64,000 nucleotides of DNA from Halopiger aswanensis (lineage in GTDB: Archaea; Halobacteriota; Halobacteria; Halobacteriales; Natrialbaceae): contig NZ_RAPO01000003.1 of the NCBI RefSeq assembly GCF_003610195.1, forward strand, positions 124,001 through 188,000, given 5' to 3'. Both the position numbers and the translations under genes were made by a program. Position 1 is the first letter of the stretch. Every line of letters starts with the position of its first letter. The notes below the pieces were generated by a model. That model was not told where the DNA came from. It searched no databases and was given only the letters and a program-made list of their open reading frames with translations. This document shows, piece after piece, positions 1 through 64,000 of the stretch.

Positions 1-421
1 TCGAGCCGGCTCGGACCACGTTCGCCGTCGCCGCCAGATCCCCCGTCGCGGGCCGCAGGTAGTTGACGTTGAGGTTGATCGTCGCGATGCTCGCGGCGAA
101 GGGGTCCTCGAGTTCGGTCCGCAGCGCCAGGCCGCCGGCCGTATCGAGCAGGGTGGCGGCGATACCGCCGTGGATGTCCGCCCGGCGGCCGTCCGGGCCG
201 TGCGGGCGCGTGTTGGTCAGTTTCTCGTCGTAGGGCACCGAGAGCGTCATCGTTCCCGGGCCCACGTTGTCGACGCTGGTACCGATCCACGAGAGGAACT
301 CCTGGTGTTCGTCGATGAAGTGCTGGACGAACCCCTCGAGGTCGCCGGTCGACTCGAACTCGTCCATCGCCGCGCTGAACTCGTCGGCGTCGGCGTCGGC
401 GTCGGTGTCGGTGTCGGTCAT
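1..421 (-). CDS. PaaI-type hotdog thioesterase (3' end outside window)
   Basis: About 140 codons are visible and the frame runs off the left edge, so the C-terminus is missing. After an acidic Asp/Thr repeat leader (residues 2-13, a GTCGGC-type hexamer repeat in DNA) comes a hotdog-fold pattern: a helix with DIHGGIAATLLDTAGG and a following strand with NLNVNYLRPA, typical of the PaaI/YbgC-like acyl-CoA thioesterase family. Such enzymes hydrolyse aryl- or acyl-CoA in the cytoplasm. The ATG (complement of 419-421) lies about 24 nt after a GATAAAG box on the minus strand, fitting a leaderless transcript. It is divergent from the P450 gene. Family assignment is good; the substrate is unknown. Confidence 0.8.
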   Translation of the reverse strand, partial: MTDTDTDADADADEFSAAMDEFESTGDLEGFVQHFIDEHQEFLSWIGTSVDNVGPGTMTLSVPYDEKLTNTRPHGPDGRRADIHGGIAATLLDTAGGLALRTELEDPFAASIATINLNVNYLRPATGDLAATANVVRAGS

Positions 422-565
422 GCACCCCCGTCCGACGGGGACGCCCTTTATCGCTGCGTTTCACGGTCGTTCGGTTGTCGTGCGTTTGTTTCCGGATCGG
501 GTCTCGAGTGCGGGGCGAGCCGTTTCACGCGTACAACGAAGTGCCCGACGACCGTACGATCGCGT

Positions 566-1948
566 ATGGCCGACCGATCGACTCCCCGAACTCGAGCGCG
601 ATCTCTACCCGCCCACGAGGCGGATCCGCCGACGCACGAGGGCCTGCCCGTCATCGGCAACACGCACCAACTCGTTCGCGAGCAAGGCGGGCTGTACGAG
701 GACGCAGCCGAGCGCGGCGACGTCGTGGAGCTTCGGATTCTCGGCTTCGGCGAGTTCTACCAGGTGAACCACCCCGACTTGGCCGAGCGGATCCTCGTCG
801 ACGACCGCGACCGGTTCCGGAAGGCCAGCCTGAGCCGAGACGACCTCGGCGACCTCCTCGGGCAGGGACTGGTCTTGAGCGAGGGCGACCTGTGGGAGCG
901 ACAGCGCGCGCGGATCCAGCCGGCCTTCTACATGGATCAGATCGCGGACTACGCCGACGTGATGACCGCGGAGACTCGGGCAGTAGCCGACCAGTGGGCC
1001 GAGAAGCCGATCGTGAACGTCGAGCGCGAGATGAAAGCGCTCACGCTGCGGATCCTCGTGAAAGCGATGTTTGGATCCGAGATCGACTACGAGGCCGCGG
1101 GAATCCCCGAGACCGTGCGCAAGCTCCAGGAACCCGGCAAGCCGACCAAGCAGCCCATCGCGCGGCTGGTACCGAAGTGGGTCCCGATCCCGATGTGGCG
1201 CCGGTACAAGGAGGGGATCCGCGAGATGGAGACGCTCATCGAGACGTTCGTCGAACGGCGCCGGGAGGCGGGCCTCGAGGGGCGCGACGACCTCCTCTCG
1301 AGGCTCCTGACCGCCACCGACGAGTCGGGTGAGACGATGTCCGAACGGTTGCTCCGGGACGAACTGATGACGTTCCTGTTCGCCGGCCACGAGACGACGG
1401 CGACGGCGCTGACCTTTACTTGGCTGTTACTCGCTCAGCATCCGGCCGTCGAACGGCGACTCGTCGACGAACTCGAGGCGGTGCTGGACGGCGACCGCGC
1501 GACCTTCGCGGACGTTCCCGAACTCGAGTACACCGAGGCGGTGCTACGCGAAGCGATGCGGCTCTATCCGCCCGTACCGTCGATTCCGCGGGAGACGACG
1601 GAAGCGCTCACCCTCGGCGGGTACTCGATCCCCGAGGGCGCGACTGTGGCGCCGATGCAGTGGACGATCCACCGCGACGACCGCTTCTGGGACGAGCCGC
1701 TGACGTTCGATCCCGGACGGTTCCTGGGAGACGAGGCCGAGCGGCCGGACCTGGCGTACTTCCCGTTCGGCGCCGGCCCGCGGCGGTGTATCGGCCAGCA
1801 GTTCGCGCTCGTGGAGGGCACGCTGATCCTCGCGACGCTGGCCCGGCGGTACCACCCCGAGCTCGTCTCCGATCCGGACGTCGACCTCTCCGTGAGCATC
1901 ACGACGCGGCCGCTCGAGCCGATCGAGTTGCGCGTCGAACCGCGCTGA
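566..1948 (+). CDS. cytochrome P450
   Basis: 460 residues, normal P450 length. Visible landmarks: I-helix oxygen-binding motif AGHETT near residues 273-278, K-helix ExxR (Glu329-Arg332, EAMR followed by LYPP), and the heme-binding loop FPFGAGPRRCIG with the proximal Cys at 408. No N-terminal membrane anchor, so a soluble cytoplasmic monooxygenase. The frame stays open upstream to about 170, but that stretch is antisense to the thioesterase and lacks P450 character; the ATG at 566 starts the conserved region. No ferredoxin or ferredoxin reductase gene is adjacent, so the redox partner must be elsewhere. The substrate cannot be inferred. Confidence 0.93.
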   Translation: MADRSTPRTRARSLPAHEADPPTHEGLPVIGNTHQLVREQGGLYEDAAERGDVVELRILGFGEFYQVNHPDLAERILVDDRDRFRKASLSRDDLGDLLGQGLVLSEGDLWERQRARIQPAFYMDQIADYADVMTAETRAVADQWAEKPIVNVEREMKALTLRILVKAMFGSEIDYEAAGIPETVRKLQEPGKPTKQPIARLVPKWVPIPMWRRYKEGIREMETLIETFVERRREAGLEGRDDLLSRLLTATDESGETMSERLLRDELMTFLFAGHETTATALTFTWLLLAQHPAVERRLVDELEAVLDGDRATFADVPELEYTEAVLREAMRLYPPVPSIPRETTEALTLGGYSIPEGATVAPMQWTIHRDDRFWDEPLTFDPGRFLGDEAERPDLAYFPFGAGPRRCIGQQFALVEGTLILATLARRYHPELVSDPDVDLSVSITTRPLEPIELRVEPR

Positions 1949-2013
1949 TAGACGTCACCGTCCGTCGTTGACGGGCGCATTCCTCGCGGCCGCCGCCGTG
2001 CGAGCGACCGCGC

Positions 2014-2952
2014 TCACTCGCTCGGTTCGCCGCGCTCGACCCGGTCGCGGGCCCGCACTCGCACCCGAACGCGCTCGCCGAGCGCGAACGACCGATCGGG
2101 ACAGATCAGCTTGGCGCCGAACTCCGCGTCTCGAGCGCAAAACAGCGACAGCCCGGTGATCGGGTCCCCGTCGACGGTTACGACCACGTCGTCCCATTCG
2201 ATCGTTCGCGTTCGCCCCTCGAGCCGCCCGAGCCGATCGCCGTTCAACGAGACGGTGTCGCGTCCGTTCTCGCCAAGATCGCCGGCAGCCAGCAGGCCGC
2301 CGCCGTCGTAGTGCGGCAAACCGCCGTCGAGGATACCCCCGTCGTCGGCCCCGATCCCGACGAACGCTTTTCCGGGCGCCGGATGGACCGGCGAGTCCAG
2401 GACCGCGTACGTCTCGCCCGTCGCGACGACGGTGCCGGTCCCGTCCCACTCGAGCGGTCGGAGTTCGGCGCCGACCTCGAGCGGCAGCGATCCCGACGCG
2501 CGGTAGGGGTTCTGCTCGGGCCCGCGGAAGCCCAGGTGGAGGTGGTTGTCGACCCAGGGGGCGAAAAAGCCCGCCCGGACGAGCCGACCCAGCGACTCGC
2601 CGCGCTCGACGCGGTCGCCGGCCTCGACGGCGGGGTCGACGTGGAGGATGCGGGCCGTAAGCCCGTCGAACGCGGGTGCGTCGGGCTCGAGGAGGATCAG
2701 ATGGTCGTGCTCGGGCGCGTAGGGCTTCGGCGGCGCGCGGACGGTCCGTGTGTCGCGGACGACGCCGGCGAAGGGACTGGGTGCAGCGGTCGTCCGGCCG
2801 TCCCGAAGCGTGCCGGGATACAGGTCGACGGCACAACCCGCGTCGTGGGCCGGGTACGGCGAGTTGTACAGCGAGAACCGGGCGTACTGCGAGAGCAGCG
2901 ACTCGGAAAGCGTGACGCGCTCGGGTTCGGGCGTGGTATCGGAGCCGGCCAT
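2014..2952 (-). CDS. M23/LytM-fold metallopeptidase-like protein
   Basis: 312 residues starting at MAGS; an ATG five codons upstream (2967) is also possible. Residues about 30-140 resemble the M23 (LytM) barrel: AHDAGCAVDLYP supplies candidate zinc ligands His36 and Asp43, ILHVDP gives His104, the biotinyl/lipoyl-like turn VEAGDRVERGESLG follows, and NHLHLGF supplies His137-x-His139. All expected metal ligands seem present. There is no signal peptide or transmembrane segment, so it looks cytoplasmic. That is odd for a family best known for cutting peptidoglycan, which haloarchaea lack. The C-terminal half (about 150-312) is strand-rich and unrecognised. It is convergent with the P450 gene and divergent from the lipoate ligase gene. 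Confidence 0.72.
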   Translation of the reverse strand: MAGSDTTPEPERVTLSESLLSQYARFSLYNSPYPAHDAGCAVDLYPGTLRDGRTTAAPSPFAGVVRDTRTVRAPPKPYAPEHDHLILLEPDAPAFDGLTARILHVDPAVEAGDRVERGESLGRLVRAGFFAPWVDNHLHLGFRGPEQNPYRASGSLPLEVGAELRPLEWDGTGTVVATGETYAVLDSPVHPAPGKAFVGIGADDGGILDGGLPHYDGGGLLAAGDLGENGRDTVSLNGDRLGRLEGRTRTIEWDDVVVTVDGDPITGLSLFCARDAEFGAKLICPDRSFALGERVRVRVRARDRVERGEPSE

Positions 2953-3015
2953 CGATTCGCCTCGCATCCGTCTGTGCGGCGGGAGCGTTTAGGTCCGTCG
3001 CCACGAACCCCGGCT

Positions 3016-3747
3016 ATGCGCGTGTTCCGCGGCCGCGCGTCGACGATCGACGCCGACCGCGCGGCCAGCGAGCGACTGCTCGAGGTCGCCGCCGACGGCG
3101 AGCCCGCGGTACGGGTCTGGCGCCCGCACCGCCAGATCGCGTTCGGCCGTCGCGACGCGAGACGCGAAGGGTACGACCGCGCTCGCGAGGCCGCCCGCGC
3201 GGCGGGGTTTCCGCCGGTCGAGCGCGACGTCGGCGGGCGAGCAGTGGCCTACGACGGCGCGACGACGGTCGCCTTCGCCCGCGCCGAGCCAGTTGCGGAC
3301 TTCCGACGCGGGACGACCGCCCGCTACGAGCGTCTGACCGGCGACGTCGAACGCGCGCTCGCGGATCTAGGCGTCGCGACCGAGCGCGGCGAACCGGACG
3401 ACGCGTTTTGTCCCGGGACGCACTCGCTGTCAGTCGACAGCGAGGGAGGCGAGCGGCGAAAGCTCGTCGGCATCGCCCAGCGCGTTCGACAGGACGCCGC
3501 GGTCGGCGCCGGGATCGTCCTCGTCGACGGCCGCGAGGAACTCGCGACCGTTCTCGAGACTGTCTACAACGCACTCTCGGTGCCGCTCGATCCCGCGACC
3601 GTCGGAACGATCGCAGCGGCCGGCGGACCAGCGGATTCGGACCGCGTTCGGGCGGCGCTCGAGCGGGCGCTCGTCGGGGACGCGGATGCGGCGATCGAAC
3701 CGATCTCGGCGCTGGCGGACGACGGCGAGGGCGGGAACGAGCAATAG
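3016..3747 (+). CDS. lipoate-protein ligase A family protein
   Basis: 243 residues of the BPL/LPL catalytic fold. VWRPHRQIAFGRRDA at the N-terminus, RDVGGRAVAYDGATTVAFA (the family's RRxxGGGxVxHD-like loop) and RRKLVGIAQRV (the KxxGxAQ lysine motif) are all recognisable. Members activate lipoate or octanoate with ATP and attach it to E2 or GcvH lysines, or act as octanoyl transferases. This copy is shorter than bacterial LplA and lacks the C-terminal accessory domain, as in many archaeal homologues that need a separate LplB. The ATG at 3016 is where homology begins, although the frame is open far upstream. Exact activity is not determined. Confidence 0.82.
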   Translation: MRVFRGRASTIDADRAASERLLEVAADGEPAVRVWRPHRQIAFGRRDARREGYDRAREAARAAGFPPVERDVGGRAVAYDGATTVAFARAEPVADFRRGTTARYERLTGDVERALADLGVATERGEPDDAFCPGTHSLSVDSEGGERRKLVGIAQRVRQDAAVGAGIVLVDGREELATVLETVYNALSVPLDPATVGTIAAAGGPADSDRVRAALERALVGDADAAIEPISALADDGEGGNEQ

Positions 3748-3886
3748 CGGTTCAGTTCGGTACGGTCGTCGATCGGTTCTGGGAGAACAGTCGAAACCGC
3801 GCGTGCAACGCGGAGGTACTATTTTGCCGTTCGACGGTGTCCGACTCGAGCATGGCGCGGCTACTTGCCGATCCGGAGGCGGTTCG

Positions 3887-4462
3887 ATGACCGACGAGAC
3901 TGACGCCGATACGGCTACCGATACGGCTGACGACGCCCCCACCGACGACCCCCGCTGGACCGAACTGCTCGAGGACGCGGCGGCGATCGCCGCGGAGTAC
4001 GGCGACGACGGCTGGGATACCGTCGTCCTCGAACCCGCTGGAATCGACGCCGTTCCGCGCGAGGGCAACGAACGAGGCGGCCTCGAGGCGATCGTTTCAG
4101 AGACGGAGCACGGGCTCCTCGAGGCGCTCGTCGAGCGCGACGACGTCACCGTCGACGAGGCCGAAGTGTACTACCGGCCCTCGGAGGGCGACGACCGCCG
4201 GTTCGCGCTGGCGGTCGAGCGCGATACGGAGAGCGGAATCGCGGTCTGTCTGCCGCTGACCTACCGACTTACCGAGGCCGAGACGAACGCCGTCTTCGAA
4301 ACCGCGCTCGCCGACGGCGAACTGCTGGTTCACGTGCGCTCGCGCGACGCCGCTGCGGACGCCGACCAGCGAGTTACCTTCTCGCACGACGATCCGTTGC
4401 TGTTCCTCGAGGACGCAGACGTTCAAGCGAACGGTGAAACGGGCGCCGAAGGCGACGCGTAA
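3887..4462 (+). CDS. conserved haloarchaeal hypothetical protein
   Basis: 191 residues, very acidic, with no membrane segment. An Asp/Thr-rich leader (about 1-25) precedes a mixed alpha/beta region containing WTELLEDAAAIAAEYGDDGW and LPLTYRLTEAETNAVFETALADG. I do not recognise a characterised family. The ATG at 3887 is supported by a good Shine-Dalgarno GGAGG at 3875-3879, seven bases upstream, which is unusual in this window where most genes look leaderless. It follows the lipoate ligase by 139 nt and is convergent with the next gene. Confidence 0.72.
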   Translation: MTDETDADTATDTADDAPTDDPRWTELLEDAAAIAAEYGDDGWDTVVLEPAGIDAVPREGNERGGLEAIVSETEHGLLEALVERDDVTVDEAEVYYRPSEGDDRRFALAVERDTESGIAVCLPLTYRLTEAETNAVFETALADGELLVHVRSRDAAADADQRVTFSHDDPLLFLEDADVQANGETGAEGDA

Positions 4463-4492
4463 CGGCCGGCCGATACCGGACGTCTCAGTGTC

Positions 4493-5227
4493 TCAGTCTT
4501 CGCTCGTGCTCTCGGCTTCGTCCTGCTCGCGCAACTCCTCGCTGGCCTCGCGGACCTCTCGCATCACACTCGAGATGCGCTCTTCGGCCTCGAGTTCCTC
4601 CTCGACGGAGAGGTCGACGCCCTCGACCTCGAGCAGGAACTTGGCGACCTCGGTCGACTCGTACATGACGTCGTCGAGTTCCTCGGCGGTGAAGAAGTCA
4701 CACATCGCGCCGTAGAGGAAGGTCGCGCCGGCCTTGCGGACCTTTTCCTCGAAGGAGGCTCGCGCCTGGTTGACCGCTTGGGGCGTGTAGGTGTCGGTCA
4801 TGAAGGGGACGAGTTCGGGCAGGTTCTCGCCGATCTTGGTCATCTCGACGCCGGTTTCGGTCCGGAAATCCGAACAGAGGCGGGCGATGGCCCACTCGCG
4901 GGCCGTGATGTAGGTTCGATCGCGGAGGAACTCGTTGACGCGGTCGTACTGCGCGCCGTCCATCTTCTTGAACCGGGCGTACTTCTGGACATCCTCGGGG
5001 ACGTCGGACTCCTCGGGTTCGGGGTCGGGGACGCCGGGCATCGACGACTCGTCGGCCCCGTCAGCCCCGTCGGTCTCATCGGTCCCGTCGGCCTCTGTAG
5101 ATGCCGTATCGGCATCGGAAGCGGCGTCAGCGTCGCTCTCGGCGCCGACGCTCGAGTCCGGTCCGGCGGCTGAATCGGTAGCGGGGTCGGCATCGGAATC
5201 GGGTACGTTCAGTCCGTCCTCGTCCAT
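4493..5227 (-). CDS. conserved haloarchaeal protein (probably DUF5806)
   Basis: 244 residues in two parts. Residues 1 to about 75 are a low-complexity acidic tail (Asp/Ala/Ser/Thr/Glu) with no predicted structure. Residues about 78-225 form a helical domain with the motifs YARFKKMDGAQYDRVNEFL, ITAREWAIARLCSDF and YTPQAVNQARASFEEKVRKAG. From memory this domain is the haloarchaeal DUF5806 family; function unknown. No signal peptide and no metal motif. The stop is 30 nt from the convergent upstream gene. Confidence 0.75.
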   Translation of the reverse strand: MDEDGLNVPDSDADPATDSAAGPDSSVGAESDADAASDADTASTEADGTDETDGADGADESSMPGVPDPEPEESDVPEDVQKYARFKKMDGAQYDRVNEFLRDRTYITAREWAIARLCSDFRTETGVEMTKIGENLPELVPFMTDTYTPQAVNQARASFEEKVRKAGATFLYGAMCDFFTAEELDDVMYESTEVAKFLLEVEGVDLSVEEELEAEERISSVMREVREASEELREQDEAESTSED

Positions 5228-5393
5228 GCCCGCTTATTCCGACACGCGCGAGATAAGGGTTGTTCTCGAGTGCTCGTGTCGGCGCCGGGCGACGGTAGAG
5301 ATCAGGGAGACTGCGAGGACGGGACGATAAACTCCGCGCGAATCCCCCGGAGTTCTCCCCCAATTTAAGTCCGTGAACGCTGTTCGGTACTGT

Positions 5394-6530
5394 ATGACAC
5401 AGACGCCAGTCGTCGCAGCCGCGGTTCGAACGCCACAGGGGAAAGAAGACGGCGTGTTCGCCGACGTTCGCAGCGAGGATCTCTCGGTGCCGCTGATCGA
5501 CGAGATTCTCGCCGAGACCGGCCTCTCGGGCGACGAAATCGATGATCTGATGTGGGGATGTGCCCAGCAGCGAAGCGAGCAAGGGAACAACGTCGCCCGC
5601 GTCATCGCCTTGCTCTCCGAGTTGGGCGAAAACGTGCCGGCGACGACGATCAACCGCTGGTGTGCCTCCTCGATGCAGGCGGTCATGTCGGCGGCTGACG
5701 CGATCGCGGCCGGCAACCGCGACGCGATCCTCGCCGGCGGCGTCGAGAACATGAGCCGCGTCCAGATGGGCGAGAACATGGGCAGCGTCCACCCGCGGAT
5801 GGCCGAACTGTACAACGTCGGCGAACTCCAGATGGGGATGACCGCCGAGAAGGTCGCCGAGGAGTACGGTATCAGCCGCGAGGAGCAAGACGAGTACGCC
5901 GCACGGAGCCAGCAGCGGGCCGTCGAGGCGACCGAGGACGGCCGCTTCGCCGACGAGATCGTCCCGATCGAGACCGAGGACGGCACCGTCGAGGAGGACG
6001 AGGGCCTCCGGCCCGGCACGACCAAAGAGAAGCTCGCCGAACTGCCGACCGTCTTCAAATCCGACGGTACCGTCACGCCCGGCAACGCCTCCCAGATCTC
6101 CGACGGCGCCTCGGCGCTGCTGGTCACGAGTGAAGCCTTCGCCGAGGACCACGACCTCGAGATCCTCGCCGAGGTCGGCCAGAACAACGTCGCCGGCGTC
6201 GATCCGACCGTCATGGGGATCGGCCCGGTGCCCGCGACGCGGGGCCTGCTCGAGCGCAACGGCCGCGAGATCGACGACTACGATCAGGTGGAACTCAACG
6301 AGGCCTTCGCCAGCCAGACGCTCTACTGCCGCGACGAACTCGGCGTCGATCCCGAGATCTTCAACGTCAACGGCGGCGCGATCGCGATCGGGCATCCGCT
6401 TGGCGCCTCGGGCGCGCGGCTGCCGGTGACGCTGATCCACGAACTCCGGCGCCGGGGCGGCGGCCTCGGGCTGGCGACGCTCTGCGTCGGCTTCGGCCAG
6501 GGTGCGGCGATCGAGTTCGACGTTCGCTGA
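5394..6530 (+). CDS. thiolase (acetyl-CoA acyltransferase)
   Basis: 378 residues covering both thiolase halves. The nucleophile is Cys90 (NRWCASSMQ), the catalytic His is His334 in GHPLGASG, and the acid/base Cys is Cys364 (LCVGFGQG), so the enzyme should be active in degradative (3-ketoacyl-CoA cleavage) or biosynthetic (acetoacetyl-CoA) direction. The ATG at 5394 is chosen because a TTTAAG box at 5365-5370 sits 24-29 nt upstream, as expected for a leaderless transcript; a GTG seven codons earlier is less likely. No other beta-oxidation gene is adjacent; the acyl-CoA ligase at 15.5-17.5 kb could act in the same pathway. Confidence 0.93.
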
Positions 6531-6631
6531 TCCCTCCGGCTGTTCTCTCGCTGGGCCGCCGCGCAGCCGTTCGGGAGCCGTCCACCCTAAATTCGGCGGG
6601 CCGTTTAGTACGCTCGAGCCGTACGACCGGT

Positions 6632-6994
6632 ATGAGCTGGCACCTCCTGGCGATCATCGTGGGGATCCCGGTGGCGTGGCACCTCGCGCTCACGGCGGTC
6701 ACCTACTACGACGCCGGCCGCGTCGGCCTCGAGCCCCGAGAAAAGTGGACGGCGATCACCTTCCTGATCCCGCTGTTCGGCTTCTTCATCTACCTGTTCG
6801 AGCGCAGCGAACTCGACTACGATCCCGACGAAGACCCCTACCGCGGGCAAAACTTCAACATCCACCCCTCGCGGGCCGACGATTCGCCGCTGCCGTCTCG
6901 CGGCGACGACCGGCTGTCGTCCGAATCCGGCGCCGAGGCCGACGCCGACGACCGGACGGACGACGGGCGGAATCGAGACGGCCGGCGCGACTAA
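6632..6994 (+). CDS. small two-TM membrane protein, PLDc_N-like
   Basis: 120 residues. Two hydrophobic segments (about 4-26 and 42-58) flank a short loop with YDAGRVGLEPREKW; the second segment ends FLIPLFGFFIYLFERSEL, the pattern of the PLDc_N phospholipase-D-like N-terminal hairpin found alone in many haloarchaeal small proteins. The rest (about 65-120) is an acidic, disordered cytoplasmic tail. Function unknown. The ATG at 6632 begins the first membrane helix directly. Confidence 0.72.
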   Translation: MSWHLLAIIVGIPVAWHLALTAVTYYDAGRVGLEPREKWTAITFLIPLFGFFIYLFERSELDYDPDEDPYRGQNFNIHPSRADDSPLPSRGDDRLSSESGAEADADDRTDDGRNRDGRRD

Positions 6995-7097
6995 ACGGGA
7001 TCGGACGCCTCGAGGGAGTGGCAGTTCCCGGAGATTCGACGCAAGGAGGTACCACGATACAGTTTCGGGTGGTGCCTCGAGTCGATAACTCGATACC

Positions 7098-7187
7098 GTG
7101 ACCGGTCTCGGGACGCCGACGACGCGGGCGGCATGGGGAACGTTCACCGTCTCGGTGTGTCTGGTCTACGTCGGTTTCCGCTCGCTC
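7098..7187 (+). pseudogene. 5' half of a small membrane-protein gene split by the insertion
   Basis: A GTG at 7098 opens a 30-codon frame with a hydrophobic stretch (TFTVSVCLVYVGF). It reaches the left target duplication and then runs into the mobile element, where it meets a stop about 8 codons later. Its frame continues exactly in the 3' fragment at 10977-11105 if the element and one copy of the 8-bp repeat are removed, giving a 72-residue protein with two hydrophobic segments. An upstream in-frame stop at 7086-7088 limits the start to this GTG. Confidence 0.68.
7180..7187. repeat. left target-site duplication GCTCGCTC
   Basis: The octamer GCTCGCTC directly abuts the left terminal inverted repeat and is repeated exactly next to the right terminus at 10969-10976. 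Eight base pairs is the duplication size known for IS6-family insertions. Confidence 0.82.
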
Positions 7188-7279
7188 CGCCTTGTTGAAA
7201 CCCTCAAATAGTGATAGCTCGGATATCCACGATGGACACCTCGTGTGAAAAGGACAAAATACCGAAAAGACTAACGCTA

Positions 7280-7295
7280 TTTAGGCTGGCCTAAA
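7280..7295. promoter_or_regulatory. DtxR/SirR-type palindrome at the start of the binding-protein gene
   Basis: TTTAGGCTGGCCTAAA is a perfect inverted repeat apart from its two central bases. It matches the half-site TTAGGY...RCCTAA typical of DtxR-family iron-dependent repressors. It ends four bases before the GTG start of an iron-siderophore-type binding protein, so a bound repressor would cover the transcription start of a leaderless message. Iron control is inferred from motif plus gene type. Confidence 0.65.
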
Positions 7296-7299
7296 ACAT

Positions 7300-8532
7300 G
7301 TGGCAGACGATTCCAGCAACCACACGGCACCGACGCGCAGAGGCTACATAAAACACGGCGGCGCAGTCGTTGGCGGCGGACTGCTTGCCGGCTGTGCCAG
7401 CGACTCCGGGTCAGAGAACACTACTACCGGGACGACTACTGGGGAGGAGGCGACTCCCAAGGGCAGTTCGTACTCGGCGACGCTCGCGCCAGCAGACAAG
7501 GTCACGCTCGAGTCGGAACCTGAAGACATCTTCACGATGCTAGGCCACCACGCCGACATGGTGCTGGCGCTCGGTCGGGGCGACGATATGAACGCGATGT
7601 TCGCGCCAGAATACCACCAAGGGTTGTACCGGAAGTTAACACACCACTTCGACGGGGTTTCTATCGACTGGGAGGGGTTGTACAACTCGTGGCCACCGAA
7701 GAAGGAGAAACTGTACGAACTCGACAGCAACGTCCACATCGCTGACCCGGCGAAAGTTGCGACTGCCGATGGATGGGACAACAGCGACGTACAAGAGATT
7801 GAGGAGAACGTCGCGCCGTGGTTCGGAAACACGCTCAGTGGCACCAACCGGACGCCGCCAGCGGGCTGGAAGGACCAGTACGAGTACTACACGTTGTGGG
7901 AGATCTTCGGCAAGGTCGCACAGTTGCTCGGAGCGGACGAACGGTACCGGGCTCTCGCGTCCGTCCGTGACTCGATGGTTCAGACCATCGAGGAGAACCG
8001 CCCACCGGAGAGCGAGCGACCGACCGCGGCGCTGGTGTTGTTCTCGTCGTCGGAAGATCACAAGGGATGGGGCTACAAGATGAACCATCCGGGCTACTAC
8101 GCCGCACACACGCGTCCGATGGGGGTCACCGACGCGCTGTCCGAGGCCTTCGGAGAGGGATACGGCGAGAGCGGGCGAAACATGCCGTTCGACTACGAAC
8201 TGCTCCTCGAAGCGGACCCGGACGTGTTGCTCGTCCTCGGTTCGATGACGGCGTATTTCAACCCTGACGAGATTCGGAAGACCCTCGAAAACCATGAGGT
8301 AGCCAGCGACCTCACCGCCGTCAAGGAGGGCAACGTCTACGCGCAGGGTGCGCGACGACAGGGTCCGATTCTCAACCTGTTCCAGCTCGAGATGACTGCG
8401 AAGCAGCTCTACCCCAACCAGTTCGGCGAGTGGCCCGGCTACCAGAACGGTAAACCGTATCCACAGATTCCTGAAGAGGAGCAACTGTTCGACCGCCAGC
8501 GTGTCGCGAATATCATCAACGGAGACCTCTAA
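7300..8532 (+). CDS. iron-siderophore-type ABC substrate-binding lipoprotein
   Basis: 410 residues. Residues 12-32 form a Tat-type lipoprotein signal: twin Arg (TRRGYIK), a short hydrophobic stretch and lipobox LLAGC with Cys32 as the lipid site, followed by a Ser/Thr/Gly linker. The mature part is a helical-backbone (class III, BtuF/FecB-like) binding protein; VTLESEPEDIFTMLGHHADMV and ANPDVLLVLG-like segments (EADPDVLLVLGSM) are characteristic. The GTG at 7300 is used because the ATG two bases earlier is out of frame. No permease or ATPase gene is adjacent, so it must pair with a transporter encoded elsewhere. The ligand is likely a ferric siderophore or similar chelate, supported by the DtxR-like palindrome. 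Confidence 0.85.
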   Translation: MADDSSNHTAPTRRGYIKHGGAVVGGGLLAGCASDSGSENTTTGTTTGEEATPKGSSYSATLAPADKVTLESEPEDIFTMLGHHADMVLALGRGDDMNAMFAPEYHQGLYRKLTHHFDGVSIDWEGLYNSWPPKKEKLYELDSNVHIADPAKVATADGWDNSDVQEIEENVAPWFGNTLSGTNRTPPAGWKDQYEYYTLWEIFGKVAQLLGADERYRALASVRDSMVQTIEENRPPESERPTAALVLFSSSEDHKGWGYKMNHPGYYAAHTRPMGVTDALSEAFGEGYGESGRNMPFDYELLLEADPDVLLVLGSMTAYFNPDEIRKTLENHEVASDLTAVKEGNVYAQGARRQGPILNLFQLEMTAKQLYPNQFGEWPGYQNGKPYPQIPEEEQLFDRQRVANIINGDL

Positions 8533-8842
8533 CAGCGGAATTGCCCTTCTTTTCTCGACATACTCCCCACGTATCGGCGGATTCTGTGCGAAGCGGTTGG
8601 GACAAACGAAAGAGAATTTGGCCCTGTTAAGCCCTTCAATTGGTGATAGGCTGTCGAAGCCGTACTGAATACATAGCGCGAATGTCGCACGACATCTGGC
8701 TTAATCTACGAAGAGAGAGAGAGAGTGGTCGATTATTACAGGTCAAACAGTTATCCGAGAAGCGACCGATCATCCGATTGCTGTCAAAGAGCAGTACAAT
8801 CCCATACAATTTATTTCACTATCTCACGTGTAATATCGCCTG
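8533..8842. other. AT-rich spacer inside the mobile element
   Basis: 310 bases without a convincing gene; a short open frame at 8640-8843 has no protein-like character. It contains an internal copy of the element's left terminus (8620-8650) and the promoter region of the PiT gene, with the TATA-like TACAATTTATTTC just before 8820. Confidence 0.6.
8620..8650 (+). repeat. internal IS6-like terminus, same orientation as the left end
   Basis: The segment starts GGCCCTGTTAAGCCCTTC and ends GGTGATAGG. It aligns without gaps over 31 bases to the outer left end (7188-7218), sharing CTGTT/TTGTT, CCTTCAA/CCCTCAA and GTGATAG, and its first nine bases differ from the right terminus by one base. A third, shorter match (AAATAGGTGATAGCA) lies at 10816-10830. 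This suggests the element is a mosaic of at least two IS6-like units. Confidence 0.55.
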
Positions 8843-10021
8843 ATGATTGAGACCATTCTTCTCATTGGTATTGTCGCCTCAATTTTTGTCGGGTTTAATA
8901 TCGGCGGTTCATCGACCGGGATTGCGTGGGGTCCGGCCGTTGGTGCTGGAGTCGTGAAGAAGACGACGGCAGCAGCAATCATGACGGTTTTCGTCTTTCT
9001 CGGCGGTTGGACCGTTGGTCGCAACGTGATGGAGACGCTCAGTGAGGGCATCATCACTATCGATCTCAATCTGGCGGCAGGCGTTGCCGTCCTCTTTTTC
9101 ATCGGGTTAGGAATTCTCGTCGCCAACATCTTCGGCGTCCCCGTCCCGACATCAATGACGACCGTCGGGGCGATTGCTGGACTCGGACTGGCGACTGACA
9201 CCCTCAACTATGCGTCAATGGCAGAAATCATGACATGGTGGTTCGTCACGCCGTTCATCGGGTTCTGGATCGGCGGGGTTATCGGACGCTACATTTATCC
9301 CGAGGTCAACCGTCGGGTCCAGATTGAGAAGTCCGACGGACCATTGCTCGTTGTTGACCGGAGGGGACCGATTCCGACACCGGCTCTCGGCCCAAACACG
9401 ACCCGGTCGGAACTCGTCAGTACGACAGTCGTTTTGCTCATCGGATGCTATATGGCGTTCAGTGCCGGAGCGAGCAACGTCCCAAACGCGGCTGCACCGT
9501 TAGTTGGTGAGGCCGGCGGCTTGGACACGGACATCGCAATCGTCATCGCCACACTCGCTATCGGTCTCGGCGGGTTTACCATTGCTCGTCGCACGATGGA
9601 GTCAGTTGGCGGTGAACTGAGCGACATCCCGCTGCTGGCAGCCCTGTTCGTCATGGTAATCGCATCGACGATCACGACCCTGCTCTCTTGGATTGGCATT
9701 CCGATTAGCCTCGTGATGGGGACGGTGATGACAATCGTCGGCATTGGCTGGGGCCGTGCAACCCGTCCGATTACAGTCCGTGAGGCAGTGACACGCGATG
9801 TCGAAGACGCCGAGATCGTCCCCGGCGCGATTACTATCGGAGAGATTGAAGACGACCCGGTAGCCCCAATCGGTGAAGAGGAACCCGTGGAAGTCCTCGA
9901 AACGGGTACTCTCTTTAACCCCCAAGCGGTCATCAAATACGTCTCGATGTGGATTATCGGTCCAGCGATGTCTACGATCTTGGCCTACGGATTCTTTCGC
10001 CTTATCCCGGGAGTCGCCTGA
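8843..10021 (+). CDS. PiT-family inorganic phosphate (or sulfate) permease
   Basis: 392 residues, about ten hydrophobic segments. The two inverted-repeat signatures of the PiT family are present: GFNIGGSSTGIAWGPAVGAG near residues 17-36 and FSAGASNVPNAAAPLVGEAG in the second half (about residues 207-226), corresponding to the GANDVANA-type motifs. A hydrophilic loop (about 155-190) separates the halves. It should move phosphate, or in some archaeal relatives sulfate, by cation symport. No PhoU-like partner is adjacent. It lies 38 nt upstream of a UspA gene, a common haloarchaeal pairing, and both share the lower-GC character of the mobile element. Confidence 0.88.
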   Translation: MIETILLIGIVASIFVGFNIGGSSTGIAWGPAVGAGVVKKTTAAAIMTVFVFLGGWTVGRNVMETLSEGIITIDLNLAAGVAVLFFIGLGILVANIFGVPVPTSMTTVGAIAGLGLATDTLNYASMAEIMTWWFVTPFIGFWIGGVIGRYIYPEVNRRVQIEKSDGPLLVVDRRGPIPTPALGPNTTRSELVSTTVVLLIGCYMAFSAGASNVPNAAAPLVGEAGGLDTDIAIVIATLAIGLGGFTIARRTMESVGGELSDIPLLAALFVMVIASTITTLLSWIGIPISLVMGTVMTIVGIGWGRATRPITVREAVTRDVEDAEIVPGAITIGEIEDDPVAPIGEEEPVEVLETGTLFNPQAVIKYVSMWIIGPAMSTILAYGFFRLIPGVA

Positions 10022-10059
10022 CGAGGGGGCTTAGGTAGCTGGATAACGTTGTTGGGAAT

Positions 10060-10488
10060 ATGCTCTCCCGAATTCTCGTTCCGATGGATGACTCCGAACA
10101 TGCCAGTCACGCTCTTGAGTACGCTCTCGACAATCACCCCGAAGCGGAGATTACAGTCTTACACGTCGTCGGCGTCCCGTCGATGATGATGGGAGAGGCA
10201 GTCAGTCTCGCTCTCGACGACAATATCAATGAAGCTGCTGCCGACCACGCTGAACCCGTTTTTGAACGTGCCCGCGAAATTGCCAACGAGCGTGATCGAG
10301 AGATCGATACAAGTATCGGAATCGGCCATCCAGCCCGGGATATTCTGGACCGAGCCGAAGATTACGATACGATTGTACTTGGAGCTCACGGCGAGGACTG
10401 GAACCGAGCGACACGCCGGTTTCTCGTCGGGAACATCACGGAGACCGTGTCCAAACGAGCACCGATTCCTGTTATCATTGTCCGTTGA
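10060..10488 (+). CDS. UspA-family universal stress protein
   Basis: 142 residues, single Usp domain. It opens MLSRILVPMDDSEHASHALEYAL, with the nucleotide-contacting Asp after the first strand, and ends with GAHGEDWNRATRRFLVGNITETV, matching the ATP-binding G-2x-G-9x-G(S/T/N) motif. It follows the PiT permease by 38 nt on the same strand and is probably co-transcribed, so a regulatory role for the transporter is plausible but unproven. Cytoplasmic. Confidence 0.9.
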   Translation: MLSRILVPMDDSEHASHALEYALDNHPEAEITVLHVVGVPSMMMGEAVSLALDDNINEAAADHAEPVFERAREIANERDREIDTSIGIGHPARDILDRAEDYDTIVLGAHGEDWNRATRRFLVGNITETVSKRAPIPVIIVR

Positions 10489-10968
10489 GTCGCTCGTGAC
10501 ATTACCCTGTTGGGCGGAAGTGGTAGCGGATTGACCGTTGAATAAATATCAGAATTTCACTGCACCATTCATGATTATATTGATTTGATAGTAGATGCTC
10601 GTTCCTCTTCCTTCGGTTCGTTATAACCGTATCAAACTGGCGGTCGAACTTAGAGACCACCGGACAGTGAGTACCGAAACAGGTGACCGGCGCATGACCT
10701 TTTCGACGTGCTTCTAAGCAAAAGATGCGATTGCAAATCACATCCGTAGGTTCCGATCACGATGAGAGTAAACTCATGTCGATCTGTCTTTTCAGAACGA
10801 CCTCACTAATGTCATAAATAGGTGATAGCAATGCAGCACAACGTTCATACGTGGAGTGAGCAGATAATCCACTGATTTCGGCGTAAGACAAACGAAGTCA
10901 TCGTGCTGAACTCACCCTCTGTATCTCGCACGCCGTTCCTGTCAACCCCTGAGTGTTTCAACAGAGCC
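10489..10968. other. gene-free AT-rich right arm of the mobile element
   Basis: 480 bases with no convincing coding frame. It carries a degenerate copy of the left-end motif (AAATAGGTGATAGCA, 10816-10830) and a GACAAACGAA decamer (10887-10896) that also occurs at 8601-8610 just before the internal terminus. The right terminal inverted repeat closes it at 10950-10968. No transposase remnant is recognisable by eye. Confidence 0.6.
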
Positions 10969-10976
10969 GCTCGCTC
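10969..10976. repeat. right target-site duplication GCTCGCTC
   Basis: Exact copy of 7180-7187, immediately outside the right terminal inverted repeat. GC content jumps back to the chromosomal level from here on. Confidence 0.82.
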
Positions 10977-11105
10977 GTAACCCGCGATCAGCTGTACGGC
11001 GTTTTGATGGGCCTCGTCGGCCGGGTCGGAACGGTAGCCGTCACCGCGATCGCGGTCGGCGCGTGGCGGCGGCTACGAGCGATCGGCGAGCGACGAGCGT
11101 ACTGA
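10977..11105 (+). pseudogene. 3' half of the split small membrane-protein gene
   Basis: 42 codons plus TGA, GC-rich and in the frame set by the 5' fragment at 7098-7187. It contains a glycine-rich hydrophobic helix (VGTVAVTAIAVGAW) and a basic C-terminus (RRLRAIGERRAY). No start codon of its own is likely. Joined at the target site it completes a 72-residue two-helix membrane protein of unknown function. Confidence 0.65.
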
Positions 11106-11136
11106 CACTTATCACGCCGCAGCGTCGACACGAGGT

Positions 11137-11709
11137 ATGTCGCTGTCAGCGGACGAACCACCCGAGGAAACCACCCTCGAGGATCTCTACGAACAACTCG
11201 AGACCTTAGAGGAGACGGTCGACACGTCCGACGAGCGCACGGAGGTGCGCCGGACGATGCGACTCGTGAGTCGACTGTCCCACAACCGGGCGATGAACAG
11301 CGTGATTACGCGGTTTACGGGCAAGGACAAGGCCGAAGCGTTCGTCGGCAGCGTCGTCATCGGGCTGCCGATGCTCGTGGAGGGCGGCGTGATGGAGATC
11401 GGCGCGTTTCTCGCGACGAGGCCGGCGTTTTTCGTCGCGAACCTCGCGATGGCAGTCGCGCTCGTCGTCGGAATCCTCTACGTCGCCGACTTTCGCGAGA
11501 TCCAGATCCACAACCCCTACTTCGGCGTGGTTCCGCGGCGACCGGTCTGGGTACTGGGGATCGCGTTCGCGACGGCGGCGGCCCTGATGACGCTGTGGGG
11601 ACGCGTGTCGTGGGACGAGCCGTGGCTCGATCTCTGTCAGGTGTCGGTCGTCTTCACGGCGATGGCGATCGGCGGCTCGCTGGGCGACATTCTGCCCGGC
11701 GAGAGCTGA
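11137..11709 (+). CDS. DUF2391-type integral membrane protein
   Basis: 190 residues. A soluble acidic helical N-terminus (about 1-60, with LEDLYEQLETLEETV coiled-coil character) precedes about four membrane helices. The segment GKDKAEAFVGSVVIGLPMLVEGGVMEIG and the final VVFTAMAIGGSLGDILP match my recollection of the DUF2391 (putative integral membrane) family; function unknown. It begins 31 nt after the interrupted gene, so the two may once have formed an operon. Confidence 0.72.
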   Translation: MSLSADEPPEETTLEDLYEQLETLEETVDTSDERTEVRRTMRLVSRLSHNRAMNSVITRFTGKDKAEAFVGSVVIGLPMLVEGGVMEIGAFLATRPAFFVANLAMAVALVVGILYVADFREIQIHNPYFGVVPRRPVWVLGIAFATAAALMTLWGRVSWDEPWLDLCQVSVVFTAMAIGGSLGDILPGES

Positions 11710-11757
11710 CGTTGATCCCCAGGACGCCTCGAGTCGACAGCACCGGCGAACCGGCGA

Positions 11758-12027
11758 TTACTCGAGCACAGGGCGCTCGTCGTCATCCGAGGGGACGTGG
11801 CGCTCGTCGTCGAGGACGACCTCGAGACGGCCGTCCTCGAACAGGCGGTCGATCTGGTCGCGGGTGAACTTGCCGTCGCAGTCCTCGCCGATGAAGGTCA
11901 CGAAACGGTCGGTACACTCGACGACGGTCGCCAGCGAGTCGCCGGTACGGTAGTAGTAGCGAACGGTCGTCCCGGGAAAGAGGGCGTCCGCGGTCGTCGA
12001 CAGGGAGATAACGCGGTGGAGGACCAT
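11758..12027 (-). CDS. small conserved haloarchaeal protein
   Basis: 89 residues, no membrane segment. The pattern FPGTTVRYYYRTGDSLATVVE followed by FTRDQIDRLFEDGRLEVV suggests a small beta-barrel-like domain plus a short helix; no named family is recognised. The codon third-position bias and the phase against the opposite-strand frame favour this strand as the coding one. A GATATACC box on the minus strand about 30 nt upstream of the ATG supports a leaderless start. Confidence 0.6.
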   Translation of the reverse strand: MVLHRVISLSTTADALFPGTTVRYYYRTGDSLATVVECTDRFVTFIGEDCDGKFTRDQIDRLFEDGRLEVVLDDERHVPSDDDERPVLE

Positions 12028-12165
12028 ACCTCGACACTCGAGGAAGCGGGTATATCTCTTGTGGACGCCGACAGGCGACCGTCATCACAGGGGTCCAAAG
12101 CCACGGCCGAGACCGGGACGAGCGAAGACGAGAATTTAATGTCTCCGCTGAGCACTTTCGGATAG

Positions 12166-12738
12166 ATGGTGCGCCACGATTCCGCCGTCGACGTCTACAG
12201 ACAGGCGTTGCCGGTTATCCTCGTCAGTCTCGTGGCGGGGCTGTTCGCGGGGACGCTGCTCGGTACCGAAACGATGCGAGACGGGATCGAGAGCGTCCCC
12301 GGCTTGTTGCTGTTACTGCCGGCGTTTCTCGCGACGCGGGGCGGCGTCTACGGCTCGCTCGGGGCGCGCCTCTCGAGCGGCCTTCACCAGGGGATCATCG
12401 ACCCCCACTTCGAGTGGAACGGGCCGCTCAGGAACGCGATCATCGCGTCGTTCCTGAACGGCATGATCGTCTCCGTGTTCATCGCGGTGCTGGCCTGGGT
12501 CGTCTTGCTCGTGCTCGGGCGGAGCGGGAGCCTCCTCGAGCTCGTCATCATTCTGTTCGTCGCCGCGTTACTCTCGGCGTTCGCCATGCTCGGCGTCCTG
12601 CTGACGGTGATCTTCAAGGGCTATCGTCGCGGGCTCGACCCTGACAACGTCATCGGACCGGTCGTCACGACCGTCGGCGACGTCTTCGGCGTCGTCTTCC
12701 TGCTGGTTGGCGTCAGCGTTGCGGGGGTGCTCCTGTAG
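12166..12738 (+). CDS. MgtE/SLC41-type divalent cation transporter, first half-size subunit
   Basis: 190 residues with about five membrane helices, equal to one MgtE membrane domain and lacking the cytosolic N and CBS domains of bacterial MgtE. LLLLLPAFLATRGGVYGSLGARLSSGLHQG is the conserved pore-side region and the last helix carries VVTTVGDVFGVVF, which holds the acidic residue of the family's Mg2+ site. A TTTAAT box at 12135-12140 is 26 nt before the ATG (leaderless). It is followed three bases later by a paralogous half, so the pair probably forms a heterodimer equivalent to eukaryotic SLC41, which has two fused domains. Confidence 0.83.
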   Translation: MVRHDSAVDVYRQALPVILVSLVAGLFAGTLLGTETMRDGIESVPGLLLLLPAFLATRGGVYGSLGARLSSGLHQGIIDPHFEWNGPLRNAIIASFLNGMIVSVFIAVLAWVVLLVLGRSGSLLELVIILFVAALLSAFAMLGVLLTVIFKGYRRGLDPDNVIGPVVTTVGDVFGVVFLLVGVSVAGVLL

Positions 12739-12740
12739 CG

Positions 12741-13343
12741 ATGAGCGGGAACCCCGAGGCCAGCGTCGACGAGGATCACGACGACGGCCTGCTCGAGGAC
12801 TGGTCGGTCCGAAACATCGTGACGACGCTCGTCCCGCTACTGATCGCGATGTCGGTGTTGCAGATGGTGTCGGGAACCGTCCTCGAGAGCTTCGAGGAGG
12901 AACTGCTCGAGAATCCCTCGCTCCTCATCCTGGTCCCGGTGATGATCGGCACCGCGGGCAACCTCGGGTCGATCATGTGCGCGCGCCTCTCGACCCAGTT
13001 GCACCTGGGGACGCTCGAGTTCTCGCCGTCGAATCCCGGGATGCGGGCGAACGTCGCCGCCGTGCTGGGACTGGCGGCGACGGTGTTCGTGTTGCTCGGC
13101 ATCGCCTCGTGGGCGATCGGCGCGTTCCTCGGAGGGACCCTGGGGCTGGGAACGCTGCTGGTGATCACGATGGTCAGCGGGATGCTGCTTGCCGTCTGGG
13201 TGGTGATCGTCAGCACCGTCTCGGTGTACGTCTCCTACCAGTTGGGGTACGATCCCGACGACACGACGATTCCGGTCGTCACCAACGTCTGTGATATCAC
13301 GGGCGTGTTGATCCTCTTCGCAGTGGTCTGGGTCGTGCTCTGA
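12741..13343 (+). CDS. MgtE/SLC41-type divalent cation transporter, second half-size subunit
   Basis: 200 residues: an acidic N-terminus (about 1-25), then five membrane helices. LVPVMIGTAGNLGSIMCARLSTQLHLG parallels the equivalent stretch in the upstream gene, and VVTNVCDITGVLILF parallels its VVTTVGDVFGVVF. The start lies two bases after the upstream stop, implying co-transcription and translational coupling. Likely Mg2+ or another divalent cation is carried; no regulatory CBS domain is present, so gating must differ from bacterial MgtE. Confidence 0.83.
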   Translation: MSGNPEASVDEDHDDGLLEDWSVRNIVTTLVPLLIAMSVLQMVSGTVLESFEEELLENPSLLILVPVMIGTAGNLGSIMCARLSTQLHLGTLEFSPSNPGMRANVAAVLGLAATVFVLLGIASWAIGAFLGGTLGLGTLLVITMVSGMLLAVWVVIVSTVSVYVSYQLGYDPDDTTIPVVTNVCDITGVLILFAVVWVVL

Positions 13344-13425
13344 GCGAGAAAAGCGTCCGCCACCTCGAGCGCGCCACGTTCCGCGTCCCGCGTCCCGCGT
13401 CCCGCATCACGGCTCGAGACCGGGC

Positions 13426-15309
13426 CTACACCGGTTTGCCGCAGCGCTCGATCGCCTCGCGGACCGCTTCGGTCCGGCCAATGAGCGTGACGTGGTCTCC
13501 CGTCTGCAGTTCGACGTCCGGGGTCGGTACCTCGCTCGTGCCGTTGCGACTCACCAGCGCGATGAGGACGCCGTTGGGCAGTTCGCTGCCGACGTCGGCG
13601 ATCCGCTTGCCGGCCAGTTCGCCGTCGGTCACTTCGATCTCTTGGACGTCGCCCGAGCGGCCGAGTTCGGACATCCAGTCCGAGAGGGCCGGCCGCTCGA
13701 TCTGATTGTCGATCGCCCACGCGGTCGACTCGGCCGCCGAAATCGTCTCGACGCCCAGTTCCTCGAACGCCGGCGCGTTCGAGGGCTCGTTCGCGCGAGC
13801 GATCACCTTCTGGACGTCGAAGCTCGATTTCGCGAGCTGGGCGACGAGGAGGTTCGCGTCGTCGTCGCCGGTCGCCGCGACGACCGTCTTGGCGTTCTCC
13901 GCGCCGGCACCGCGCAACACCTCGACGTCGGTTCCGTTGCCCTGTCGGGCCGTGAATCCGTCGTTGCGGAGCCGTTCGAGGACCGGCTTGTCCTCCTCGA
14001 TGATGACGACGTTTTCACCGCGCTCTTCGAGTCGTTCTGCCAGCGAGCGGCCGACGCGGCCGCCGCCGACGATGAGTACACGCATCGGTATCACATCCAG
14101 GTATTCGGCGATCTGTCTGGCGAAGCCGCCCTCGAGGACGACCGTGACGAGGATGACGAGAAAGACCGTGCCGACGAGCAGATCCGCGCCCGCCGCGTTG
14201 GTCGGAGCCGCCTCGGTTTGGAGCCGGATGGCGAACAGCGTCGCCACCGACGCCGGAATGATTCCCCGCGGGCCGACGAAACTCATGAACAGACGTTCCC
14301 GGTTCGTAAAGCGGCCGCCGCGGGTCGAGATGAAGACCAGCAGCGGGCGGAGGACGAGCATGACGGTCAAGACGACGGCGACACCACCCAACCCGAGCGC
14401 GAACAGTTGGTCGAACTCGAGCAGGGCCGCGAGCGTGATGAAGACAAAGGAGAGGACGAGCAGCGTCACGTCGCCCTTGAACGCCGCGATCTCCTCCTCG
14501 TAGGGGAGGCTGGCGTTGCCGAGGATGAGTCCGGCCGTCGCCGCGGCCGCCACCCCCGCCTCGGCGAAGACGTAGTCAGCCGCGCCGAAGGCGACGATCG
14601 CCCCCGCCAGCGTCAACAGCCGCGCATTCCGCGGGGCGTCGTCCGGCGAGATATCGACGTACTGGAGCACCGCCCAGACGACCGCGGCGACGATGACGCC
14701 GATCAACAGCCCCGTGCCGAGCCGCTCGGCGAACAGCTGCAGGTAGACGTCGGCCGTCAGTTCCCGGACCGTCATCGCCTTGAACAGCACGACCGCGACG
14801 ATCGCCGCGGTCACGTCGTTGACGATCCCCTCCGTCTCGAGGGTCGCCGCGACCCGATCGCGGACGGGGACGACCTTCAGGATCGGCGTGACCACCGTCG
14901 GGCCGGTCGCGACCAGCAGCGCGCCGATCAGCAGGGCGATATCCCAGTCGGCCCCGAGGAAGAACCGGACCGCGCCCGCGGTTCCCAGGAACGCGATCGC
15001 CGCCCCGACCGTCGTCAATCGGAAGACGGCCGCCGGCGCTTCCCGGATCTTCTCGACCTTGAGGTGGAACGCCCCTTCGAAGACGATGATCGCGACGCTC
15101 AACCCCACGATCGTCGAGAGGCCGCTACTCCCGCCGAACGAGTCGACGGTCAGGATGCCAAATACTTCGGGCCCGACGACGACGCCCGAGACGATGAGAA
15201 AGAGCACGCTCGGAATCCGAAATCGAGCCGAAAGGAGTTGCGAGGCAACCCCGAGTCCGACGATCGTCGCGACGAGAACCAGCAGGTTCCCGCCTTCCGC
15301 GGCCGTCAT
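13426..15309 (-). CDS. CPA-type cation:proton antiporter fused to an RCK/TrkA domain
   Basis: 627 residues. Residues 1 to about 395 form a 12-13 helix NhaP/KefB-like exchanger; GPTVVTPILKVVPV and TEGIVNDVTAAIVAVVLF contain the conserved acidic exchange site (Asn-Asp, ND) of CPA1 members. Residues about 400-520 are an RCK_N/TrkA_N Rossmann domain (VLIVGGGRVGRSLAERL, then IIEED), and about 545-627 an RCK_C domain (DVELQTGDHVTLIG). The ND pair suggests electroneutral Na+/H+ or K+/H+ exchange, gated by NAD(H) or another nucleotide through the RCK module. Useful for ion and pH balance in a salt-in organism. Confidence 0.88.
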   Translation of the reverse strand: MTAAEGGNLLVLVATIVGLGVASQLLSARFRIPSVLFLIVSGVVVGPEVFGILTVDSFGGSSGLSTIVGLSVAIIVFEGAFHLKVEKIREAPAAVFRLTTVGAAIAFLGTAGAVRFFLGADWDIALLIGALLVATGPTVVTPILKVVPVRDRVAATLETEGIVNDVTAAIVAVVLFKAMTVRELTADVYLQLFAERLGTGLLIGVIVAAVVWAVLQYVDISPDDAPRNARLLTLAGAIVAFGAADYVFAEAGVAAAATAGLILGNASLPYEEEIAAFKGDVTLLVLSFVFITLAALLEFDQLFALGLGGVAVVLTVMLVLRPLLVFISTRGGRFTNRERLFMSFVGPRGIIPASVATLFAIRLQTEAAPTNAAGADLLVGTVFLVILVTVVLEGGFARQIAEYLDVIPMRVLIVGGGRVGRSLAERLEERGENVVIIEEDKPVLERLRNDGFTARQGNGTDVEVLRGAGAENAKTVVAATGDDDANLLVAQLAKSSFDVQKVIARANEPSNAPAFEELGVETISAAESTAWAIDNQIERPALSDWMSELGRSGDVQEIEVTDGELAGKRIADVGSELPNGVLIALVSRNGTSEVPTPDVELQTGDHVTLIGRTEAVREAIERCGKPV

Positions 15310-15461
15310 CGTCCACGCCGCTCGCCGCCGAACGGTCGTCGTTCCGGTACCGTAACACCGTCACCGAACATTCGCATCGACACAGTCACTCCAGGCGGTT
15401 AACTCCTCGGAGGGCGGCGACGGCAGCCGCTTGTCCCGGCCACTGCCCCAGAAGCGCGTCG

Positions 15462-17474
15462 TCAGGCGTCCTCGTAGATACGATCGACGCGATCGGCGAA
15501 CCGATCGAGGATTGCGCGGCGCTTCTTCTTCATCGTCGGCGTCAACATCTCGTTTTCCTCGGTGAACTCCTGTGGGACCAGTTCGAACCGCTTGATCGTC
15601 TCGTAGCCGTCTAACCCCTCGTTGACCCGGTCGACTTCCCGCTGGACGTACTCGCGGACGCGCTCGTCGTCGCACATCGCTTCGGGATCGGCCGGCAGGT
15701 CGATACCCTCACGCTCGGCCCACTCGCGAACGTGATCCGTATTGGGAACGATCAGCGCACCGACGAACTTCTCGCCGTCGCCGACGACCATCGCCTGCTC
15801 GACGACCTCGCTCGAGACGAACTTGTCCTCGATCGGCGCCGGCGCGACGTTCTTCCCCGTCGAGAGGACGAGGATCTGTTTCGCCCGGTCGCGGAACTCG
15901 AGGTAGTCGTCGGGGCGGCGGTGGACGATGTCGCCGGTGCGGAACCACTGGCCCGACGCCTCGCGCTTGCCCTCGCCGTCGGCCATGACGGTCGCTTCGC
16001 TCTCGTCGATATCGTCGGTAAAGGATCGATCCGTCGCGCCGGGTTTGTTCCAGTAGCCGCGCGTGACGTTCGGCCCGCGGACGAGGAGTTCGCCGACCTC
16101 GCCGGGGTCGTCGGCGAAGGCGGCCTGATCGGCGACGCTCTCGTCGATCGCGATCTCGACGTCGACGACGGGCGGGCCGATGGTGCCGATCTTCACCTCG
16201 CCCGGCGGGTTCACCGAGATGACCGGCGACGTCTCGGTCAGGCCGTACCCCTCGTGGATCGGCAGCCCCATCGCGTGATAGAGCTGGCACAGCTCCGGCG
16301 AGAGGCTCCCGCCGCCGCTGATCAGGAGTTCGATCTCGCCGCCCAGCGCCTCGCGGACCGTCGAGAAGACGAGTTTGTCCGCGAGCGCTCGCTTCGCGCG
16401 CAGCAGCGGGCCCGGATCGTCGGCCTCCTGGTACGCGACGCCGACGTCGGTGGCCCACTCGAAGATGCGCTTCTTGGCGGCAGACTCGCTCGCCTGCTCT
16501 CGAATCCGGTCGTAGATCTTCTCGTAGACCCGCGGGACGCTCGTGGCGGTCGTCGGCTCGACGAGCGAGAAATCCTCCTGCAGCGTGTCCGGGCTCTCGG
16601 CGTACGCGACGGAGGCGCCGGTCGCGAACAGCACGAAGTGCCCGGCCGTGCGCTCGAAGACGTGGGCCAGCGGGAGATAGGAGACGGCCCGGGAGGTCTC
16701 GTCCAGCGTCGGCACGTCGTCGTCCCTGTCGGGACGGGATGCGAACCGCCTGTGGACCTGGTTGACGTTCGACCGGAAGTTCCGGTGGGTCAGGCGGACG
16801 CCCTTCGGTTTCCCCGTCGTCCCGCTCGTGTAGATCAGACTCGCCAGATCGTCCATCGCCGGCGCGTCGACCCACGTCTGGTAGGTCGCGAGGTCGAAGA
16901 CCTCGTCGCCGCGCTCGTAGAGGTCCGCGAGCGTGAACACGTCGTCGCGCTCGGCGGCGTCGTGGCCCTCGAGGTCGTCCATCGAGACGATAAATTCCAG
17001 ATCGAGATCGTCCTCGACGGCGAGGACGCGCTCGAGTAGTTCGCGGTTCTCGACGACGACGCCGCTCGCGTCGGGGTCGTCGAGCAGGTACTCGACTTTC
17101 TCTTCCGACGATCCGGTGTAGACGGTCGTCACGACCGCGCCGGCACCGAGCAGGGCGAAGTCACACTGGGCCCACTCCATCCGGGTATTCGCGAAGATGC
17201 CGATCCGGTCGCCGCGCTCGACGCCGAGGTCGCGAAAGCCGGCCGCGAGCCGGCGGACGATATCGCGCATCTCGGCGTAGGAGATCGTGCGAAACTCGCC
17301 GGGCGTCGCCGCGGGGAGGACCGAATCGGTCAGCGAGCGATCGTAGATGCCGCCCTTGTACTGCTGGGCCGGCCGGTTGGCGTTGCGTTCGGCCGAGGCC
17401 TCGAACATCCGTCCTAAGGTGGTCTCGTCGATCACCTCGTCCTCGTACTCGCGTTCGGCGTCCCGCCAGTGCAT
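15462..17474 (-). CDS. long-chain fatty acid-CoA ligase (AMP-forming)
   Basis: 670 residues of the ANL superfamily. The AMP-binding P-loop LIYTSGTTGKPKG, the adenine motif GYGLTETSPV, the hinge WFRTGDIVHRRPDDYLEFRDR and the C-terminal catalytic Lys in LSTGKNVAP (long-chain ligase form) are visible. It activates fatty acids to acyl-CoA in the cytoplasm. ATG 17474 was chosen over an upstream in-frame ATG because a TTTTAT box on the minus strand lies about 25 nt before it, giving a leaderless message. A perfect 7-bp palindrome sits between the box and the start, suggesting control by a fatty-acid-type repressor. Confidence 0.93.
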   Translation of the reverse strand: MHWRDAEREYEDEVIDETTLGRMFEASAERNANRPAQQYKGGIYDRSLTDSVLPAATPGEFRTISYAEMRDIVRRLAAGFRDLGVERGDRIGIFANTRMEWAQCDFALLGAGAVVTTVYTGSSEEKVEYLLDDPDASGVVVENRELLERVLAVEDDLDLEFIVSMDDLEGHDAAERDDVFTLADLYERGDEVFDLATYQTWVDAPAMDDLASLIYTSGTTGKPKGVRLTHRNFRSNVNQVHRRFASRPDRDDDVPTLDETSRAVSYLPLAHVFERTAGHFVLFATGASVAYAESPDTLQEDFSLVEPTTATSVPRVYEKIYDRIREQASESAAKKRIFEWATDVGVAYQEADDPGPLLRAKRALADKLVFSTVREALGGEIELLISGGGSLSPELCQLYHAMGLPIHEGYGLTETSPVISVNPPGEVKIGTIGPPVVDVEIAIDESVADQAAFADDPGEVGELLVRGPNVTRGYWNKPGATDRSFTDDIDESEATVMADGEGKREASGQWFRTGDIVHRRPDDYLEFRDRAKQILVLSTGKNVAPAPIEDKFVSSEVVEQAMVVGDGEKFVGALIVPNTDHVREWAEREGIDLPADPEAMCDDERVREYVQREVDRVNEGLDGYETIKRFELVPQEFTEENEMLTPTMKKKRRAILDRFADRVDRIYEDA

Positions 17475-17476
17475 AG

Positions 17477-17499
17477 CGTATGCCACAATCTCGCATACG
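17477..17499. promoter_or_regulatory. palindrome CGTATGC-N9-GCATACG in the acyl-CoA ligase promoter
   Basis: Two perfectly complementary 7-bp arms separated by nine bases, lying between the TATA-like box (TTTTAT on the minus strand) and the leaderless ATG at 17474. The position would let a bound dimer block transcription initiation. The regulator is unknown. Confidence 0.55.
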
Positions 17500-17599
17500 A
17501 TAAAACGTGAGGAAACTGATTGCATCCGCGAGAAGGTTTATTCAGTCGTCGACGCTCGACCGAAATTGGAGCCACGACGGCTGTCAGGCCGCAGATTCG

Positions 17600-18550
17600 T
17601 TACTCGTCGCGAGCGTCTAGGTAGCCGAGCACGCCGCGGACGTTCATCGCGGCCTCGGCTCGCGCCTTCCGCTCGCTCCAGGCGTCGAACAGCGATTCGT
17701 CGGCCGTCTCCGCGAAGTGTTCGACGACCGCCTCGTCGTCCTCGAGTTCCGCGCGCTTCGTCTCGACGGCGTCGACCCACGCCGAGAGGACGTCCCCGTA
17801 CTCGTCGAGCGCCCCCCCGAGGTCGTCGCTGACGTCCCGCGGGCCGAAGTGCGTGTAGAGCAGGACGTCCGGGTCGATTTCGGCGATCGTCTCGAGGTCC
17901 GCGAGGCACTGCTCGAGGTCGAAATCGGAGGGCGGCGAAGTTTCGACTGTCCGTTCCCGCTCGGGGACCCAGATACCGGCGGCGTCACCGGTGAAGACCG
18001 CATCGTTCGCGGGGTCCTCGAAGATCACCTGGTGGAAGGCGTGGCCGGGAGCCTCGTGGACGCGCAGTTCGTGGGTTCCGAGGTCGATAGTATCGCCGTC
18101 CTCGATGCCGACGATCCGATCCTTCGGGATCGGCTCGGGTTCGACGTAGAACTCCCACTGATCGCCGACGGCGTTTTTCGTCCCCGCGACGAGTTTCTCC
18201 GGATCGGCCAGCAGGCTCGCGCCGACCTCGGGGACGTAGACGTCCGCGTTCGGGCACTTCTCGGCGAGAAAGCCCGCGCCGCCGGCGTGGTCCAGGTGGA
18301 TATGGGTTACTGCGACGGCTGCGAGTTCCTCGCGGTCGATGCCGAGTTCCTCGAGGGCCGCGAGGATGCGCTCGTGGTTGGTGCCGATGCCGCTCTCGAC
18401 GACCGCCGGTCGGTCGGCGTCGAGAATGTACGCGGCGCCGTAGCCGCTGGTGTCGTACATGCCGGTGTCGAGGTAGTAGAGATCCGAGCAGTCGCCGGTC
18501 GTGACTTCGCGGACGGCTCCAGCATTCGCGTCCGTATCCGTATCGGCCAT
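17600..18550 (-). CDS. metallo-beta-lactamase fold hydrolase
   Basis: 316 residues. The metal motif is complete: THIHLDHAGG with His83, His85, Asp87 and His88, then the later ligands in EAPGHAFHQV and FTGDAAGIW, and a distal HFGPRDV histidine. The second half (about 215-316) is helical, as in the broad glyoxalase-II/flavoprotein-like MBL hydrolases. A TTTTAT box on the minus strand, 24 nt before the ATG, supports the start. The substrate (thioester, lactone or nucleotide) cannot be decided; the head-to-tail position behind the acyl-CoA ligase is suggestive but the two have separate promoters. Confidence 0.88.
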   Translation of the reverse strand: MADTDTDANAGAVREVTTGDCSDLYYLDTGMYDTSGYGAAYILDADRPAVVESGIGTNHERILAALEELGIDREELAAVAVTHIHLDHAGGAGFLAEKCPNADVYVPEVGASLLADPEKLVAGTKNAVGDQWEFYVEPEPIPKDRIVGIEDGDTIDLGTHELRVHEAPGHAFHQVIFEDPANDAVFTGDAAGIWVPERERTVETSPPSDFDLEQCLADLETIAEIDPDVLLYTHFGPRDVSDDLGGALDEYGDVLSAWVDAVETKRAELEDDEAVVEHFAETADESLFDAWSERKARAEAAMNVRGVLGYLDARDE

Positions 18551-18610
18551 ACCGATACCCCGTCGCGAAGCGGGATAAAAATCATGTTAACAGCAGGCAA
18601 GCCCGCGACT

Positions 18611-19528
18611 TCAGTCGTCGGACTGCTCCTTCCACTCGCCGATCCCCGACGGATCGAGGTGGACGTGCGCGTCGCCGACGTCGTCGATCGATCGCAGTCG
18701 GTCGACTAGCTCCGACTCGATATCGTGGGCCTCCCGAAACGGCATGTCGCCGTCGACCTCGACGTGAACCTCGACCTCGAGGACGACCCCGTCGTAGAAG
18801 ACCGTCAGGTCGTGGACGCCCTCGACGTCGGGGTGGCTCCGCAGCGCCTCGGTGATCTCCGCGCGCTGTGCCGGGCTGGCCGCGGCGCCGATGAGGTAGT
18901 CGACGTTCTCGCGCCCGATCTCGATTCCCTGGTAGATGACCAGCAGGCTGACGAGGCCGCCGGCGATCGGATCGAGCAGTGGGACCCCGAACAGGACCCC
19001 GCAGACGCCGACGACGGCCGCAAAGGAGGTGTAGATATCGTTCAGACAGTCCGTCGCGAGGGCGGCCAGCGAGGTCGACTCGAGCCGTTGGTTGACCAGT
19101 TCCGTGTAGCGGTAGACGAGGTACATGTCGACGATCGAAAAGCCGAGCGCAGCGAGCAGCAGGAAGTTGAACTCGACCTCGACGCCGTGGAGGATCCCCT
19201 GCGCGGAGTCGTAGAGCAGATTCAGCCCGAGCAGTGCAATGACGGCGCCGACGAACAGCGCCGTCAGCGGCTCGATCCGGGCGTGACCGTGCGGGTGGGT
19301 CGCGTCGGGTTCCTCGAACGAACTCCGCCCCCAGACCAGGACGACGACGCTCGCGACCAGATCCGCGACCGAGTGGGCCGCGTCCGCGAGCAGGGCGACG
19401 CTCCCGAAGGTCAGCCCCACGACCCCCTCGAAGAGGATCTTCACCGCGTTGCCGAGGACGTTCACCCCCGACGCGCGGACGAACGCCCGCCTGTCATCGG
19501 TCGCATCGCCGGTCGCGTCGCCGGTCAT
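18611..19528 (-). CDS. cation diffusion facilitator (CDF) metal exporter
   Basis: 305 residues from MTGDATG. Six membrane helices; helix II carries ADAAHSVADL and helix V ATDCLNDIYTS, the Asp/His metal-site residues of the CDF/ZnT family, and a His-rich loop (HPHGHARIEP) follows helix II-III. The C-terminal soluble domain (about 225-305) has the ferredoxin-like dimer fold with SHPDVEGVHDL and HVEVDGDMPFREAHDI. It exports Zn2+, Mn2+, Fe2+ or Co2+ by proton exchange. The ATG at 19528 is preferred over an upstream start (19585) because the promoter palindrome lies between them. Confidence 0.88.
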   Translation of the reverse strand: MTGDATGDATDDRRAFVRASGVNVLGNAVKILFEGVVGLTFGSVALLADAAHSVADLVASVVVLVWGRSSFEEPDATHPHGHARIEPLTALFVGAVIALLGLNLLYDSAQGILHGVEVEFNFLLLAALGFSIVDMYLVYRYTELVNQRLESTSLAALATDCLNDIYTSFAAVVGVCGVLFGVPLLDPIAGGLVSLLVIYQGIEIGRENVDYLIGAAASPAQRAEITEALRSHPDVEGVHDLTVFYDGVVLEVEVHVEVDGDMPFREAHDIESELVDRLRSIDDVGDAHVHLDPSGIGEWKEQSDD

Positions 19529-19535
19529 AACTCGT

Positions 19536-19552
19536 TTTAGAGACAGTCTAAA
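19536..19552. promoter_or_regulatory. palindrome TTTAGA-N5-TCTAAA upstream of the CDF exporter
   Basis: A 17-bp perfect inverted repeat (arms TTTAGA/TCTAAA) ending seven bases before the CDF start codon. One arm doubles as a TATA-like element. A metal-responsive repressor would fit the gene type, but the motif differs from the DtxR-like site at 7280. Confidence 0.5.
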
Positions 19553-19643
19553 CTTGGGTCTTCCGGTGCCCGCGAGCCCTGGCAATCGTTCACGACGTGC
19601 AGTTCGGTCACTGCCGCGGCAGTTCCAGAATTCTCATGTAGCC

Positions 19644-19662
19644 GCCGTCGAAAGCTGACGGC
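19644..19662 (+). other. short hairpin GCCGTC-N7-GACGGC
   Basis: A 6-bp perfect stem with a 7-base loop, 37 bases upstream of the riboswitch. It could belong to the leader or to the end of the divergent promoter region; no further support. Confidence 0.35.
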
Positions 19663-19698
19663 GAATCGTTCGTCGAAGCAGCGCTCGCGTCGAAATCC

Positions 19699-19807
19699 GG
19701 GCGATGGGGCCCGCCCGATCCAACCGTCGGCTGCACAACGGTGCTCGCGACCGCGTACCCGTGACTGCGACTGCGATCACGACCGCAGCCGGCTGACGGT
19801 CCCTGCC
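19699..19807 (+). ncRNA. fluoride riboswitch (crcB RNA motif)
   Basis: The 5' hairpin GGGCGATGGGGCCCGCCC differs at one base from the corresponding part of the Thermotoga petrophila fluoride aptamer. The 3' part GGCTGACGGTCCCTGCC matches the family's GCUGAUGGCCUCUAC-type end. The loop GGGGCC (19705-19710) can pair with GGTCCC (19798-19803) to make the expected pseudoknot, and an extended P3 stem joins GTCGGCTGC (about 19726-19734) to GCAGCCGGC (about 19785-19793). It ends 12 bases before the first crcB start, so fluoride binding probably controls translation initiation or early transcription of the two channel genes. Confidence 0.85.
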
Positions 19808-19819
19808 AGTCCACCGATC

Positions 19820-20263
19820 ATGGTAGCCGACCGCACACAGTCACATCCCCTCGTCCGACTCGAGACGCTCGCACTGATCGCCGTCGGTGGCTTCGCCGGC
19901 TCGAACCTCCGGTACTTCGTCGACGGCGTACTCCCCGCGATTCCCGCCGTGATAGTCGTCAACGCTGCGGGGAGTTTTCTCCTCGGCCTGTTCGCCTACG
20001 AGGCGCAGTCTCTCGACCTCCTCGAGCGCCGCACGCGGCTCGTCTTCACGACCGGCTTTCTCTCCTCGCTGACGACCTACAGCACGTTCGCGATCCAAAC
20101 CGCGCTCGAGGCGGGGCCCGCCGAGCCGCTGTTGCTCGCCGCGATCGTCGTCGCCAACTACGGGCTCGGGTTCGCGGGCGTGCTGGCGAGCCGCGCGCTG
20201 GTCCGGCACTTCACCGAGGATACCGAAGCGGCGGTCGACTCCGAGGAAGGTGAGACGGCGTGA
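19820..20263 (+). CDS. crcB1: Fluc/CrcB fluoride channel, subunit 1
   Basis: 147 residues, four membrane helices. Family signatures: GGFAGSNLRYFVDG at the N-terminus, VVNAAGSFLLG with the pore Asn in helix II, and GFLSSLTTYSTF, matching the GFCGGLTTFSTF Na+/Phe-box region. It forms a dimeric fluoride export channel in the cytoplasmic membrane. It overlaps the second crcB gene by four bases and lies just behind the fluoride riboswitch. A C-terminal acidic tail (about 132-147) is typical for the host. Two unequal genes suggest a heterodimer. Confidence 0.93.
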   Translation: MVADRTQSHPLVRLETLALIAVGGFAGSNLRYFVDGVLPAIPAVIVVNAAGSFLLGLFAYEAQSLDLLERRTRLVFTTGFLSSLTTYSTFAIQTALEAGPAEPLLLAAIVVANYGLGFAGVLASRALVRHFTEDTEAAVDSEEGETA

Positions 20264-20652
20264 TCGAAGCGCTCGTCCCGGCAATCGCGATCGACCTCGA
20301 GCCGGCCCACGTCGTCGGCACCGGCGGCGCGATCGGCGCCGTCCTCCGCCATCAAGTGTCGCTGCGGCTCTCGAGCGAACGGTTCCCGTGGCCGACGCTC
20401 GTAGTGAACGTCCTCGGGAGCTTCGTCTTCGCGCTGGCGATCTTCGCCGGCGCCGGTGACTCTGCGCTCCGATTGCTCGGGACCGGGATCTGCGGCTCGT
20501 TTACGACGTTTTCGTCATTTTCCGTCGAAACGGTCCAGCTCTACGAACGCGGCGAGCGGTGGCTCGCAGTTGCCAACGCCGCTGGGAATCTCGTCCTCTC
20601 GCTGGCGGGAATCGGCCTCGCGCGGATAGTCGTCGCCGGCACCCCGCTGTGA
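20260..20652 (+). CDS. crcB2: Fluc/CrcB fluoride channel, subunit 2
   Basis: 130 residues, four helices, with GTGGAIGAVLRH, TLVVNVLGSFVF and GICGSFTTFSSFSVET. The GTG start overlaps the upstream TGA (GTGA), so translation is coupled to crcB1. Heteromeric Fluc channels made from two half-conserved subunits are known in several bacteria; both partners here keep the central Asn and the Thr/Ser/Phe box. Confidence 0.93.
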   Translation: MIEALVPAIAIDLEPAHVVGTGGAIGAVLRHQVSLRLSSERFPWPTLVVNVLGSFVFALAIFAGAGDSALRLLGTGICGSFTTFSSFSVETVQLYERGERWLAVANAAGNLVLSLAGIGLARIVVAGTPL

Positions 20653-20905
20653 GACGTGGTGCCGCCGCGGCCGCCGAAACCGCGAGGATCGCGGCGAGCA
20701 CGCCGTCCCGGTGCGTTTAAGATTGGGAATCGGAATGCTCATCTTCACCGGCATCTCGACGGTCGTACTCGGCCTGTGATCCGGCACGCGAACAGAATAT
20801 ATTTCGGCGTTTCAAAGCGTCTCGAGGCGACTCGAGGCGGCGTCAGCGCCGCGTCGGTCGAGCGTCTGACTGAACTTCAAGTGTCGGGATGTGGCCCTCG
20901 ACGGT
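20653..20905. other. intergenic, no confident gene
   Basis: 253 bases. A frame ending at 20779 encodes a short hydrophobic run (GMLIFTGISTVVLGL) after a TTTAAG box at 20717-20722, but it is too short and lacks a clear start to be called. Confidence 0.4.
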
Positions 20906-21007
20906 ATGGCAGTCGACGCCCCCACCCCCACACCAACGACGACCCCCCAGCAACCCCGACCGTTCGTCGACACGACTGCGACGCGCGAACGGAGGGCAGC
21001 CCGATGA
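20906..21007 (+). CDS. possible 33-residue Thr/Pro-rich peptide
   Basis: An ATG at 20906, about 25 nt after a TTCAAG box, opens a 33-codon frame rich in Pro, Thr and Ala with a basic end (RERRAAR). Its TGA overlaps the ATG of the next small frame (ATGA). The composition is not strongly protein-like; the coupling and leaderless geometry are the only support. Confidence 0.3.
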   Translation: MAVDAPTPTPTTTPQQPRPFVDTTATRERRAAR

Positions 21008-21237
21008 CGACGCTGACGATTGCGATGACGACGGCGATAACGCTGCTCAAAGTCCTCCGAACCCTCGGAATCGGCACTGAAACGCGGAACCAACGACACC
21101 TCACGCAGCGGTTCCGTGGCAGTTTGCGCGAGCGCTTCCGCACGCTCGTGCCGGTCGTCCTCGCACTCGCCGTGATCGGGATCGGCACGATCGTCTACGC
21201 GGAACTCGTGTTCGTGCTCCTCGAGTACGCCGAATAA
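21004..21237 (+). CDS. possible small membrane protein
   Basis: 77 residues with two hydrophobic stretches (TLTIAMTTAITLLKVL and VVLALAVIGIGTIVYAELVFVLL) around a basic loop. The start overlaps the stop of the preceding 33-codon frame by four bases. No family recognised. The hydrophobic pattern is better than expected of a random frame, but the opposite strand also carries open frames. Confidence 0.45.
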   Translation: MTTLTIAMTTAITLLKVLRTLGIGTETRNQRHLTQRFRGSLRERFRTLVPVVLALAVIGIGTIVYAELVFVLLEYAE

Positions 21238-21277
21238 CGCGCCGGTGACCCGCTCGTTTTTGACCGACCTCGCCGTC

Positions 21278-22486
21278 CTACGCCGTCGCCAACTCCTCGA
21301 ACGCCGCTGCCGCCGTCCGGGTCCCCTTCGAGATCAGCACGTCGCCGCCCTGAATCTCGGCGTCGGCGTCGCCGACGAGCAGCCAGCCGTCCTCGGGACG
21401 GCGGATCGCGATGATCGACATCGTCGACTCGGTGTCCGGAACGCCGGCGGCGATCTCGGTCCCGTCGAGGTCGCTCCCTTCGTCGACCGCGACGCGCACG
21501 ATGATCTCGTCGCTCTCCTCGACCGCCATCTGGACGACCGGGTGAACGTCGATATCGCGCAGCACGCCCTCGCTGATATCGATCGCCGCGTCGCTGATGA
21601 CCTCCGTGGCGCTGCCGAGGTGAATCAGCCCTCGGAGCGCGACCGGATCGGAGGCGTCCGCGGCCGCCCGCAGCGTCCACGCCTCGAAGCGCGACTCTAA
21701 GGCGTCGACCTCGACCTCGAGGTTGCGAACCTCCTCGGCCAGCGCCTCGCTGTCGAAGAGGACGGCGCTGTAGGCCAGATCGACCGCCAGCTCCGAGAGG
21801 TTCTTCATGTGGACGATCGTGTCGACGGCCCGCTCTAAGTCCGGGATGTCGGGGACGTCCGCCGACGGGCGCTCGTAGGCGGCGCCGGTCATCGTCTCGC
21901 AGACGTCGCCGATCGCGACCTCGGGGCCCCGCAAGAGCGCGACGTCGTTCGCCCGGATGGCGGTCTCGGGACCGGGATTCAGCAGCCACTCGTCACCGCG
22001 ACGCAGGGCGATCACGCGCACGCCCGTCTCCGACTCGAGGTCGATATCCGCGAGCGTCCGATCCACGTAGACCGAGTCGGGATCGACGACGCCGCGGACG
22101 AGCGTTTCGACGGCCTCGGGCAGGGCCGCCCGCATCGCCTCCGGGAGCCCGATATCCTCGAGGACGACCTTCGCAATGTCGCCGGCCGCGTCGCTGATGT
22201 CGTCGGCCGCGGTGACGATACCGATGACGGGCGCGAGCTTCTCGGCGTCGTCGGGGCTCCGCGTCGCCATCATCAACCCCATCCGCGCGCGCATCTCGAG
22301 GACGTCCATCCGCTCCTCTAGACGAAGCACCTCCGTCGCGATGTCCTCGCTCGAGTGGAGTACCGCGGAGTAGGAGAGATCGATCAGCAGCTCCGCCGTG
22401 TCCTTCATCTCGACGAGCACGTCCTTGACGTTGACCGGCTCGTACTCGATCGGTGCCGACGACGTCTCGCCCTCGAGCGGGTCCAT
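21278..22486 (-). CDS. tandem PhoU/RCK_C (TrkA C-terminal) domain protein
   Basis: 402 residues built from two similar halves. Each has a PhoU-like helical part (MKDTAELLIDLSYSAVLHSSEDIATEV near 25-50; MKNLSELAVDLAYSAVLFDSEALAEEV near 230-260) followed by an RCK_C ligand-binding domain (VRVIALRRGDEWLLNPGPET; MSIIAIRRPEDGWLLVGDAD). No membrane segment or pore is present, so it is a soluble regulator that probably binds a small ligand such as c-di-AMP and controls a K+ or other transporter. The ATG at 22486 begins the conserved MDPLEGE leader; the frame open further upstream has no similarity. Confidence 0.83.
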   Translation of the reverse strand: MDPLEGETSSAPIEYEPVNVKDVLVEMKDTAELLIDLSYSAVLHSSEDIATEVLRLEERMDVLEMRARMGLMMATRSPDDAEKLAPVIGIVTAADDISDAAGDIAKVVLEDIGLPEAMRAALPEAVETLVRGVVDPDSVYVDRTLADIDLESETGVRVIALRRGDEWLLNPGPETAIRANDVALLRGPEVAIGDVCETMTGAAYERPSADVPDIPDLERAVDTIVHMKNLSELAVDLAYSAVLFDSEALAEEVRNLEVEVDALESRFEAWTLRAAADASDPVALRGLIHLGSATEVISDAAIDISEGVLRDIDVHPVVQMAVEESDEIIVRVAVDEGSDLDGTEIAAGVPDTESTMSIIAIRRPEDGWLLVGDADAEIQGGDVLISKGTRTAAAAFEELATA

Positions 22487-22647
22487 ACGTCGAACCAGCC
22501 TCCCCACCGAAAAAAGCGTTTCCCGCCGGGAAATCCACCCGACGGCTCGCGTGGCGACGTTCTCCGCCCCGAGACGAACCGTGCAACCGATTGTCCCAGC
22601 GAGGATCGGCACCCGTCCGGTCAGCGCAGGCGAGGTTCGATAGCCCT

Positions 22648-23097
22648 CTACTCCCGAACGAACGGAATCGCCGCGGTTGCCTCGGCCCGGTTTCGCTTGT
22701 CGCGAATCGCCTCGACGTAGGCCTCGACATCGGCCGCCGAACAGCCGAGCGGTTCGGCAGCCCGCTCGGCGTCCATGTCGAACCAGCCGTACAACACGAA
22801 GACGCGCATCTCCGGTTCGGTAAGCAGCGTTCGTTCGCGGAGAACGTCGAGGAGGTCGGCGAACTCGGTCTCCTCGAATCCGTTCGCGAACCGCCGGTAC
22901 AGCCGATCCTCGACCGCGGAGAGGAGGATCTTTCCCTCCTCCTCGTAGAGCCCGACGTCGACGACCGAGATGAACTCGGTGGGAAACGTTCCGAATCGCC
23001 GCTCCGACGAGTTGACGTACCCGAACGTCCGGTCCGGCTCGTCGACCGGCGTCGCCGTCGTCCCGTATCGGAGCCACACCTCCTCGTCGTTACTCAC
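22648..23097 (-). CDS. conserved haloarchaeal hypothetical protein with HTH-like C-terminus
   Basis: 149 residues. The first half has strands (TFGYVNSSERRFGTFPTEFISVV) and the second is helical; LLTEPEMRVFVLYGWFDMDAERAAEPLGCSAADVEAYVEAIRDKRN resembles a sigma-70 region 4/LuxR-type helix-turn-helix. A small DNA-binding regulator is plausible, not shown. The GTG start overlaps, by eight bases, the stop of a short upstream frame (GTGAGTAA), suggesting translational coupling. Confidence 0.65.
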   Translation of the reverse strand: MSNDEEVWLRYGTTATPVDEPDRTFGYVNSSERRFGTFPTEFISVVDVGLYEEEGKILLSAVEDRLYRRFANGFEETEFADLLDVLRERTLLTEPEMRVFVLYGWFDMDAERAAEPLGCSAADVEAYVEAIRDKRNRAEATAAIPFVRE

Positions 23098-23185
23098 GCC
23101 GTCTCACCTCGAGGCGGCGCGACTCGCGACCGCGACGCTCACCCGAGATCGAGACGGGACGCGTCCTCGAGCGGCGTCGTCTCAT
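23090..23185 (-). CDS. possible leaderless upstream ORF (31 residues, Arg-rich)
   Basis: An ATG at 23185 lies 27 nt from the centre of a strong TATA box (TTTATATC on the minus strand, 23215-23208), so the transcript would start at this codon. The frame encodes a highly basic 31-residue peptide and its TAA overlaps the GTG of the next gene. It may be a coupling or attenuation leader rather than a functional peptide. Confidence 0.35.
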   Translation of the reverse strand: MRRRRSRTRPVSISGERRGRESRRLEVRRRE

Positions 23186-23462
23186 ACCCGGGTGTTGTCA
23201 CAAATGGGATATAAATATACTTTTTAAATACAAATACGTATGACATAAAGAGAGCGGCTCGCAGCTATTGTGTCAACAACACGCAATGCGAAACTGCGCG
23301 TCTGAAGCCGACGGTAGTAGTCGTGCTCTGTTCGATACTCCAATTACGGAAGGCGGTCCGCTGGTGCGTAGCGCGCACGATCGGCCGTGTGGAGTACGAC
23401 TCTCGGATCGAAACCTTCCGACACGGTTTTGGACGGCCGCACTGAACCCACGAGCAATACCA
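23098..23462. other. intergenic between the HTH-like gene and serS
   Basis: 365 bases. Besides the promoter patch and short upstream frame, the right part holds a possible long serS leader. No RNA gene is convincing. Confidence 0.5.
23208..23215 (-). promoter_or_regulatory. archaeal TATA box TTTATATC
   Basis: Lies in the most AT-rich patch of the local backbone (about 23195-23250) and predicts a start site at about 23185. The same patch also reads as a TATA box on the plus strand (CTTTTTAAATAC, 23220-23231), so promoters may diverge here. Confidence 0.6.
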
Positions 23463-24842
23463 ATGCTCGACCGGACCTACCTACGCGAGAATCCCGACGA
23501 GGTGCGCGAGGCCCTCGACAACCGGGGCGCCGACGTCGACCTCGACGAGATCCTCGAGCTCGACGAACGGTGGCGAGAACTGAAGGCCCGCGGCGACGAG
23601 CTGCGCCACGAGCGAAACGAGATCACCTCGAAGATCGGCAAGTTAGTCGCCGAGAACAAGGAGGAAGAGCGCGAGGCGGCCATCCAGGAGTCGCGAGAAC
23701 TCAAGGCCGAGATCGAGGACGTCGAGAGCGAGGCCGACGAGATCCGGGAGGAGCTCAACCAGCGCATGCTCGAGATCCCCAACGTCCCCCACGAGAGCGT
23801 GCCGCTGGGGGTCGACGAGCGCCACAACGTCGAGGATCGGCGCTGGGGCTTCGACGACCTGCGCGACGTCCCCGAGGACGTCACGCCCCACTACGAACTC
23901 GGCGAGGAGATGGACATCATCGACGAGGAGCGCGCCGCCAAGGTCACCGGCTCCGGCTTCTACTTCCTCAAGGGTGACGGCGCACGTCTCGAGCACGCCC
24001 TGATCCAGTTCATGCTGGACGTCCACCGCGAACAGGGCTACGTCGATATCTTCCCGCCGATCCCGATCAAAAGCGCGTCGATGCGCGGCACCGGCCAACT
24101 GCCGAAGTTCGCCGACGACGCCTACCGCCTCGGCGGCAGCAACGAGGAGGAGTACGACGAGGAGGATCTCTGGCTCTGTCCGACCGCCGAAGTGCCGGTC
24201 ACCAACATGTACGCCAACGACATCCTCCTGCAGGACGACCTCCCGCTGAAACACCAGGCGTACACGCCCAACTTCCGCCGCGAAGCCGGCGAACACGGCA
24301 CCGAAACCCGGGGTATCGTCCGCGTCCACCAGTTCAACAAGGTCGAACTGGTCAACTTCGTCGAACCCGAGAACAGCTACGACCGCCTCGAGGAACTGCT
24401 CCGGGAAGCCGAAGAGGTCCTGCGACGGCTGGAGCTTCCCTATCGCGTGCTCGAACTCTGCACCGGCGACCTCGGATTCAAGGCCACGAAGCAGATCGAC
24501 CTCGAGGTGTGGGCGCCCGCCGACGACATGGAAGACGGGCCCGAACAGGGCGGCCGCTGGCTCGAGGTCTCAACCGCCTCGAACTTCGAGGACTTCCAGG
24601 CGCGCCGCTCGGGCCTGCGCTACCGGCCCGAGCGCCACGAGTCGGCCGAGTACCTCCACACCCTGAACGCGTCGGGACTCGCCATCCCGCGCGTGATGGT
24701 CGCTATCCTCGAGTACTACCAGAACGAGGACGGGACCGTCACGATCCCCGAACCGCTCCGACCGTACATGGGCGGCCAGGAGCTCATCGAGGGCCACGAG
24801 AAGGTCGGCGAGGCCGCGCTCGGCGCCGGCGAGCGCGAGTAG
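23463..24842 (+). CDS. serS: seryl-tRNA synthetase
   Basis: 459 residues of the standard (not methanogen-type) SerRS. Residues about 28-110 are the two-helix antiparallel coiled coil that grips tRNA-Ser (WRELKARGDELRHERNEITSKIGKL onward). The class II core follows: motif 2 FRREAGEHGTETRGIVRVHQF and motif 3 LNASGLAIPRVMVAILEYY. It charges tRNA-Ser with serine and supplies Ser-tRNA for Sec where present. The ATG at 23463 starts the conserved MLDRTYLRENPDEVREAL; the frame open before it has no similarity. A TTTTGG element about 35 nt upstream may be its promoter. Confidence 0.96.
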   Translation: MLDRTYLRENPDEVREALDNRGADVDLDEILELDERWRELKARGDELRHERNEITSKIGKLVAENKEEEREAAIQESRELKAEIEDVESEADEIREELNQRMLEIPNVPHESVPLGVDERHNVEDRRWGFDDLRDVPEDVTPHYELGEEMDIIDEERAAKVTGSGFYFLKGDGARLEHALIQFMLDVHREQGYVDIFPPIPIKSASMRGTGQLPKFADDAYRLGGSNEEEYDEEDLWLCPTAEVPVTNMYANDILLQDDLPLKHQAYTPNFRREAGEHGTETRGIVRVHQFNKVELVNFVEPENSYDRLEELLREAEEVLRRLELPYRVLELCTGDLGFKATKQIDLEVWAPADDMEDGPEQGGRWLEVSTASNFEDFQARRSGLRYRPERHESAEYLHTLNASGLAIPRVMVAILEYYQNEDGTVTIPEPLRPYMGGQELIEGHEKVGEAALGAGERE

Positions 24843-25121
24843 CGAGGACGATACGAGTACCGCCGCGATCCCGATCGCTCGACACCTGGTTCGTTCGTCC
24901 CGATTCGGGCGCCTCGATCCGTGTTACGTATCGCTGAAATTCAGCTTTCGACTACCGTTTGAAATTCATTACCGTACTCCGAATACGACCGTCTCTCCGG
25001 GGAGAAATACACGCTATGTGTACTTTCTTTCGTCTGTCGAATGGACTTATTAATCACAGTGTAATAAGTTGACTTGCAAGCCAGTCGCCAGGGGCTTGCC
25101 GTACGCGTGAACGTATCGTCG

Positions 25122-25146
25122 ATGGCTGGCCTGATTCACCAGCCAT
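25122..25146. repeat. inverted repeat ATGGCTGG-N9-CCAGCCAT
   Basis: Perfect 8-bp arms with a 9-base loop. It lies between two direct TCGCCAGGG repeats, within a region between convergent genes; it could be a bidirectional terminator hairpin or a remnant of a transposable element end. Confidence 0.5.
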
Positions 25147-25271
25147 TTTCGCCAGGGAAACCGACGAGAGCCGCGGGTCTGGATCTGTTCTCGAGTCCTC
25201 GGTAGTGTCGTGTGGCGCTACAACGCAGCAACGGACGGACGACGGGCTACGCAGTGAGACGCTCGAGCGGG

Positions 25272-25306
25272 GCAAAAATCGAAACGCGAAAACCGAAACC
25301 GCGAAC
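25272..25306 (-). terminator. T-rich archaeal terminator after EF-2
   Basis: On the minus strand, about 20 bases after the EF-2 stop, runs of T separated by C/G (GGTTTCGGTTTTCGCGTTTC, then GATTTTTGCC) give the poly-U transcript end used by archaeal RNA polymerase. Confidence 0.55.
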
Positions 25307-25324
25307 GGCGAGTCGCGACGCCGC

Positions 25325-27511
25325 TTAGATGTAGTCGATGTGTTCGGGCAGTTCGAGCTTCATGCCCTTGCGTTCGCGGATCTCCATGATCTTCTCGCGC
25401 TGGAGCGAGTCGGACATGACCTCGAAGCCGGCGTTTTCGGTGTTCCAGGACGCACGACCTTCGGTCGCGGAGCGGATGTCCGACGCGAAGCCGATCATCT
25501 CGCCGACGGGCGCGATACCCTCGACGACCATGAGGTCACCCTCCTGGTACATGTCGTCGACGCGGCCACGACGGCCCTGAATCTCACCCGAGGCGGCGCC
25601 CATGTGGTCGTTGGGCACGTCGATGCGGACGTCCTGCATCGGCTCGAGCATCTTGATCTTGCCGTCGATCAGGGCGTTGTGGACCGCTTCGCGGACCGCA
25701 GGGATGACCTGGGCCGGACCGCGGTGGATGGTGTCCTCGTGGAGGCGGGCGTCGTGCAGGCGGATGAGGGTCCCCTGGACCGGCTCGTTCGCGAGCGGAC
25801 CGTTGTCCAGGGCCTCCTCGAGCCCTTCGACGACCAGTTCCATCGTCTCGTTCAGGTGCTGGATACCCTTCGTGTCGTCGATGAGGATGTTCGTCCCGTG
25901 GATCGTCTCGACGTTCTGGGACGTGTCCTTGTCCATGCCGGCCTCCTGCAGGGCCTCGCGGCGTTCCTGCTCGGGCATGTCCATCGACGCCTCGCCGAGC
26001 TGGATCGTCTCGACGAGTTCGTCGTTCATCGGTTCGATGGAGATGTAGAAACGGTTGTGGCGGTTCGGCGAGATACCCTCGACTTCCGCGCTTGCCTCCT
26101 GGGGCTGCTCGCGGTAGACGACGATCGGTTCACCGGTGTTGACCGGAATGCCCTGGTTCTTCTCGATACGCTGGGTGATGACCTCGAGGTGAAGCTCACC
26201 CTGCCCGGAGATCAGGTGCTCGCCGGTGTCCTCGTTGATGTTGATCTGGATCGTCGGGTCCTCCTTGGAGACCTGGCGCAGCGTCTCGATCAGCTTCGGC
26301 AGGTCGTCCATGTTCTGGGCCTCGACGGACTTCGTAATGACCGGCTCCGAGATGTGCTCGATCGACTCGAACGGCGTCATCTCGACGCTCGAGACGGTCG
26401 AGCCGGCGATGGCGTCCTTGAGGCCGGTGAGGGCGGCGATGTTCCCCGCCGGTACCTCGTCGACTTCCTCGCGTTCACCGCCCATGAAGATCCCGACGGA
26501 CTGGACGCGGTTCTTGCCCGCGGTCCCGGAGACGTACAGCTCCTGACCTTTCTCGAGGGTGCCCGAGAAAACGCGGCCCGACGCGATTTCGCCCGCGTGG
26601 GGGTCCATCGAGATGTCGGTGACCATGAAGACGACCTCGCCGTCCTCGTCGACCAGGCGCATGCCCTCCGCGAGTTCGGTCTCGTCGTCGCCGCGCCAGA
26701 TGCGCGGGATACGGCGGGGCTGTGCGTCGACCGGGTTCGGGAAGTGCTCACAGACCATGTCGAGCACGACGTCCGACAGCGGCGTCTTCTCGTGGAGTTT
26801 CTGGCGCTCGTCGTTGCGCTCGAGTTCCATGATCTCGGCGAAGTCCATGCCGGTGCGCTGCATCGACGGCATCGAGACGCCCCACTTGTACAGTGCGGAA
26901 CCGAAGCCGACGGTACCGTCCTCGACGGAGACGGTCCAGTCGTCGATGTCGTCCATGTCCTCGGTCATGCCGCGGATGAGCTCGTTGACGTCGCGGATGA
27001 CCGACAGGAGTCGCTCCTGCATCTCCTCGGGTCCTTCCTGCAGCTCGGAGATCAGGCGGTCGACCTTGTTGATGAACAGGGTCGGCTTGACGCCCTCGCG
27101 CAGCGCCTGTCGGAGGACGGTCTCGGTCTGGGGCATCGCGCCCTCGACGGCGTCGACGACGACCAGCGCACCGTCGACGGCGCGCATCGCACGGGTCACG
27201 TCGCCACCGAAGTCGACGTGGCCCGGCGTGTCGATGAGGTTGATGAGGTGGTTCTCGCCCTCGTACTCGTGGGTCATCGACACGTTTGCTGCGTCGATGG
27301 TAATCCCACGTTCCTGCTCGTCCTCCTCCGTGTCCATCGCCAGCTGCTCGCCGGCGGTCTCGTCGGAGATCATGCCGGCACCAGCCAGCAGGTTGTCCGA
27401 AAGGGTCGTTTTTCCGTGGTCGACGTGAGCGGCGATGGCGATGTTCCGGATGTTCTCCGGTTCGTCCATCAGCCGTTCACACTCTTGGACGATCTTCTTG
27501 CGTCGGCCCAT
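25325..27511 (-). CDS. fusA: translation elongation factor aEF-2
   Basis: 728 residues. GTPase motifs: AHVDHGKTT (about 28-36), the switch [17 protein letters not shown] and NKVD. Domain IV carries [12 protein letters not shown] with the His (about residue 596) that becomes diphthamide. It translocates peptidyl-tRNA on the ribosome. The start is [18 protein letters not shown] at 27511; a TTTTGA box about 28 nt upstream on the minus strand supports it, while the open frame beyond has no similarity. In many archaea it directly follows rps12-rps7; here an opposite-strand gene lies in between. Confidence 0.97.
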
Positions 27512-27735
27512 ATACCCCCCATTACCGCCAGCGGGGTCAAAAGGGTAGTGTTTCGTCGGCGCCGGAATCCGCCGCGTTTCCCGGCCGGCCGGCGTGAATA
27601 TCCAGTTTGCGTGAGTGAATACCACGCAACGATTGCCCGGCCGCGAGGGGCCCTCTGCCCCCGAGGCACGGTCGGTCGCCGTCAGCGAGACCGGGCGTAA
27701 GAGACATACAGCAACAGCCCTTGGTATCGGTACGC

Positions 27736-28500
27736 ATGGATATACGAGTACAGGGATCCGGTCCGACCGCACCCTTTCTCAGTGCCCGCGACCTCTTCGA
27801 GACGGAACACGACCTCACCCTCCCGGTCCACGTCCGACTCCGCGACGATCCCGACGAGCGGACCTGGGCCGGCCACTACGACGATCGCCACGTCCTGAAC
27901 ATCTCCCGGCAGGCCGCCTCGAGCGCGATGGCGCGCGAACTCGCCCTCCACGAGTTCGCCCACATGGCTCGCCACGAGGAGGACCACCCCTCCCACACCC
28001 AGTCCACCGAGGAAGTGCTCTACCTCGCGCTGGCCGGCAAGAGCGTCGAACGGCGCAAGCTCTCGCACTGCTATCAGATCGCCAACCACATGAAAGACAT
28101 CTACGCCGACGACATCACGCTCGCCGTCGGCCCCGGCGAGAAACTCCTCTCGTACCTCGAGTCGAGCCTGGCCGCCGCCGTCGCGGACCGGCCCGACACG
28201 CCGCTTCGGCCGGGACTCCAACGACTGTCCGCCAGCGCGGATCCCGAGATCACGGCGGTCAACGCGGCCTTCGCGCTCGCGCTCGGCGAGCGCCACGGCC
28301 TCATCGACGACGACCACCGGCTGTACGACCTCGCGCACGCGGCCGCGCTCGACGCTCCCGAGGTCGACTTCGAGGGGTTCAAGCGCCGCTTCCGGGAACT
28401 CGCCCGCGAACCCGACTCGAGTTCCTACCGGCAGGTGCTCGTCGACGCGACGCGGTCGTACGTCGACGGCGGCGGTAACGGCGGAATGGCTGCCGACTAA
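27736..28500 (+). CDS. conserved haloarchaeal protein with HExxH motif (probably DUF5781)
   Basis: 254 residues. [19 protein letters not shown] contains an HExxH zinc-metallopeptidase-like signature (His72, Glu73, His76), with further His and Glu within 15 residues that could complete a site. The rest is helical, with no signal peptide. From memory this family is DUF5781, found beside the EF-2 gene in haloarchaea; function unknown. It lies on the plus strand between EF-2 and rps7. A peptidase role is inference from the motif only. Confidence 0.75.
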
Positions 28501-28662
28501 GCGACGCCGGACGGGACGGGGACAGAACGGATACGGACTCGAGTTCCGTTTTCTCGAGTGACCTGCCGCCTCGCACACCAACAGAAGACGAAATCGACGC
28601 CGGCGTCGCCACTGCGAACGAAATCGATGCCGAGAAACGAATAGAGAACCGCTATAGGGCGG

Positions 28663-29271
28663 TTAGCGTGCAGCCGCCGCGACGCGCTCTTTCTCTTCCT
28701 TCTGGCTGACCGCGTAGGTCTGGACGTCGTAGTTGGCCGCGCCGATGAGCTGGCTGGCGATGGCCTCCTCGACGGGCGTCGCCGTCTTGAACGAGTCGTT
28801 GTAGACGCCTTCGGCGAGGAACTTCAGGGCCTGGTCGACGCGTCGCTGGGGGGCGACGTCGACGGCCTTCGGGACCGAGATGCCGCCGTACTTCAGGCGG
28901 ACGGTCTCCTCGCGCGGAGCCGCGTTCTCGACGGCGGTGACCAGCACCTGAATCGGGTTCTCCTCGGTGCGCTCGTGGATGATGTCGAACGCCTCGCGGA
29001 CGTAGTTGAGCGTCTTCTGCTTCTTGCCCGTGTTCTCCTCGGTCTGCATGAGACGGTTGATGAACCGCTCGACGATGGAGATCTGGGACTTCTTGAACTG
29101 CTTGCTGGCGTGGCGACCGGCGGTGTGTGCGACCGGGGTCACCGTGATGTAGCGCTCGGTCGAGGGGTCGGCGTACTCGATTTCGCCGAGTTCCCACTCA
29201 CCGAACAGCTTCGCCGACACGTCTGCGCCGCCCGCAGGGGCGTCCGGATCGGGTTGGTCTTCGACAGCCAT
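28663..29271 (-). CDS. rps7: 30S ribosomal protein S7
   Basis: 202 residues, the archaeal/eukaryotic (uS7/RPS5) form with an acidic N-terminal extension (about 1-20). KQFKKSQISIVERFINRLMQ, NPIQVLVTAVENAAPREE and the C-terminal QRRVDQALKFLAEGV are typical; it binds 16S rRNA in the small-subunit head. It starts two bases after the rps12 stop, so the two are cotranscribed. Confidence 0.96.
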   Translation of the reverse strand: MAVEDQPDPDAPAGGADVSAKLFGEWELGEIEYADPSTERYITVTPVAHTAGRHASKQFKKSQISIVERFINRLMQTEENTGKKQKTLNYVREAFDIIHERTEENPIQVLVTAVENAAPREETVRLKYGGISVPKAVDVAPQRRVDQALKFLAEGVYNDSFKTATPVEEAIASQLIGAANYDVQTYAVSQKEEKERVAAAAR

Positions 29272-29273
29272 GG

Positions 29274-29702
29274 TTAGCGCACCGGTTTCTCCGCGTTACC
29301 GCGAACGAGTTCCTTCAGTGCGACGCCGTTGACCTTGTCAACCTTGTAGTTGACACCGGAGAGGTCACCCATCGCGCGACCCTTTGCGCCACCGATCCCG
29401 GCGATGGTGACTTCGTCGTGTTCGTCGATGAACGAGATGGCGCCGTCACCGGGGCAGAACGCGGTGACCTGCTTCCCGTTCTTGATCAGCTGCACTCGAA
29501 CGCACTTTCGGATCGCCGAGTTGGGCTGCTTGGCCTCGATGCCGACCTTCTCCAGAACGATGCCTCGACCCTGGGGCGCTCCCTCGAGGGGGTCGGACTT
29601 CTCGCGAAGTCCACGGGCGCGGCGCGCGTAGTCCGAGTCGGACCACCGCTGCTCCTGGCGGTCCTTCTTGAGCTTGCGCGCGGCGTACTTGCCGTTTGCC
29701 AT
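29274..29702 (-). CDS. rps12: 30S ribosomal protein S12
   Basis: 142 residues, archaeal uS12. It shows [19 protein letters not shown] in the decoding-centre loop region and the basic N-terminus [16 protein letters not shown]. It helps decoding fidelity. The ATG lies 28 nt after a TTTAAG box on the minus strand, so rps12-rps7 has its own leaderless promoter; this matters because the gene is separated from the nusA end of the RNA polymerase operon by 11.5 kb here. Confidence 0.96.
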
Positions 29703-29729
29703 AGTACCCGTCGCTATCCGACGAAGGCA

Positions 29730-29736
29730 CTTAAAC
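29730..29736 (-). promoter_or_regulatory. TATA box of the rps12-rps7 unit
   Basis: GTTTAAG on the minus strand, 28-34 nt before the rps12 ATG. The rest of 29703-30013 (311 bases) holds no gene; it also contains the promoter of the next plus-strand gene. Confidence 0.6.
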
Positions 29737-29979
29737 GGCCCGTTTCGAATCGGCGTTACGCCTCGAGAGCGCTCGATCGGGGTCGACGAAGGAATCTGAG
29801 CGCGTTTCGGCTCCGGATAACAGCTCTCGGGCGGTCCGCTACGGTTTTCCCTCCGTCCTTCTGCGCCAGTGACAAGTGCCGATTCCGATCCGTCTCCGTC
29901 CTCGAGCGCTCTCACCTCGCCGTCCGACCGCGAAACGGCGGTTCGAATCGGCGGTATCAGATCGTATAATTAACTAGCC

Positions 29980-29990
29980 GTTTTAGTTAA
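29980..29990 (+). promoter_or_regulatory. TATA box of the V4R-like gene
   Basis: TTTTAGTTAAA lies 24-34 nt before the ATG at 30014, typical for a leaderless haloarchaeal transcript. Confidence 0.55.
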
Positions 29991-30013
29991 ATGAGTTGCA
30001 TTCTGTACCCGTC

Positions 30014-30664
30014 ATGGCGACGATTAATACGGTACTTGTCACTACCTCGTGGCTCGGACGGCTCCTCGGGCTCGCGGACGAAGGGGCCGAATCGGACGAA
30101 CCGCCGGCGGTCGACGATCGAACCGGGTTCGAGGGATCGCTCGAGGGATCGGAAGTAATCGGTCGAAGCCCCCAGTCGTACGTCGCCGCGGGTGACTCCA
30201 TCTCGTCGTTCGTGGGGAAAGAGGTCTCGAACAAGCTCGCGAAATACGGGCTCGAGGACATCGATCCCGAGGAGTGGTACCCGCTAGAGATTCCGCTGGC
30301 CATGCTGTACGATATGCGCGACGAGTACGGCGGCGTCAGAATGCGGAATATGGGCCAGAACGTCCCCGAGCACGTCAAGTTTCCCCCGGAGCTGTCCGAG
30401 GTCGACGACGCGTTGCATGCGATCGATCGAGCGTACCACCAGAACCACCGCGGCGGCGACCTCGGCTCGTACGAGTTCCACCAGGAGGGGCCGAACGAGG
30501 GGCGGATGGTCTGCGAGAACCCCTACCCCTGCGAGTTCGATAAGGGCCTCATCAAGGGCGTCGCCAGGAAGTTCGCCGACAATCCCGTCAAGGTCGAGGA
30601 GGTCGGCGACCACTGTCGCTCGGACGGCGACGCCCGCTGCGAGTATCGCGTCGACTGGATCTGA
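30014..30664 (+). CDS. V4R/heme-NO-binding-like domain protein
   Basis: 216 residues. After a variable N-terminus (about 1-65), residues about 66-216 resemble the V4R/HNOB family: YEFHQEGPNEGRMVCENPYPCEFDKGLIKGVARKF and the closing VEEVGDHCRSDGDARCEYRVDW (Cys-x7-Cys before the last strand). Such domains bind small hydrophobic ligands, heme or metals and often sense NO or act as archaeal regulators' sensory domains. No HTH is attached. It sits at the start of the redox gene cluster, so redox or gas sensing is an attractive guess only. Confidence 0.62.
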   Translation: MATINTVLVTTSWLGRLLGLADEGAESDEPPAVDDRTGFEGSLEGSEVIGRSPQSYVAAGDSISSFVGKEVSNKLAKYGLEDIDPEEWYPLEIPLAMLYDMRDEYGGVRMRNMGQNVPEHVKFPPELSEVDDALHAIDRAYHQNHRGGDLGSYEFHQEGPNEGRMVCENPYPCEFDKGLIKGVARKFADNPVKVEEVGDHCRSDGDARCEYRVDWI

Positions 30665-30736
30665 TCGGAGCGGTCCGTTCGTTACGGCCTATCGAACGAC
30701 TCGAACAGTTCGGACGACGCGGAGCCGTCGCGTCCG

Positions 30737-32254
30737 TCAGTACGGGTACTCGCGGGGCTCGCGCTGGACCGAAATCCACTTCACCGTCGTCAAGGTCTCT
30801 AAGATCCACTCGTCGTTGTACCGTCCCATCCCCGACGCGCCGACGCCGCCGAAGGCGACGTGCGGTTCGTCGTTCAGCGGCTGATCGTTGATGTGAACCA
30901 TCCCCGTCTCCATCGCGTCGGCCACGTCGCGCGCTCGAGCCACGTCCGTCGAGTGCACCGATCCCGACAGGCCGTACTCGGTGTCGTTGGCGAGCCGAAC
31001 CGCTTCGTCGTCGGTCTCGAAGGGGATGACCGGCGCGACCGGCCCGAAGTGCTCGTTACACGCCGCCGGCATGTCGTTGGTCACGCCCGAGAGCACCGTG
31101 GGCTCGACGAACAGGCCGTCGTGACCCCCGCCGGCTTCGACCGTCGCGCCGCGGTCGATCGACTCCTCGACGAACCCGACGATCTTGTCGCGCTGACTCT
31201 CGTTGATGACCGGGCCGACGAGCGCCCCCTCCGCGAGCGGGTCGCCGATGGGGAGCTGCTCGGCGCGGTCGGCCAGCCCCGCCACGTACTCGTCGTACAG
31301 CGATTCGTGGACCAGGTGGCGGTTGATCGAGATGCACTCCTGACCCTGGTGGGTGAACGAGCCGAACGCGCCGGCGTCGATCGCGCGCTCCAGGTCGGCG
31401 TCCTCGAGCACGATGTGGGCGTTGTTCCCGCCGAGTTCGAGCGCGGGTTCCGTGTACGAGCCGACGGCGCGCTGGCCGACGCCGCGGCCGACTTCGGAGG
31501 AGCCGGTAAAGGACATCACCGACGGCACCTCGTGTCCCGAGAAGTGGTCGCCGATCTCGTGGCCGTAACCGGGGACGACGTTCAGCACGCCCTCGGGCAG
31601 CCCGGCTTCCTCGAAGACCTTCGCGAGCACGAGCCCGCCCGTCAGCGGAGTATGTTCGTCTGGCTTCAAGACGACGCTGTTGCCCAGCGCGATGGCGGGC
31701 GCGACGACGCGACTCGAGAGGTACAGCGGGAAGTTCCACGGCGTGATCACGCCGACGACGCCGGCCGGTTCGCGCACGAGCAGGTTCTCCTTGCCGGGCG
31801 TGACCGAGTCCTTGCGACGGCCGCCGTCGCGCATCGCCAGCCCGGCGCCGACCTCCATCGTCCCCTGCGCGAGTTGCGTCTCGAAGCCGGCTTTCAGTTG
31901 CACGCCGCCGCACTCGAGCGCGAACAGCGTCTCGAGGTCGTCGGCGTACTCGCCGAGCAGTTCGCAGGCCTCGGTCACGATCGCGGCCCGCTCCTGGGGA
32001 GGCCGCTTCGCCCAGGCCGTCTGGGCGTCGTCCGCGATCGCGTACGCCTCGTCGACGTCGGCCTCGGTTCCCGAGGGCACCCTCGTCAGGGTCGTCCGCG
32101 TCGCGGGGTCCTCGACCTCGATCGAGTCTCGGTCCCCGCCGGGGACCCACTCCCCGTCGAGGTACAGGGCGTTCCACCCGCGTTCCGGCGCGATGTCGAG
32201 CGCGTCCACGTCCACGTCTCGCGGTCCAACAGTCACGTCGATCGTATCCGTCAT
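30737..32254 (-). CDS. NAD(P)-dependent aldehyde dehydrogenase
   Basis: 505 residues of the ALDH superfamily. The cofactor and catalytic landmarks are intact: ITPWNFPL, the FTGSSEVG turn, catalytic Glu in LELGGNN, nucleophile Cys in HQGQECIS, and EHFGPVAPVIPF near the end. The sequence resembles benzaldehyde/vanillin- or salicylaldehyde-type ALDHs (EECGGVQLKAGFE-like helix, DQPLNDEPHVAFGGVGASG loop). It oxidises an unknown aldehyde to the acid in the cytoplasm. The ATG at 32254 begins MTDTIDVTVG; the upstream open frame has no ALDH similarity. Confidence 0.92.
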   Translation of the reverse strand: MTDTIDVTVGPRDVDVDALDIAPERGWNALYLDGEWVPGGDRDSIEVEDPATRTTLTRVPSGTEADVDEAYAIADDAQTAWAKRPPQERAAIVTEACELLGEYADDLETLFALECGGVQLKAGFETQLAQGTMEVGAGLAMRDGGRRKDSVTPGKENLLVREPAGVVGVITPWNFPLYLSSRVVAPAIALGNSVVLKPDEHTPLTGGLVLAKVFEEAGLPEGVLNVVPGYGHEIGDHFSGHEVPSVMSFTGSSEVGRGVGQRAVGSYTEPALELGGNNAHIVLEDADLERAIDAGAFGSFTHQGQECISINRHLVHESLYDEYVAGLADRAEQLPIGDPLAEGALVGPVINESQRDKIVGFVEESIDRGATVEAGGGHDGLFVEPTVLSGVTNDMPAACNEHFGPVAPVIPFETDDEAVRLANDTEYGLSGSVHSTDVARARDVADAMETGMVHINDQPLNDEPHVAFGGVGASGMGRYNDEWILETLTTVKWISVQREPREYPY

Positions 32255-32550
32255 ACGGCCCCGTACTGGCCGTCCGCGCTTATTGGTTTGGTGACGAAAA
32301 TCAGGTCTGATAACGATCTCCCGGACTCGACCGAGCGGATCGACGGCGCGCTCGAGGGGCCGATTCCCGGAATCCGACGGCGTTTCGGGGCCGGCGTTAC
32401 CGGCGGAGCGCGGGGTAGCGCGTCTCGACGGGCGGAAGATTCCCGAACGGGTTCCCGGTAGTTGCAAACGGTGTGGACGAGTGGAGGCGGGTTACCACGG
32501 GCTGGGAACCGGATTCGATTTTTACGCGTCCGTTCGGGGAAGCGTCCGAC

Positions 32551-33756
32551 ATGGCAGCGAATACCGACGCCGTCGACCCGTTTCGGGCGATCGAGCTGCC
32601 CGACGGGAGCGATCCCGTCTCGAAGGGGATCGTTCGCCGGATTCGGTCCGCCGACGGCACGATCACGGTCGAGGTCGCGATCGACGGGCTCGGCGAGGAC
32701 CTCGCGGAGCGCATCGTCGAACAGATCCGCGGCGCGGCGCTGGCGCTGCCCGACGCCGATCACGTCCGGATCCGGCCGGTCCGGGACGCCGACAAAGACA
32801 TCGACCTGCCGTCGGTCGATCACGTCCTCGCGGTCGCGAGCGCGAAGGGTGGCGTGGGGAAGACGACCGTCGCGGTCGCGCTCGCCCGGACGCTCTCGGT
32901 CCGGGGCCACGACGTCGGGCTGTTCGACGCCGACATTTACGGCCCGAACGTTCCCCACTTGCTCTCGGACGTCGAGGGGCCGGTGCTGACGAACGACCAC
33001 GGGCAGCCGGTGCCCCTCGAGACCGACGACGGACTACAGGTGCTCAGTCCGGGCGTGGTCGGCGGCGAGGCCCCGACCGCCCGGCGGGGTGCGATCGCCT
33101 ACGGCGCGGTCGAGAACCTGCTCGGACAGGGCGCCTGGGACGATCGAGACGTCCTCATCATCGACATGCCCGCGGGCACGGACGACGTCGCGGGCGCGGC
33201 GCTGGAACACGTGCCGGTCGACGGCGCCGTCTTCGTGACGACGCCGTTCGACGCGAGCGTCGACGACACCCACAGGACCGTCGACCTGTTCGAGGAGCAC
33301 GGCGTCGCGCCGGTCGCCGCCGTCGTGAACATGAACGGCTTCGACTGCGAGTGCTGCGGGGCGCGCAACCGGCTGTTCGAGGATCCCGTCGACCTCGAGG
33401 TCCCGGCGGTTCACGAACTCCCGTTCGATCGGGACTTCCAGTCCGATCCGGGCGGCGAGGACGCGCCTGCAGAGATCACGGCACTGGCCGACGGCGTCGA
33501 GAGCTTCGTCGACGACGTCCTCGAGGCGGTCCCGGAGGGAACGCTCGATCTCCGGGGCCTGCCGCCGGCCAGCCAGGTGCGGCAGTTGAGCGACGAACTG
33601 GCGGCAGTCGAGGACGGTGCCACCGTCAGCGCGGTGGTCGAAGATCCGACGCAGGTTCGCGACGCCGTGCGAGCGGACGCAGCCCCGCTGCTCGCGGCAA
33701 CCGAACGCAAGGGCCTGAACACTACCGGCGGGTTGCTCGAGCTAACCCGGGCCTGA
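32551..33756 (+). CDS. Mrp/NBP35-type Fe-S cluster carrier ATPase
   Basis: 401 residues. An N-terminal DUF59/MIP18-like region (about 1-80) precedes the P-loop ASAKGGVGKTT (about residue 105), the SIMIBI Walker B region VLIIDMPAGTDD, and the cluster-binding CxxC in NGFDCECCGARN, which has an extra Cys in the middle. C-terminal residues about 300-401 are an extension. Members assemble and hand over [4Fe-4S] clusters. The ATG at 32551 follows a TTTTTA box by about 28 nt. It lies immediately upstream of a molybdoenzyme with at least four Fe-S clusters, which it could serve. Confidence 0.87.
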   Translation: MAANTDAVDPFRAIELPDGSDPVSKGIVRRIRSADGTITVEVAIDGLGEDLAERIVEQIRGAALALPDADHVRIRPVRDADKDIDLPSVDHVLAVASAKGGVGKTTVAVALARTLSVRGHDVGLFDADIYGPNVPHLLSDVEGPVLTNDHGQPVPLETDDGLQVLSPGVVGGEAPTARRGAIAYGAVENLLGQGAWDDRDVLIIDMPAGTDDVAGAALEHVPVDGAVFVTTPFDASVDDTHRTVDLFEEHGVAPVAAVVNMNGFDCECCGARNRLFEDPVDLEVPAVHELPFDRDFQSDPGGEDAPAEITALADGVESFVDDVLEAVPEGTLDLRGLPPASQVRQLSDELAAVEDGATVSAVVEDPTQVRDAVRADAAPLLAATERKGLNTTGGLLELTRA

Positions 33757-34050
33757 GACCGGGCCCTGCCGGCTCGACTGGACTCGAGCGCTCGTCGGCC
33801 CATCACGTGTTTCTCCGGGTAGATTCGGAATCGCAGCGCCACACCGCTCGGTAGACGAGTATCGCGTCCAGTTCCGTCGCCGAACCCGTCGTATGACGAT
33901 GCCGACCTGCACATGTGAACCCCGTTCCCACTGCTCAGGAGCCGGCTCCTACCCCTTACAGGATCGCTGACCCGGGTTCACCTATGCGGCCGAAACAGCA
34001 CGCGCGGCACCGACCGTCGAGTGCGAGCCGCACTGTGAGGTGGTGCCACG
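33757..34050. promoter_or_regulatory. leader region of the molybdoenzyme operon
   Basis: 294 bases. It contains an outer inverted repeat GTGAACCC (33915-33922)/GGGTTCAC (33974-33981) enclosing a perfect 14-bp palindrome AGGAGCCGGCTCCT (33937-33950) and a TATA-like TTACAG (33956-33961), followed by a short upstream frame. The Shine-Dalgarno GAGGTG at 34037-34042, eight bases before the alpha-subunit ATG, supports a leadered message. Confidence 0.55.
33937..33950. promoter_or_regulatory. perfect palindrome AGGAGCCGGCTCCT
   Basis: Sits directly before the TATA-like element of the molybdoenzyme operon, where a haloarchaeal activator or repressor site would be expected. The binding protein is not known. 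Confidence 0.5.
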
Positions 34051-34058
34051 ATGTCTGA
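33984..34058 (+). CDS. possible leaderless upstream ORF (24 residues)
   Basis: An ATG at 33984, about 25 nt after TTACAG, opens a 24-codon frame rich in Arg, His and Ser. Its TGA (34056-34058) overlaps the start of the alpha subunit (ATGTCTGA), so translation of the two is likely coupled. Whether the peptide itself matters is unknown. Confidence 0.38.
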   Translation: MRPKQHARHRPSSASRTVRWCHDV

Positions 34059-37000
34059 ACGTGAATCGACCGGCGGCGGAGCGGGTGACCGACCGTCGAT
34101 CTCACGCCGGGACCTCCTCGGCGGTGCCGGAGCAGCCGGTATCGCCGGTTTCGCAGGTTGCTCCCGGCTGTTCGACGACGGCGGCAGCGCGACCCAGGAG
34201 CCGTCCGAGACCGGCGCGGAGTTCCCGAACCCGCTGACGGAGTACCCCAACCGCGAGTGGGAGGACCACTACCGCGACGTCTGGGACGTCGACGACACGT
34301 ACTACCTGGCGTGTCGCCCCAACGACACCCACAACTGCTACCTCGAGGCGAACGTCAAGAACGGCGTCGTCACGAGGCTCGGGCCGTCGATGAACTACGG
34401 CGACGCCGAGGACCTGTACGGCAACCAGGCCTCGGATCGCTGGGACCCCCGGGTCTGCCAGAAGGGCCTGTCGATGGTCGAGCGGTTCTACGGCGAGCGC
34501 CGCGTCACGTCGCCGATGATCCGGCAGGGGTTCAAAGACTGGGTCGACGAGGGCTTCCCGCGCGACGACGACGGCTCCATGCCCGCGGAGTACGCCCAGC
34601 GCGGCGAGGATAGCTGGTACGAGGCCTCCTGGGACGAAGCCTACGAGTACGCCGCGGCGGCGTTCGTCGAGATCGCCGACCACTACAGCGGCGAAGCGGG
34701 CCAGGAGATGCTGCTCGAGCAGGGCTACGACGAGCGGGTCGTCGAGGAGATGCAGGGGGTCGGCACGCGCACGATGAAGTTCCGCGGCGGGATGCCGATG
34801 CTGAGCACGCTCGGCCTGTTCGGCGAGTACCGCTTCGCCAACTCGCTGGCGCTGTTGGACCACCACGTCCGGGACGTCCCGGAGGACGAGGCGCTGGGCG
34901 GCGTCGGCGGCGACAACTACTCGTTCCACACCGACCTGCCGCCGGGCCATCCGATGGTGACCGGCCAGCAGACCGTCGACTTCGACCTGGCGAACGTCGA
35001 GTACGCCGACCACATCGTGATGGCCGGGATGAACTGGATCTGCACCAAGATGGCCGACTCCCACTGGCTGACCGAGGCCAAGATGCGCGGGGCCAAGATC
35101 ACGGGCATCTACACCGACTACAACGCCACGGCCTCGAAGTGCGACGAGCTGGTCATCATCCGGCCGGCGACCGACACGGCGCTGTTCCTCGGCGTCTCCC
35201 AGCAGATCATCGCAAACGGCGACTACGACGAGGAGTTCGTCCGGTCGAACACGGACCTCCCCCTGCTGGTCCGCATGGACACCGGCGAACACCTCCGGGC
35301 CAGCGACGTCTTCCCGGACTACGACCCTGCAGACCTCGAGAAGACGCGGGTCGCGCCGGCCGAGGAACACCCCGCGCCGACGACCGTCGACACCGACCAG
35401 CAGTGGATCACGCCCGAGCAGCGCGAGGAGTGGGACGACTTCGTCGTCTACGACCGCGAGGCCGGCGGCGTCACGCCGATCGACCGCGAGCAGGTCGGCG
35501 ACGAGTTCGACGTCGACGCCGCCCTCGAGGGCAGTTGGGAGCTCGAGCTGGCGAACGGCGAGACGGTCGAGGTGCGACCGGTCTTCGACCTGATCTCCGA
35601 GTACCTGGGCGAGACCTGGGACGCCGAGTCGACGGCCGAGGTCACCGGCACCGACCCCGAAGCGGTCCGGAACCTCGCCGCGGAGTTCGCCGACAACAAG
35701 GAGGAGACGCTCATCCTCACCGGGATGGGGCCCAACCAGTACTTCAACGGCGATCTGAAGGACCGCGCCGCCTTCCTGCTGGCGTCGCTGACCAGCAATA
35801 TCGGGACCCACAGCGGCAACATCGGCAGCTACGCGGGGAACTACCGCGCGGCCATGCTCAACGGGATTCCCCACTACCACCTCGAGGATCCGTTCGACCC
35901 CGAGCTCGACCCCGAGGCCGACTCCACCGTCGACGGCCGCATCACGATGGAGTCGATGCACTTCTACTCGAACCTCGACAAGCCGCTGAAGATCGACGGG
36001 GAGTACCACATGGGCGACTCCCACATGAACACGCCCTCGAAGTCGTTCTGGGTCGCCGGCTCGAACTCCATCCTCGGCAACGCGAAGGGGTCCTACAAGA
36101 TCATCGAGGACATGCTCCGCGAGGGGCAGATCGAGGCGTTCTTCTGCAACGAGTGGTGGTGGACGATGACCTGCGAGTATTCGGACATCGTCTTCCCCGT
36201 CGACTCGTGGGCAGAGCAGAAGATCCACGACGTCACCGCCTCGGTCACGAACCCGTTCCTGATGGTGTTCCCCGAGTCGGACCTCGAGCGCATCTACGAC
36301 ACCCGCCACGACTGTCAGGTCTACAAGGGCGTCGCCGAGAAACTCGCCGAGGAGTTCGACGAACCCCGCTTCGAGGACATGTGGGCGTTCATCGACGAGG
36401 ACGAGTACCGGGCCAAGCCGTACCTCCAGCGCATCCTCGACAACTCCAACATGACGAAGGGGTACGACGTCGAGGACCTGCTCGAGCGCGCGAGACGCGG
36501 CGAGCCGGCCCTGATGATGGGGACGACCTACCCCTCGAAGGTCGGTACCCGTCAGGTGGAGGACGACGAACCCTGGTACACTCGAACCGGTCGCCTCGAG
36601 TTCTTCCGCGAGGAGGAGACCTGGTCCGAGGTCGGCGAGAACCTCCCGGTCCACCGCGAGGCGATCGACGGCACGGTCTACAAGCCGAACGTCATCGTCG
36701 ACGACAGCGACCACCCGCTGATCGACCCCGAGACGCCCGCGGACCTCGGATGGGACGACGACATGGTCGACGACCCCGACGCCAGGCAGGTCCGCAACGA
36801 GGTGCTGAGCACCGACGAACTGCTCGAGTCGAACCACCCCTTACAGGACGTCGATCCGGGATTCAAGTACTCCTACATGACGCCGAAGTACCGCCACGGG
36901 GCCCACACGTTCTGTAACGCCCTGCCGAACATCGCGGTCTGGTGGGGCCCCTTCGGCGACCGGGACCGCGAGGACGAGCGCAAGCCCTACTTCGGCGAGG

Positions 37001-37581
37001 GGTTCGTCGAGATGAATCCCGAAGACGCCCGCGAGGAGGGCTTCGAGGACGGCGACTACGTCTGGGTCGACGCCGATCCGAGCGACCGTCCCTACCCCAG
37101 CGCGGACGGCGACCCAGAGGAGTACACGCGTGCGTTGATGCGCGTGCGCTACCAGCCGGCGATGCCCCGCAGCGTGACTCGAACCTGGTTCAACCTCAAC
37201 CAGACCAGCCACGCCACCGCAGAAGCGACGCCGGACCGGGAGGGACTGGCGAAAAACGAGGAGACCGACTACGTCTCCCTCTATCGGCGCGGCGGCCACC
37301 AGAGCATGACCCGCTCGTGGCTCCGGCCGACCCTCCTGACCGACGAGATGAACCGCAAGGGCCTGATGGGCCAGACGATCGGGACGGGCTTCGCCCCGGA
37401 CGTCCACTGCGCCAACGGCGCGCCCCGCGAGTCCTTCGTCAAGTTCGAGAAGGAAGGCGACGCCGGCGAGGACGGCGAGGGCCTGTGGCGCCCCGCCGAG
37501 ATGGGGCTTCGACCCGGCTACGAGACCGACGCGATGGAGCGGTACCTGAACGGCGACTTCACGAGCACGTCAACGGAGTGA
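34051..37581 (+). CDS. Tat-exported molybdopterin oxidoreductase alpha subunit (type II DMSO reductase family)
   Basis: 1176 residues. A Tat signal (SRRDLL, Arg19-Arg20) with lipobox FAGC (Cys37) directs export and probably lipid anchoring on the outer face. The cluster motif reads Cys88-x3-Asp92-x3-Cys96 ... Cys136, where NarG-like enzymes have His-x3-Cys-x3-Cys ... Cys. Asp295 in HTDLPPGHP aligns with the molybdenum-ligand Asp of NarG (SDLPP). Further bis-MGD contacts are GMNWICTKMADSHW and LTGMGPNQYFNGD. The C-terminal domain has SYMTPKYRHGAHTFCN and RSVTRTWFNLNQ. Relatives reduce nitrate, (per)chlorate or selenate, or oxidise dimethyl sulfide or ethylbenzene; the substrate is undetermined. 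First gene of an alpha-beta-chaperone operon. Confidence 0.88.
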   Translation: MSERESTGGGAGDRPSISRRDLLGGAGAAGIAGFAGCSRLFDDGGSATQEPSETGAEFPNPLTEYPNREWEDHYRDVWDVDDTYYLACRPNDTHNCYLEANVKNGVVTRLGPSMNYGDAEDLYGNQASDRWDPRVCQKGLSMVERFYGERRVTSPMIRQGFKDWVDEGFPRDDDGSMPAEYAQRGEDSWYEASWDEAYEYAAAAFVEIADHYSGEAGQEMLLEQGYDERVVEEMQGVGTRTMKFRGGMPMLSTLGLFGEYRFANSLALLDHHVRDVPEDEALGGVGGDNYSFHTDLPPGHPMVTGQQTVDFDLANVEYADHIVMAGMNWICTKMADSHWLTEAKMRGAKITGIYTDYNATASKCDELVIIRPATDTALFLGVSQQIIANGDYDEEFVRSNTDLPLLVRMDTGEHLRASDVFPDYDPADLEKTRVAPAEEHPAPTTVDTDQQWITPEQREEWDDFVVYDREAGGVTPIDREQVGDEFDVDAALEGSWELELANGETVEVRPVFDLISEYLGETWDAESTAEVTGTDPEAVRNLAAEFADNKEETLILTGMGPNQYFNGDLKDRAAFLLASLTSNIGTHSGNIGSYAGNYRAAMLNGIPHYHLEDPFDPELDPEADSTVDGRITMESMHFYSNLDKPLKIDGEYHMGDSHMNTPSKSFWVAGSNSILGNAKGSYKIIEDMLREGQIEAFFCNEWWWTMTCEYSDIVFPVDSWAEQKIHDVTASVTNPFLMVFPESDLERIYDTRHDCQVYKGVAEKLAEEFDEPRFEDMWAFIDEDEYRAKPYLQRILDNSNMTKGYDVEDLLERARRGEPALMMGTTYPSKVGTRQVEDDEPWYTRTGRLEFFREEETWSEVGENLPVHREAIDGTVYKPNVIVDDSDHPLIDPETPADLGWDDDMVDDPDARQVRNEVLSTDELLESNHPLQDVDPGFKYSYMTPKYRHGAHTFCNALPNIAVWWGPFGDRDREDERKPYFGEGFVEMNPEDAREEGFEDGDYVWVDADPSDRPYPSADGDPEEYTRALMRVRYQPAMPRSVTRTWFNLNQTSHATAEATPDREGLAKNEETDYVSLYRRGGHQSMTRSWLRPTLLTDEMNRKGLMGQTIGTGFAPDVHCANGAPRESFVKFEKEGDAGEDGEGLWRPAEMGLRPGYETDAMERYLNGDFTSTSTE

Positions 37582-37587
37582 TTTCAA

Positions 37588-38793
37588 ATGGCAACAGTAG
37601 ACAACTGGCAACTCGGCCGCGAGGTGGAATACCCCTACGAGGGGGCCCGGCCCGACGATCAGTGGGCGGCCGTCTTCGACCTGAACAAGTGTATCGCGTG
37701 CCAGACGTGTACCCTGGCCTGCAAGACCACGTGGACCCACGAGGAGGGCCAGGAGCACATGTTCTGGAACAACGTCGAAACCAAACCCTACGGCTCCCAC
37801 CCCGTCGGCTGGGACCAGCGCACCCTCGAGGAGCTCGGAGCCGGCGAGTGGGCCGACGACGGCACCTACGAGGGCGATACGATCTTCGAAGCGGAAGACG
37901 TCGACTGGGACGACCCCGAGAACCACCCGCAGGAGAGCCAGAGCGCGCGCGACGACATCGCGGGGTTCATGCCGGGCCCCGACGACTGGCGCTACCCGAA
38001 CTTGGGCGAGGACGAGATCGCGGGCGACACGATGGAGTCGATCGACCACTTCGACGAGGAGACCCACCCGGTGTGGTTCTTCTACCTCCCGCGGATCTGT
38101 AACCACTGTACGTACGCCGCCTGCGCCGGCTCCTGTCCGGTGCCGGCCATCTACAAGCGCGAGGAGGACGGGGTCGTCCTCATCGACGAGGACTCCTGCC
38201 AAGCGTTCCAGCAGTGTAACGAGGCCTGCCCGTACAAGAAGTCGATCTTCAACCTCGCCGAGAGCGTCTCCCAGAAGTGCATCGGCTGTTACACCAAAAC
38301 CGAGCAGGGGAAAGTCCCGCAGTGCTTCGAGAACTGCCTCGGGAAGATCCGCCTCCACGGCTACATCAACCCGCCCGAGGAAGCCGACGACACCGATCCG
38401 ACCGAAGAGCCGACGAACCCGCTCGACTTCGTCGTCCACCAGAAGGAACTGGCGAAGCCGCTGTACCCGCAGTTCGGCCTCGAGCCGAACGTCTACTACG
38501 TGCCGCCGATCACGGCCGCGACGGACTACCTCACTCAGCTGTTCGGCCCCGGCGTCGAGGACGCCATCGAGACCTACCGGGCGATGCGCAACGGCGAGGA
38601 ACCCGAACTCGAGGGACTGTTCAAGCTGATGGGGTCGACCGAGTGGTCGCTGACGGCCTTCGAGATCGACGGCGACGAGGCGGTCGGGTACTACGAGGGC
38701 GACGAGGTCGGCCGCGTGCCGATCACCGAGCCGACGGCCGAACGGAACCGCTACGACGAGGACCAGGAGGTCTACCGACTCGACATCACGTAA
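37588..38793 (+). CDS. four-cluster Fe-S beta subunit (NarH/EbdB-like)
   Basis: 401 residues. Cluster motifs in order: CIACQTCTLACK (residue about 35), CNHCTYAACAGSCP, CQAFQQCNEACPYKK and CIGCYTKTEQGKVPQCFENC. In the third motif the position of the second Cys is Phe (as Trp in NarH), implying one [3Fe-4S] and three [4Fe-4S] clusters. MFWNNVETKPYG matches the NarH-type start. No signal peptide; such subunits travel with the Tat-signalled alpha subunit. It passes electrons to or from alpha. It starts six bases after the alpha stop. No cytochrome b gamma subunit gene follows, so the external electron partner is unclear. Confidence 0.92.
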   Translation: MATVDNWQLGREVEYPYEGARPDDQWAAVFDLNKCIACQTCTLACKTTWTHEEGQEHMFWNNVETKPYGSHPVGWDQRTLEELGAGEWADDGTYEGDTIFEAEDVDWDDPENHPQESQSARDDIAGFMPGPDDWRYPNLGEDEIAGDTMESIDHFDEETHPVWFFYLPRICNHCTYAACAGSCPVPAIYKREEDGVVLIDEDSCQAFQQCNEACPYKKSIFNLAESVSQKCIGCYTKTEQGKVPQCFENCLGKIRLHGYINPPEEADDTDPTEEPTNPLDFVVHQKELAKPLYPQFGLEPNVYYVPPITAATDYLTQLFGPGVEDAIETYRAMRNGEEPELEGLFKLMGSTEWSLTAFEIDGDEAVGYYEGDEVGRVPITEPTAERNRYDEDQEVYRLDIT

Positions 38794-38795
38794 CT

Positions 38796-39794
38796 ATGAG
38801 CGAACACGCCAACACCATCCTCGGCGGTCCGCCGAGTGCGGGCGGCGCAGACGGTTCCGACGACGGGACCGACGAGTCGCCGCCAGCGGACGATCGGTCA
38901 CCGGCAGTAGCGACCGAACCGCCCGGCGACCTCGAGACCGCGGTCCACCGCAGCCGGCTCTACTCGCTGTGCTCGCTGGGCTTCGACCGTCCCGGTGACG
39001 ACTTCGCGGCCGCCCGCGAGGCGGGCGCCTACGACGAGGATCTCTGCGAGTCCGCCGCTGCGATCGGCGAGGACGTTGCGGCCGCCGCCGCGGCCGTCGC
39101 CGACGCGCTCGAGGACGCCGACCACCGGACCCTCCACGATCAGTGGGCTTCCCTGTTCGGCGTCGAGGAGGGCGTGACGGTCTCGCCGTACGAACTCACC
39201 TACCTGCCCGGCCCGCTGATGACCAACGTGCGCCGGCTGGCCGACATCAGCGGCTTCTACGAGGCCTTCGACCTCGACATCGCCGAGGGGAAGACCGACC
39301 GGGGCGATCACGTCTGCTTCCTCGCGGAGTTTCTGAGCCACCTCAGCCACCGGGAAGCGGCGCTCCGGCTCGAGGGCGACGACGAGGGCGTCGCGGTCGT
39401 CGTCGACGCGCGCCGGTCGTTCCTCGAGGACCACCTCGGGCGCTGGTACTGGCGGTTCGCCGACGAGGTCGGCGCTCACGACGACGGCGAACCGGCCGTC
39501 TACGCCGCGCTCGCGGAACTGCTCGCAGCGCTGGTCGAACGCGAGGTCGAGCGACTGGATCTCGAGCCCGACTGGGTGCCCGACGATCCGCAGGTGACGG
39601 AGTGGAACGAGGACGTCTTCGGCGACACCGGGCGGGGCTGTGGCGGCTGCGGCGTCGACGCCGGTGGTCCGGGTCCGAGCCCGAGTCCGAGCGACGTCGA
39701 ATCCGATCGCGTTCTCGGAAAAGGTTCCAACCCCGATCTCGATCCCGGTCCTGTCTCCGACGTCGGAAAACCGGGTGACGCCGACGGGAGCTAA
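38796..39794 (+). CDS. TorD/DmsD/NarJ-type molybdoenzyme maturation chaperone
   Basis: 332 residues. A disordered N-terminus (1 to about 45) precedes an all-helical TorD-like domain (about 48-260): RLYSLCSLGFDRPG, SPYELTYLPGP, ADISGFYEAFDLD and DHVCFLAEFLSHL are the family's landmarks. Such chaperones hold the apo alpha subunit, help cofactor insertion and guard the Tat signal. After the domain comes an unusual tail with GRGCGGCGVDAGG followed by Gly/Pro/Ser/Asp-rich sequence; the three Cys might bind a metal. It starts two bases after the beta stop, completing the operon. Confidence 0.85.
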   Translation: MSEHANTILGGPPSAGGADGSDDGTDESPPADDRSPAVATEPPGDLETAVHRSRLYSLCSLGFDRPGDDFAAAREAGAYDEDLCESAAAIGEDVAAAAAAVADALEDADHRTLHDQWASLFGVEEGVTVSPYELTYLPGPLMTNVRRLADISGFYEAFDLDIAEGKTDRGDHVCFLAEFLSHLSHREAALRLEGDDEGVAVVVDARRSFLEDHLGRWYWRFADEVGAHDDGEPAVYAALAELLAALVEREVERLDLEPDWVPDDPQVTEWNEDVFGDTGRGCGGCGVDAGGPGPSPSPSDVESDRVLGKGSNPDLDPGPVSDVGKPGDADGS

Positions 39795-39902
39795 CGCCCG
39801 CCGAACCGAGCCGATTTTTCTTTTCGCTCGTCCTTTCGTCGGCTGCTTCGGGATCGAGTGACTCGAGCTTCCGGTAGGCCACGTACGCCGAACGCCGTCG
39901 AT

Positions 39903-41087
39903 TCAGCGCTCGACCAGCAGCGATCGATCGAGGTCGTCGACCGACGCCTGCCCCGACAGCCCCATCGTCAGATCGAGATCGGCGAGGAAGTTCCGACAGA
40001 CCTCGCGGACGCCGTCCTCGCCGTCGACCGCGAGCCCGTAGACGTAGGGCCGGCCGAGCAGCACCATCTCGGCGCCGAGCGCCAGCGCGACGACCGCATC
40101 CGCGCCGCGTCTGATCCCGCTGTCGAACAACACCGGAACGTCGCCGTATCCCTCGTCCGCGAGGCGATCGACAACCTGCGGCAGCGCCTCGATGGCAGGG
40201 AGCGCGTTGTCGACCTGTCGGCCGCCGTGGTTCGAGACGATCACGCCGTCCGCGCCGGCGTCGACGGCGAGCGCGGCGTCCTCGGGATGGACGATCCCCT
40301 TAACCAGGATCGGCAGGTCGGTCACGCCGCGGAGCCACTCGAGGTCGGCCCAGGTGAGCGAGGCGTCGCCGAAGACGTCGACGAACTGCATGACTGCGGC
40401 GTCCCGGTTTTCTTCGGGCGGCGCGCCCAGCAACTCCTCGAACACCGGATCCGTGAAGTAGTTCCCGACGCCCTCGCCGTCAAGGAACGGCAGGTACCCG
40501 TGCTCGACGTCGCGTTCGCGCCAGCTAATCACCGGCGTGTCGACGGTCACGACCAGCGCCTCGTACCCCGCCGCCTCGGCGCGCTCGACGAAACTCCGCG
40601 TAAGCTCGCGGTTCGAGCTCCAGTAGAGCTGGAACCACGCCGGGCCGTCGGCAGCCGCGGCGACGTCCTCGAGCGGTTCGGTCGCGGCCGAACTCTGGAC
40701 GAAGGGGAGCCCGAGGTCGGCCGCGGCGCGGGCCGAACCCAGCTCCGCGTCTTCGTGGAGGATCGACTGGACGCCGATCGGCGCCAGCGCGACCGGCGCG
40801 GGGTAGCGCTCGCCGAACAGCTCGACGGAGCAGTCGCGCTCGTCGACATCGCGTAACATCCGCGGGACGATGCGCCACCGAGAGAACGCCTCCTGATTCT
40901 CGCGATCGGTCCGTTCCGCGCCCGCGCTTCCCGCGACGTAGGCGTAGGCCGCCGGCTCGAGCGCCTCGCGGGCGGCCGCCTCGAGGTCCTCGAAGCGCGG
41001 CGGCACCGTGGGGCGCCGGTCGGCCAGCATCCCTTCCGTGTAGACGTCGACGAGTCGCTCGCGCCCGTAAGACGGGTCATCAGCCAT
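39903..41087 (-). CDS. FMN-dependent alpha-hydroxy acid oxidase, lactate 2-monooxygenase-like
   Basis: 394 residues, TIM-barrel FMN enzyme. AYAYVAGSAGAERTD near the N-terminus, the catalytic His in VSNHGGRQVDNAL and the phosphate-binding GIRRGADAVVALALGAEMVLLGRP are present. An extended loop (SWRERDVEHGYLPFLDGEGVGNYF) is characteristic of mycobacterial lactate 2-monooxygenase (decarboxylating L-lactate to acetate) and absent from short lactate dehydrogenases. It may equally act as an L-lactate dehydrogenase feeding electrons to the respiratory chain. The ATG at 41087 begins MADDPSYGRE. It is convergent with the molybdoenzyme operon. Confidence 0.88.
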   Translation of the reverse strand: MADDPSYGRERLVDVYTEGMLADRRPTVPPRFEDLEAAAREALEPAAYAYVAGSAGAERTDRENQEAFSRWRIVPRMLRDVDERDCSVELFGERYPAPVALAPIGVQSILHEDAELGSARAAADLGLPFVQSSAATEPLEDVAAAADGPAWFQLYWSSNRELTRSFVERAEAAGYEALVVTVDTPVISWRERDVEHGYLPFLDGEGVGNYFTDPVFEELLGAPPEENRDAAVMQFVDVFGDASLTWADLEWLRGVTDLPILVKGIVHPEDAALAVDAGADGVIVSNHGGRQVDNALPAIEALPQVVDRLADEGYGDVPVLFDSGIRRGADAVVALALGAEMVLLGRPYVYGLAVDGEDGVREVCRNFLADLDLTMGLSGQASVDDLDRSLLVER

Positions 41088-41236
41088 AGCTACCCGTTTG
41101 CAACCCAACAGAAAATATCTTGGTACTTGTTCACAGTGATGGGGTGAAGCACACGCACACGCAGCACAAACAGCGTGTAACAGCGTGTGACGGCGAGAAA
41201 AGCGGTCGCGGTTCGATCGGGGGAAGCCCCCTCGAA

Positions 41237-41701
41237 CTACAGCAACTGGATGTCTTCGATGTCGAAGTGTCGCTTCGCGAGCCGCCGCGCCGCCTCGATC
41301 GTGCGGCCGTTCGATCCGATCGCGACGCCGCGGTCCTCGGTCGCGACCTCGACGTAGGCGACGGTGTCGCCGTTCTCGCTGATCGTTACGTTGTACACGG
41401 CCGCGGGCGCGAGCGCGTTTGCGACGAACGCCTCCGGATCGTCGGCGTCTTCGACCAGTCGGACCGACGCGTCGACCTGGTCCTCGAACCGCTTGACCGT
41501 GCGGCCGTCGGGGCCGATCGCCTCGCCCAACTGGTCGCTCGAGACGACGACGATCAGCCGGTCGTCTGCGGCGTCGGTGTTGGCGGTGGCGTCGCCGACG
41601 TCGTCTACGGCCTGCCGAATGCAGTCTTTGCCGTCAACGCCCGTCACGTCCTCGAAGGCCGCGAGATACTGACGGGCTTCGTCGTCGAGGGTAACGCCCA
41701 T
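41237..41701 (-). CDS. nusA: NusA-like transcription factor (KH domains)
   Basis: 154 residues, the short archaeal NusA consisting of two KH domains: GEAIGPDGRTVKRF and GVAIGSNGRTIEAAR are the two GxxG loops. It lacks the S1 and acidic domains of bacterial NusA. It starts three bases after rpoA2 stops, so it ends the RNA polymerase operon. Rps12 would normally follow; here the next minus-strand gene is a flavoenzyme. Confidence 0.93.
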   Translation of the reverse strand: MGVTLDDEARQYLAAFEDVTGVDGKDCIRQAVDDVGDATANTDAADDRLIVVVSSDQLGEAIGPDGRTVKRFEDQVDASVRLVEDADDPEAFVANALAPAAVYNVTISENGDTVAYVEVATEDRGVAIGSNGRTIEAARRLAKRHFDIEDIQLL

Positions 41702-41704
41702 CGA

Positions 41705-42928
41705 TTAGTCGGCCTGCGTCTCGCTGCCGCTGCCGCTGCCGGTCCCGCTCTTGGGCGCGGTCGACCCCATCCGGAGGTCGACGTCGCCGGTCCCGAGCTT
41801 GATCGGTTTGCCGACGATGACGTTCTCGGTGACACCCTCGAGTTTGTCGACTTCGCCGTGGATGGCGGCGTTGAGCAGGTGGTTGACCGTGACCTCGAAC
41901 GCGGCGCGTGCGAGGACGGAGTCCTTCGAGCCGGAGATGCCGTGGCGGCCGATCGACTCGATCTCGCCGCGGTTGGTCATGATGTCCGCGACCAGCATCA
42001 GGTGGCGGACGTTGACGTCGTCGAGCCCCTGCTCGGCCAGCGTGTTGTTGGTCTCCTCGATGATGGCCTCGCGGGCGGCCTCGATGCCGAGGTTGCGGTG
42101 GATCTCGTGGATGTTGTTACACGTGGTCCGGGAGGCGTCGACGCCCTCGATCTCGAGGACGTCGCCGAAGGCAGACCCCTCGGTGTAGAGGACGAACTCC
42201 TCGCTGCCGTCGTCCATCTCCTCGCGGCGGATGACGACCCGCGAGATGTCCTCGATGCCCTTGAACGTGATGTCGCGCAGTTCCTCCACGAGTTGCAGGA
42301 GGTCGCGGTAAGACGGTTCTTCGGGGCCGAACTGGATCTCGGTGCCCTGCTGGACCGTCTGGACGCCGAGGTTGTCCTCGATGATCTCGGCGACCTCCTC
42401 GGGTTCGATCATGCGCTCGCGCAGCGTGTCCTGGTTGAGCGAGATCTGGACGCGCATGTCCGCGACGTTGGTCGAAACGTCACCCAGCGCGAGGATCTTC
42501 GTCGCCTCGATGTTCCAGACGACCTCGTGGGCTTTCTCGCGCTCGGTGGCGTACTCGTCCTCGAGGTAGACCGTCATCATCGGCGTGTCCGGGGTTTTCC
42601 GGGCGTCGACCAGTTCGATCAGCCGCGGCAGCCCCTGAGTCACGTCGATCTCCGCGACACCCGCGTAGTGGAACGTGTTCATCGTCAGCTGGGTGCCGGG
42701 TTCGCCGATCGACTGGGCCGAGACGGTGCCGACGGGGTCGAGCGGGTCGACGCGCGTGTCGACGTAGCGAGACTCGACCGCCTTCGCGAGTTCGTCGGCG
42801 TCCTCGACGGTCGCGTCCGTGCGTCCCTCGAGTTCCTCGTAGACGTTGTCCTTGAGCCGGCGGGGGAGGTCGGTGTCCTCGACGACGGCGATCATGTCGT
42901 CGCTGACGTCGTAGTCGACCTCAGTCAT
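41705..42928 (-). CDS. rpoA2: DNA-directed RNA polymerase subunit A''
   Basis: 407 residues, the C-terminal part of the split largest subunit. The trigger-loop and cleft region [19 protein letters not shown] and [10 protein letters not shown] are conserved, and the body ends in a short Gly/Ser tail. Its ATG overlaps the end of rpoA1 by eight bases (ATGACTGA), coupling translation. Confidence 0.97.
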
Positions 42929-45848
42929 CGGAGCTCACCCCCTTGCTCTGGCCCTCGGAAAGGCGACTGTCCGCGTGCTCCGAAAGGTTGGTCGGCCGCG
43001 GCTTGCTGCCGAGGAACTCCGCTCGCTCCTCTTCGGAGTCGAACTCCGAGTCGAGGACGCGGTCCGCGATCTGGGCGACGTCGATGTTGTTCTCGTCGCC
43101 CGAGGAGACTTTGACCGGCGAGGTGCCGTCCTCGCCGAACTCGAACTGGACGATGGTGTCCGACGTGTCGCGGACGGTGCCGTCGTACTGGGTCTCGAGT
43201 TCGGACAGCGCGTTGATCAGGCGACGCTGCAGGTACCCGGACTTCGAGGTACGGACTGCCGTGTCGACCAGGCCCTCGCGGCCACCCATGGCGTGGAAGA
43301 AGAACTCCCGCGGCGTCAGGCCGCTCGTGTAGGAGTTCTCGACGAAGCCGTGGGCCTCCGCGGAGAGGTCGTTCGGCTCGTAGTGGGAGAGGGTGCGGTC
43401 CTCGTAACCGCGGTTGATGCGCTCGCCGCGAACCGCCTGCTGGCCGACGGCGCCGGCCATCTGGGTCAGGTTGAGCATCGACCCGCGAGCACCGGAGTTT
43501 GCCATGACGACGGCCGGATTGTCGTCGTCGAAGTGCTCGTCGGCGATGTTCCCCGCGTTGTCACGAGCCCGCGAGAGCGTCTGCATGATCTTCATCTCGA
43601 GGGTCTCGTCGATCGTTCGACCGGGCAGACTCTCGAGTTCGTTGTTCTCGTAGGCCTCGATGAGTTCCTGGACGCGGTCGTAGGCGTCGTCGATGGTCTC
43701 GTCGATGCGCTCCTGGGCCTCCTCCGGGATGGTTTCGTCGTCGATCCCGATCGAGAACCCGAAGTGCATGATCGCACGCATCGCCAGCGTCGAGACCTCG
43801 TTGATGAAGATCCGGGCGCGGGTGTTGCCGTAGATCTTCGTGATGGTGTCGACGATCTCGCCGCCGAACTCGCCGACCTCGTCCTCGGCGATGGTGCCCT
43901 CGATGAGCTGGCCGTCCTCGATGACGACCTCGTCGCCGACGGTGCCGGTGAACTCGAGGTTCAGGTCGTCGGGCAGCAGCTCGGAGAAGACGTCGTAGCC
44001 GGTCCAGAACGGCTGGCCCTCGTCGTCGATGCCGCTGGGTTCCGGCAGTTCGTCGATCCGGGTCGCACGCAGCAGGTCCAGGGCCTGCGTCTCGTTGAAC
44101 CGCGGATTGTCCGCGGTCAGCAGGTACATCCCGCTGATGTGGTCCTGGATGGCGCCGATGATGTTCTCGCCGAACCGGGGGCTCAGGATCTGTTCCTGCA
44201 CGCGCATAAGGACGCGCGCTTCGGCGCGGGCCTCCTCGTTCTGGAGCGCGTGCATGTTCATCTCGTCGCCGTCGAAGTCGGCGTTGTACGGCGGGCAGAC
44301 GACGGTGTTCAGCCGGAAGGTCTTGTACGGCATGACCACGACTTCGTGGGCCATGATCGACATCCGGTGGAGCGACGGCTGGCGGTTGAAGATGACGATG
44401 TCGCCGTCCACGAGGTGGCGGTTGACCTCCCAGCCGGCCTCGACCTTCTCGGCGAGGGCTTCGCAGTTCTTCTCGGTCACCTTCAGCCGGCGGCCGTCCG
44501 GTCGGCGGACGTAGTTCGCGCCGGGGTGGGCCTCGGGCCCGTTGGCGACGAACCGCCGCGCGTCCTCGACGTTGCGCTCGGTGACGTTCATCGTCTGGGT
44601 CATCTCCTTGGCGACGCGGTCCGGGACGCCGACCTCGTTCAGGCTGAGCGTCGGGTCCGGGGAGATGACGGTCCGGGCCGAGAAGTTCACGCGCTTCCCG
44701 GACAGGGAGCCACGGAAGCGACCCTCCTTGCCCTTCAGGCGCTGGGAGAGGGTCTTGAGCGGCCGACCGGAGCGGTGGCGGGCCGGCGGCGTCCCCGAGA
44801 TCTCGTTGTCCATGAAGGTGGTGACGTGGTACTGGAGCAGTTCCCAGAGGTCCTCGATGATCAGCTGGGGCGCGCCGGCCTCGCGGTTCTCCATGAACCG
44901 CTGGTTGATCCGGATGATGTCGACCAGCTTGTGGGTCAGGTCGTCCTCGGAGCGCTGGCCGTTGTCCAGCGTAATCGACGGTCGCGCGGTGACCGGCGGG
45001 ACGGGGAGGACGGTGAGGATCATCCACTCGGGCCGGGAGCGATCGGAGTCGATGCCGAGCACCTCGATGTCCTCGTCCGGGATGTCCTCGAACCAGTCGC
45101 GGATGTCCGAGGGCATCAGCTTGTTCGTGTCCTCTTCGGTCAGATCGATATCCAGGGCCTTCTCGATGGCCTTGCGCTGACTCTCGCGCGGGCGGAACGA
45201 GCCCGAGAGGATCTCGTTGACTCGCTGGAGGTCGATGTCGGTCTCCTCGGCGAGTTCGTCCGGCGACATGCGCTCGCCGTCCTCCTCGCCCTGCATCGCG
45301 GCCGCGATCTGCTGGGAGTACTCGCTGGTGAGGACCTGCTGGACCTCGTAGTAGGTGGTCGGCTTCTCGTGGTCGATGTCGTACTGGACCTCGCCACAGA
45401 ACGGACAGCGGTCCTTCTTTCGAGCCTGGCGGATCGCCGCCTTCGTCACGTCGTTCAGGTCGCGACCCAGCTTGCGGGACTCGTCGAGCTGGCCGCGGAA
45501 CTCCTCGCGCTCGTCCTCCGTGAGCAGGAGCCGCGAACACTCGCGACAGGTACCGCGCAGCAGGCGGCGGATGAGCTTCGTAAAGCCGACGTGGATGACC
45601 GGCGCGGCCAGTTCGATGTGGCCGAAGTGACCGTTACAGGAACCCGAGTGCTTGCCGCAGGTCTTGCACTCGAGGCCGGGGTCGATGACGCCGAGCCGCG
45701 GGTCCATCAGCCCCATGTCGATGGGGAACCCGTCGTCGTCGTAGGTGTCGGCGGTGATGATCTTCGTCGCGCTCATCTCCCGATACTCCTCGGGCTCCAT
45801 GAGCCCGAAGTTGATCGATCCGATGTCTTTTGGTGTACTGTTTTGCAT
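42921..45848 (-). CDS. rpoA1: DNA-directed RNA polymerase subunit A'
   Basis: 975 residues. The catalytic Mg2+ loop [12 protein letters not shown] is intact, and N-terminal zinc sites [17 protein letters not shown] and CRECSRLLL / CPFCGEV are present. [12 protein letters not shown] and the clamp region follow the archaeal pattern. It forms the catalytic half of the polymerase together with A''. Nine bases separate it from rpoB1. Confidence 0.98.
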
Positions 45849-45857
45849 GGTGAGACG

Positions 45858-47687
45858 TTAGACGGCGTCCTCCAGTTCGAGTCGCGGTGCGATGCCGAGC
45901 GCCTTCATCTCGTCGAGCAGGAGCTTGAACGCGTAGCTCATCTCGATCTCGTGGATGTCGGTCTCCTCGTCACAGTTCGGACAGTAGACGCGGCGTTGCT
46001 CGACGTTTTCGACGGCGCTCATCCCGCAGTTCGCACAGATGGGGATGTACTCGCGGTCGGATTCGTCGAGCAGGCGCTCCTTCAGCGTCATGGCGGCGCC
46101 GTGGCCGATGAAGACGTCCCGCTCCATCTCCCCGATACGGAGCCCGCCCTCGCGGGCGCGACCCTCCGTGGGCTGGCGGGTCAGGACCTGCACGGGACCG
46201 CGCGAGCGGGCGTGTAGTTTGTTCGAGACCATGTGGTAGAGCTTCTGGTAGAAGATCACGCCCACGAAGATCTCGGCCTCGATCTTCTCGCCGGTGACGC
46301 CGGAGTACATCGTCTCCTTGCCGGAGGATTCGAAGCCGGCCTCCTCGAGGCCTTCGCGCAGCTTGTCCTCGTCCTCGCCGAGGAACGGCGTCCCGTCGAC
46401 GCGCCGACCCTCGAGCGAGCCGAGTTTGCCGCCGATCATCTCGAGGATGTGCCCGACGGTCATCCGAGACGGCAGGGCGTGGGGGTTCAGGACGAGGTCG
46501 GGGACGAGCCCGCTCTCGGTGAAGGGCATGTCCTCCTGGGGCGCCAGGTGACCGACGACACCCTTCTGGCCGTGTCGCGACGCGAACTTGTCCCCGAGTT
46601 CGGGGATCCGCTCGTCGCGCACGGAGACCTTCGAGAGCTTCGAGCCGTCCTCACCCTCCATGAGGGTGACGGTGTCGACGACGCCGCTCTCGCCGGATCG
46701 CATGGTAACGGAGGTCTCGCGGCGCTTCTGGGGCGAGAGGCCGCCCATGTCGTCGGGCTCCTCGAGGAATAGCGGCGGGCTCGTCTTCCCGAGCAGGACG
46801 GAGTTCTCGTCGACCTCGGTCTCGGGGTTGACGAGGCCGTCCTCGTCGAGGTGCGCGTAAGCGTCCTCGCCGCGGGCCCCGCGGACGTCCTGGGAGGGAA
46901 TCTCGAAGCGGTCCTCCTGGCCGCCCGGATACCGGCGCTCCTCGCCCTCGTAGGTCCGGAAGAAATGGGAGCGGGCGAGCGCGCGCTCGACGCTGGCCTT
47001 GTTCATGACCAGCGCGTCCTCGATGTTGAACCCCTCGTAGCTCATGACGGCCACGACGAAGTTCTGCGCGGCGGGCCGGTCGTCGTACCCGATCTGCTCG
47101 GTGGTCTGGGTCTTGACCATCGAGAGCTGCGGGTAGTGCAGCAGGTGTTGGCGCGTGTCCGGCCGGATCCGATAATTAGCCGACGGGAGGCCCAGCGACT
47201 GCTTGATCATCCCCGCCCCCATCGTAATACGCGGACTGGCGTTGTGCTCGGGGTAGGGGATCATCCCCGCACCGATCGAGAACATCAGCGAGGGGTCGAT
47301 CTCGAGGTGCGTGTGCTTCTCGGTCAGGTCGTCTTCGTCGACGGCGACGAGGATGTCCTCTTCCTCCTCGGCGTCGATGAATTCGATGTACCCGTGGTCG
47401 ACGAGGTCGCTGAACTCGAGGTCGCCGTCCTCCATCGCCTCGATCTCCTCCTGGGAGATACGGGGTTCGCCGTCCTCGACGACCAGCAGGGGGCGTCGTG
47501 CGCGGCCGGCGTCGGCGTTGATGATGACCTCTCGGGTACGGTCCTTGACCGAGACGTTGACCATCTCGCTGACGTCGCCGATACGGCGCGCTTCGCGGAT
47601 CTGTTCGGCTAACTCGTTCGGGTTCGGGTGTGTTCCCACCAGCGACCCGTTGACGTAGACTTTGGCTTCGCGTTCTTGGCTGCTCAT
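45858..47687 (-). CDS. rpoB1: DNA-directed RNA polymerase subunit B'
   Basis: 609 residues, the C-terminal part of the split second-largest subunit. It contains [16 protein letters not shown], the hybrid-binding [12 protein letters not shown], and the zinc site [10 protein letters not shown]...YCPNC near the C-terminus. The split of B into B' and B'' is typical of haloarchaea and methanogens. It starts three bases after rpoB2 stops. Confidence 0.98.
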
Positions 47688-47690
47688 GGA

Positions 47691-49271
47691 TTAGTCGTCC
47701 GCCGCGGATGTCGATCGTTCGATGCTGTCGATGCCCGGAATGCCCTCGACGCCCATCGAGGCGAGTTCGCGCTTCAACGCCTGCTCGTCCTCGATGTTCT
47801 GCGAGAGCTCGACGGCCTGGGCGAAGTTCTTCACCAGGCCACAGTTCGGTCCCTCCGGGGTCTCGGAGGGGCCGATGCGACCCCACTGGGTCGCGTGCAG
47901 GTCCCGCGCTTCGAAGTGCGGCTGCGAGCGCGAAAGCGGGCTGCGCAGGCGCCGCAGGTGCGAGAGAACCCCCATGTAGTTGGTGCGGTCGACCAGCTGG
48001 GAGACGCCCGAGCGGCCGCCGACCCAGTTGCCCGTCGCGATCGGGTGCTCGAGGCGCTCGGTCAGGACGTCCGACCGAACGACGGTCGAAACGGAAAGCT
48101 GCCGATTACGCATGTTGGCGCGCTCGAGTTGGTACTTCACGTCCCGGGCCAGCTTGTTCAGCGCGGTCCGGAACAGGTCCTTCATCAGGTCGCCCGAGAC
48201 CTTCAGCCGCTTGTTGGCGTAGTGGTCCTTGTCGTCGGCCTCGCGGCGGCCGAGCGCGAGCTCGAAGCAGGCCTCGGCCATCCGACAGAGGTAGTGAGCC
48301 TTGTTGATGCGGACGTCCTCCTCCGGAACGCCGTCCTCGTGGAGGTGCGGGAGAAGGTAGCGGTCGATGACGTAGTTGGCCCGCTTGAGCTGGTAGTTCT
48401 TGCCCTGGCCGGAGGCGACCCGCTTCCCGAGGGCTTCGATGGCTTCCTCCTCGGTCTGGACTTCCGCTTCCTCCAGGTTCTCGAGCATGTACTTGACGAC
48501 CTCGGGGTCGTTCGAGACCTTGTGGACGATCTCCTCGTCGGACTCGAGCCCCAGCGCACGCACGAGGGTGACGAAGTTGATCGATCCCGAGACCGAGGGG
48601 AACGAAACCTCAAGCAGGCCGTCCCGGGTCCGTTCGCAGAGAACGAGCGCGCGGTAGCCGCGGCGTTGCGAGAAGGTCTTGGCGACCTGAATCTCGTCGC
48701 CGTACTTGGTGTCGTACTCCGCGAGGATCTTGTTCGGTGCGAGGTCCTCGCTGGTCATCAGGACTCGCTCGGAGCCGTTGACGATGAAGTAGCCGCCGGG
48801 GTCGGCGGGGTCCTCGCCGATCTCGATGAGTTCTTCGTCGGAGAAGCCGGCGATGTTACACTTCTCGGAGCCGACCATGATCGGCATCCGACCGATCTTG
48901 GTCTCCGTCGAGTCGACGACGCGCTCGTCGCCCTCCTCGCCCTTGACGATGGACATCTCCATGAAGACGGGCGCGGAGTAGGTGATGTTACGCAGGCGCG
49001 CTTCCTGCGGATACAGCAACTCCTCGGAGCCGTCGGCCTCCCGAACGCGAGGGGTGACGACGCGCACGTCGCCCAGTTCGACGTGAACCGGTTCCTCGCC
49101 TTCCTTGTCGCCGATGTCAGTGTCGATCGTCTCCTTCTCGTCGACGACCTCCTGCATCCCCCGGTTGAGGAAGGAGTTAAAGGAGCGGTAGTGGTGTTCA
49201 GCGAGCCGTTCCCTCGAGAAGTATTCGCGCGAAATTTCCCGCCGCGTGTCGCGATCCAGTTCCATTGCCAT
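47691..49271 (-). CDS. rpoB2: DNA-directed RNA polymerase subunit B''
   Basis: 526 residues, the N-terminal part of the second-largest subunit: YRSFNSFLNRGMQEVVDE, GYFIVNGSERVLMTSEDLAPNK and the C-terminal fork-loop region THWGRIGPSETPEGPNCGLVKN-like stretch (ATQWGRIGPSETPEGPNCG). The start could be MAMELD (49271) or MELD two codons later. It overlaps nothing and follows rpoH directly. Confidence 0.98.
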   Translation of the reverse strand: MAMELDRDTRREISREYFSRERLAEHHYRSFNSFLNRGMQEVVDEKETIDTDIGDKEGEEPVHVELGDVRVVTPRVREADGSEELLYPQEARLRNITYSAPVFMEMSIVKGEEGDERVVDSTETKIGRMPIMVGSEKCNIAGFSDEELIEIGEDPADPGGYFIVNGSERVLMTSEDLAPNKILAEYDTKYGDEIQVAKTFSQRRGYRALVLCERTRDGLLEVSFPSVSGSINFVTLVRALGLESDEEIVHKVSNDPEVVKYMLENLEEAEVQTEEEAIEALGKRVASGQGKNYQLKRANYVIDRYLLPHLHEDGVPEEDVRINKAHYLCRMAEACFELALGRREADDKDHYANKRLKVSGDLMKDLFRTALNKLARDVKYQLERANMRNRQLSVSTVVRSDVLTERLEHPIATGNWVGGRSGVSQLVDRTNYMGVLSHLRRLRSPLSRSQPHFEARDLHATQWGRIGPSETPEGPNCGLVKNFAQAVELSQNIEDEQALKRELASMGVEGIPGIDSIERSTSAADD

Positions 49272-49499
49272 TTATTCCACCACGAGTCGGTATACGACTG
49301 CCTGGTCGGTTGTCCGTGAGTCCCGAACGATCTTGATGACGTCGCCGACCTCCGCTTCGTCGGGGAGAGCGGGGTCGTTGCGCTTGATTTTCGGCAGATC
49401 TGTACGATCGATGTCGTACTCGTCGAGCACCTCCTCGAGCGTCTCCTCCTCGAGGACGGTGTGCTCGGGTACGAGTTCGTGTTGGCTTACGTCTACCAT
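49272..49499 (-). CDS. rpoH: DNA-directed RNA polymerase subunit H
   Basis: 75 residues, the archaeal RPB5 C-terminal domain (subunit H) with [19 protein letters not shown] and [23 protein letters not shown]. First gene of the rpoH-rpoB2-rpoB1-rpoA1-rpoA2-nusA operon. A GTTAAATG box on the minus strand (49577-49586) lies about 80 nt upstream, implying a leader of roughly 50 bases, unlike most genes here. Confidence 0.97.
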
Positions 49500-49576
49500 G
49501 TGTTGTGGGTGTGCGTGTCGGCTATCGGGAGAGAAGCGGCTGTCACGAGATACTACAGTTAGATACCGGCGGGAGG

Positions 49577-49586
49577 CATTTAACGG
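49577..49586 (-). promoter_or_regulatory. TATA box of the RNA polymerase operon
   Basis: CCGTTAAATG on the minus strand, preceded by an A-rich BRE-like CTAGTAAC-type context. It predicts transcription from about 49553. The spacer 49500-49777 (278 bases) contains no gene. Confidence 0.55.
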
Positions 49587-49777
49587 TTACTAACTCGACC
49601 CACAAGCACGGCTACCCGGCCGGCCGATCCGGTCCGGAACGACCGAGCACGTCTGAGAGTACCTGACTATCGGTTAAATTCCTTGTGGGTCGTGCGAGTA
49701 ACTGACATTCGGTTCGTCGGGGTCCCAAAGCGGTCCGCTCGAGAACGGCAGCGGCGGACGGGAACGGACGCGACGGG

Positions 49778-51211
49778 CTACAGATATCCCAGCAGCGTCC
49801 CGGCGAGGACGGCGATCCACCCGACGGCGCCGACGACGAGCAGATCGTTGAGTCGACCGTCCCGCGTCGCCCGGCCGACCGCGCTGCCGGCGATCAGTCC
49901 CAGCGCGGCGACCACGAGCATCCGCTGGAGGATGACGTCGACCGGTAACACGTCGACGCCCAGCAGCGCGTAGTCGAGCCAGATCGCTACCGCGAGCGAC
50001 AGCGACGCGGCGAGGGCGGCGTCGAGTCGCCGCTCGAGGCCGCTCGCGATCGCGTAGGCCGCGACCGGGAGTCCGACGGCGATGAACGGATACAACAGCC
50101 CTGCGATCATGTGCGCCGTGAGCGCGTCGACGGTCCGATCCAGGGCGATGCCGGCGATACGGACGCCGAGGACGATCGCGAGAATCGTCGCGGCGAGCAC
50201 GAGGTGGCGTGCGTCGACCCGCTCGGCGGCGGCCGCCAGTCGCGCCCGATCGGTCTCGGTCACGTGGGCGGCGACTCGCTCGCGGAACCGCTCGCGACGG
50301 GTCGTCGAGCGCGCGTCCCGCCGCGCCGCGAGTCCGAGGGCGACCGGCAGGATCGCCATCGCGGTGAGATCGACCCGCGTCGCCCAGCCGTCGGCGTCCG
50401 ACCCGCGAGCGTTCCCGAGGTAGATCCGCTGGACGTCCTCCTGGATGTCGACCGAGGGAATCGCCATCAGATCCGCCTCGAGTCGCGCTTGGGCCTGGGC
50501 GGAGCCGTGGACGCGGTGGCGCAGCGTAAACCAGTCGAAGTGCTCCGAGTGGGTCTGCATGACGACCCACCGATCGTCGGGGTTGGGACTCTCGTACGCG
50601 CGGATGTGATAGCGGTGGCCGTAGTACTCGCCGTCCTCGAGTTGGAGGGTCTCGGTGGTCCAGTACCCCTCCTCGTCGGGCCCCGGATCGAGGTAGGCGT
50701 ACCGGGTTGCGCCGTCGGCCTGCGACCACGGAATCGAAGTCGGCGCGATTGCCCGCGGAGCGTCGGTTTCGGCCGTCGCGTTCGGCTCCGGGGGCGGCAC
50801 CGAACTGTTGTCGGGTGCCTCCGCCGGAATCGTCTCGTTCCCGGATTCGGTTTCGGTCTCGTTATCGGCCGCGCCGACGAGGTCGCCGGACTCGAGGTGG
50901 TCCTCGGCCGTCTCGTTCCAGTCGCCGTCCCCGTGTTCGGCTAACAGGCGGACGATCTCGTCGGTCTCGCCGCGGACGATCACGTTGATCGGACTCCGCT
51001 TCTCGTGGGCGGTTTGTGCGCTTAAGTACGGCCAGAACCGACTGTCGCTGTCCTCGAGTGAGACGAGTTCCGGTTCGGGTTCGGATCCGGACTCGATCGC
51101 CGGGTCGGAAGCCACCTCGTCGCTTGTGGGAGTGAAAAACAGCGACGGCCCGCCGACGAACAGGAACGCGACCGCGACGACGACCGCGGCGATGACGAGC
51201 GAACGACGCAT
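49778..51211 (-). CDS. membrane protein with LssY_C-like extracytoplasmic region
   Basis: 477 residues. An N-terminal helix (about 5-27) is followed by a large extracytoplasmic region (about 28-290) containing SPINVIVRGETDEIVRLLAEHGDGDW, GEYYGHRYHIRAYESPNPDDRW and HRVHGSAQAQARLEADLM, reminiscent of the LssY C-terminal domain (NLVFxG ... HxRxW pattern). An Asn/Glu/Thr-rich low-complexity linker (about 105-150) looks like a glycosylation-prone stretch. Five or six membrane helices make up the rest (about 292-477), with a short cytoplasmic RRDARSTTRRERFRERV loop. Function unknown. Confidence 0.72.
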   Translation of the reverse strand: MRRSLVIAAVVVAVAFLFVGGPSLFFTPTSDEVASDPAIESGSEPEPELVSLEDSDSRFWPYLSAQTAHEKRSPINVIVRGETDEIVRLLAEHGDGDWNETAEDHLESGDLVGAADNETETESGNETIPAEAPDNSSVPPPEPNATAETDAPRAIAPTSIPWSQADGATRYAYLDPGPDEEGYWTTETLQLEDGEYYGHRYHIRAYESPNPDDRWVVMQTHSEHFDWFTLRHRVHGSAQAQARLEADLMAIPSVDIQEDVQRIYLGNARGSDADGWATRVDLTAMAILPVALGLAARRDARSTTRRERFRERVAAHVTETDRARLAAAAERVDARHLVLAATILAIVLGVRIAGIALDRTVDALTAHMIAGLLYPFIAVGLPVAAYAIASGLERRLDAALAASLSLAVAIWLDYALLGVDVLPVDVILQRMLVVAALGLIAGSAVGRATRDGRLNDLLVVGAVGWIAVLAGTLLGYL

Positions 51212-51350
51212 GTCTCCGGCACTAGCAAGGGCGAGTACATCAATGTGACTGGTCGCGACGCCTCGAGCCGGACTCGAGACCGCAAGGCGAGCCCCCGCAG
51301 GTAGGGGTGACGACCGAGAAACGAGTCGACAACTGAGAGCCGAGCGGCGA

Positions 51351-51779
51351 TTACGCGTCCGGGCCGACCGTCAATACCGGCACCGGTGCCGTCCGGACGA
51401 CGCGCTGGGAGACGCTCCCGACGACGTTGTTCTCGTAGTCGTCGCCGCTGGTTCCCATGACGATCAGATCGATCCCGTGCTCGTCGGCGTACTCGACGAT
51501 ACACTCCGCCGGATTACCGGTCTCGACTGCCGTCTCGACGTCGAGGTCGTGTTCGGCCGCACGCGTCGCCGCCGCGTCGGTCGCCTCGCGGGCGCTCGCC
51601 TCGAGGTCGCTGCGGACGTCCGCGACGCGGTCGTCGTCGAGAACGAGGAAGGCGCGATCGTCGACGACCGACAGAACGTGGACCGCAGCGTCCCGCGTCG
51701 TCGCGATATCGATTGCGTGGGCGGCGACGGTCTCGGCGCGGTCGCTCCCGTCCGTCGGAAAGAGGATCGTCTCGTACAT
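51351..51779 (-). CDS. UspA-family universal stress protein
   Basis: 142 residues with the Usp fold: ETILFPTDGSDRAETVAAHAIDIA at the N-terminus and GTSGDDYENNVVGSVSQRVVRTAPVPVL, a slightly divergent form of the G-2x-G-9x-G(S/T) nucleotide motif. Probably ATP-binding, cytoplasmic and stress-related. It stands alone, unlike the PiT-linked copy in the mobile element, from which it differs clearly in sequence and GC content. Confidence 0.9.
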   Translation of the reverse strand: MYETILFPTDGSDRAETVAAHAIDIATTRDAAVHVLSVVDDRAFLVLDDDRVADVRSDLEASAREATDAAATRAAEHDLDVETAVETGNPAECIVEYADEHGIDLIVMGTSGDDYENNVVGSVSQRVVRTAPVPVLTVGPDA

Positions 51780-51890
51780 CGAGTCGAACCTCTCGCGCTC
51801 GAGGAAAAATACGTTCGGTCTCTTCTTCGGCGGCGGGAACGAGCAGCCGTTCGAGTCGGTGGGCTGACGACTCGGACGGCCAGCAGCCGA

Positions 51891-52214
51891 TCACTCGACG
51901 TTCGGGTTTGGATTCGGATCCGAATTCGGGTTCGGCTCCGCCTCCGCGTCTGTTTCCGCCGGTGCCGTGTTCGTGTTCGCCTTCCAGTTCAACTCGAGTT
52001 GGATCGTCTCGCGGTCGCCGCGGAACATCGTCGAGCGTTCGATCACGTCGACCGACAGGTCGACCTCGTTCGGCGGGTTCAGTTCGACGGTCTTGTTTCC
52101 GACCTCGACGTTGATCTCCCGGCCACCTTCGCCGAACTCCTCGGCGAGGCGATGGAAGTATGCCGCGAGTTCTTCGCGCGCGATGGTTTCGTCGGCCGTC
52201 GTGCGCTGTGCCAT
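51891..52214 (-). CDS. amphi-Trp domain-containing protein
   Basis: 107 residues. Residues about 1-82 fit the haloarchaeal amphi-Trp domain: IAREELAAYFHRLAEEF, VGNKTVELNPPNEVDLSVDV and the closing ETIQLELNWK. A C-terminal tail with Pro-Asn-Ser repeats (PNPNSDPNPNPN) is disordered. Function unknown. The ATG at 52214 gives the conserved MAQRTTADET start. Confidence 0.8.
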   Translation of the reverse strand: MAQRTTADETIAREELAAYFHRLAEEFGEGGREINVEVGNKTVELNPPNEVDLSVDVIERSTMFRGDRETIQLELNWKANTNTAPAETDAEAEPNPNSDPNPNPNVE

Positions 52215-52348
52215 ACCAACACTCACACGCTCCACGCCGGAAAAGTATGGGTTGCAAACGCCGCCTCAACGCCGGCTTACTGACTGTTGACGGGGTGAAA
52301 CTGATAACTACGTGACAGTGGAGCCATCACGGCATCGGCGAACGGCCC

Positions 52349-53599
52349 TCAAAAGAGGTTCGCCTGCTGATAGACCGAGATCCCGTCGGCGGTGAGTTCG
52401 TACGGCTTCTTCTCCCGGGAGTGGTTCGCGTCCCGGATCTTCTGGATCTCGATCGCCAGCCGCGTCTCCCGGAAGTCGTCGGGCCGGACGTACTGCATCA
52501 CGAAGACCGCGTCCGTGAGGTACTCGACGATCCCGTGGCGCGAGGTGTAGGGGTTCTCCGCGGCGGCCTCACTCGTCAGCAAGGCGGTGACGCCGGCCTC
52601 CTTCAGCCCGCGCGCGAACTCGTAGATCTCGTTGCGTCGCTTGGCGCGGTCGTCGTACATCATCTCGAGCAGCGAGACCGAGTCCAGCACGAGTCGCTCG
52701 GCCCCGAACTCGTCGACGAGTCGCGGGAGTTCGTTCCGGATCGAGGCCAGACTGTTGGTCATCTCGACCGGGTCGAGGTCGACGATCGCGAGTCGATCGT
52801 CCGCGAGGAACTCGTCGAAGGCGTAGCCCTTCTCCAGGGCGCTGTCGAGCACGCGCTGGCGGCTCTCCTCGAGCGCGATGAAGACGGCGGGGTCGCCCTG
52901 CTCTAAGCCGTGGTTGAGAAACTGCAGGCCGAAGGTGGTCTTGCCGGTGCCGGCGCTGCCGATCGCGACCATCAGCGATCGTTCGGGGACGCCGCCCTGG
53001 ATCATGCGGTCGAGTCCCTCGACGCCGAGTTCGATGCGGGGAAGCGCCGACTCGACCTCGTCGTCGAACTCGGCGTCACCCTCGCCGTCGAAACCGAAGT
53101 CGAGGTCGCCGAACCCCTCGGGATCGAGCCCGGCACCGTCGCCGACGTCGGGGACGTCGACGTTCTGCAGCGCCGCGCCGAAGTCCTCCTCGAAGAGCCC
53201 GTCGCTCCCGCTCGCTCCGGCGGCTTCGGTCGACTCGGTATCGGTCGTCTCGGCGGTAGTTAGCCCGGCGTCGCTCGCGTCGCGCTCGCTCGAGGCAGTA
53301 GCAGCCTCGGTTTCCGGGTCGAACTCCGACTCGGCGGAGACCGTCTCGGCGTCGAAGGCGAGTTCGTCGGCTCCGCTCGGCTCGTCTGGCTCGTTCGGTT
53401 CGTCCGATTCGTCTGCGTGTCTTCGTTCCGTTCCGTCGGAGCCGCTCGCCTCGCGTGCCGTGTCCGCGCTGGTGGCATCGGTAGGACCGCCAGTATCGTT
53501 ACCACCGTCGGCACTGTCGGCACCGTCGGCACCGTTGGTACCCTCAGCACCCTCGGTATCGTCGTCGATCGCCCGCTCGAACCAGTCGTCGTCGCTCAC
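52349..53599 (-). CDS. RAD55/KaiC-like ATPase
   Basis: 416 residues starting at a GTG (VSDDDWFERA); a GTG three codons upstream is possible. The first 185 residues are acidic low-complexity sequence. The C-terminal 230 form a single RecA/KaiC core: LGVEGLDRMIQGGVPERSLMVAIGSAGTGKTT (P-loop about 214-222), FIALEESRQRV, and Walker B-like AERLVLDSVSLLEMM. Haloarchaeal RAD55-like proteins of this type are soluble ATPases often linked to signal transduction. The length of the acidic arm is unusual. Confidence 0.83.
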   Translation of the reverse strand: MSDDDWFERAIDDDTEGAEGTNGADGADSADGGNDTGGPTDATSADTAREASGSDGTERRHADESDEPNEPDEPSGADELAFDAETVSAESEFDPETEAATASSERDASDAGLTTAETTDTESTEAAGASGSDGLFEEDFGAALQNVDVPDVGDGAGLDPEGFGDLDFGFDGEGDAEFDDEVESALPRIELGVEGLDRMIQGGVPERSLMVAIGSAGTGKTTFGLQFLNHGLEQGDPAVFIALEESRQRVLDSALEKGYAFDEFLADDRLAIVDLDPVEMTNSLASIRNELPRLVDEFGAERLVLDSVSLLEMMYDDRAKRRNEIYEFARGLKEAGVTALLTSEAAAENPYTSRHGIVEYLTDAVFVMQYVRPDDFRETRLAIEIQKIRDANHSREKKPYELTADGISVYQQANLF

Positions 53600-53792
53600 G
53601 GCGACCACCCGCGGCTACGGGCCGGTCGTCGAACGCAGTCGAGAGTGATAGCGGCGATCTCCATGGCAGCGATCGCGACAGGTCCGTCGCGATGACGTTC
53701 AGATAGGTCGAATGTACCCGTCCAGCTTAATGGTGTTGCCCATCGATCCGCGAAGCGGGGCTTTTTGATGTCGGGGCGGGTAGCCGCCGACG

Positions 53793-54635
53793 ATGGACGT
53801 CGCCGTCGGAATCGTTGCCCAGCGGAACAACGCGCGTGCACAAGAGCTCGCCCAGACGCTCGTCGACACCCTCGAGCGCGAGTACGAGGGCGTCACGACC
53901 GTCGTCGACGAACTGACCGGCGCTGCGATCGAGGCCGACGGCGTCCCGATCCCCGCGATGGGCGATCGCGAGTTCGTCGTGAGCATCGGCGGCGACGGCA
54001 CGCTGCTGTTCGTCGCCCGCGAGGTCGGCGCGACGCCGATCCTCGGGGTCAACCTCGGCGAAGTCGGCTTTCTCAACGCCGTTGCGCCCGACGACGCCCG
54101 CGAGGTCGTCACCGAACTGGTCGGGCAACTCCGCGAGACGGGCTCGCTCGAGGGCCGGAAACTCGCGCGGCTGCAGGCCAGCGGCGCCGATGGCGCGTGG
54201 GCGCTCGATCCGGCCCTCAACGAAGTGGTCGTCCACGGGCCGCGGCGGGGCCACGGCGGCGGGGCGACGATCGAGGTCGAAATCGACGGCCAGCAGTACA
54301 CGACGAGCCACGCCGACGGCGTCCTCGTGGCGACGCCGACCGGCTCGACCGCCTACAACCTGAGCGAGGGCGGCCCGCTGGTGCAGCCGACGGCCGACGC
54401 GCTGGTGGTCACGCAGATGGCCGCGAGCGACGGAATGCCGCCGCTGGTCGCCGATCCCGGCGCCGAGATCGCGCTGACGGTCTCGGATACCGAGACCGCG
54501 TACGCGATCAGCGACGGCCACGACCGACGGGAACTCGAGCCGCCCGCGACGGTGTCGATTTCGGTCGCGGACGAGCCCGTCACGCTGGTCGGGCCGCGGG
54601 CGAACTTCTTCGATGCGCTGGAGAAATTGGAGTAA
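53793..54635 (+). CDS. nadK: NAD kinase
   Basis: 280 residues. The GGDGT motif (residues 66-70) in FVVSIGGDGTLLFVA, NLGEVGFLN, and the second domain LNEVVVHGPRRG ... TSHADGVLVATPTGSTAYNLSEGGPLV are all characteristic. It phosphorylates NAD to NADP in the cytoplasm. The ATG at 53793 begins MDVAVGIVAQRNN. It is divergent from the RAD55-like gene and convergent with the small lipoprotein gene. Confidence 0.95.
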   Translation: MDVAVGIVAQRNNARAQELAQTLVDTLEREYEGVTTVVDELTGAAIEADGVPIPAMGDREFVVSIGGDGTLLFVAREVGATPILGVNLGEVGFLNAVAPDDAREVVTELVGQLRETGSLEGRKLARLQASGADGAWALDPALNEVVVHGPRRGHGGGATIEVEIDGQQYTTSHADGVLVATPTGSTAYNLSEGGPLVQPTADALVVTQMAASDGMPPLVADPGAEIALTVSDTETAYAISDGHDRRELEPPATVSISVADEPVTLVGPRANFFDALEKLE

Positions 54636-54639
54636 CGAC

Positions 54640-54993
54640 TTACGCGCTCTCGTTGTCGCTTTCGTTCTCCATCGACTGGCCGTTCCCGGTTCCCTCTTCG
54701 GCCTCGAGTTCGTCGTCCGACTCGTTGGACTCGTTAGATTCGTTGTCGGACTCGTTCTCGTCCATTCCGGTCTCGTTCTCGTCGGTCTCGTTACCGCCCA
54801 GACCGGTCTCGTTCTCCTCTTCGGTTTCCGTGGTGTCGGTTTCGTTACCGGCCCCTTCGGTCTCGTTGCCGCCTTCTTCCGTCTCGTTGCCGCCACCGCC
54901 GGGACCACCGCAGCCGGCAAGGACCAGCGTCGATGCCGCGGCACCGACCATTCCGATTGTCTGACGACGCGTCTGTTGATTGTCTCGAACCAT
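54640..54993 (-). CDS. small Tat lipoprotein with Asn-Glu-Thr repeats
   Basis: 117 residues. MVRDNQQTRRQTIGMVGAA with TRRQTIG and lipobox LVLAGC (Cys near 31) is a Tat lipoprotein signal. The mature part is nothing but Gly/Asn/Glu/Thr/Asp/Ser low complexity with many N-E-T/S sequons, candidates for N-glycosylation. It probably forms a disordered, glycosylated surface linker. No domain is present, so it is either a truncated or very small surface protein. Four bases separate it from the convergent NAD kinase stop. Confidence 0.65.
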   Translation of the reverse strand: MVRDNQQTRRQTIGMVGAAASTLVLAGCGGPGGGGNETEEGGNETEGAGNETDTTETEEENETGLGGNETDENETGMDENESDNESNESNESDDELEAEEGTGNGQSMENESDNESA

Positions 54994-55173
54994 GTACCAG
55001 CGTCTTGCCCTCGAGTTCCATAAACCGATAGCCGGCATTCGCGTAGTTTCGGACGGTAGCGACCGATTACGGCCGGTTCTGCGCATTGGTACCGAGATTC
55101 ACTCGAGGGGAAACATGGCGAGTACGCTAGACTTTCCAGCAGGTTCAAACCCTCCCGGTCGATACGGGGTGAC

Positions 55174-55524
55174 ATGGAGTTTGCCGTATCCCGGGCCGGA
55201 ACGGCGCACGTGACCCTTCACGGCGGCGCCGACGCGACCGCTTGCGCCGACGCGCGAACGGAGTTCGCGACCACCCTCGAGCGCCTCGAGGCCGACGACG
55301 CGATCACCGACTGGGAGGTCACCGACGCCGGGGTCTACGAGCACCCGGCCGCCCCCTTCGATCCGTACACGATCGCCCTCGAGTTCACCGTCTCAGTCAC
55401 CGTCGAGGCCGACGACGCCGACGCAGCGACCGAAATCGGCGCCGAAACGATCGACGAGATCCTCGAGCGCGCCGATCTGAGCGCCGTGTCCTTTGCGACG
55501 GCGCCGGCAGCATCGGCGGCCTGA
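55174..55524 (+). CDS. conserved haloarchaeal hypothetical protein
   Basis: 116 residues, acidic, with alternating strands (VSRAGTAHVTLHGG; TIALEFTVSVTVEADD) and helices; no motif, signal or membrane segment. It precedes a MoaD/SAMP-like gene by 62 nt on the same strand. Not a recognised family. Confidence 0.6.
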   Translation: MEFAVSRAGTAHVTLHGGADATACADARTEFATTLERLEADDAITDWEVTDAGVYEHPAAPFDPYTIALEFTVSVTVEADDADAATEIGAETIDEILERADLSAVSFATAPAASAA

Positions 55525-55586
55525 CGACGACCGGGCGCCGCGAAGCCACCGCCCGAACTTATGGCGTTTCGCGACGACTAGTCGGT

Positions 55587-55871
55587 ATGGAGATCGATCT
55601 GCGATTTTTCGCCACCTTTCGGGACGCGGTCGGCGACAAGGAGCGCACCCGCACGGTCAACGAGGACGCGACCGTCGGCGACATCCTCGCCGCACTCGAG
55701 GACGAGTACGACGGCCTCGACGGACGGCTCTTGACCGACGACGGCGAGGCCGTCCGCGAGCAGCTGAGCGTGCTCAAAAACGGCCGCAACGTGGCCCACA
55801 TGGAAGGCCCCGCCACCGCCCTCGATGACGGCGACGTCGTGTCGGTGTTCCCGCCGGTTGCGGGCGGGTAA
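55587..55871 (+). CDS. MoaD/SAMP-type ubiquitin-like small modifier
   Basis: 94 residues, beta-grasp fold. MEIDLRFFATFRDAVGDKERTR opens the sheet, ATVGDILAALEDEY forms the helix and the sequence ends VFPPVAGG, with the free diglycine needed for thiocarboxylation or isopeptide conjugation. Similar to haloarchaeal SAMP1 and MoaD: it may carry sulfur for molybdopterin synthesis or modify proteins. The link to Mo cofactor is interesting because a bis-MGD enzyme is encoded 20 kb away, but no moa gene is adjacent. Confidence 0.87.
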   Translation: MEIDLRFFATFRDAVGDKERTRTVNEDATVGDILAALEDEYDGLDGRLLTDDGEAVREQLSVLKNGRNVAHMEGPATALDDGDVVSVFPPVAGG

Positions 55872-55966
55872 GTCCGGCGAGCTGACCGTCTCGAGTGCGA
55901 GCCGCGGACGGCCCGGAGCTGACAGCTAACCGAACGCTTTTCACGACACTCGGAGAATCGCCGAAC

Positions 55967-56167
55967 GTGTTAGTCGAGTTACTGCTCGAGATCGGGTTCG
56001 ACGCGGTGCTCGAGCGCCGCAACGATCGAACCGGCCCCCAGTGGGCCGCGCTGTTTCTCGGCGTGCTGGTGTTGCTCGCCGCCGTCGCCGTCGGCGCCGC
56101 GAGCGGACTCTGGTACGGGCTCGCCGTCGCGGTCGTCGGGGTTGCGCTGGCGGCGTACGGGTTCTGA
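55967..56167 (+). CDS. small two-helix membrane protein
   Basis: 66 residues from a GTG at 55967: VLVELLLEIGFDAVLERRNDR then two hydrophobic helices (ALFLGVLVLLAAVAVGAA and WYGLAVAVVGVALAAYGF). A CTTTTC box about 28 nt upstream suits a leaderless start. Function unknown. Confidence 0.55.
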   Translation: MLVELLLEIGFDAVLERRNDRTGPQWAALFLGVLVLLAAVAVGAASGLWYGLAVAVVGVALAAYGF

Positions 56168-56269
56168 TCGTTTCGGCCCGGGGTCCGCGGCACGAGCGTC
56201 CGTCCGCCGGCCGGCGGTTTCGACGACGATTTCGAGAAGGGTTTAGGCGTCGTGTTCGTCTGACAAAAT

Positions 56270-57046
56270 GTGACCGAAGAGAGCCCTCCAGCCGACGGGA
56301 ACGCCGCCGGCGAGAGTACCCCGGAGCCGTCGACGAGCGTCGCGGCCGACGCGGATCCGGACCGCGTGACGTTCAGCCGGGAGGGATTCCGCGCCGGGTT
56401 CGTTACCTGCGTCCCGATCGCACTGGGCGTCGGCGGCTACGGCATCGCCTTCGGCGTGCTCGCGGACCAGGCCGGGTTGAGCGTCGCCGAAGCCGCGCTG
56501 ATGAGCGCGACCGTCTTGGCCGGCGCGTCCCAGATCATCGCCGTCGAACTCTGGGCCGACCCGCTGCCGATCGCGACGATCGTCTTTACGGTCTTCGCGA
56601 TCAACCTCCGCTACTCGCTGATGGGGGCGGCGCTGCAGCCCTGGTTCCGGCGCCTCTCGCCGACACAGATCTACGGCAGTCTCTACTTCATGGCCGACGA
56701 GAACTGGGCCCTGACGATGCGCGATCTCAAGTCCGGCAGCGGCCGCGGCGCCTTCCTGCTGGGCAGCGGGATCGCCATCTGGGTCTTCTGGGTCGGCTCG
56801 ACGATCCTCGGCGCGGTCGCCGGCGGCGTCATCGGCGAGCCGGCCCGGTACGGCTTCGACTTCATCCTCGCAGCCGTCTTCGTCGCCCTCGCGGCCGAAC
56901 TCTGGGAGGGGAAATCGACGCTCGTCCCCTGGATCGCCTCGCTGGGTACCGCCGTCATCGCCGCTCAGTATCTCCCCGGTCGGTGGTACGTCCTGCTCGG
57001 CGGTCTCGTCGCCGCCGCCGTCGAGGTGATCCGCTATGATGCGTGA
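56270..57046 (+). CDS. azlC: AzlC-type branched-chain amino acid exporter subunit
   Basis: 258 residues starting at a GTG, 23 nt after a TTTAGG box. A disordered acidic leader (about 1-40) precedes six to seven helices with FRAGFVTCVPIALGVGGYGIAFG and TVLAGASQIIAVELW, the AzlC signatures. AzlC and AzlD together export branched-chain amino acids or their analogues. The end overlaps azlD by 11 bases. Confidence 0.87.
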   Translation: MTEESPPADGNAAGESTPEPSTSVAADADPDRVTFSREGFRAGFVTCVPIALGVGGYGIAFGVLADQAGLSVAEAALMSATVLAGASQIIAVELWADPLPIATIVFTVFAINLRYSLMGAALQPWFRRLSPTQIYGSLYFMADENWALTMRDLKSGSGRGAFLLGSGIAIWVFWVGSTILGAVAGGVIGEPARYGFDFILAAVFVALAAELWEGKSTLVPWIASLGTAVIAAQYLPGRWYVLLGGLVAAAVEVIRYDA

Positions 57047-57374
57047 GCTCGGCCTCGACCTCGCCGACGCGCTCTCGCTCGAGCCGCTCACGGTCGGCGT
57101 CATCCTCGCGATGACCGCCGTCACCGTGCTCACGAAGGTCGGCGGCATCTGGCTCGTCCGCCACGTCGAGTTGAGCGACCGCCTCGAGGCCGGCCTCTCC
57201 GTGCTGCCGGGCGCGATCGTGATCGCCGTGCTGGGACCGGATCTGGCGAACGGCGGGCCGGCCGAGTGGGGCGCTGCGGGGCTGGTGCTGCTCGTAATGT
57301 GGCGCACCGAGAACATTCTGCTGGCGCTGATCGCCGGCGTCGTCGGCGTCGTCACGTTTCGGAGCGTGCTCTGA
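57036..57374 (+). CDS. azlD: AzlD-type branched-chain amino acid exporter subunit
   Basis: 112 residues with four helices: LTVGVILAMTAVTVLTKVGGIWL and LSDRLEAGLSVLPGAIVIAVLGPDL fit AzlD. It overlaps azlC by 11 bases and forms its partner. The second half contains WRTENILLALIAGVVGV. Confidence 0.87.
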   Translation: MMRELGLDLADALSLEPLTVGVILAMTAVTVLTKVGGIWLVRHVELSDRLEAGLSVLPGAIVIAVLGPDLANGGPAEWGAAGLVLLVMWRTENILLALIAGVVGVVTFRSVL

Positions 57375-57414
57375 ATCGGGCTGGCGACGCTCGAGTCCGA
57401 ACCGGGTGTCGACG

Positions 57415-59055
57415 CTACGTTCGGCGCCACCGGTGCACTACCGCAGCACCGAGCGCGATCAACCCGACGGCGCCGAACGCAACCGGAATCGCGGTTCCGA
57501 CGGTTTCGGTCGTCGCGCCCGCAAAGTCGAGCGGCGGAACGCCGTTCAGCGGTCCTGCGTACCAGAGAACGAGATAGATGAGTTCGAACGTCCGTCGGGT
57601 TCGACTCCAGAGACCGAGCGTCTGTGCGACCGACGGGACGAAAAGCACTGCACCGCCGAACACGACCGCGCCCTCGAGACCCGCCTCGAGGACCGTCGGC
57701 CAGACTGCGACGCCGAGAAACGCCCCCGTAACGAGTGCGCCGGCGGCCCACTCCGCGAGCAGTTGGCGGTACGGCTGTCTCGAGGAGACGATAAATGGCG
57801 TGACCCGGTGATGGACCGAGCGGTAGCCCATGCCGGACCAAACGAACAGCGGCCAGATCGCTGCGACCGAGACGATGGCTTCAGAGGGGACGGTGCCGGC
57901 GGCACCGACGACGGTGATGACGGCCGCACCGGCGTACCACCACCAGGGCCGACCTCTAATGAGGAGTCGCAGTTCCTGAACGAGGAGCCGACCGAATCCG
58001 CCGGCCGATCGGTTAGCGACGGGCGTCAGCGAGACGTTTGTGGGTTCGGTCGCATCGCCCTCCTCACTGTCGCGAGAGAAAACAGATGGCACGAACCGAC
58101 GGAATCGGTCGACGAGGGTACCACTCGTCGATTCGTCTCCAGCGTCGTACCGATCGTAGGGCAGGGTCGCGACGAGCGCCAGTCCGATGCCCGCCAACGA
58201 GAAGCCGAGTCGGTTCGCGAAAAACCACGCGGGCCACGCGCCGCCGTTCCACTCGAACGTGACGACCTCACCGTCGATCGTCCCGGTCCCGTAGTTCGCG
58301 ACCGGCGGGCCGTCGTATTCGGGGGCGACCGAGAGCAACGCGTCGACGGTCATCTCGCCCGTCCCGACCAGCCCGACGGAATCGACGGCCCGCACCCAGA
58401 ACGGAATCGACGTTGTTCCCCCCGCATCATCCCCGACAGCAGCCGCTGCGGCCGTCAAGACCGCGATTGCGCCGAAAAAGTAGACCACGTTCCCGGCCGT
58501 CCCGCGTAGCCGGTCGGTCGACTGCAGGACGAGCGTGAAACCGGCCACGAAACAGCCCACCGGAAAGGCGATCAGAAAGACGCCGCCGACGATCCAGACC
58601 GGATCGGTCCTGCCGACGCCGTGGACGGCGTGATTGACGAGCGCAGCCCCGGCCAGCGTCGCCAGGATCGCCGCGACGACCGTGACGTGACTGAGCCAAG
58701 TACCGAGAAGGTACGTCCGGTCCCTGACCGGCGTGCTCGCGAGGAGTTCATCGAACCCCGTCGAACGATCCCGACGAAGCGAACTCGCGAGGACGTAGTA
58801 GCCGACCAGCAGCAGAAACATGCCACCGGTGAGTCCCGTGGTCAATCCGACGTACGGCGCGGTCCGCTCCCCACGGTAGTCGACGGTCGCCCCGTCGACG
58901 GTGTCCTGATAGAACAGGTCGAACGTGCCGACGTTCAACTGGTAGCCGATGACCGCGACGATCGCCAGCACGATCAGCAGCCGTCGAGAGCGGAATCGCT
59001 GGAGAACGTCGGCCCGAGCGACGCGGATCGCGGTCGAGAGCTCCCCACCAGCCAT
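57415..59055 (-). CDS. ABC-2 type permease
   Basis: 546 residues with 10-12 predicted helices. The first half has RADVLQRFRSRRLLIVLAIVAVIGYQLN and GFDELLASTPVRDRTYLLGTWLSHV, typical of ABC-2 exporters of the NatB/YhaP type. An extracytoplasmic loop separates the halves. It starts directly after the stop of the ATPase gene, so the two are one operon. Substrate unknown. Confidence 0.82.
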   Translation of the reverse strand: MAGGELSTAIRVARADVLQRFRSRRLLIVLAIVAVIGYQLNVGTFDLFYQDTVDGATVDYRGERTAPYVGLTTGLTGGMFLLLVGYYVLASSLRRDRSTGFDELLASTPVRDRTYLLGTWLSHVTVVAAILATLAGAALVNHAVHGVGRTDPVWIVGGVFLIAFPVGCFVAGFTLVLQSTDRLRGTAGNVVYFFGAIAVLTAAAAAVGDDAGGTTSIPFWVRAVDSVGLVGTGEMTVDALLSVAPEYDGPPVANYGTGTIDGEVVTFEWNGGAWPAWFFANRLGFSLAGIGLALVATLPYDRYDAGDESTSGTLVDRFRRFVPSVFSRDSEEGDATEPTNVSLTPVANRSAGGFGRLLVQELRLLIRGRPWWWYAGAAVITVVGAAGTVPSEAIVSVAAIWPLFVWSGMGYRSVHHRVTPFIVSSRQPYRQLLAEWAAGALVTGAFLGVAVWPTVLEAGLEGAVVFGGAVLFVPSVAQTLGLWSRTRRTFELIYLVLWYAGPLNGVPPLDFAGATTETVGTAIPVAFGAVGLIALGAAVVHRWRRT

Positions 59056-59961
59056 CTACCTCACCCCTCCCGACCCCGTCACCGCGTTCGCGTCCATCCG
59101 CGGTCCGACGTGATCGAGGTAGGCGTCCTCGAGCGTCGGCGTCACGGGTTCGGCGTCCGAGTGCGGACGCTCGTCGGCGATGAGCCGCACCCGGACGCCG
59201 TCGGCTCGCTGGACCGTGCTCGAGACCCGATACCGCTCGCGGAGGGTCTCGAGGTCATCGCGCGGCGCGAGGTACTCGTAGACCTTGCCCTGGGTGTCGG
59301 CGACGAGCGATTCCGGATCGGCGTGGGCCAGCAACTCGCCGTCGTTCAGGAGGGCGACCCGCGACGCCGTCGCTTCGACGTCGGGGACGATGTGCGTCGA
59401 GAGGAGGACGATGCGGTCTTCGGCAACCGAGGACAGCAGGTTCCGCACCTGCACGCGCTTCTCCGGATCGAGGCCGACTGTCGGCTCGTCGACGACCAGC
59501 ACGTCGGGGTCGTTGACCAGCGCCTGCGCGATGCCGACGCTCTGGCGCATCCCGCCGGAGAAGGTACGGAGTTTCCGATCCGCCGCGTGCTCGATCCCCG
59601 TCAGGGCCAGCAGTTCGTCGATTCGGGCGCCAGCCGTCTCGCGGTCCAGCCCGCGCAGGGCGGCCACGTACTCGAGGAACTCCCGTGCGGTCAGGTCGGG
59701 ATAGACGCCGAAATCCTGCGGCAGGTAGCCGAGTCCCTCCCGAACGGCGGCCGGCGACTCGGTGACGTCGGTCCCGTTCCAGGTAATGGTCCCGGTCGTG
59801 GGCTCGGCGACCGTCGTAATGATTCGCATCAGGGTTGACTTTCCGGCGCCGTTCGGTCCGAGCAGGCCGTGGATTCCCGTCTCTAACTCGAGGTCGACGT
59901 TTCGAACACCCCAGAGATCGTCGCCGTAGCGCTTGCCGACGGACTCCAGTCGAAGGGTCAT
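59056..59961 (-). CDS. ABC transporter ATP-binding protein
   Basis: 301 residues. Walker A LLGPNGAGKST (about 34-42), signature FSGGMRQSVGIAQAL, Walker B VLVVDEPTVGLDP and the switch LLSTHIV are all intact. A C-terminal extension of about 70 residues (from residue about 225) is common in ABC-2 exporters. The ATG at 59961 (MTLRLESVGKRYG) is preferred over 59973 because TTTTAT on the minus strand lies 26 nt before it. It energises the adjacent permease. Confidence 0.92.
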   Translation of the reverse strand: MTLRLESVGKRYGDDLWGVRNVDLELETGIHGLLGPNGAGKSTLMRIITTVAEPTTGTITWNGTDVTESPAAVREGLGYLPQDFGVYPDLTAREFLEYVAALRGLDRETAGARIDELLALTGIEHAADRKLRTFSGGMRQSVGIAQALVNDPDVLVVDEPTVGLDPEKRVQVRNLLSSVAEDRIVLLSTHIVPDVEATASRVALLNDGELLAHADPESLVADTQGKVYEYLAPRDDLETLRERYRVSSTVQRADGVRVRLIADERPHSDAEPVTPTLEDAYLDHVGPRMDANAVTGSGGVR

Positions 59962-60102
59962 TGGCGAGTCCATCGAACGCCGCTGTCATAAAATGGTTCC
60001 ACAGTTACACTATCGGAAGCGGCGGCTTCGCGGCGACTAGATTCCCCGGACACGAGCGCGGACAGTACGCGAATTTATCCGTTCGGCACGCGAATCACCG
60101 CT

Positions 60103-60360
60103 ATGGAACGACGGGAGCGATCCTTTCGCGGTATTTCCGAGCGGCTCGCGATTCGCTACCTGACGAACCTCGGCGGCGAGCAGGTCGACGACGGAACGAT
60201 CGCGGGCGAGGACTGGACCGCCGCGGTTTCCTCGGAGAAGGTCGATATCGGCCCGTCGATGTCGCTAACTGAGGTGACCGTCGTCTTCGAGGGCGACGAG
60301 GAAACCCTCGAGCCGCTCGTGGACAAGTTCGCCCAGAAGGCGATGCGCGCGGGGGGATGA
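60103..60360 (+). CDS. small conserved archaeal protein (possibly MoaD-related C-terminal family)
   Basis: 85 residues with RSFRGISERLAIRYLTNLGGEQV and SLTEVTVVFEGDEETLEPLVDKFAQKAMRAGG. The Arg-Ser-Phe-Arg-Gly-Ile-Ser-Glu-Arg motif is conserved in many archaea; from memory it corresponds to a family once named MoaD-related, C-terminal (DUF1952-like), but I am not sure. Soluble. Four bases separate it from the next gene, with which it forms an operon. Confidence 0.6.
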   Translation: MERRERSFRGISERLAIRYLTNLGGEQVDDGTIAGEDWTAAVSSEKVDIGPSMSLTEVTVVFEGDEETLEPLVDKFAQKAMRAGG

Positions 60361-60364
60361 CGTG

Positions 60365-60748
60365 ATGGCGGGGGATCCCATCGACGGCCAGATCCTGCTG
60401 CTTACGGCGGCAAAGTCAGGGGTGTCGCCGACCCGACTGCCCGATCTGGTCGACCGTACCCAGGCACACCTCGCGTCCGCGCGCGAGGAATACCGCCGCG
60501 AGTACGAACGAATCGACGAGACCGAGACCTTCGAGGCGTTTCTCGTCGACTGGGGCCACTGGGACGAAATCGCCGACGCCGTCGGACTGGACGACCGCGA
60601 GCAGTCGGCCGTCCGGCGCGCCCACGAGGAACAGCTCCTGCGCGTCGGCCGGCGAAACGACCGCGAGGAGGAGTTCGAGACGGCCCTCGAGATCCGCGAG
60701 CCGGTGTTGATCGGGCCCGAAGGGAGCGGCGAGGAAGGCGACCACTGA
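60365..60748 (+). CDS. conserved haloarchaeal hypothetical protein
   Basis: 127 residues, mainly helical and charged: LLTAAKSGVSPTRLPDLVDRTQAHLASAREEYRREYERID, then FEAFLVDWGHWDEIADAVGLDDREQSAVRRAHEEQLL. No motif for catalysis, DNA binding or membrane insertion. It follows the preceding gene by four bases. Not recognised; an ATG at 60365 is used rather than the overlapping GTG at 60362. Confidence 0.65.
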   Translation: MAGDPIDGQILLLTAAKSGVSPTRLPDLVDRTQAHLASAREEYRREYERIDETETFEAFLVDWGHWDEIADAVGLDDREQSAVRRAHEEQLLRVGRRNDREEEFETALEIREPVLIGPEGSGEEGDH

Positions 60749-60877
60749 CGATCCCGTGTCGGCGGTCGGATCGAGACACGGGGTTGGATCGCGAGGACGG
60801 TGTTCGATCGGCCGCGCGGCTCGAAGTCGATGACAACGCTAAAGATACTGATTCACCTTTGCCAAGACACTGAGACG

Positions 60878-61330
60878 ATGGCCATCGACAAGGAAACCGA
60901 CATGACCGACGAGGAGATCGACGATTTCCTCGGCCGGCACGAGACGGGGGTGCTGTCGCTCGCGCGCACCGACGAACCGTACGCGATTCCGATCTCGTAC
61001 GGCTACGACGACGACAATCGCGGGTTCTACATGCGACTGGTATCGACGCCGGACAGCGAGAAGCGGGAGTTCCTCGACTCGTCGCCTCAGGCTCGGCTCG
61101 TCGTCTACGACGAAGCGGAGTCGACCTATCGAAGCGTCATCGCCACCGGGACTCTCGAGGACATCGACCCGTCGGACCTTACGCCGGACCAGATCGCCCA
61201 GTACGGCGAGGCCAGACGGCCGCTCTTCGAAATTTGGGCTGAGGGGAAGGAAGATCTGAACATCGAACTCTACCAACTCGTGCCGGAGTCGCTCAACGGT
61301 CGACGGACCGAAGTCGACCGCGAGGAGTAA
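60878..61330 (+). CDS. pyridoxamine 5'-phosphate oxidase family flavoprotein
   Basis: 150 residues of the split-barrel FMN-binding fold: MTDEEIDDFLGRHETGVLSLARTDEPYAIPISYGYDDD and ARLVVYDEAESTYRSVIATGTLEDI are typical. Small haloarchaeal members bind FMN or a heme/F420-like cofactor and reduce unknown substrates. The ATG at 60878 begins MAIDKETDMT. Cytoplasmic. Confidence 0.83.
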   Translation: MAIDKETDMTDEEIDDFLGRHETGVLSLARTDEPYAIPISYGYDDDNRGFYMRLVSTPDSEKREFLDSSPQARLVVYDEAESTYRSVIATGTLEDIDPSDLTPDQIAQYGEARRPLFEIWAEGKEDLNIELYQLVPESLNGRRTEVDREE

Positions 61331-61547
61331 TCGATAGCGCCGGGCGTCGCTGCGAGGTCAGCGAGTTGCATCCGACAATCGCTAGCGGGTCGGGGCGCGG
61401 CGATCAACAGTAGAATCGAGGAGCGGCGCGACTAGATTCACGCTCGAATCTCGAGGGCTCTCGAGGTCTCGAGACGCCCGAGCCCGCGTAACGAACCGAG
61501 CGATGGCACTGCGGGTCTCGAGACGGTGCGGTCGGCGTCGATAAGTA

Positions 61548-61697
61548 TCAGTTGGTCTGTTGTTGCGTGGCGAACGCCGACTCGGTCACGTCGGCGCCAC
61601 AGACCGGACAACCGTGGGAAAGCGTCGCTTCCCGCATCGACTCGTTGACCTCGATTTCTTGGCCGCACTCGGGACAGGTGAATTCGTATCTACTCAT
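61548..61697 (-). CDS. 49-residue zinc ribbon microprotein
   Basis: MSRYEFTCPECGQEIEVNES opens a small protein with two CxxC pairs, Cys8/Cys11 and Cys30/Cys33 (HGCPVCGADV), forming one zinc ribbon. Between them lies the helix NESMREATLSH. I recall such proteins as a haloarchaeal zinc-ribbon family (DUF7560-like). Its role is unknown; many haloarchaeal CPxCG microproteins affect stress or motility. The C-terminus ends ATQQQTN. It lies 128 nt from the Bat-type regulator on the same strand. Codons fit the host bias. Confidence 0.72.
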   Translation of the reverse strand: MSRYEFTCPECGQEIEVNESMREATLSHGCPVCGADVTESAFATQQQTN

Positions 61698-61824
61698 GTG
61701 CTCGTGACGACTCGGTTTGTATCCGGTATGGGTCGGCTACGTTCATAGCTGTGCGTCCACTATATATAGGGTTGCGGTTCGGTGCTGGGAACCTATAGTT
61801 CCCGAAGCCTTCTTACGGGAGGAG

Positions 61825-62493
61825 TCATCCCTCGTGGTCGAGGATCGCGTCCAGGAGTTTCGTCTGTGCCGCAGCGAGGTGTTCGGTGAACGTCGTACTC
61901 GTGATATCCAACTCATCGGCGACCTCCCCGGCGTTGGCCCGTTTGGGATGTTCGAAGTAGCCCATCCGGTGGGCCGTCTCGAGCACCTCGAGCTGGCGGT
62001 CGGTCAGCGTGCTGCGGTCGACGAAGACGAGGTTCTGCTCGGCGTGGTCCTGCTGGGACTGCAGCAGGCGCTGGACGTCGAGGTTCTCGCACTCGGCCTG
62101 CAGTTCGCCGATGATCGCCTGCAACCCCTGCATGTCCGGCGCGTGGAATGTGAGATATAGCGCCGTCCCCTGCGTGCGGACGTCGACGACGGGGCAGTCG
62201 AAGCCCTCGACGATCTCGCAGGGACACCCACAGCCGAGGTCGCGCTGGAACCGGTAGACCGAACTCGAGCCGTACGCGAAAACCGACTCGAGGTCGGCGT
62301 CGACGTCGAACGCGTCGTCCTCGGGATACTCCTCGGCCTCGAGCATGAACTCCTCCGTCACGCGCTCGGGCGCGTCCGGATTGACGCTCTTGGAGACCGA
62401 CTGAACCGACCCGCCGGTCTCGCCGGCCGCTTGCGCGACGACGCAGTGGGGCGGATCCTCGAGTTTCACTTCGGCGCGTATCCCCGACGGCAC
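61825..62493 (-). CDS. Bat-type (bacterio-opsin activator) helix-turn-helix regulator
   Basis: 222 residues. The GTG at 62493 is chosen because TTTAGG on the minus strand lies about 24 nt upstream. The N-terminal sensory part has DLGCGCPCEIVEGFDCPVVD, a Cys-rich motif that could bind a metal or sense redox state. The last 55 residues form the HTH_10/Bat domain: LTDRQLEVLETAHRMGYFEHPKRANAGEVADELDITSTTFTEHLAAAQTKLL. Related haloarchaeal proteins (e.g. NarO, DmsR) activate anaerobic respiration genes, and the molybdoenzyme operon here could be a target, though distance gives no direct support. Confidence 0.85.
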   Translation of the reverse strand: MPSGIRAEVKLEDPPHCVVAQAAGETGGSVQSVSKSVNPDAPERVTEEFMLEAEEYPEDDAFDVDADLESVFAYGSSSVYRFQRDLGCGCPCEIVEGFDCPVVDVRTQGTALYLTFHAPDMQGLQAIIGELQAECENLDVQRLLQSQQDHAEQNLVFVDRSTLTDRQLEVLETAHRMGYFEHPKRANAGEVADELDITSTTFTEHLAAAQTKLLDAILDHEG

Positions 62494-62744
62494 GGCCGTG
62501 TCTGGGGGGCGGGGCAACCTAAACCCTGCGGGACGGGTCGTTTGGTGGGACTGCACCATCACCGGTAAGTACAGTGCTCACCTGCGCCCGCTGAGATCGA
62601 ATACGCGCCGCCAGCAACCACCTTCGGCCCCGTGAGAACAGCCGCCACACCGCTCGAGCGGCGGATTCTGCCACCCCATATAAAGCACCCTGTATTTATT
62701 GGGACTCGTTTGGAGGGGGTCCGGTGGATACTAGGAAGTGAACG

Positions 62745-63149
62745 ATGTCCGCTACGAACTCTGACGCGAAGCGAGGATGGCCCCGCGAGGAAGACACCGC
62801 CGACCCCCAGCACGTGCTCGCCGCGCTCGACGACGACGCCTGCAGAGCCATTCTGGAGGCGACGAGCGACGAGTCGCTGACCGCGACCGAACTCTCCGAG
62901 CAGTGCGACATCCCGACCTCGACCGCCTACCGCAAGGTCGAGAAACTCACCGAAGCGAACCTCGTCGAGGAACGCGTCCGGATCAACACCTCCGGCAAGC
63001 ACGCGACCGAGTACCGCCGATCGTTCGACGACGTCGTCGTCTCCGTCGCCGACGGCGGCGTCGAAATCGAGATGACGAGCCCGGACGCCGACGGCGATTC
63101 GAGCGCGAACACTAACGCGAGCTCCGCCCAGCCCGTCGCCGGTGACTGA
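62745..63149 (+). CDS. winged helix-turn-helix transcriptional regulator
   Basis: 134 residues. Residues about 18-90 form an ArsR/PadR-like winged HTH: QHVLAALDDDACRAILEATSDESLTATELSEQCDIPTSTAYRKVEKLTEANLVEE. The C-terminal part (about 100-134) is acidic and low in structure. It is divergent from the Bat-type gene; the shared spacer (62494-62744) contains CCATATAAAG and TGTATTTATTGG TATA-like boxes for this gene. Probably local control of neighbours; the target is unknown. Confidence 0.82.
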   Translation: MSATNSDAKRGWPREEDTADPQHVLAALDDDACRAILEATSDESLTATELSEQCDIPTSTAYRKVEKLTEANLVEERVRINTSGKHATEYRRSFDDVVVSVADGGVEIEMTSPDADGDSSANTNASSAQPVAGD

Positions 63150-63312
63150 CGACGGCCGACTGATCGACGCGACCGCGACCGGACGCACGTACACACCACT
63201 GCTCGGGTGACGTCGTAGCGGACGCCTCGAGCGGTTCCGGCCGGTGATTCGATTCTGCTTCTCGTCTCGAGCGTGAGATCGCGGAGCGACCGCAATTTGG
63301 ACAGATCCGGAG

Positions 63313-63975
63313 CTAGTTACGATTCCGAGACTGCTCGAGGTTACTCGGGTCGGTCTCCGCTCCGCCAGCGTCCTCGGCCGACGGCAGCGAGCCCGCCGCA
63401 GCGACGAGCGGCGCCGGCAGTCGATCGGCGACCCACTCGCCGGCGTCGGCCAGCGGCTTTCGAACGACGGTGTACCCGATCGAGATGACGAGCATGCCGA
63501 CGACGACCGTCCGAATCGTCCCGTCGAAGACGACCAGCGCGGGCAGCGCCAGCACGGCCGCGAGCGCGAGGTCGCCGGGCGAGCCGTCGTAGCCGATCCA
63601 CCGCCGCGGCGCGAGCCAGCGCCCGTGGTAGTGACTGTAGACGGCTCGGTCGGAGGTTCCCAGCCAGGGTCTCGGCTCGAGGCCGCCGCCGAACAGATCG
63701 GTGACGGGGTGGAGCGAGGCGGTGAGGAAAAAGACGGCAGCTGCGACGGTCCAATCCGTCGGGACCGCGATCGCGACGACGACCGCGGGAACCGCGAGCA
63801 GCCAGGCGTAGACCGGAAAGTGCAGCGTCTTCCGGTGGGTGCCGACGAGATCGAGATCGGGAAAGAGGCCGCCGGCGATCGCGGCGACGGCGACGACCGG
63901 AGCGACCCCCGGCGCGACGAGGGCGACGGCGGCGGCGAGAAGGAGCCCAACCAGAGCGTGCGTCGTGGCCATCAT
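63313..63975 (-). CDS. YdjM/DUF457-type membrane-bound metal-dependent hydrolase-like protein
   Basis: 220 residues, four or five helices. MATTHALVGLLLAAA, GGLFPDLDLVG, HRKTLHFPV and ASLHPVTDLFGGG give the pattern of His and Asp in membrane-interface positions of the DUF457/LexA-binding YdjM family, annotated as inner-membrane metal-dependent hydrolases. The start could be the ATG at 63975 or the one at 63972. The C-terminal tail (about 180-220) is disordered. Function not demonstrated. Confidence 0.75.
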   Translation of the reverse strand: MMATTHALVGLLLAAAVALVAPGVAPVVAVAAIAGGLFPDLDLVGTHRKTLHFPVYAWLLAVPAVVVAIAVPTDWTVAAAVFFLTASLHPVTDLFGGGLEPRPWLGTSDRAVYSHYHGRWLAPRRWIGYDGSPGDLALAAVLALPALVVFDGTIRTVVVGMLVISIGYTVVRKPLADAGEWVADRLPAPLVAAAGSLPSAEDAGGAETDPSNLEQSRNRN

Positions 63976-64000
63976 AGGGTATACACGGATAGACGCGTCT

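Follow-up and report, generated by a model that had tools for sequence, protein, structure and literature searches.

Mobile insertion cassettes of bacteria consist of passenger genes between IS-type ends, lack a transposase, and are activated by the cognate transposase (PMC2266710, PMC3129680). Haloarchaeal MITEs (ISH2 and the Haloquadratum families) also have inverted ends and no transposase and are mobilized in trans, as is proposed below for the element presented here. The Haloquadratum MITEs are described as noncoding and shorter than 500 bp, except for an ISH2 type of ~520 bp, and ISH2 and a partial ISH8 are reported to have moved together, sharing a single duplication (PMC3119063, PMC10264941). 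This joint move provides a precedent for a composite. Composite DNA transposons with passenger genes appear in a 2019 paper's list of classes undetected in archaea (PMC6563490), and another paper mentions one haloarchaeal transposon passenger gene (PMC10544981). No description of a haloarchaeal or IS5 set of such cassettes was found among the open-access papers listed, beyond which an earlier description is possible.

We suggest that the unit at 7188-10968 of the window (the whole 64,000-nucleotide stretch of Halopiger aswanensis DNA that was analyzed) is very probably a mobile insertion cassette, composite in structure, with ends of the haloarchaeal IS5 family (ISHla2-like) and inserted with an 8-bp duplication. 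Its features are the following, with A and B denoting the two types of end.

7180..7187, no strand: left copy of the 8-bp target duplication, GCTCGCTC
7188..7217, + strand: outer left end (A type), CGCCTTGTTGAAACCCTCAAATAGTGATAG
7281..7294, no strand: inverted repeat TTAGGC-TG-GCCTAA, immediately upstream of the SBP gene and likewise found in the congeneric genome G009
7300..8532, + strand: substrate-binding protein, SBP (Peripla_BP_2, Pfam)
8620..8713, + strand: A-type internal left end, belonging to the second module, beginning GGCCCTGTTAAGCCCTTCAATTGGTGATAG
8843..10021, + strand: PiT-family permease (PHO4, Pfam)
10060..10488, + strand: UspA-type universal stress protein (Pfam)
10849..10968, - strand: right end (B type), the terminal inverted repeat GGCTCTGTTGAAACACTCA plus a conserved subterminal block
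10969..10976, no strand: right copy of the 8-bp target duplication, GCTCGCTC

The two copies of GCTCGCTC are exact and bound a unit that holds three long genes in 3,781 bp and whose inverted termini CGCCTTGTTGAAACCCTCA and GGCTCTGTTGAAACACTCA match at 15/19 positions. An earlier note, made from the letters of this DNA, had described the repeats, the termini and the three kinds of cargo in these terms, and they are confirmed, the cargo by Pfam (Peripla_BP_2, PHO4/PiT and UspA). The interior is lower in GC than the flanks (~0.47-0.63 versus 0.63-0.70), as had also been observed, and the reported lack of a visible transposase holds for the IS5 type, because tblastn with an IS5 transposase query detected neither a transposase nor a remnant of one in the unit. 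Against the cassette reading, the outer left end has an initial C in place of G, and the inner motif conserved in other A ends is degraded here; in G009 the position of the left duplication reads GCTCACTC. The inverted repeat upstream of the SBP gene appears to resemble an iron-dependent repressor box, and the N-terminus of the SBP (TRRGY...LAGC) presumably represents a Tat signal with a lipobox.

Although the unit is the top match of the window for an 8-bp direct repeat combined with a 19-nt inverted repeat at a spacing of 0.5-8 kb, simulated windows (n = 12, order-2 Markov) gave three 15/19 matches, or about 0.25 per window, and its anatomy taken alone is weak evidence against chance. It rises above chance because of the homology of its ends elsewhere. 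A 17-nt terminus pattern (at most 1 mismatch) matches the own genome 10 times, the right end in the window included, and its reversed control has 0 matches; a 30-nt left-end pattern (at most 1 mismatch) has 58 matches in 125 genomes of the family, with a control of 0 in every row. Inward-facing end pairs (loci L132-L188) have flanks matching at 6/8 bases or more in 31/39 cases, 18 of them at 8/8, compared with 1/195 in a shifted control. Conserved subterminal blocks align across hand-chosen A ends (27 sequences) and B ends (26), and the inner motif is GTGCTGAATACAGAG. The other copies with different 8-bp duplications that the earlier note had proposed to look for are present in large numbers.

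The family of the ends was indicated by the transposases found between related ones. An IS5-type transposase is encoded in 7/35 listed elements, five of which (L134, L151, L170, L174, and L178) have the A end, and the transposases of these five share 67-82% identity with a transposase of the IS5 family that has ISHla2 among its named relatives. In the own genome, one transposase of the group is intact and lies in the element C4:145501-147144 with the duplication GTCGATTG; its score against NF033579 is 203 bits (cut-off, 140), and the ISHla2 transposase is 79% identical to the own-genome IS5 transposase. The ends of the element with this transposase, the sole intact one of the group found in the own genome, are like those of the cassette in the terminal repeat only. 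Some of the IS5 elements that share ends with the unit (L025, L134, L170, and L174) have exact 8-bp duplications. Among the named transposase copies, 1/3 checked has such a duplication, an exact one: the ISHla2-type element in Halobacterium salinarum KBTZ03, inside which an IS6 gene lies. The copy of ISHla2 itself and a Halobaculum copy have none at the end pair found.

It had been proposed in the earlier note that the unit belongs to the IS6 family, and 8-bp duplications and GG...cTGTt ends are indeed IS6 features as well (PMC7986276, PMC6807381). The IS6 gene within the H. salinarum copy points in the same direction. However, the IS5-family (ISHla2-like) relatives described above are encoded in five elements that share the left-end block of the unit, and no IS6 transposase was detected among 30 cassette ORFs scanned with Pfam. 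The IS6 assignment is therefore unsupported, and we rejected this origin as very improbable. What stands of that proposal is that the unit is non-autonomous, carries cargo between transposon ends, has an 8-bp duplication and was presumably mobilized in trans; the internal end at 8620 had been missed.

Compared with the described classes, the unit has the IS-type inverted ends, the target duplication of the length made by the IS, and the passenger genes without a transposase (three Pfam cargo genes; tblastn) of a mobile insertion cassette. In these ends, passengers and missing transposase it resembles MIC231 and other bacterial cassettes (IS231-derived, of the Bacillus cereus group; qnr-carrying), but its group belongs to IS5 rather than IS4, lives in archaeal hosts, has two unlike conserved ends, and has very diverse cargo, including a TATA-binding protein (TBP) and a tyrosyl-tRNA synthetase (TyrRS). 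ISHla2-type IS5 elements of haloarchaea share the terminal GGCTCTGTTGAAA with it; however, the unit has cargo and a cassette-type B end and lacks the IS5-type DDE transposase between its ends, so that the ends alone match. Nor was a transposase of the IS6/IS26 kind seen between them, and those found in elements with the same A end are of the IS5 type. Its edges are short ends without an IS5 transposase, not the two complete IS copies flanking a compound transposon, and with three full genes in 3.8 kb it differs from the short, noncoding MITEs. The transporter IS (tIS) class with passenger genes, into which L057 and the own-genome L025 fit (transposase plus passenger ORFs), is distinguished from it by the transposase.

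The internal left end at 8620, between the SBP and PiT-UspA, gives the unit two modules, in the order A-SBP, second A end, PiT-UspA, and one B end. The cargo would lie between two unlike conserved ends, A on the left and B on the right, whose terminal repeats appear to be those of haloarchaeal IS5-family (ISHla2-like) elements, and an IS5 transposase acting in trans may have provided mobility. In the likeliest construction, an SBP cassette would first have received a PiT-UspA cassette, and one of the two similar B ends would then have been removed by homologous recombination between them, leaving a single outer target duplication. G009 has, at the same site, the left duplication, the A end, the SBP, and a less decayed version of the internal A end (GGCCCTGTTGAAACCCGCAATTGGTGATAG). 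Since it carries the SBP module at this site, the insertion predates the split of the two species of the genus, and the SBP gene, intact in G009 (dN/dS about 0.30), has been kept by purifying selection since that split. G009 lacks the right half of the composite, and the order of events is accordingly only a suggestion. The element is probably immobile now.

Alternatively, an SBP cassette that lost its right end and a separately inserted PiT-UspA cassette (8620-10968) could be neighbors by chance, as the complete A end at 8620 and the B end at 10968 would bound a cassette of normal size (2.35 kb). We consider this unlikely: the bases before 8620 (GAGAATTT) are unlike GCTCGCTC, whereas the outer pair agrees at 8/8, and the internal A end is already present in G009. 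A decayed autonomous IS5 transposon, with the cargo as passenger and a transposase later lost from an L057-like ancestor, has little probability too. This explanation draws on L057 (G007), which also counts in favor of the cassette reading, and on the methyltransferase-like passenger ORF of an IS5 element in the own genome. L057 is a 4,911-bp contig with such terminal repeats at both its ends; it encodes Usp, PiT, UspA, and Usp together with a 273-aa IS5-type transposase that is intact, and its PiT-UspA is the best DNA match to that of the window (79%). However, the right end in the window is of the cassette type B, unlike the transposase-proximal end of L134, L170, L174, and L025, and a transposase remnant is absent from the unit by tblastn. 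The ends of L057 differ from the A and B blocks, and the contig has no flanks in which a duplication could lie. The PiT-UspA of G084 scores 1419 bits, compared with 1425 for G007, and lacks ends of this kind across the 10 kb read; SBP homologues at 84-85% (L059 and L060) have no ends with at most 3 mismatches. PiT-UspA pairs are common in the family.

The earlier note had held that the lack of both an empty site and a second copy of the termini would speak against a transposon. Many copies of the termini exist, but no clean empty site for 7188-10968 was found among the listed matches of the joined flanks to the 125 family genomes, 121 of which gave some match, and 0/6 loci align across the junction, all six having the left flanking gene and five also the right one. 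Among the matches listed, those that reach the insertion itself come only from the own genome and, on the left side, from G009; the others end over the flanking genes. G020, in which the flanking genes are ~145 bp apart and the insert is absent, was rejected as an empty site, its intergenic DNA being too different. An ORF restored by joining the flanks (75 codons open) was given no weight because another frame is open over 117 codons, G009 has a stop, and the 6 loci matched weakly.

Across the family, a partner end with matching flanks was found for 29/58 seeds, 24 of them without a transposase; as L145 was counted twice, these numbers become 28 elements and 23 without a transposase, and the 18 exact duplications become 17. 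Of the 29 seeds dropped, 5 had a partner end whose flanks agreed at fewer than 6/8 bases, and L162 and L182 lie near contig ends. The 23 include six elements of only 380-613 bp, and L150, L153, and L154 seem to represent a single shared insertion. Two own-genome loci with looser ends, L186 and L187, belong to the 39 end pairs and not to the 58 seeds. A sister cassette has one base-precise empty site, which supports insertion as a unit.

The cargo of the set includes TBP, TyrRS, McrBC-like genes, transporters, and regulators. PADLOC matched 2 of 10 cargo ORFs, in L139 (PDC-S26 models; best, 45 bits) and L187 (REase_II, 30 bits); the AAA protein of L187 scores ~20 bits, below the cut-off, against NCBIfam models of the IS21 helper and a transposase ATPase. 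At one site, two species differ in the cargo that lies between near-identical ends, and two other species have the site empty. At this Natrialba site, the cargo is TyrRS plus a 107-aa ORF in one species and a 170-aa ORF in the other, with ends 99% and 97% identical. The TyrRS there is a second copy.

We tentatively propose, as a possibility short of even chances, that haloarchaea have a genome-wide set of cargo cassettes that can be exchanged and whose A and B ends are fixed, inserted by IS5 transposase and with cargo swapped or joined in place by homologous recombination. If so, the system would have produced both the composite in the window and the differing contents of the Natrialba site, and core-type genes such as TyrRS and TBP would be spread by the system. 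The in-place difference in cargo, with the ends conserved, allows a direct test of cargo exchange. Mobile insertion cassettes, known from IS231-type and other elements of bacteria, are extended by this set to an IS5 group in archaea, and the set offers a concrete route for haloarchaeal genomes to acquire transporters for nutrients, regulators, and even genes of the core type (TBP and TyrRS).

The ends of the window unit (7188-10968) belong to an IS5-type system of mobile DNA in haloarchaea. An earlier note had described it from its 8-bp direct repeats and its inverted ends, identical at 15 of 19 bases, and the positions of both were borne out when the sequence was reread. On their own these features are modest evidence, because chance yields about 0.25 end pairs of this quality per simulated window. 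Judged from sequence, it is the homology of the ends to other elements that settles the reality of the unit. The terminus pattern has 10 matches in the own genome, including the window's right end, and the reversed control has none there.

The same note had assigned the unit to the IS6 family. Five surveyed elements that share the window's left (A) end encode IS5-type transposases, 67-82% identical to one in the own genome, and the IS6 reading is therefore replaced. The own-genome element (contig C4, 145501-147144) is 1,644 bp long, is flanked by an exact 8-bp duplication and encodes a methyltransferase-like ORF and an intact 273-aa transposase whose match to the IS5-family model NF033579 reaches 203 bits (cut-off, 140). 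Named relatives of this transposase include that of ISHla2 (79% identical). Three named copies were checked: one on a Halobacterium salinarum plasmid, with an IS6 gene inside, has an exact 8-bp duplication, and the ISHla2 and Halobaculum copies have none at the end pair found. In another fetched locus (L156 3368-4894), an IS5 element adjoins another end sequence; the identical 8 bases AGCATTTT precede this element and separate it from the second end.

Elements like that of the window are numerous. Of 125 family genomes, 32 contain matches to a 30-nt left-end pattern, 58 in all, and its exact form occurs in 20 stretches of an 84,980-species collection, all titled as haloarchaea or halophilic archaeon. 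Seven of these 20 have paired ends whose flanks match, at 8/8 in every case, and several coincide with survey sites. Flanking sequence was fetched around every one of the 58 seeds, truncated at a contig end in two cases, and around two additional own-genome sites. For 29 of the 58 seeds there is a partner end, and the 8 flanking bases agree at six positions or more (at all eight in 18 of them); five of the 29 contain a transposase gene and 24 do not. Across loci L132-L188, flanks match at this level in 31 of 39 inward-facing pairs, compared with 1 of 195 shifted controls. One of seven outward-facing pairs matches (8/8); it is a neighboring end beside an IS5 insertion. In alignments, cassette A ends and right (B) ends both contain, some 40-57 bases inward, a motif resembling GTGCTGAATACAGAG that is possibly a second transposase site.

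We scanned 30 ORFs, chosen from surveyed cassettes and related own-genome ones, against Pfam; none matched a transposase family, and at least 9 received no Pfam name. The named cargo of the sister cassettes includes the following:

L150 7093-8431: gene for TATA-binding protein, cassette without a transposase (only this copy was run against Pfam and NCBIfam)
L153 1220-2553 and L154 1198-2531: cassettes of the same size as L150's in two other genomes, with an ORF of equal length
L146: tyrosyl-tRNA synthetase (TyrRS; NF006330, 407 bits, cut-off 220)
Own genome C2:1049389-1054376 (L187 1890-6877): a unit of 4,988 bp with McrBC-like genes, a 7/8 duplication and three mismatches in the right end
Cassette cargo (Pfam): GNAT
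Cassette cargo (Pfam): PDDEXK_4
Cassette cargo (Pfam): MMPL transporter and regulator
Cassette cargo (Pfam): berberine-bridge-type oxidase and regulator
Cassette cargo (Pfam): BAT/HTH_10 regulator
Cassette cargo (Pfam): RibD_C
Cassette cargo (Pfam): RPB9-like zinc ribbon
Cassette cargo (Pfam): SnoaL

The left end of L187 is very similar to the outer left end in the window. The mobile TyrRS gene is a second copy in its genome, which holds another elsewhere (76% identical).

For sister cassettes, insertion as a unit is demonstrated. Joined-flank queries for empty sites were run for eight of them, giving junction-spanning matches in congeners for L142, L146, L174 and L179 and none for L145, L175 and L177; the L178 query was a repeat and uninformative. 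At base level, the empty site of L146 is precise in G045 and gap-free in the target, with two mismatches within it, in G043; the alignments for L142, L174 and L179 have indels at the junction. The cassettes at L146 6875-8544 and L141 1472-2358, from the Natrialba genomes G046 and G044, lie in the same 8-bp target, which is empty in G045 and G043. Between G046 and G044 the flanks are 95% and 99% identical and the cassette ends 99.1% (over 116 bp) and 97.0% (over 132 bp) identical. The interiors have no long match: one cassette holds TyrRS and a 107-aa ORF, the other a 170-aa ORF. The simplest account would be an exchange of cargo between fixed ends by homologous recombination; the site may instead have been hit twice, by independent insertions.

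The window unit itself has two modules, with a second, internal left end at 8620 that points the same way as the outer one. In the congeneric genome G009, the same site holds the left duplication (GCTCACTC), the left end, the gene for the substrate-binding protein (SBP) and the internal left end to about 8678, after which the sequence resumes in the right flank at about 11037. The SBP module and the internal left end therefore both predate the species split, and the absence of the right half in G009 would most simply be a deletion. Identity to G009 is 88-89% in the flanks and 93% in the element part, and both genomes have an open SBP reading frame (dN 0.042, dS 0.140). The unit has its ends and duplication, lacks an IS5 transposase, shares its insertion with G009 and has ends akin to those of IS5 elements. 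We suggest that two cassettes may have fused by recombination into a composite, that homologous recombination on B ends would give the layout A-SBP-A-PiT-UspA-B with one outer duplication, and that the unit would have moved in trans. The inverted repeat TTAGGCTGGCCTAA just upstream of the SBP gene presumably resembles an iron-dependent repressor box and might place the gene under iron control.

The SBP-PiT-UspA cargo by itself is not special. PiT-UspA matches are widespread in family genomes, and the main own-genome matches to the three genes are 65-71% identical in nucleotides. G007 gives the top DNA match to PiT-UspA, at 1425 bits, and G084 comes close behind at 1419 bits (79% in each); in G084 no such ends were seen in the 10 kb read. 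In G007 the pair lies in a 4,911-bp contig (L057 1-4911) with Usp, PiT, UspA and Usp genes (three Usp genes in all) and an intact IS5-type transposase gene. Both contig edges are IS5-type terminal repeats, which would fit a multicopy element; these ends differ from the A and B blocks, and the contig has no flanks to show a duplication.

Both mobile insertion cassettes and IS that carry passenger genes have been described before (PMC2266710, PMC3129680). According to a 2008 paper (PMC2266710), no other family had by then shown the modular passenger character of IS231-type elements, and a 2019 paper (PMC6563490) names composite transposons that carry passenger genes among those not detected in archaea. 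Within the part of the open-access PMC literature covered, we found no published description of a haloarchaeal IS5-type cassette set such as the one to which the window element belongs.

Follow-up and report, generated by a model that had tools for sequence, protein, structure and literature searches.

Coordination of the FS0 cluster in nitrate reductases and nitrite oxidoreductases

In nitrite oxidoreductases (NXRs) and nitrate reductases (NARs), the FS0 cluster is coordinated either by three cysteines and one aspartate (3Cys/1Asp) or by three cysteines and one histidine (3Cys/1His), depending on the lineage (PMC8387239). In the crystal structure of Kuenenia stuttgartiensis NxrA, FS0 is held by C67, D71, C75, and C115, a coordination that its authors termed unusual, and the enzyme (KsNXR) works in both directions (PMC8387239). 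Four positions near the active site were reported to separate NXR from NAR (PMC12300631).

The canonical NarGH of haloarchaea (Haloferax larsenii / H. mediterranei type) is likewise a type II molybdenum enzyme. Its NarG, of about 950-980 residues, carries His-x3-Cys-x3-Cys at FS0, and its gene cluster encodes a Rieske protein, cytochrome b, NarG, NarH, an EB_dh-type gamma subunit, a chaperone, a HEAT protein, and a P-loop NTPase, the last of which stands at the end of the clusters of Haloferax larsenii and Halarchaeum. The His pattern of haloarchaeal NarG was described with two exceptions, Halobiforma haloterrestris and Halopiger aswanensis, the alternative residues not being named in the text (PMC8301774). 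Six NarGs from Natrialbaceae were found to be longer than the rest, with Fe-S sites that were called very well conserved (data not shown in that study; PMC8400030); judging from family and length, all six probably belong to the Asp-type proteins described below. Halobiforma genomes were scored as containing narG and narH without narI (PMC11052009). The published surveys treat the Halobiforma haloterrestris protein and the longer Natrialbaceae NarGs as ordinary NarG. A literature search, which left most subscription journals outside its reach, found no report tying haloarchaeal Asp-type proteins to the NXR lineage, and no biochemistry of any haloarchaeal or acidobacterial member in the literature searched.

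A nar-like module in Halopiger aswanensis

The module studied here lies in a 64,000-nt stretch of the Halopiger aswanensis genome (the window). It consists of genes for a P-loop carrier, an alpha subunit, a beta subunit, and a chaperone, in this order (Table 1), and shares with the canonical haloarchaeal NarGH the type II Mo enzyme, Tat export, the four-cluster beta subunit, the TorD chaperone, and the P-loop NTPase. Its assignment to the type II Mo-bisMGD enzymes is supported by D295, which aligns with the Asp of NarG and NXR, and by matches of the module to TIGR03479, TIGR03478, and TIGR03482. The alpha subunit scores 302.9 bits against TIGR03479, under the curated cut-off of 984.75, and 123.8 bits against TIGR01580, the model for canonical NarG of the E. 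coli type.

Table 1. Features of the module and of its alpha subunit, in window coordinates
Feature	Position	Strand	Basis
Mrp/ApbC-type (NUBPL) P-loop NTPase, putative Fe-S carrier or maturation factor	32473..33756	+	PF10609 E=5e-50, PF01883
Alpha subunit, 1176 aa, type II Mo-bisMGD oxidoreductase, NXR / Asp-type NAR lineage, Tat-exported (predicted)	34051..37581	+	7b04 NxrA E=1.1e-221 over 58-1170
Twin arginine R19-R20 and lipobox ending in Cys37, alpha N-terminus	34105..34161	+	sequence
FS0 motif C88-R-P-N91-D92-T-H-N-C96 in alpha	34312..34338	+	alignment; ligands from crystal structure PMC8387239
C136 in alpha, fourth FS0 ligand (predicted)	34456..34458	+	aligned with C115 of NxrA and fourth Cys of NarG
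D295 in alpha, predicted Mo ligand	34933..34935	+	aligned with Asp275 of NxrA and Mo-binding Asp of NarG
Beta subunit, 401 aa, four-cluster Fe-S protein (NxrB/NarH type)	37588..38793	+	NxrB E=3.5e-94; TIGR03478 E=8e-71
TorD/NarJ-type chaperone, start codon approximate	38796..39794	+	TIGR03482 E=9e-23; PF02613 Nitrate_red_del E=7e-17

Three components of canonical nar have no gene in the module: the haem gamma subunit, the Rieske protein, and cytochrome b. No gamma gene adjoins it, the EB_dh domain (PF09459) was not found anywhere in the Halopiger genome, and none of the haloarchaeal Asp-type copies inspected has a gamma gene next to it. From the lack of Rieske, cytochrome b, and haem gamma genes, we infer that electrons must come via an unlinked partner.

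The rpoB, rpoA, nusA-like, rps12, rps7, and EF-2 genes form an otherwise contiguous block in archaea. In the window (25325-49271), this run is split by the nar-like module together with genes for an aldehyde dehydrogenase and an FMN-dependent dehydrogenase. A nar-like module occupies the identical rpoB/EF-2 site in three further loci (L056, L038, and L039), and the enzyme of Halobiforma haloterrestris, whose alpha subunit is 93% identical to that of Halopiger, is encoded at the same chromosomal site.

The FS0 motif of the alpha subunit

The codons of the four putative FS0 ligands were read directly from the DNA (C88, 34312-34314; D92, 34324-34326; C96, 34336-34338; C136, 34456-34458). The initial annotation had placed these residues at the FS0 positions of NarG and had named alignment of C88 elsewhere as a way in which this could fail. 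Alignment with the NarGs of Haloferax larsenii and Halarchaeum, both of which carry the His-x3-Cys-x3-Cys expected of canonical enzymes, confirmed the placement exactly: C88 takes the place of the His and D92 that of the first Cys, and the other two ligands are matched by C96 and C136. The E. coli NarG stretch from 3ir5 shows a Cys at position 49, which we take to be an engineered H49C variant rather than the wild type.

Among solved structures, the best match of the alpha subunit, near full length, is NxrA of Kuenenia stuttgartiensis (PDB 7B04; 38% identity, compared with about 30% for His-type haloarchaeal NarG), and the best match of the beta subunit is likewise NxrB of 7b04; PcrA, EbdA, and NarG rank behind NxrA as matches of alpha, with E=3e-50 and weaker. 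The FS0 loops read CRPNDTHNC in Halopiger and CSPNDTHAC in Kuenenia, so that D92 occupies the position of the Kuenenia ligand Asp71 and N91 that of its substrate-side Asn70. The identical PNDTH stretch, together with the crystallographic 3Cys/1Asp coordination in Kuenenia NxrA, provides a structural precedent for the motif. The initial annotation was right that canonical NarG has His and that Asp is the likely fourth ligand, but its stress on the rarity of such a ligand was misplaced here: 3Cys/1Asp coordination was already known from periplasmic-type NXRs and part of the NAR lineages (PMC8387239). With C-x-P-N-D-T-H-x-C and the distal Cys both present, the motif is, as judged from alignment, the established 3Cys/1Asp FS0 motif, and its bearer probably represents a branch that haloarchaea have within the NXR / Asp-type NAR lineage. 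By homology, FS0 of the Halopiger enzyme is likely bound by C88, D92, C96, and C136. An AlphaFold model of alpha, built with 19 aligned relatives, had a mean pLDDT of 47 (about 35-40 in the FS0 region), too poor to describe the site.

That D92 is not a ligand, and that His94, another residue, or solvent binds instead or the cluster is 3Fe-4S, is hardly credible. In its favour, H94 belongs to the loop that holds D92 and matches it in conservation across the clade, and the Asp71 precedent comes from Kuenenia rather than from the Halopiger protein. Against it, Kuenenia NxrA shares the entire PNDTH stretch, that His included, and its crystal structure has Asp71 as the ligand.

Distribution and phylogeny of the Asp-type enzymes

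A search of 292 Halobacteria genomes, in which the whole alpha protein rather than the motif served as the query, recovered full-length Asp-type homologues (64-94% identity) in 24 genomes, with one or two copies each. Every full-length haloarchaeal copy read from this set contains C-x-P-N-D-T-H-N-C, and both a chance occurrence and a degraded or mutated FS0 motif were rejected on this ground. The carriers include Halobiforma haloterrestris, Natrinema thermotolerans, Halovenus carboxidivorans, and Halobiforma nitratireducens, the last with two copies. The Halopiger genome itself holds a second alpha copy (C1:187139-190657), 66% identical to the first and with the same CxPNDTHNC motif.

The initial annotation had correctly described an alpha subunit of 1176 residues with a lipobox, a Phe-type cluster site in beta, and the missing gamma gene, and had found this combination puzzling. 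In beta, the Phe fills the aromatic position associated with the fourth cluster (CQAFQQCNEACPYK). These features are present, but they are variable or clade-wide in haloarchaea: the open frames of the clade span about 1169-1237 residues, the lipobox occurs in only some copies, and the beta site is Phe, Tyr, or Trp. The lipobox and the beta Phe were therefore rejected as special traits, since each varies among orthologues.

The next relatives, at 48-51% identity, are mainly from Acidobacteriota metagenome-assembled genomes and contain the same CxPNDTHNC loop, in a set biased toward the motif by a scan that took it as one of two patterns. These Acidobacteriota-rich enzymes (L078, L081, and others) share with the haloarchaeal ones the FS0 loop, the Thr332 and Met559 sites, and the TorD chaperone. 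Their operon, however, includes genes for a Rieske protein, cytochrome b, a multihaem cytochrome c, and the haem gamma subunit, all of which are absent from the haloarchaeal module. A quick maximum-likelihood tree, which holds Kuenenia as its one NXR and leaves out Nitrospira, Nitrospina, Hydrogenobaculum, and His-type NarG, recovers all haloarchaeal copies as a single clade (support 100) next to a bacterial (acidobacterial) one, with Kuenenia outside the two. The Asp-type clade groups with Kuenenia against a 4-Cys outgroup, the deep order being unsure owing to the long branches that lead to Kuenenia and the outgroup. Alignment scores and identity (38% versus 30%) favour a grouping with NxrA over one with His-type NarG.

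Replacement of NarG and the denitrification context

The Halopiger module departs from canonical NarGH both at FS0, where C88 and D92 stand in place of His and Cys, and in gene content, with no operon of Rieske, cytochrome b, and EB_dh genes. His-type NarG is present in 60 of the 292 Halobacteria genomes and the Asp-type enzyme in 24, and no genome has both. The expected number of co-occurrences is 4.9 (P=0.003, a value that treats related genomes as independent), and the mutual exclusion is in part a family effect of the Natrialbaceae.

The Asp-type carriers are weakly enriched in nirK (18 of 24, versus 143 of 268 other genomes; P=0.05), six of them having none, and 13 of the 24 have nosZ. 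The Halopiger genome has three nirK genes and a nos cluster just beyond the window, where nosZ is separated from the alpha gene by about 34 kb. One of the alpha genes of Natronococcus amylolyticus (G248) shares its contig with nosZ, at a distance of about 17-19 kb. Halobiforma nitratireducens, with its two Asp-type copies, has no His-type NarG. This species is named for its nitrate-reducing phenotype. Together, the exclusion of NarG, the nirK/nosZ context, and Halobiforma nitratireducens point to nitrate reduction in denitrification.

The proximal nos genes were located directly upstream of the window start (L141 5569-11649, G000:C3), as a nosZ cluster with NosD-, NosF-, and NosY-like genes.

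Proposed function and active-site residues

Taken jointly, these data make it probable that the module belongs to a haloarchaeal NXR / Asp-type NAR branch and most likely encodes an extracytoplasmic nitrate reductase of denitrification that replaces the His-type NarGH. The alpha subunit would be matured by the adjoining chaperone, and probably also by the adjoining Fe-S carrier, and, once folded, it would leave the cytoplasm through Tat along with the four-cluster beta subunit. With FS0 held by the four predicted ligands beside the Mo-bisMGD, the enzyme would reduce nitrate to nitrite outside the cytoplasm and thereby supply NirK-Nor-Nos denitrification; an unlinked carrier, not a haem gamma subunit, would deliver the electrons, and the Asp-type enzyme would stand in for canonical His-type NarGH. 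The initial annotation had regarded the role as uncertain, which still applies to direction and oxyanion range only.

The active site was compared with that of Kuenenia NxrAB, to which both subunits are homologous over their full length. The Mo Asp, the substrate-side Asn, and the Lys beside FS0 (the equivalent of Lys917) are all conserved in alpha. At the four positions that separate NXR from NAR, D92 and K946 are NXR-like, T332 is NAR-like, and M559 is neither; within the NXR set Glu527/Asn312/Lys917, alpha matches Lys917 only, Glu527 being replaced by Met559 and Asn312 by Thr332. The position of Met559 is Glu in NXR, Ala in E. coli NAR, and Lys in haloarchaeal NAR. The acidobacterial relatives carry the same mixture of residues, and some haloarchaeal copies have Ser for Thr332. 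As the residues are mixed, the direction is not fixed by sequence alone. The Halopiger module further differs from Kuenenia NXR in having a gene for an Mrp-type carrier and none for the haem gamma subunit (NXR-C).

The Met559 that the clade has in place of the Glu of NXR and the Lys of haloarchaeal NAR also bears on the substrate. Type II enzymes act on chlorate, perchlorate, selenate, or similar oxyanions, and the Halopiger enzyme might reduce one of these instead of nitrate. We regard this as unlikely, in view of the denitrification genes in the carrier genomes and of PcrA, which has a His-type FS0 and a far lower alignment score; also, none of the genes flanking the module was recognised as a chlorite dismutase.

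It is more doubtful still that the enzyme is mainly a nitrite oxidoreductase that makes nitrate from nitrite, with halocyanin and a terminal oxidase receiving the electrons. The nearest solved enzyme is an NXR, itself reversible, and both D92, as an Asp ligand of FS0, and K946 agree with NXR. Asp and His coordination of FS0 are, however, found in NXR and NAR lineages alike (PMC8387239), the haloarchaeal and acidobacterial clade differs from Kuenenia NXR at Glu527 and Asn312, the high-potential haem gamma is absent, and the carriers tend to have nirK and nosZ. In the improbable event that haloarchaea do oxidise nitrite, or work both ways, with the Asp-type enzyme, this would be the first archaeal NXR, and a gamma-free one.

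A cluster that looked odd becomes a known one. What is new is only that haloarchaea have their own branch of the NXR family and probably use it for nitrate reduction instead of the canonical enzyme. This amounts to a modest correction of the literature: haloarchaeal nitrate reductases are not all of the His type at FS0, the Asp type being found instead in 24 of 292 genomes and never with the His type. Genetics is available for some haloarchaea. Because the anammox NXR is not open to mutation (PMC8387239), a haloarchaeal member could allow a mutational test of FS0, in which the effect of Asp versus Cys or His on potential and direction could be probed.

Related loci in haloarchaea

Haloarchaeal matches at 36% identity were considered as canonical NarG and rejected, as they show C-H-P-N-C-x3-C (4 Cys). 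A third haloarchaeal type II enzyme (L029-L033 and L137:5995-9189) has C-H-P-N-C-x3-C at FS0, probably with four Cys ligands. This enzyme often co-occurs with canonical NarG, and one locus (L137) has halocyanin and rSAM/RiPP genes close by.

The second Halopiger copy of the Asp-type alpha gene is followed by MobB and a WtpA/WtpB-like (Wtp/Mod-type) tungstate/molybdate transporter (L034 13907-16456), and the enzyme may use either Mo or W. On plasmid 2 of Natronococcus occultus SP4 (L139 6001-9494 / L050 6820-10370), the Asp-type alpha is split over two frames with no CDS listed, and the beta and chaperone genes beside it are annotated as intact. In another genome (G099; L044 7521-8213), alpha is reduced to its last 230 codons, ahead of intact beta and chaperone genes.
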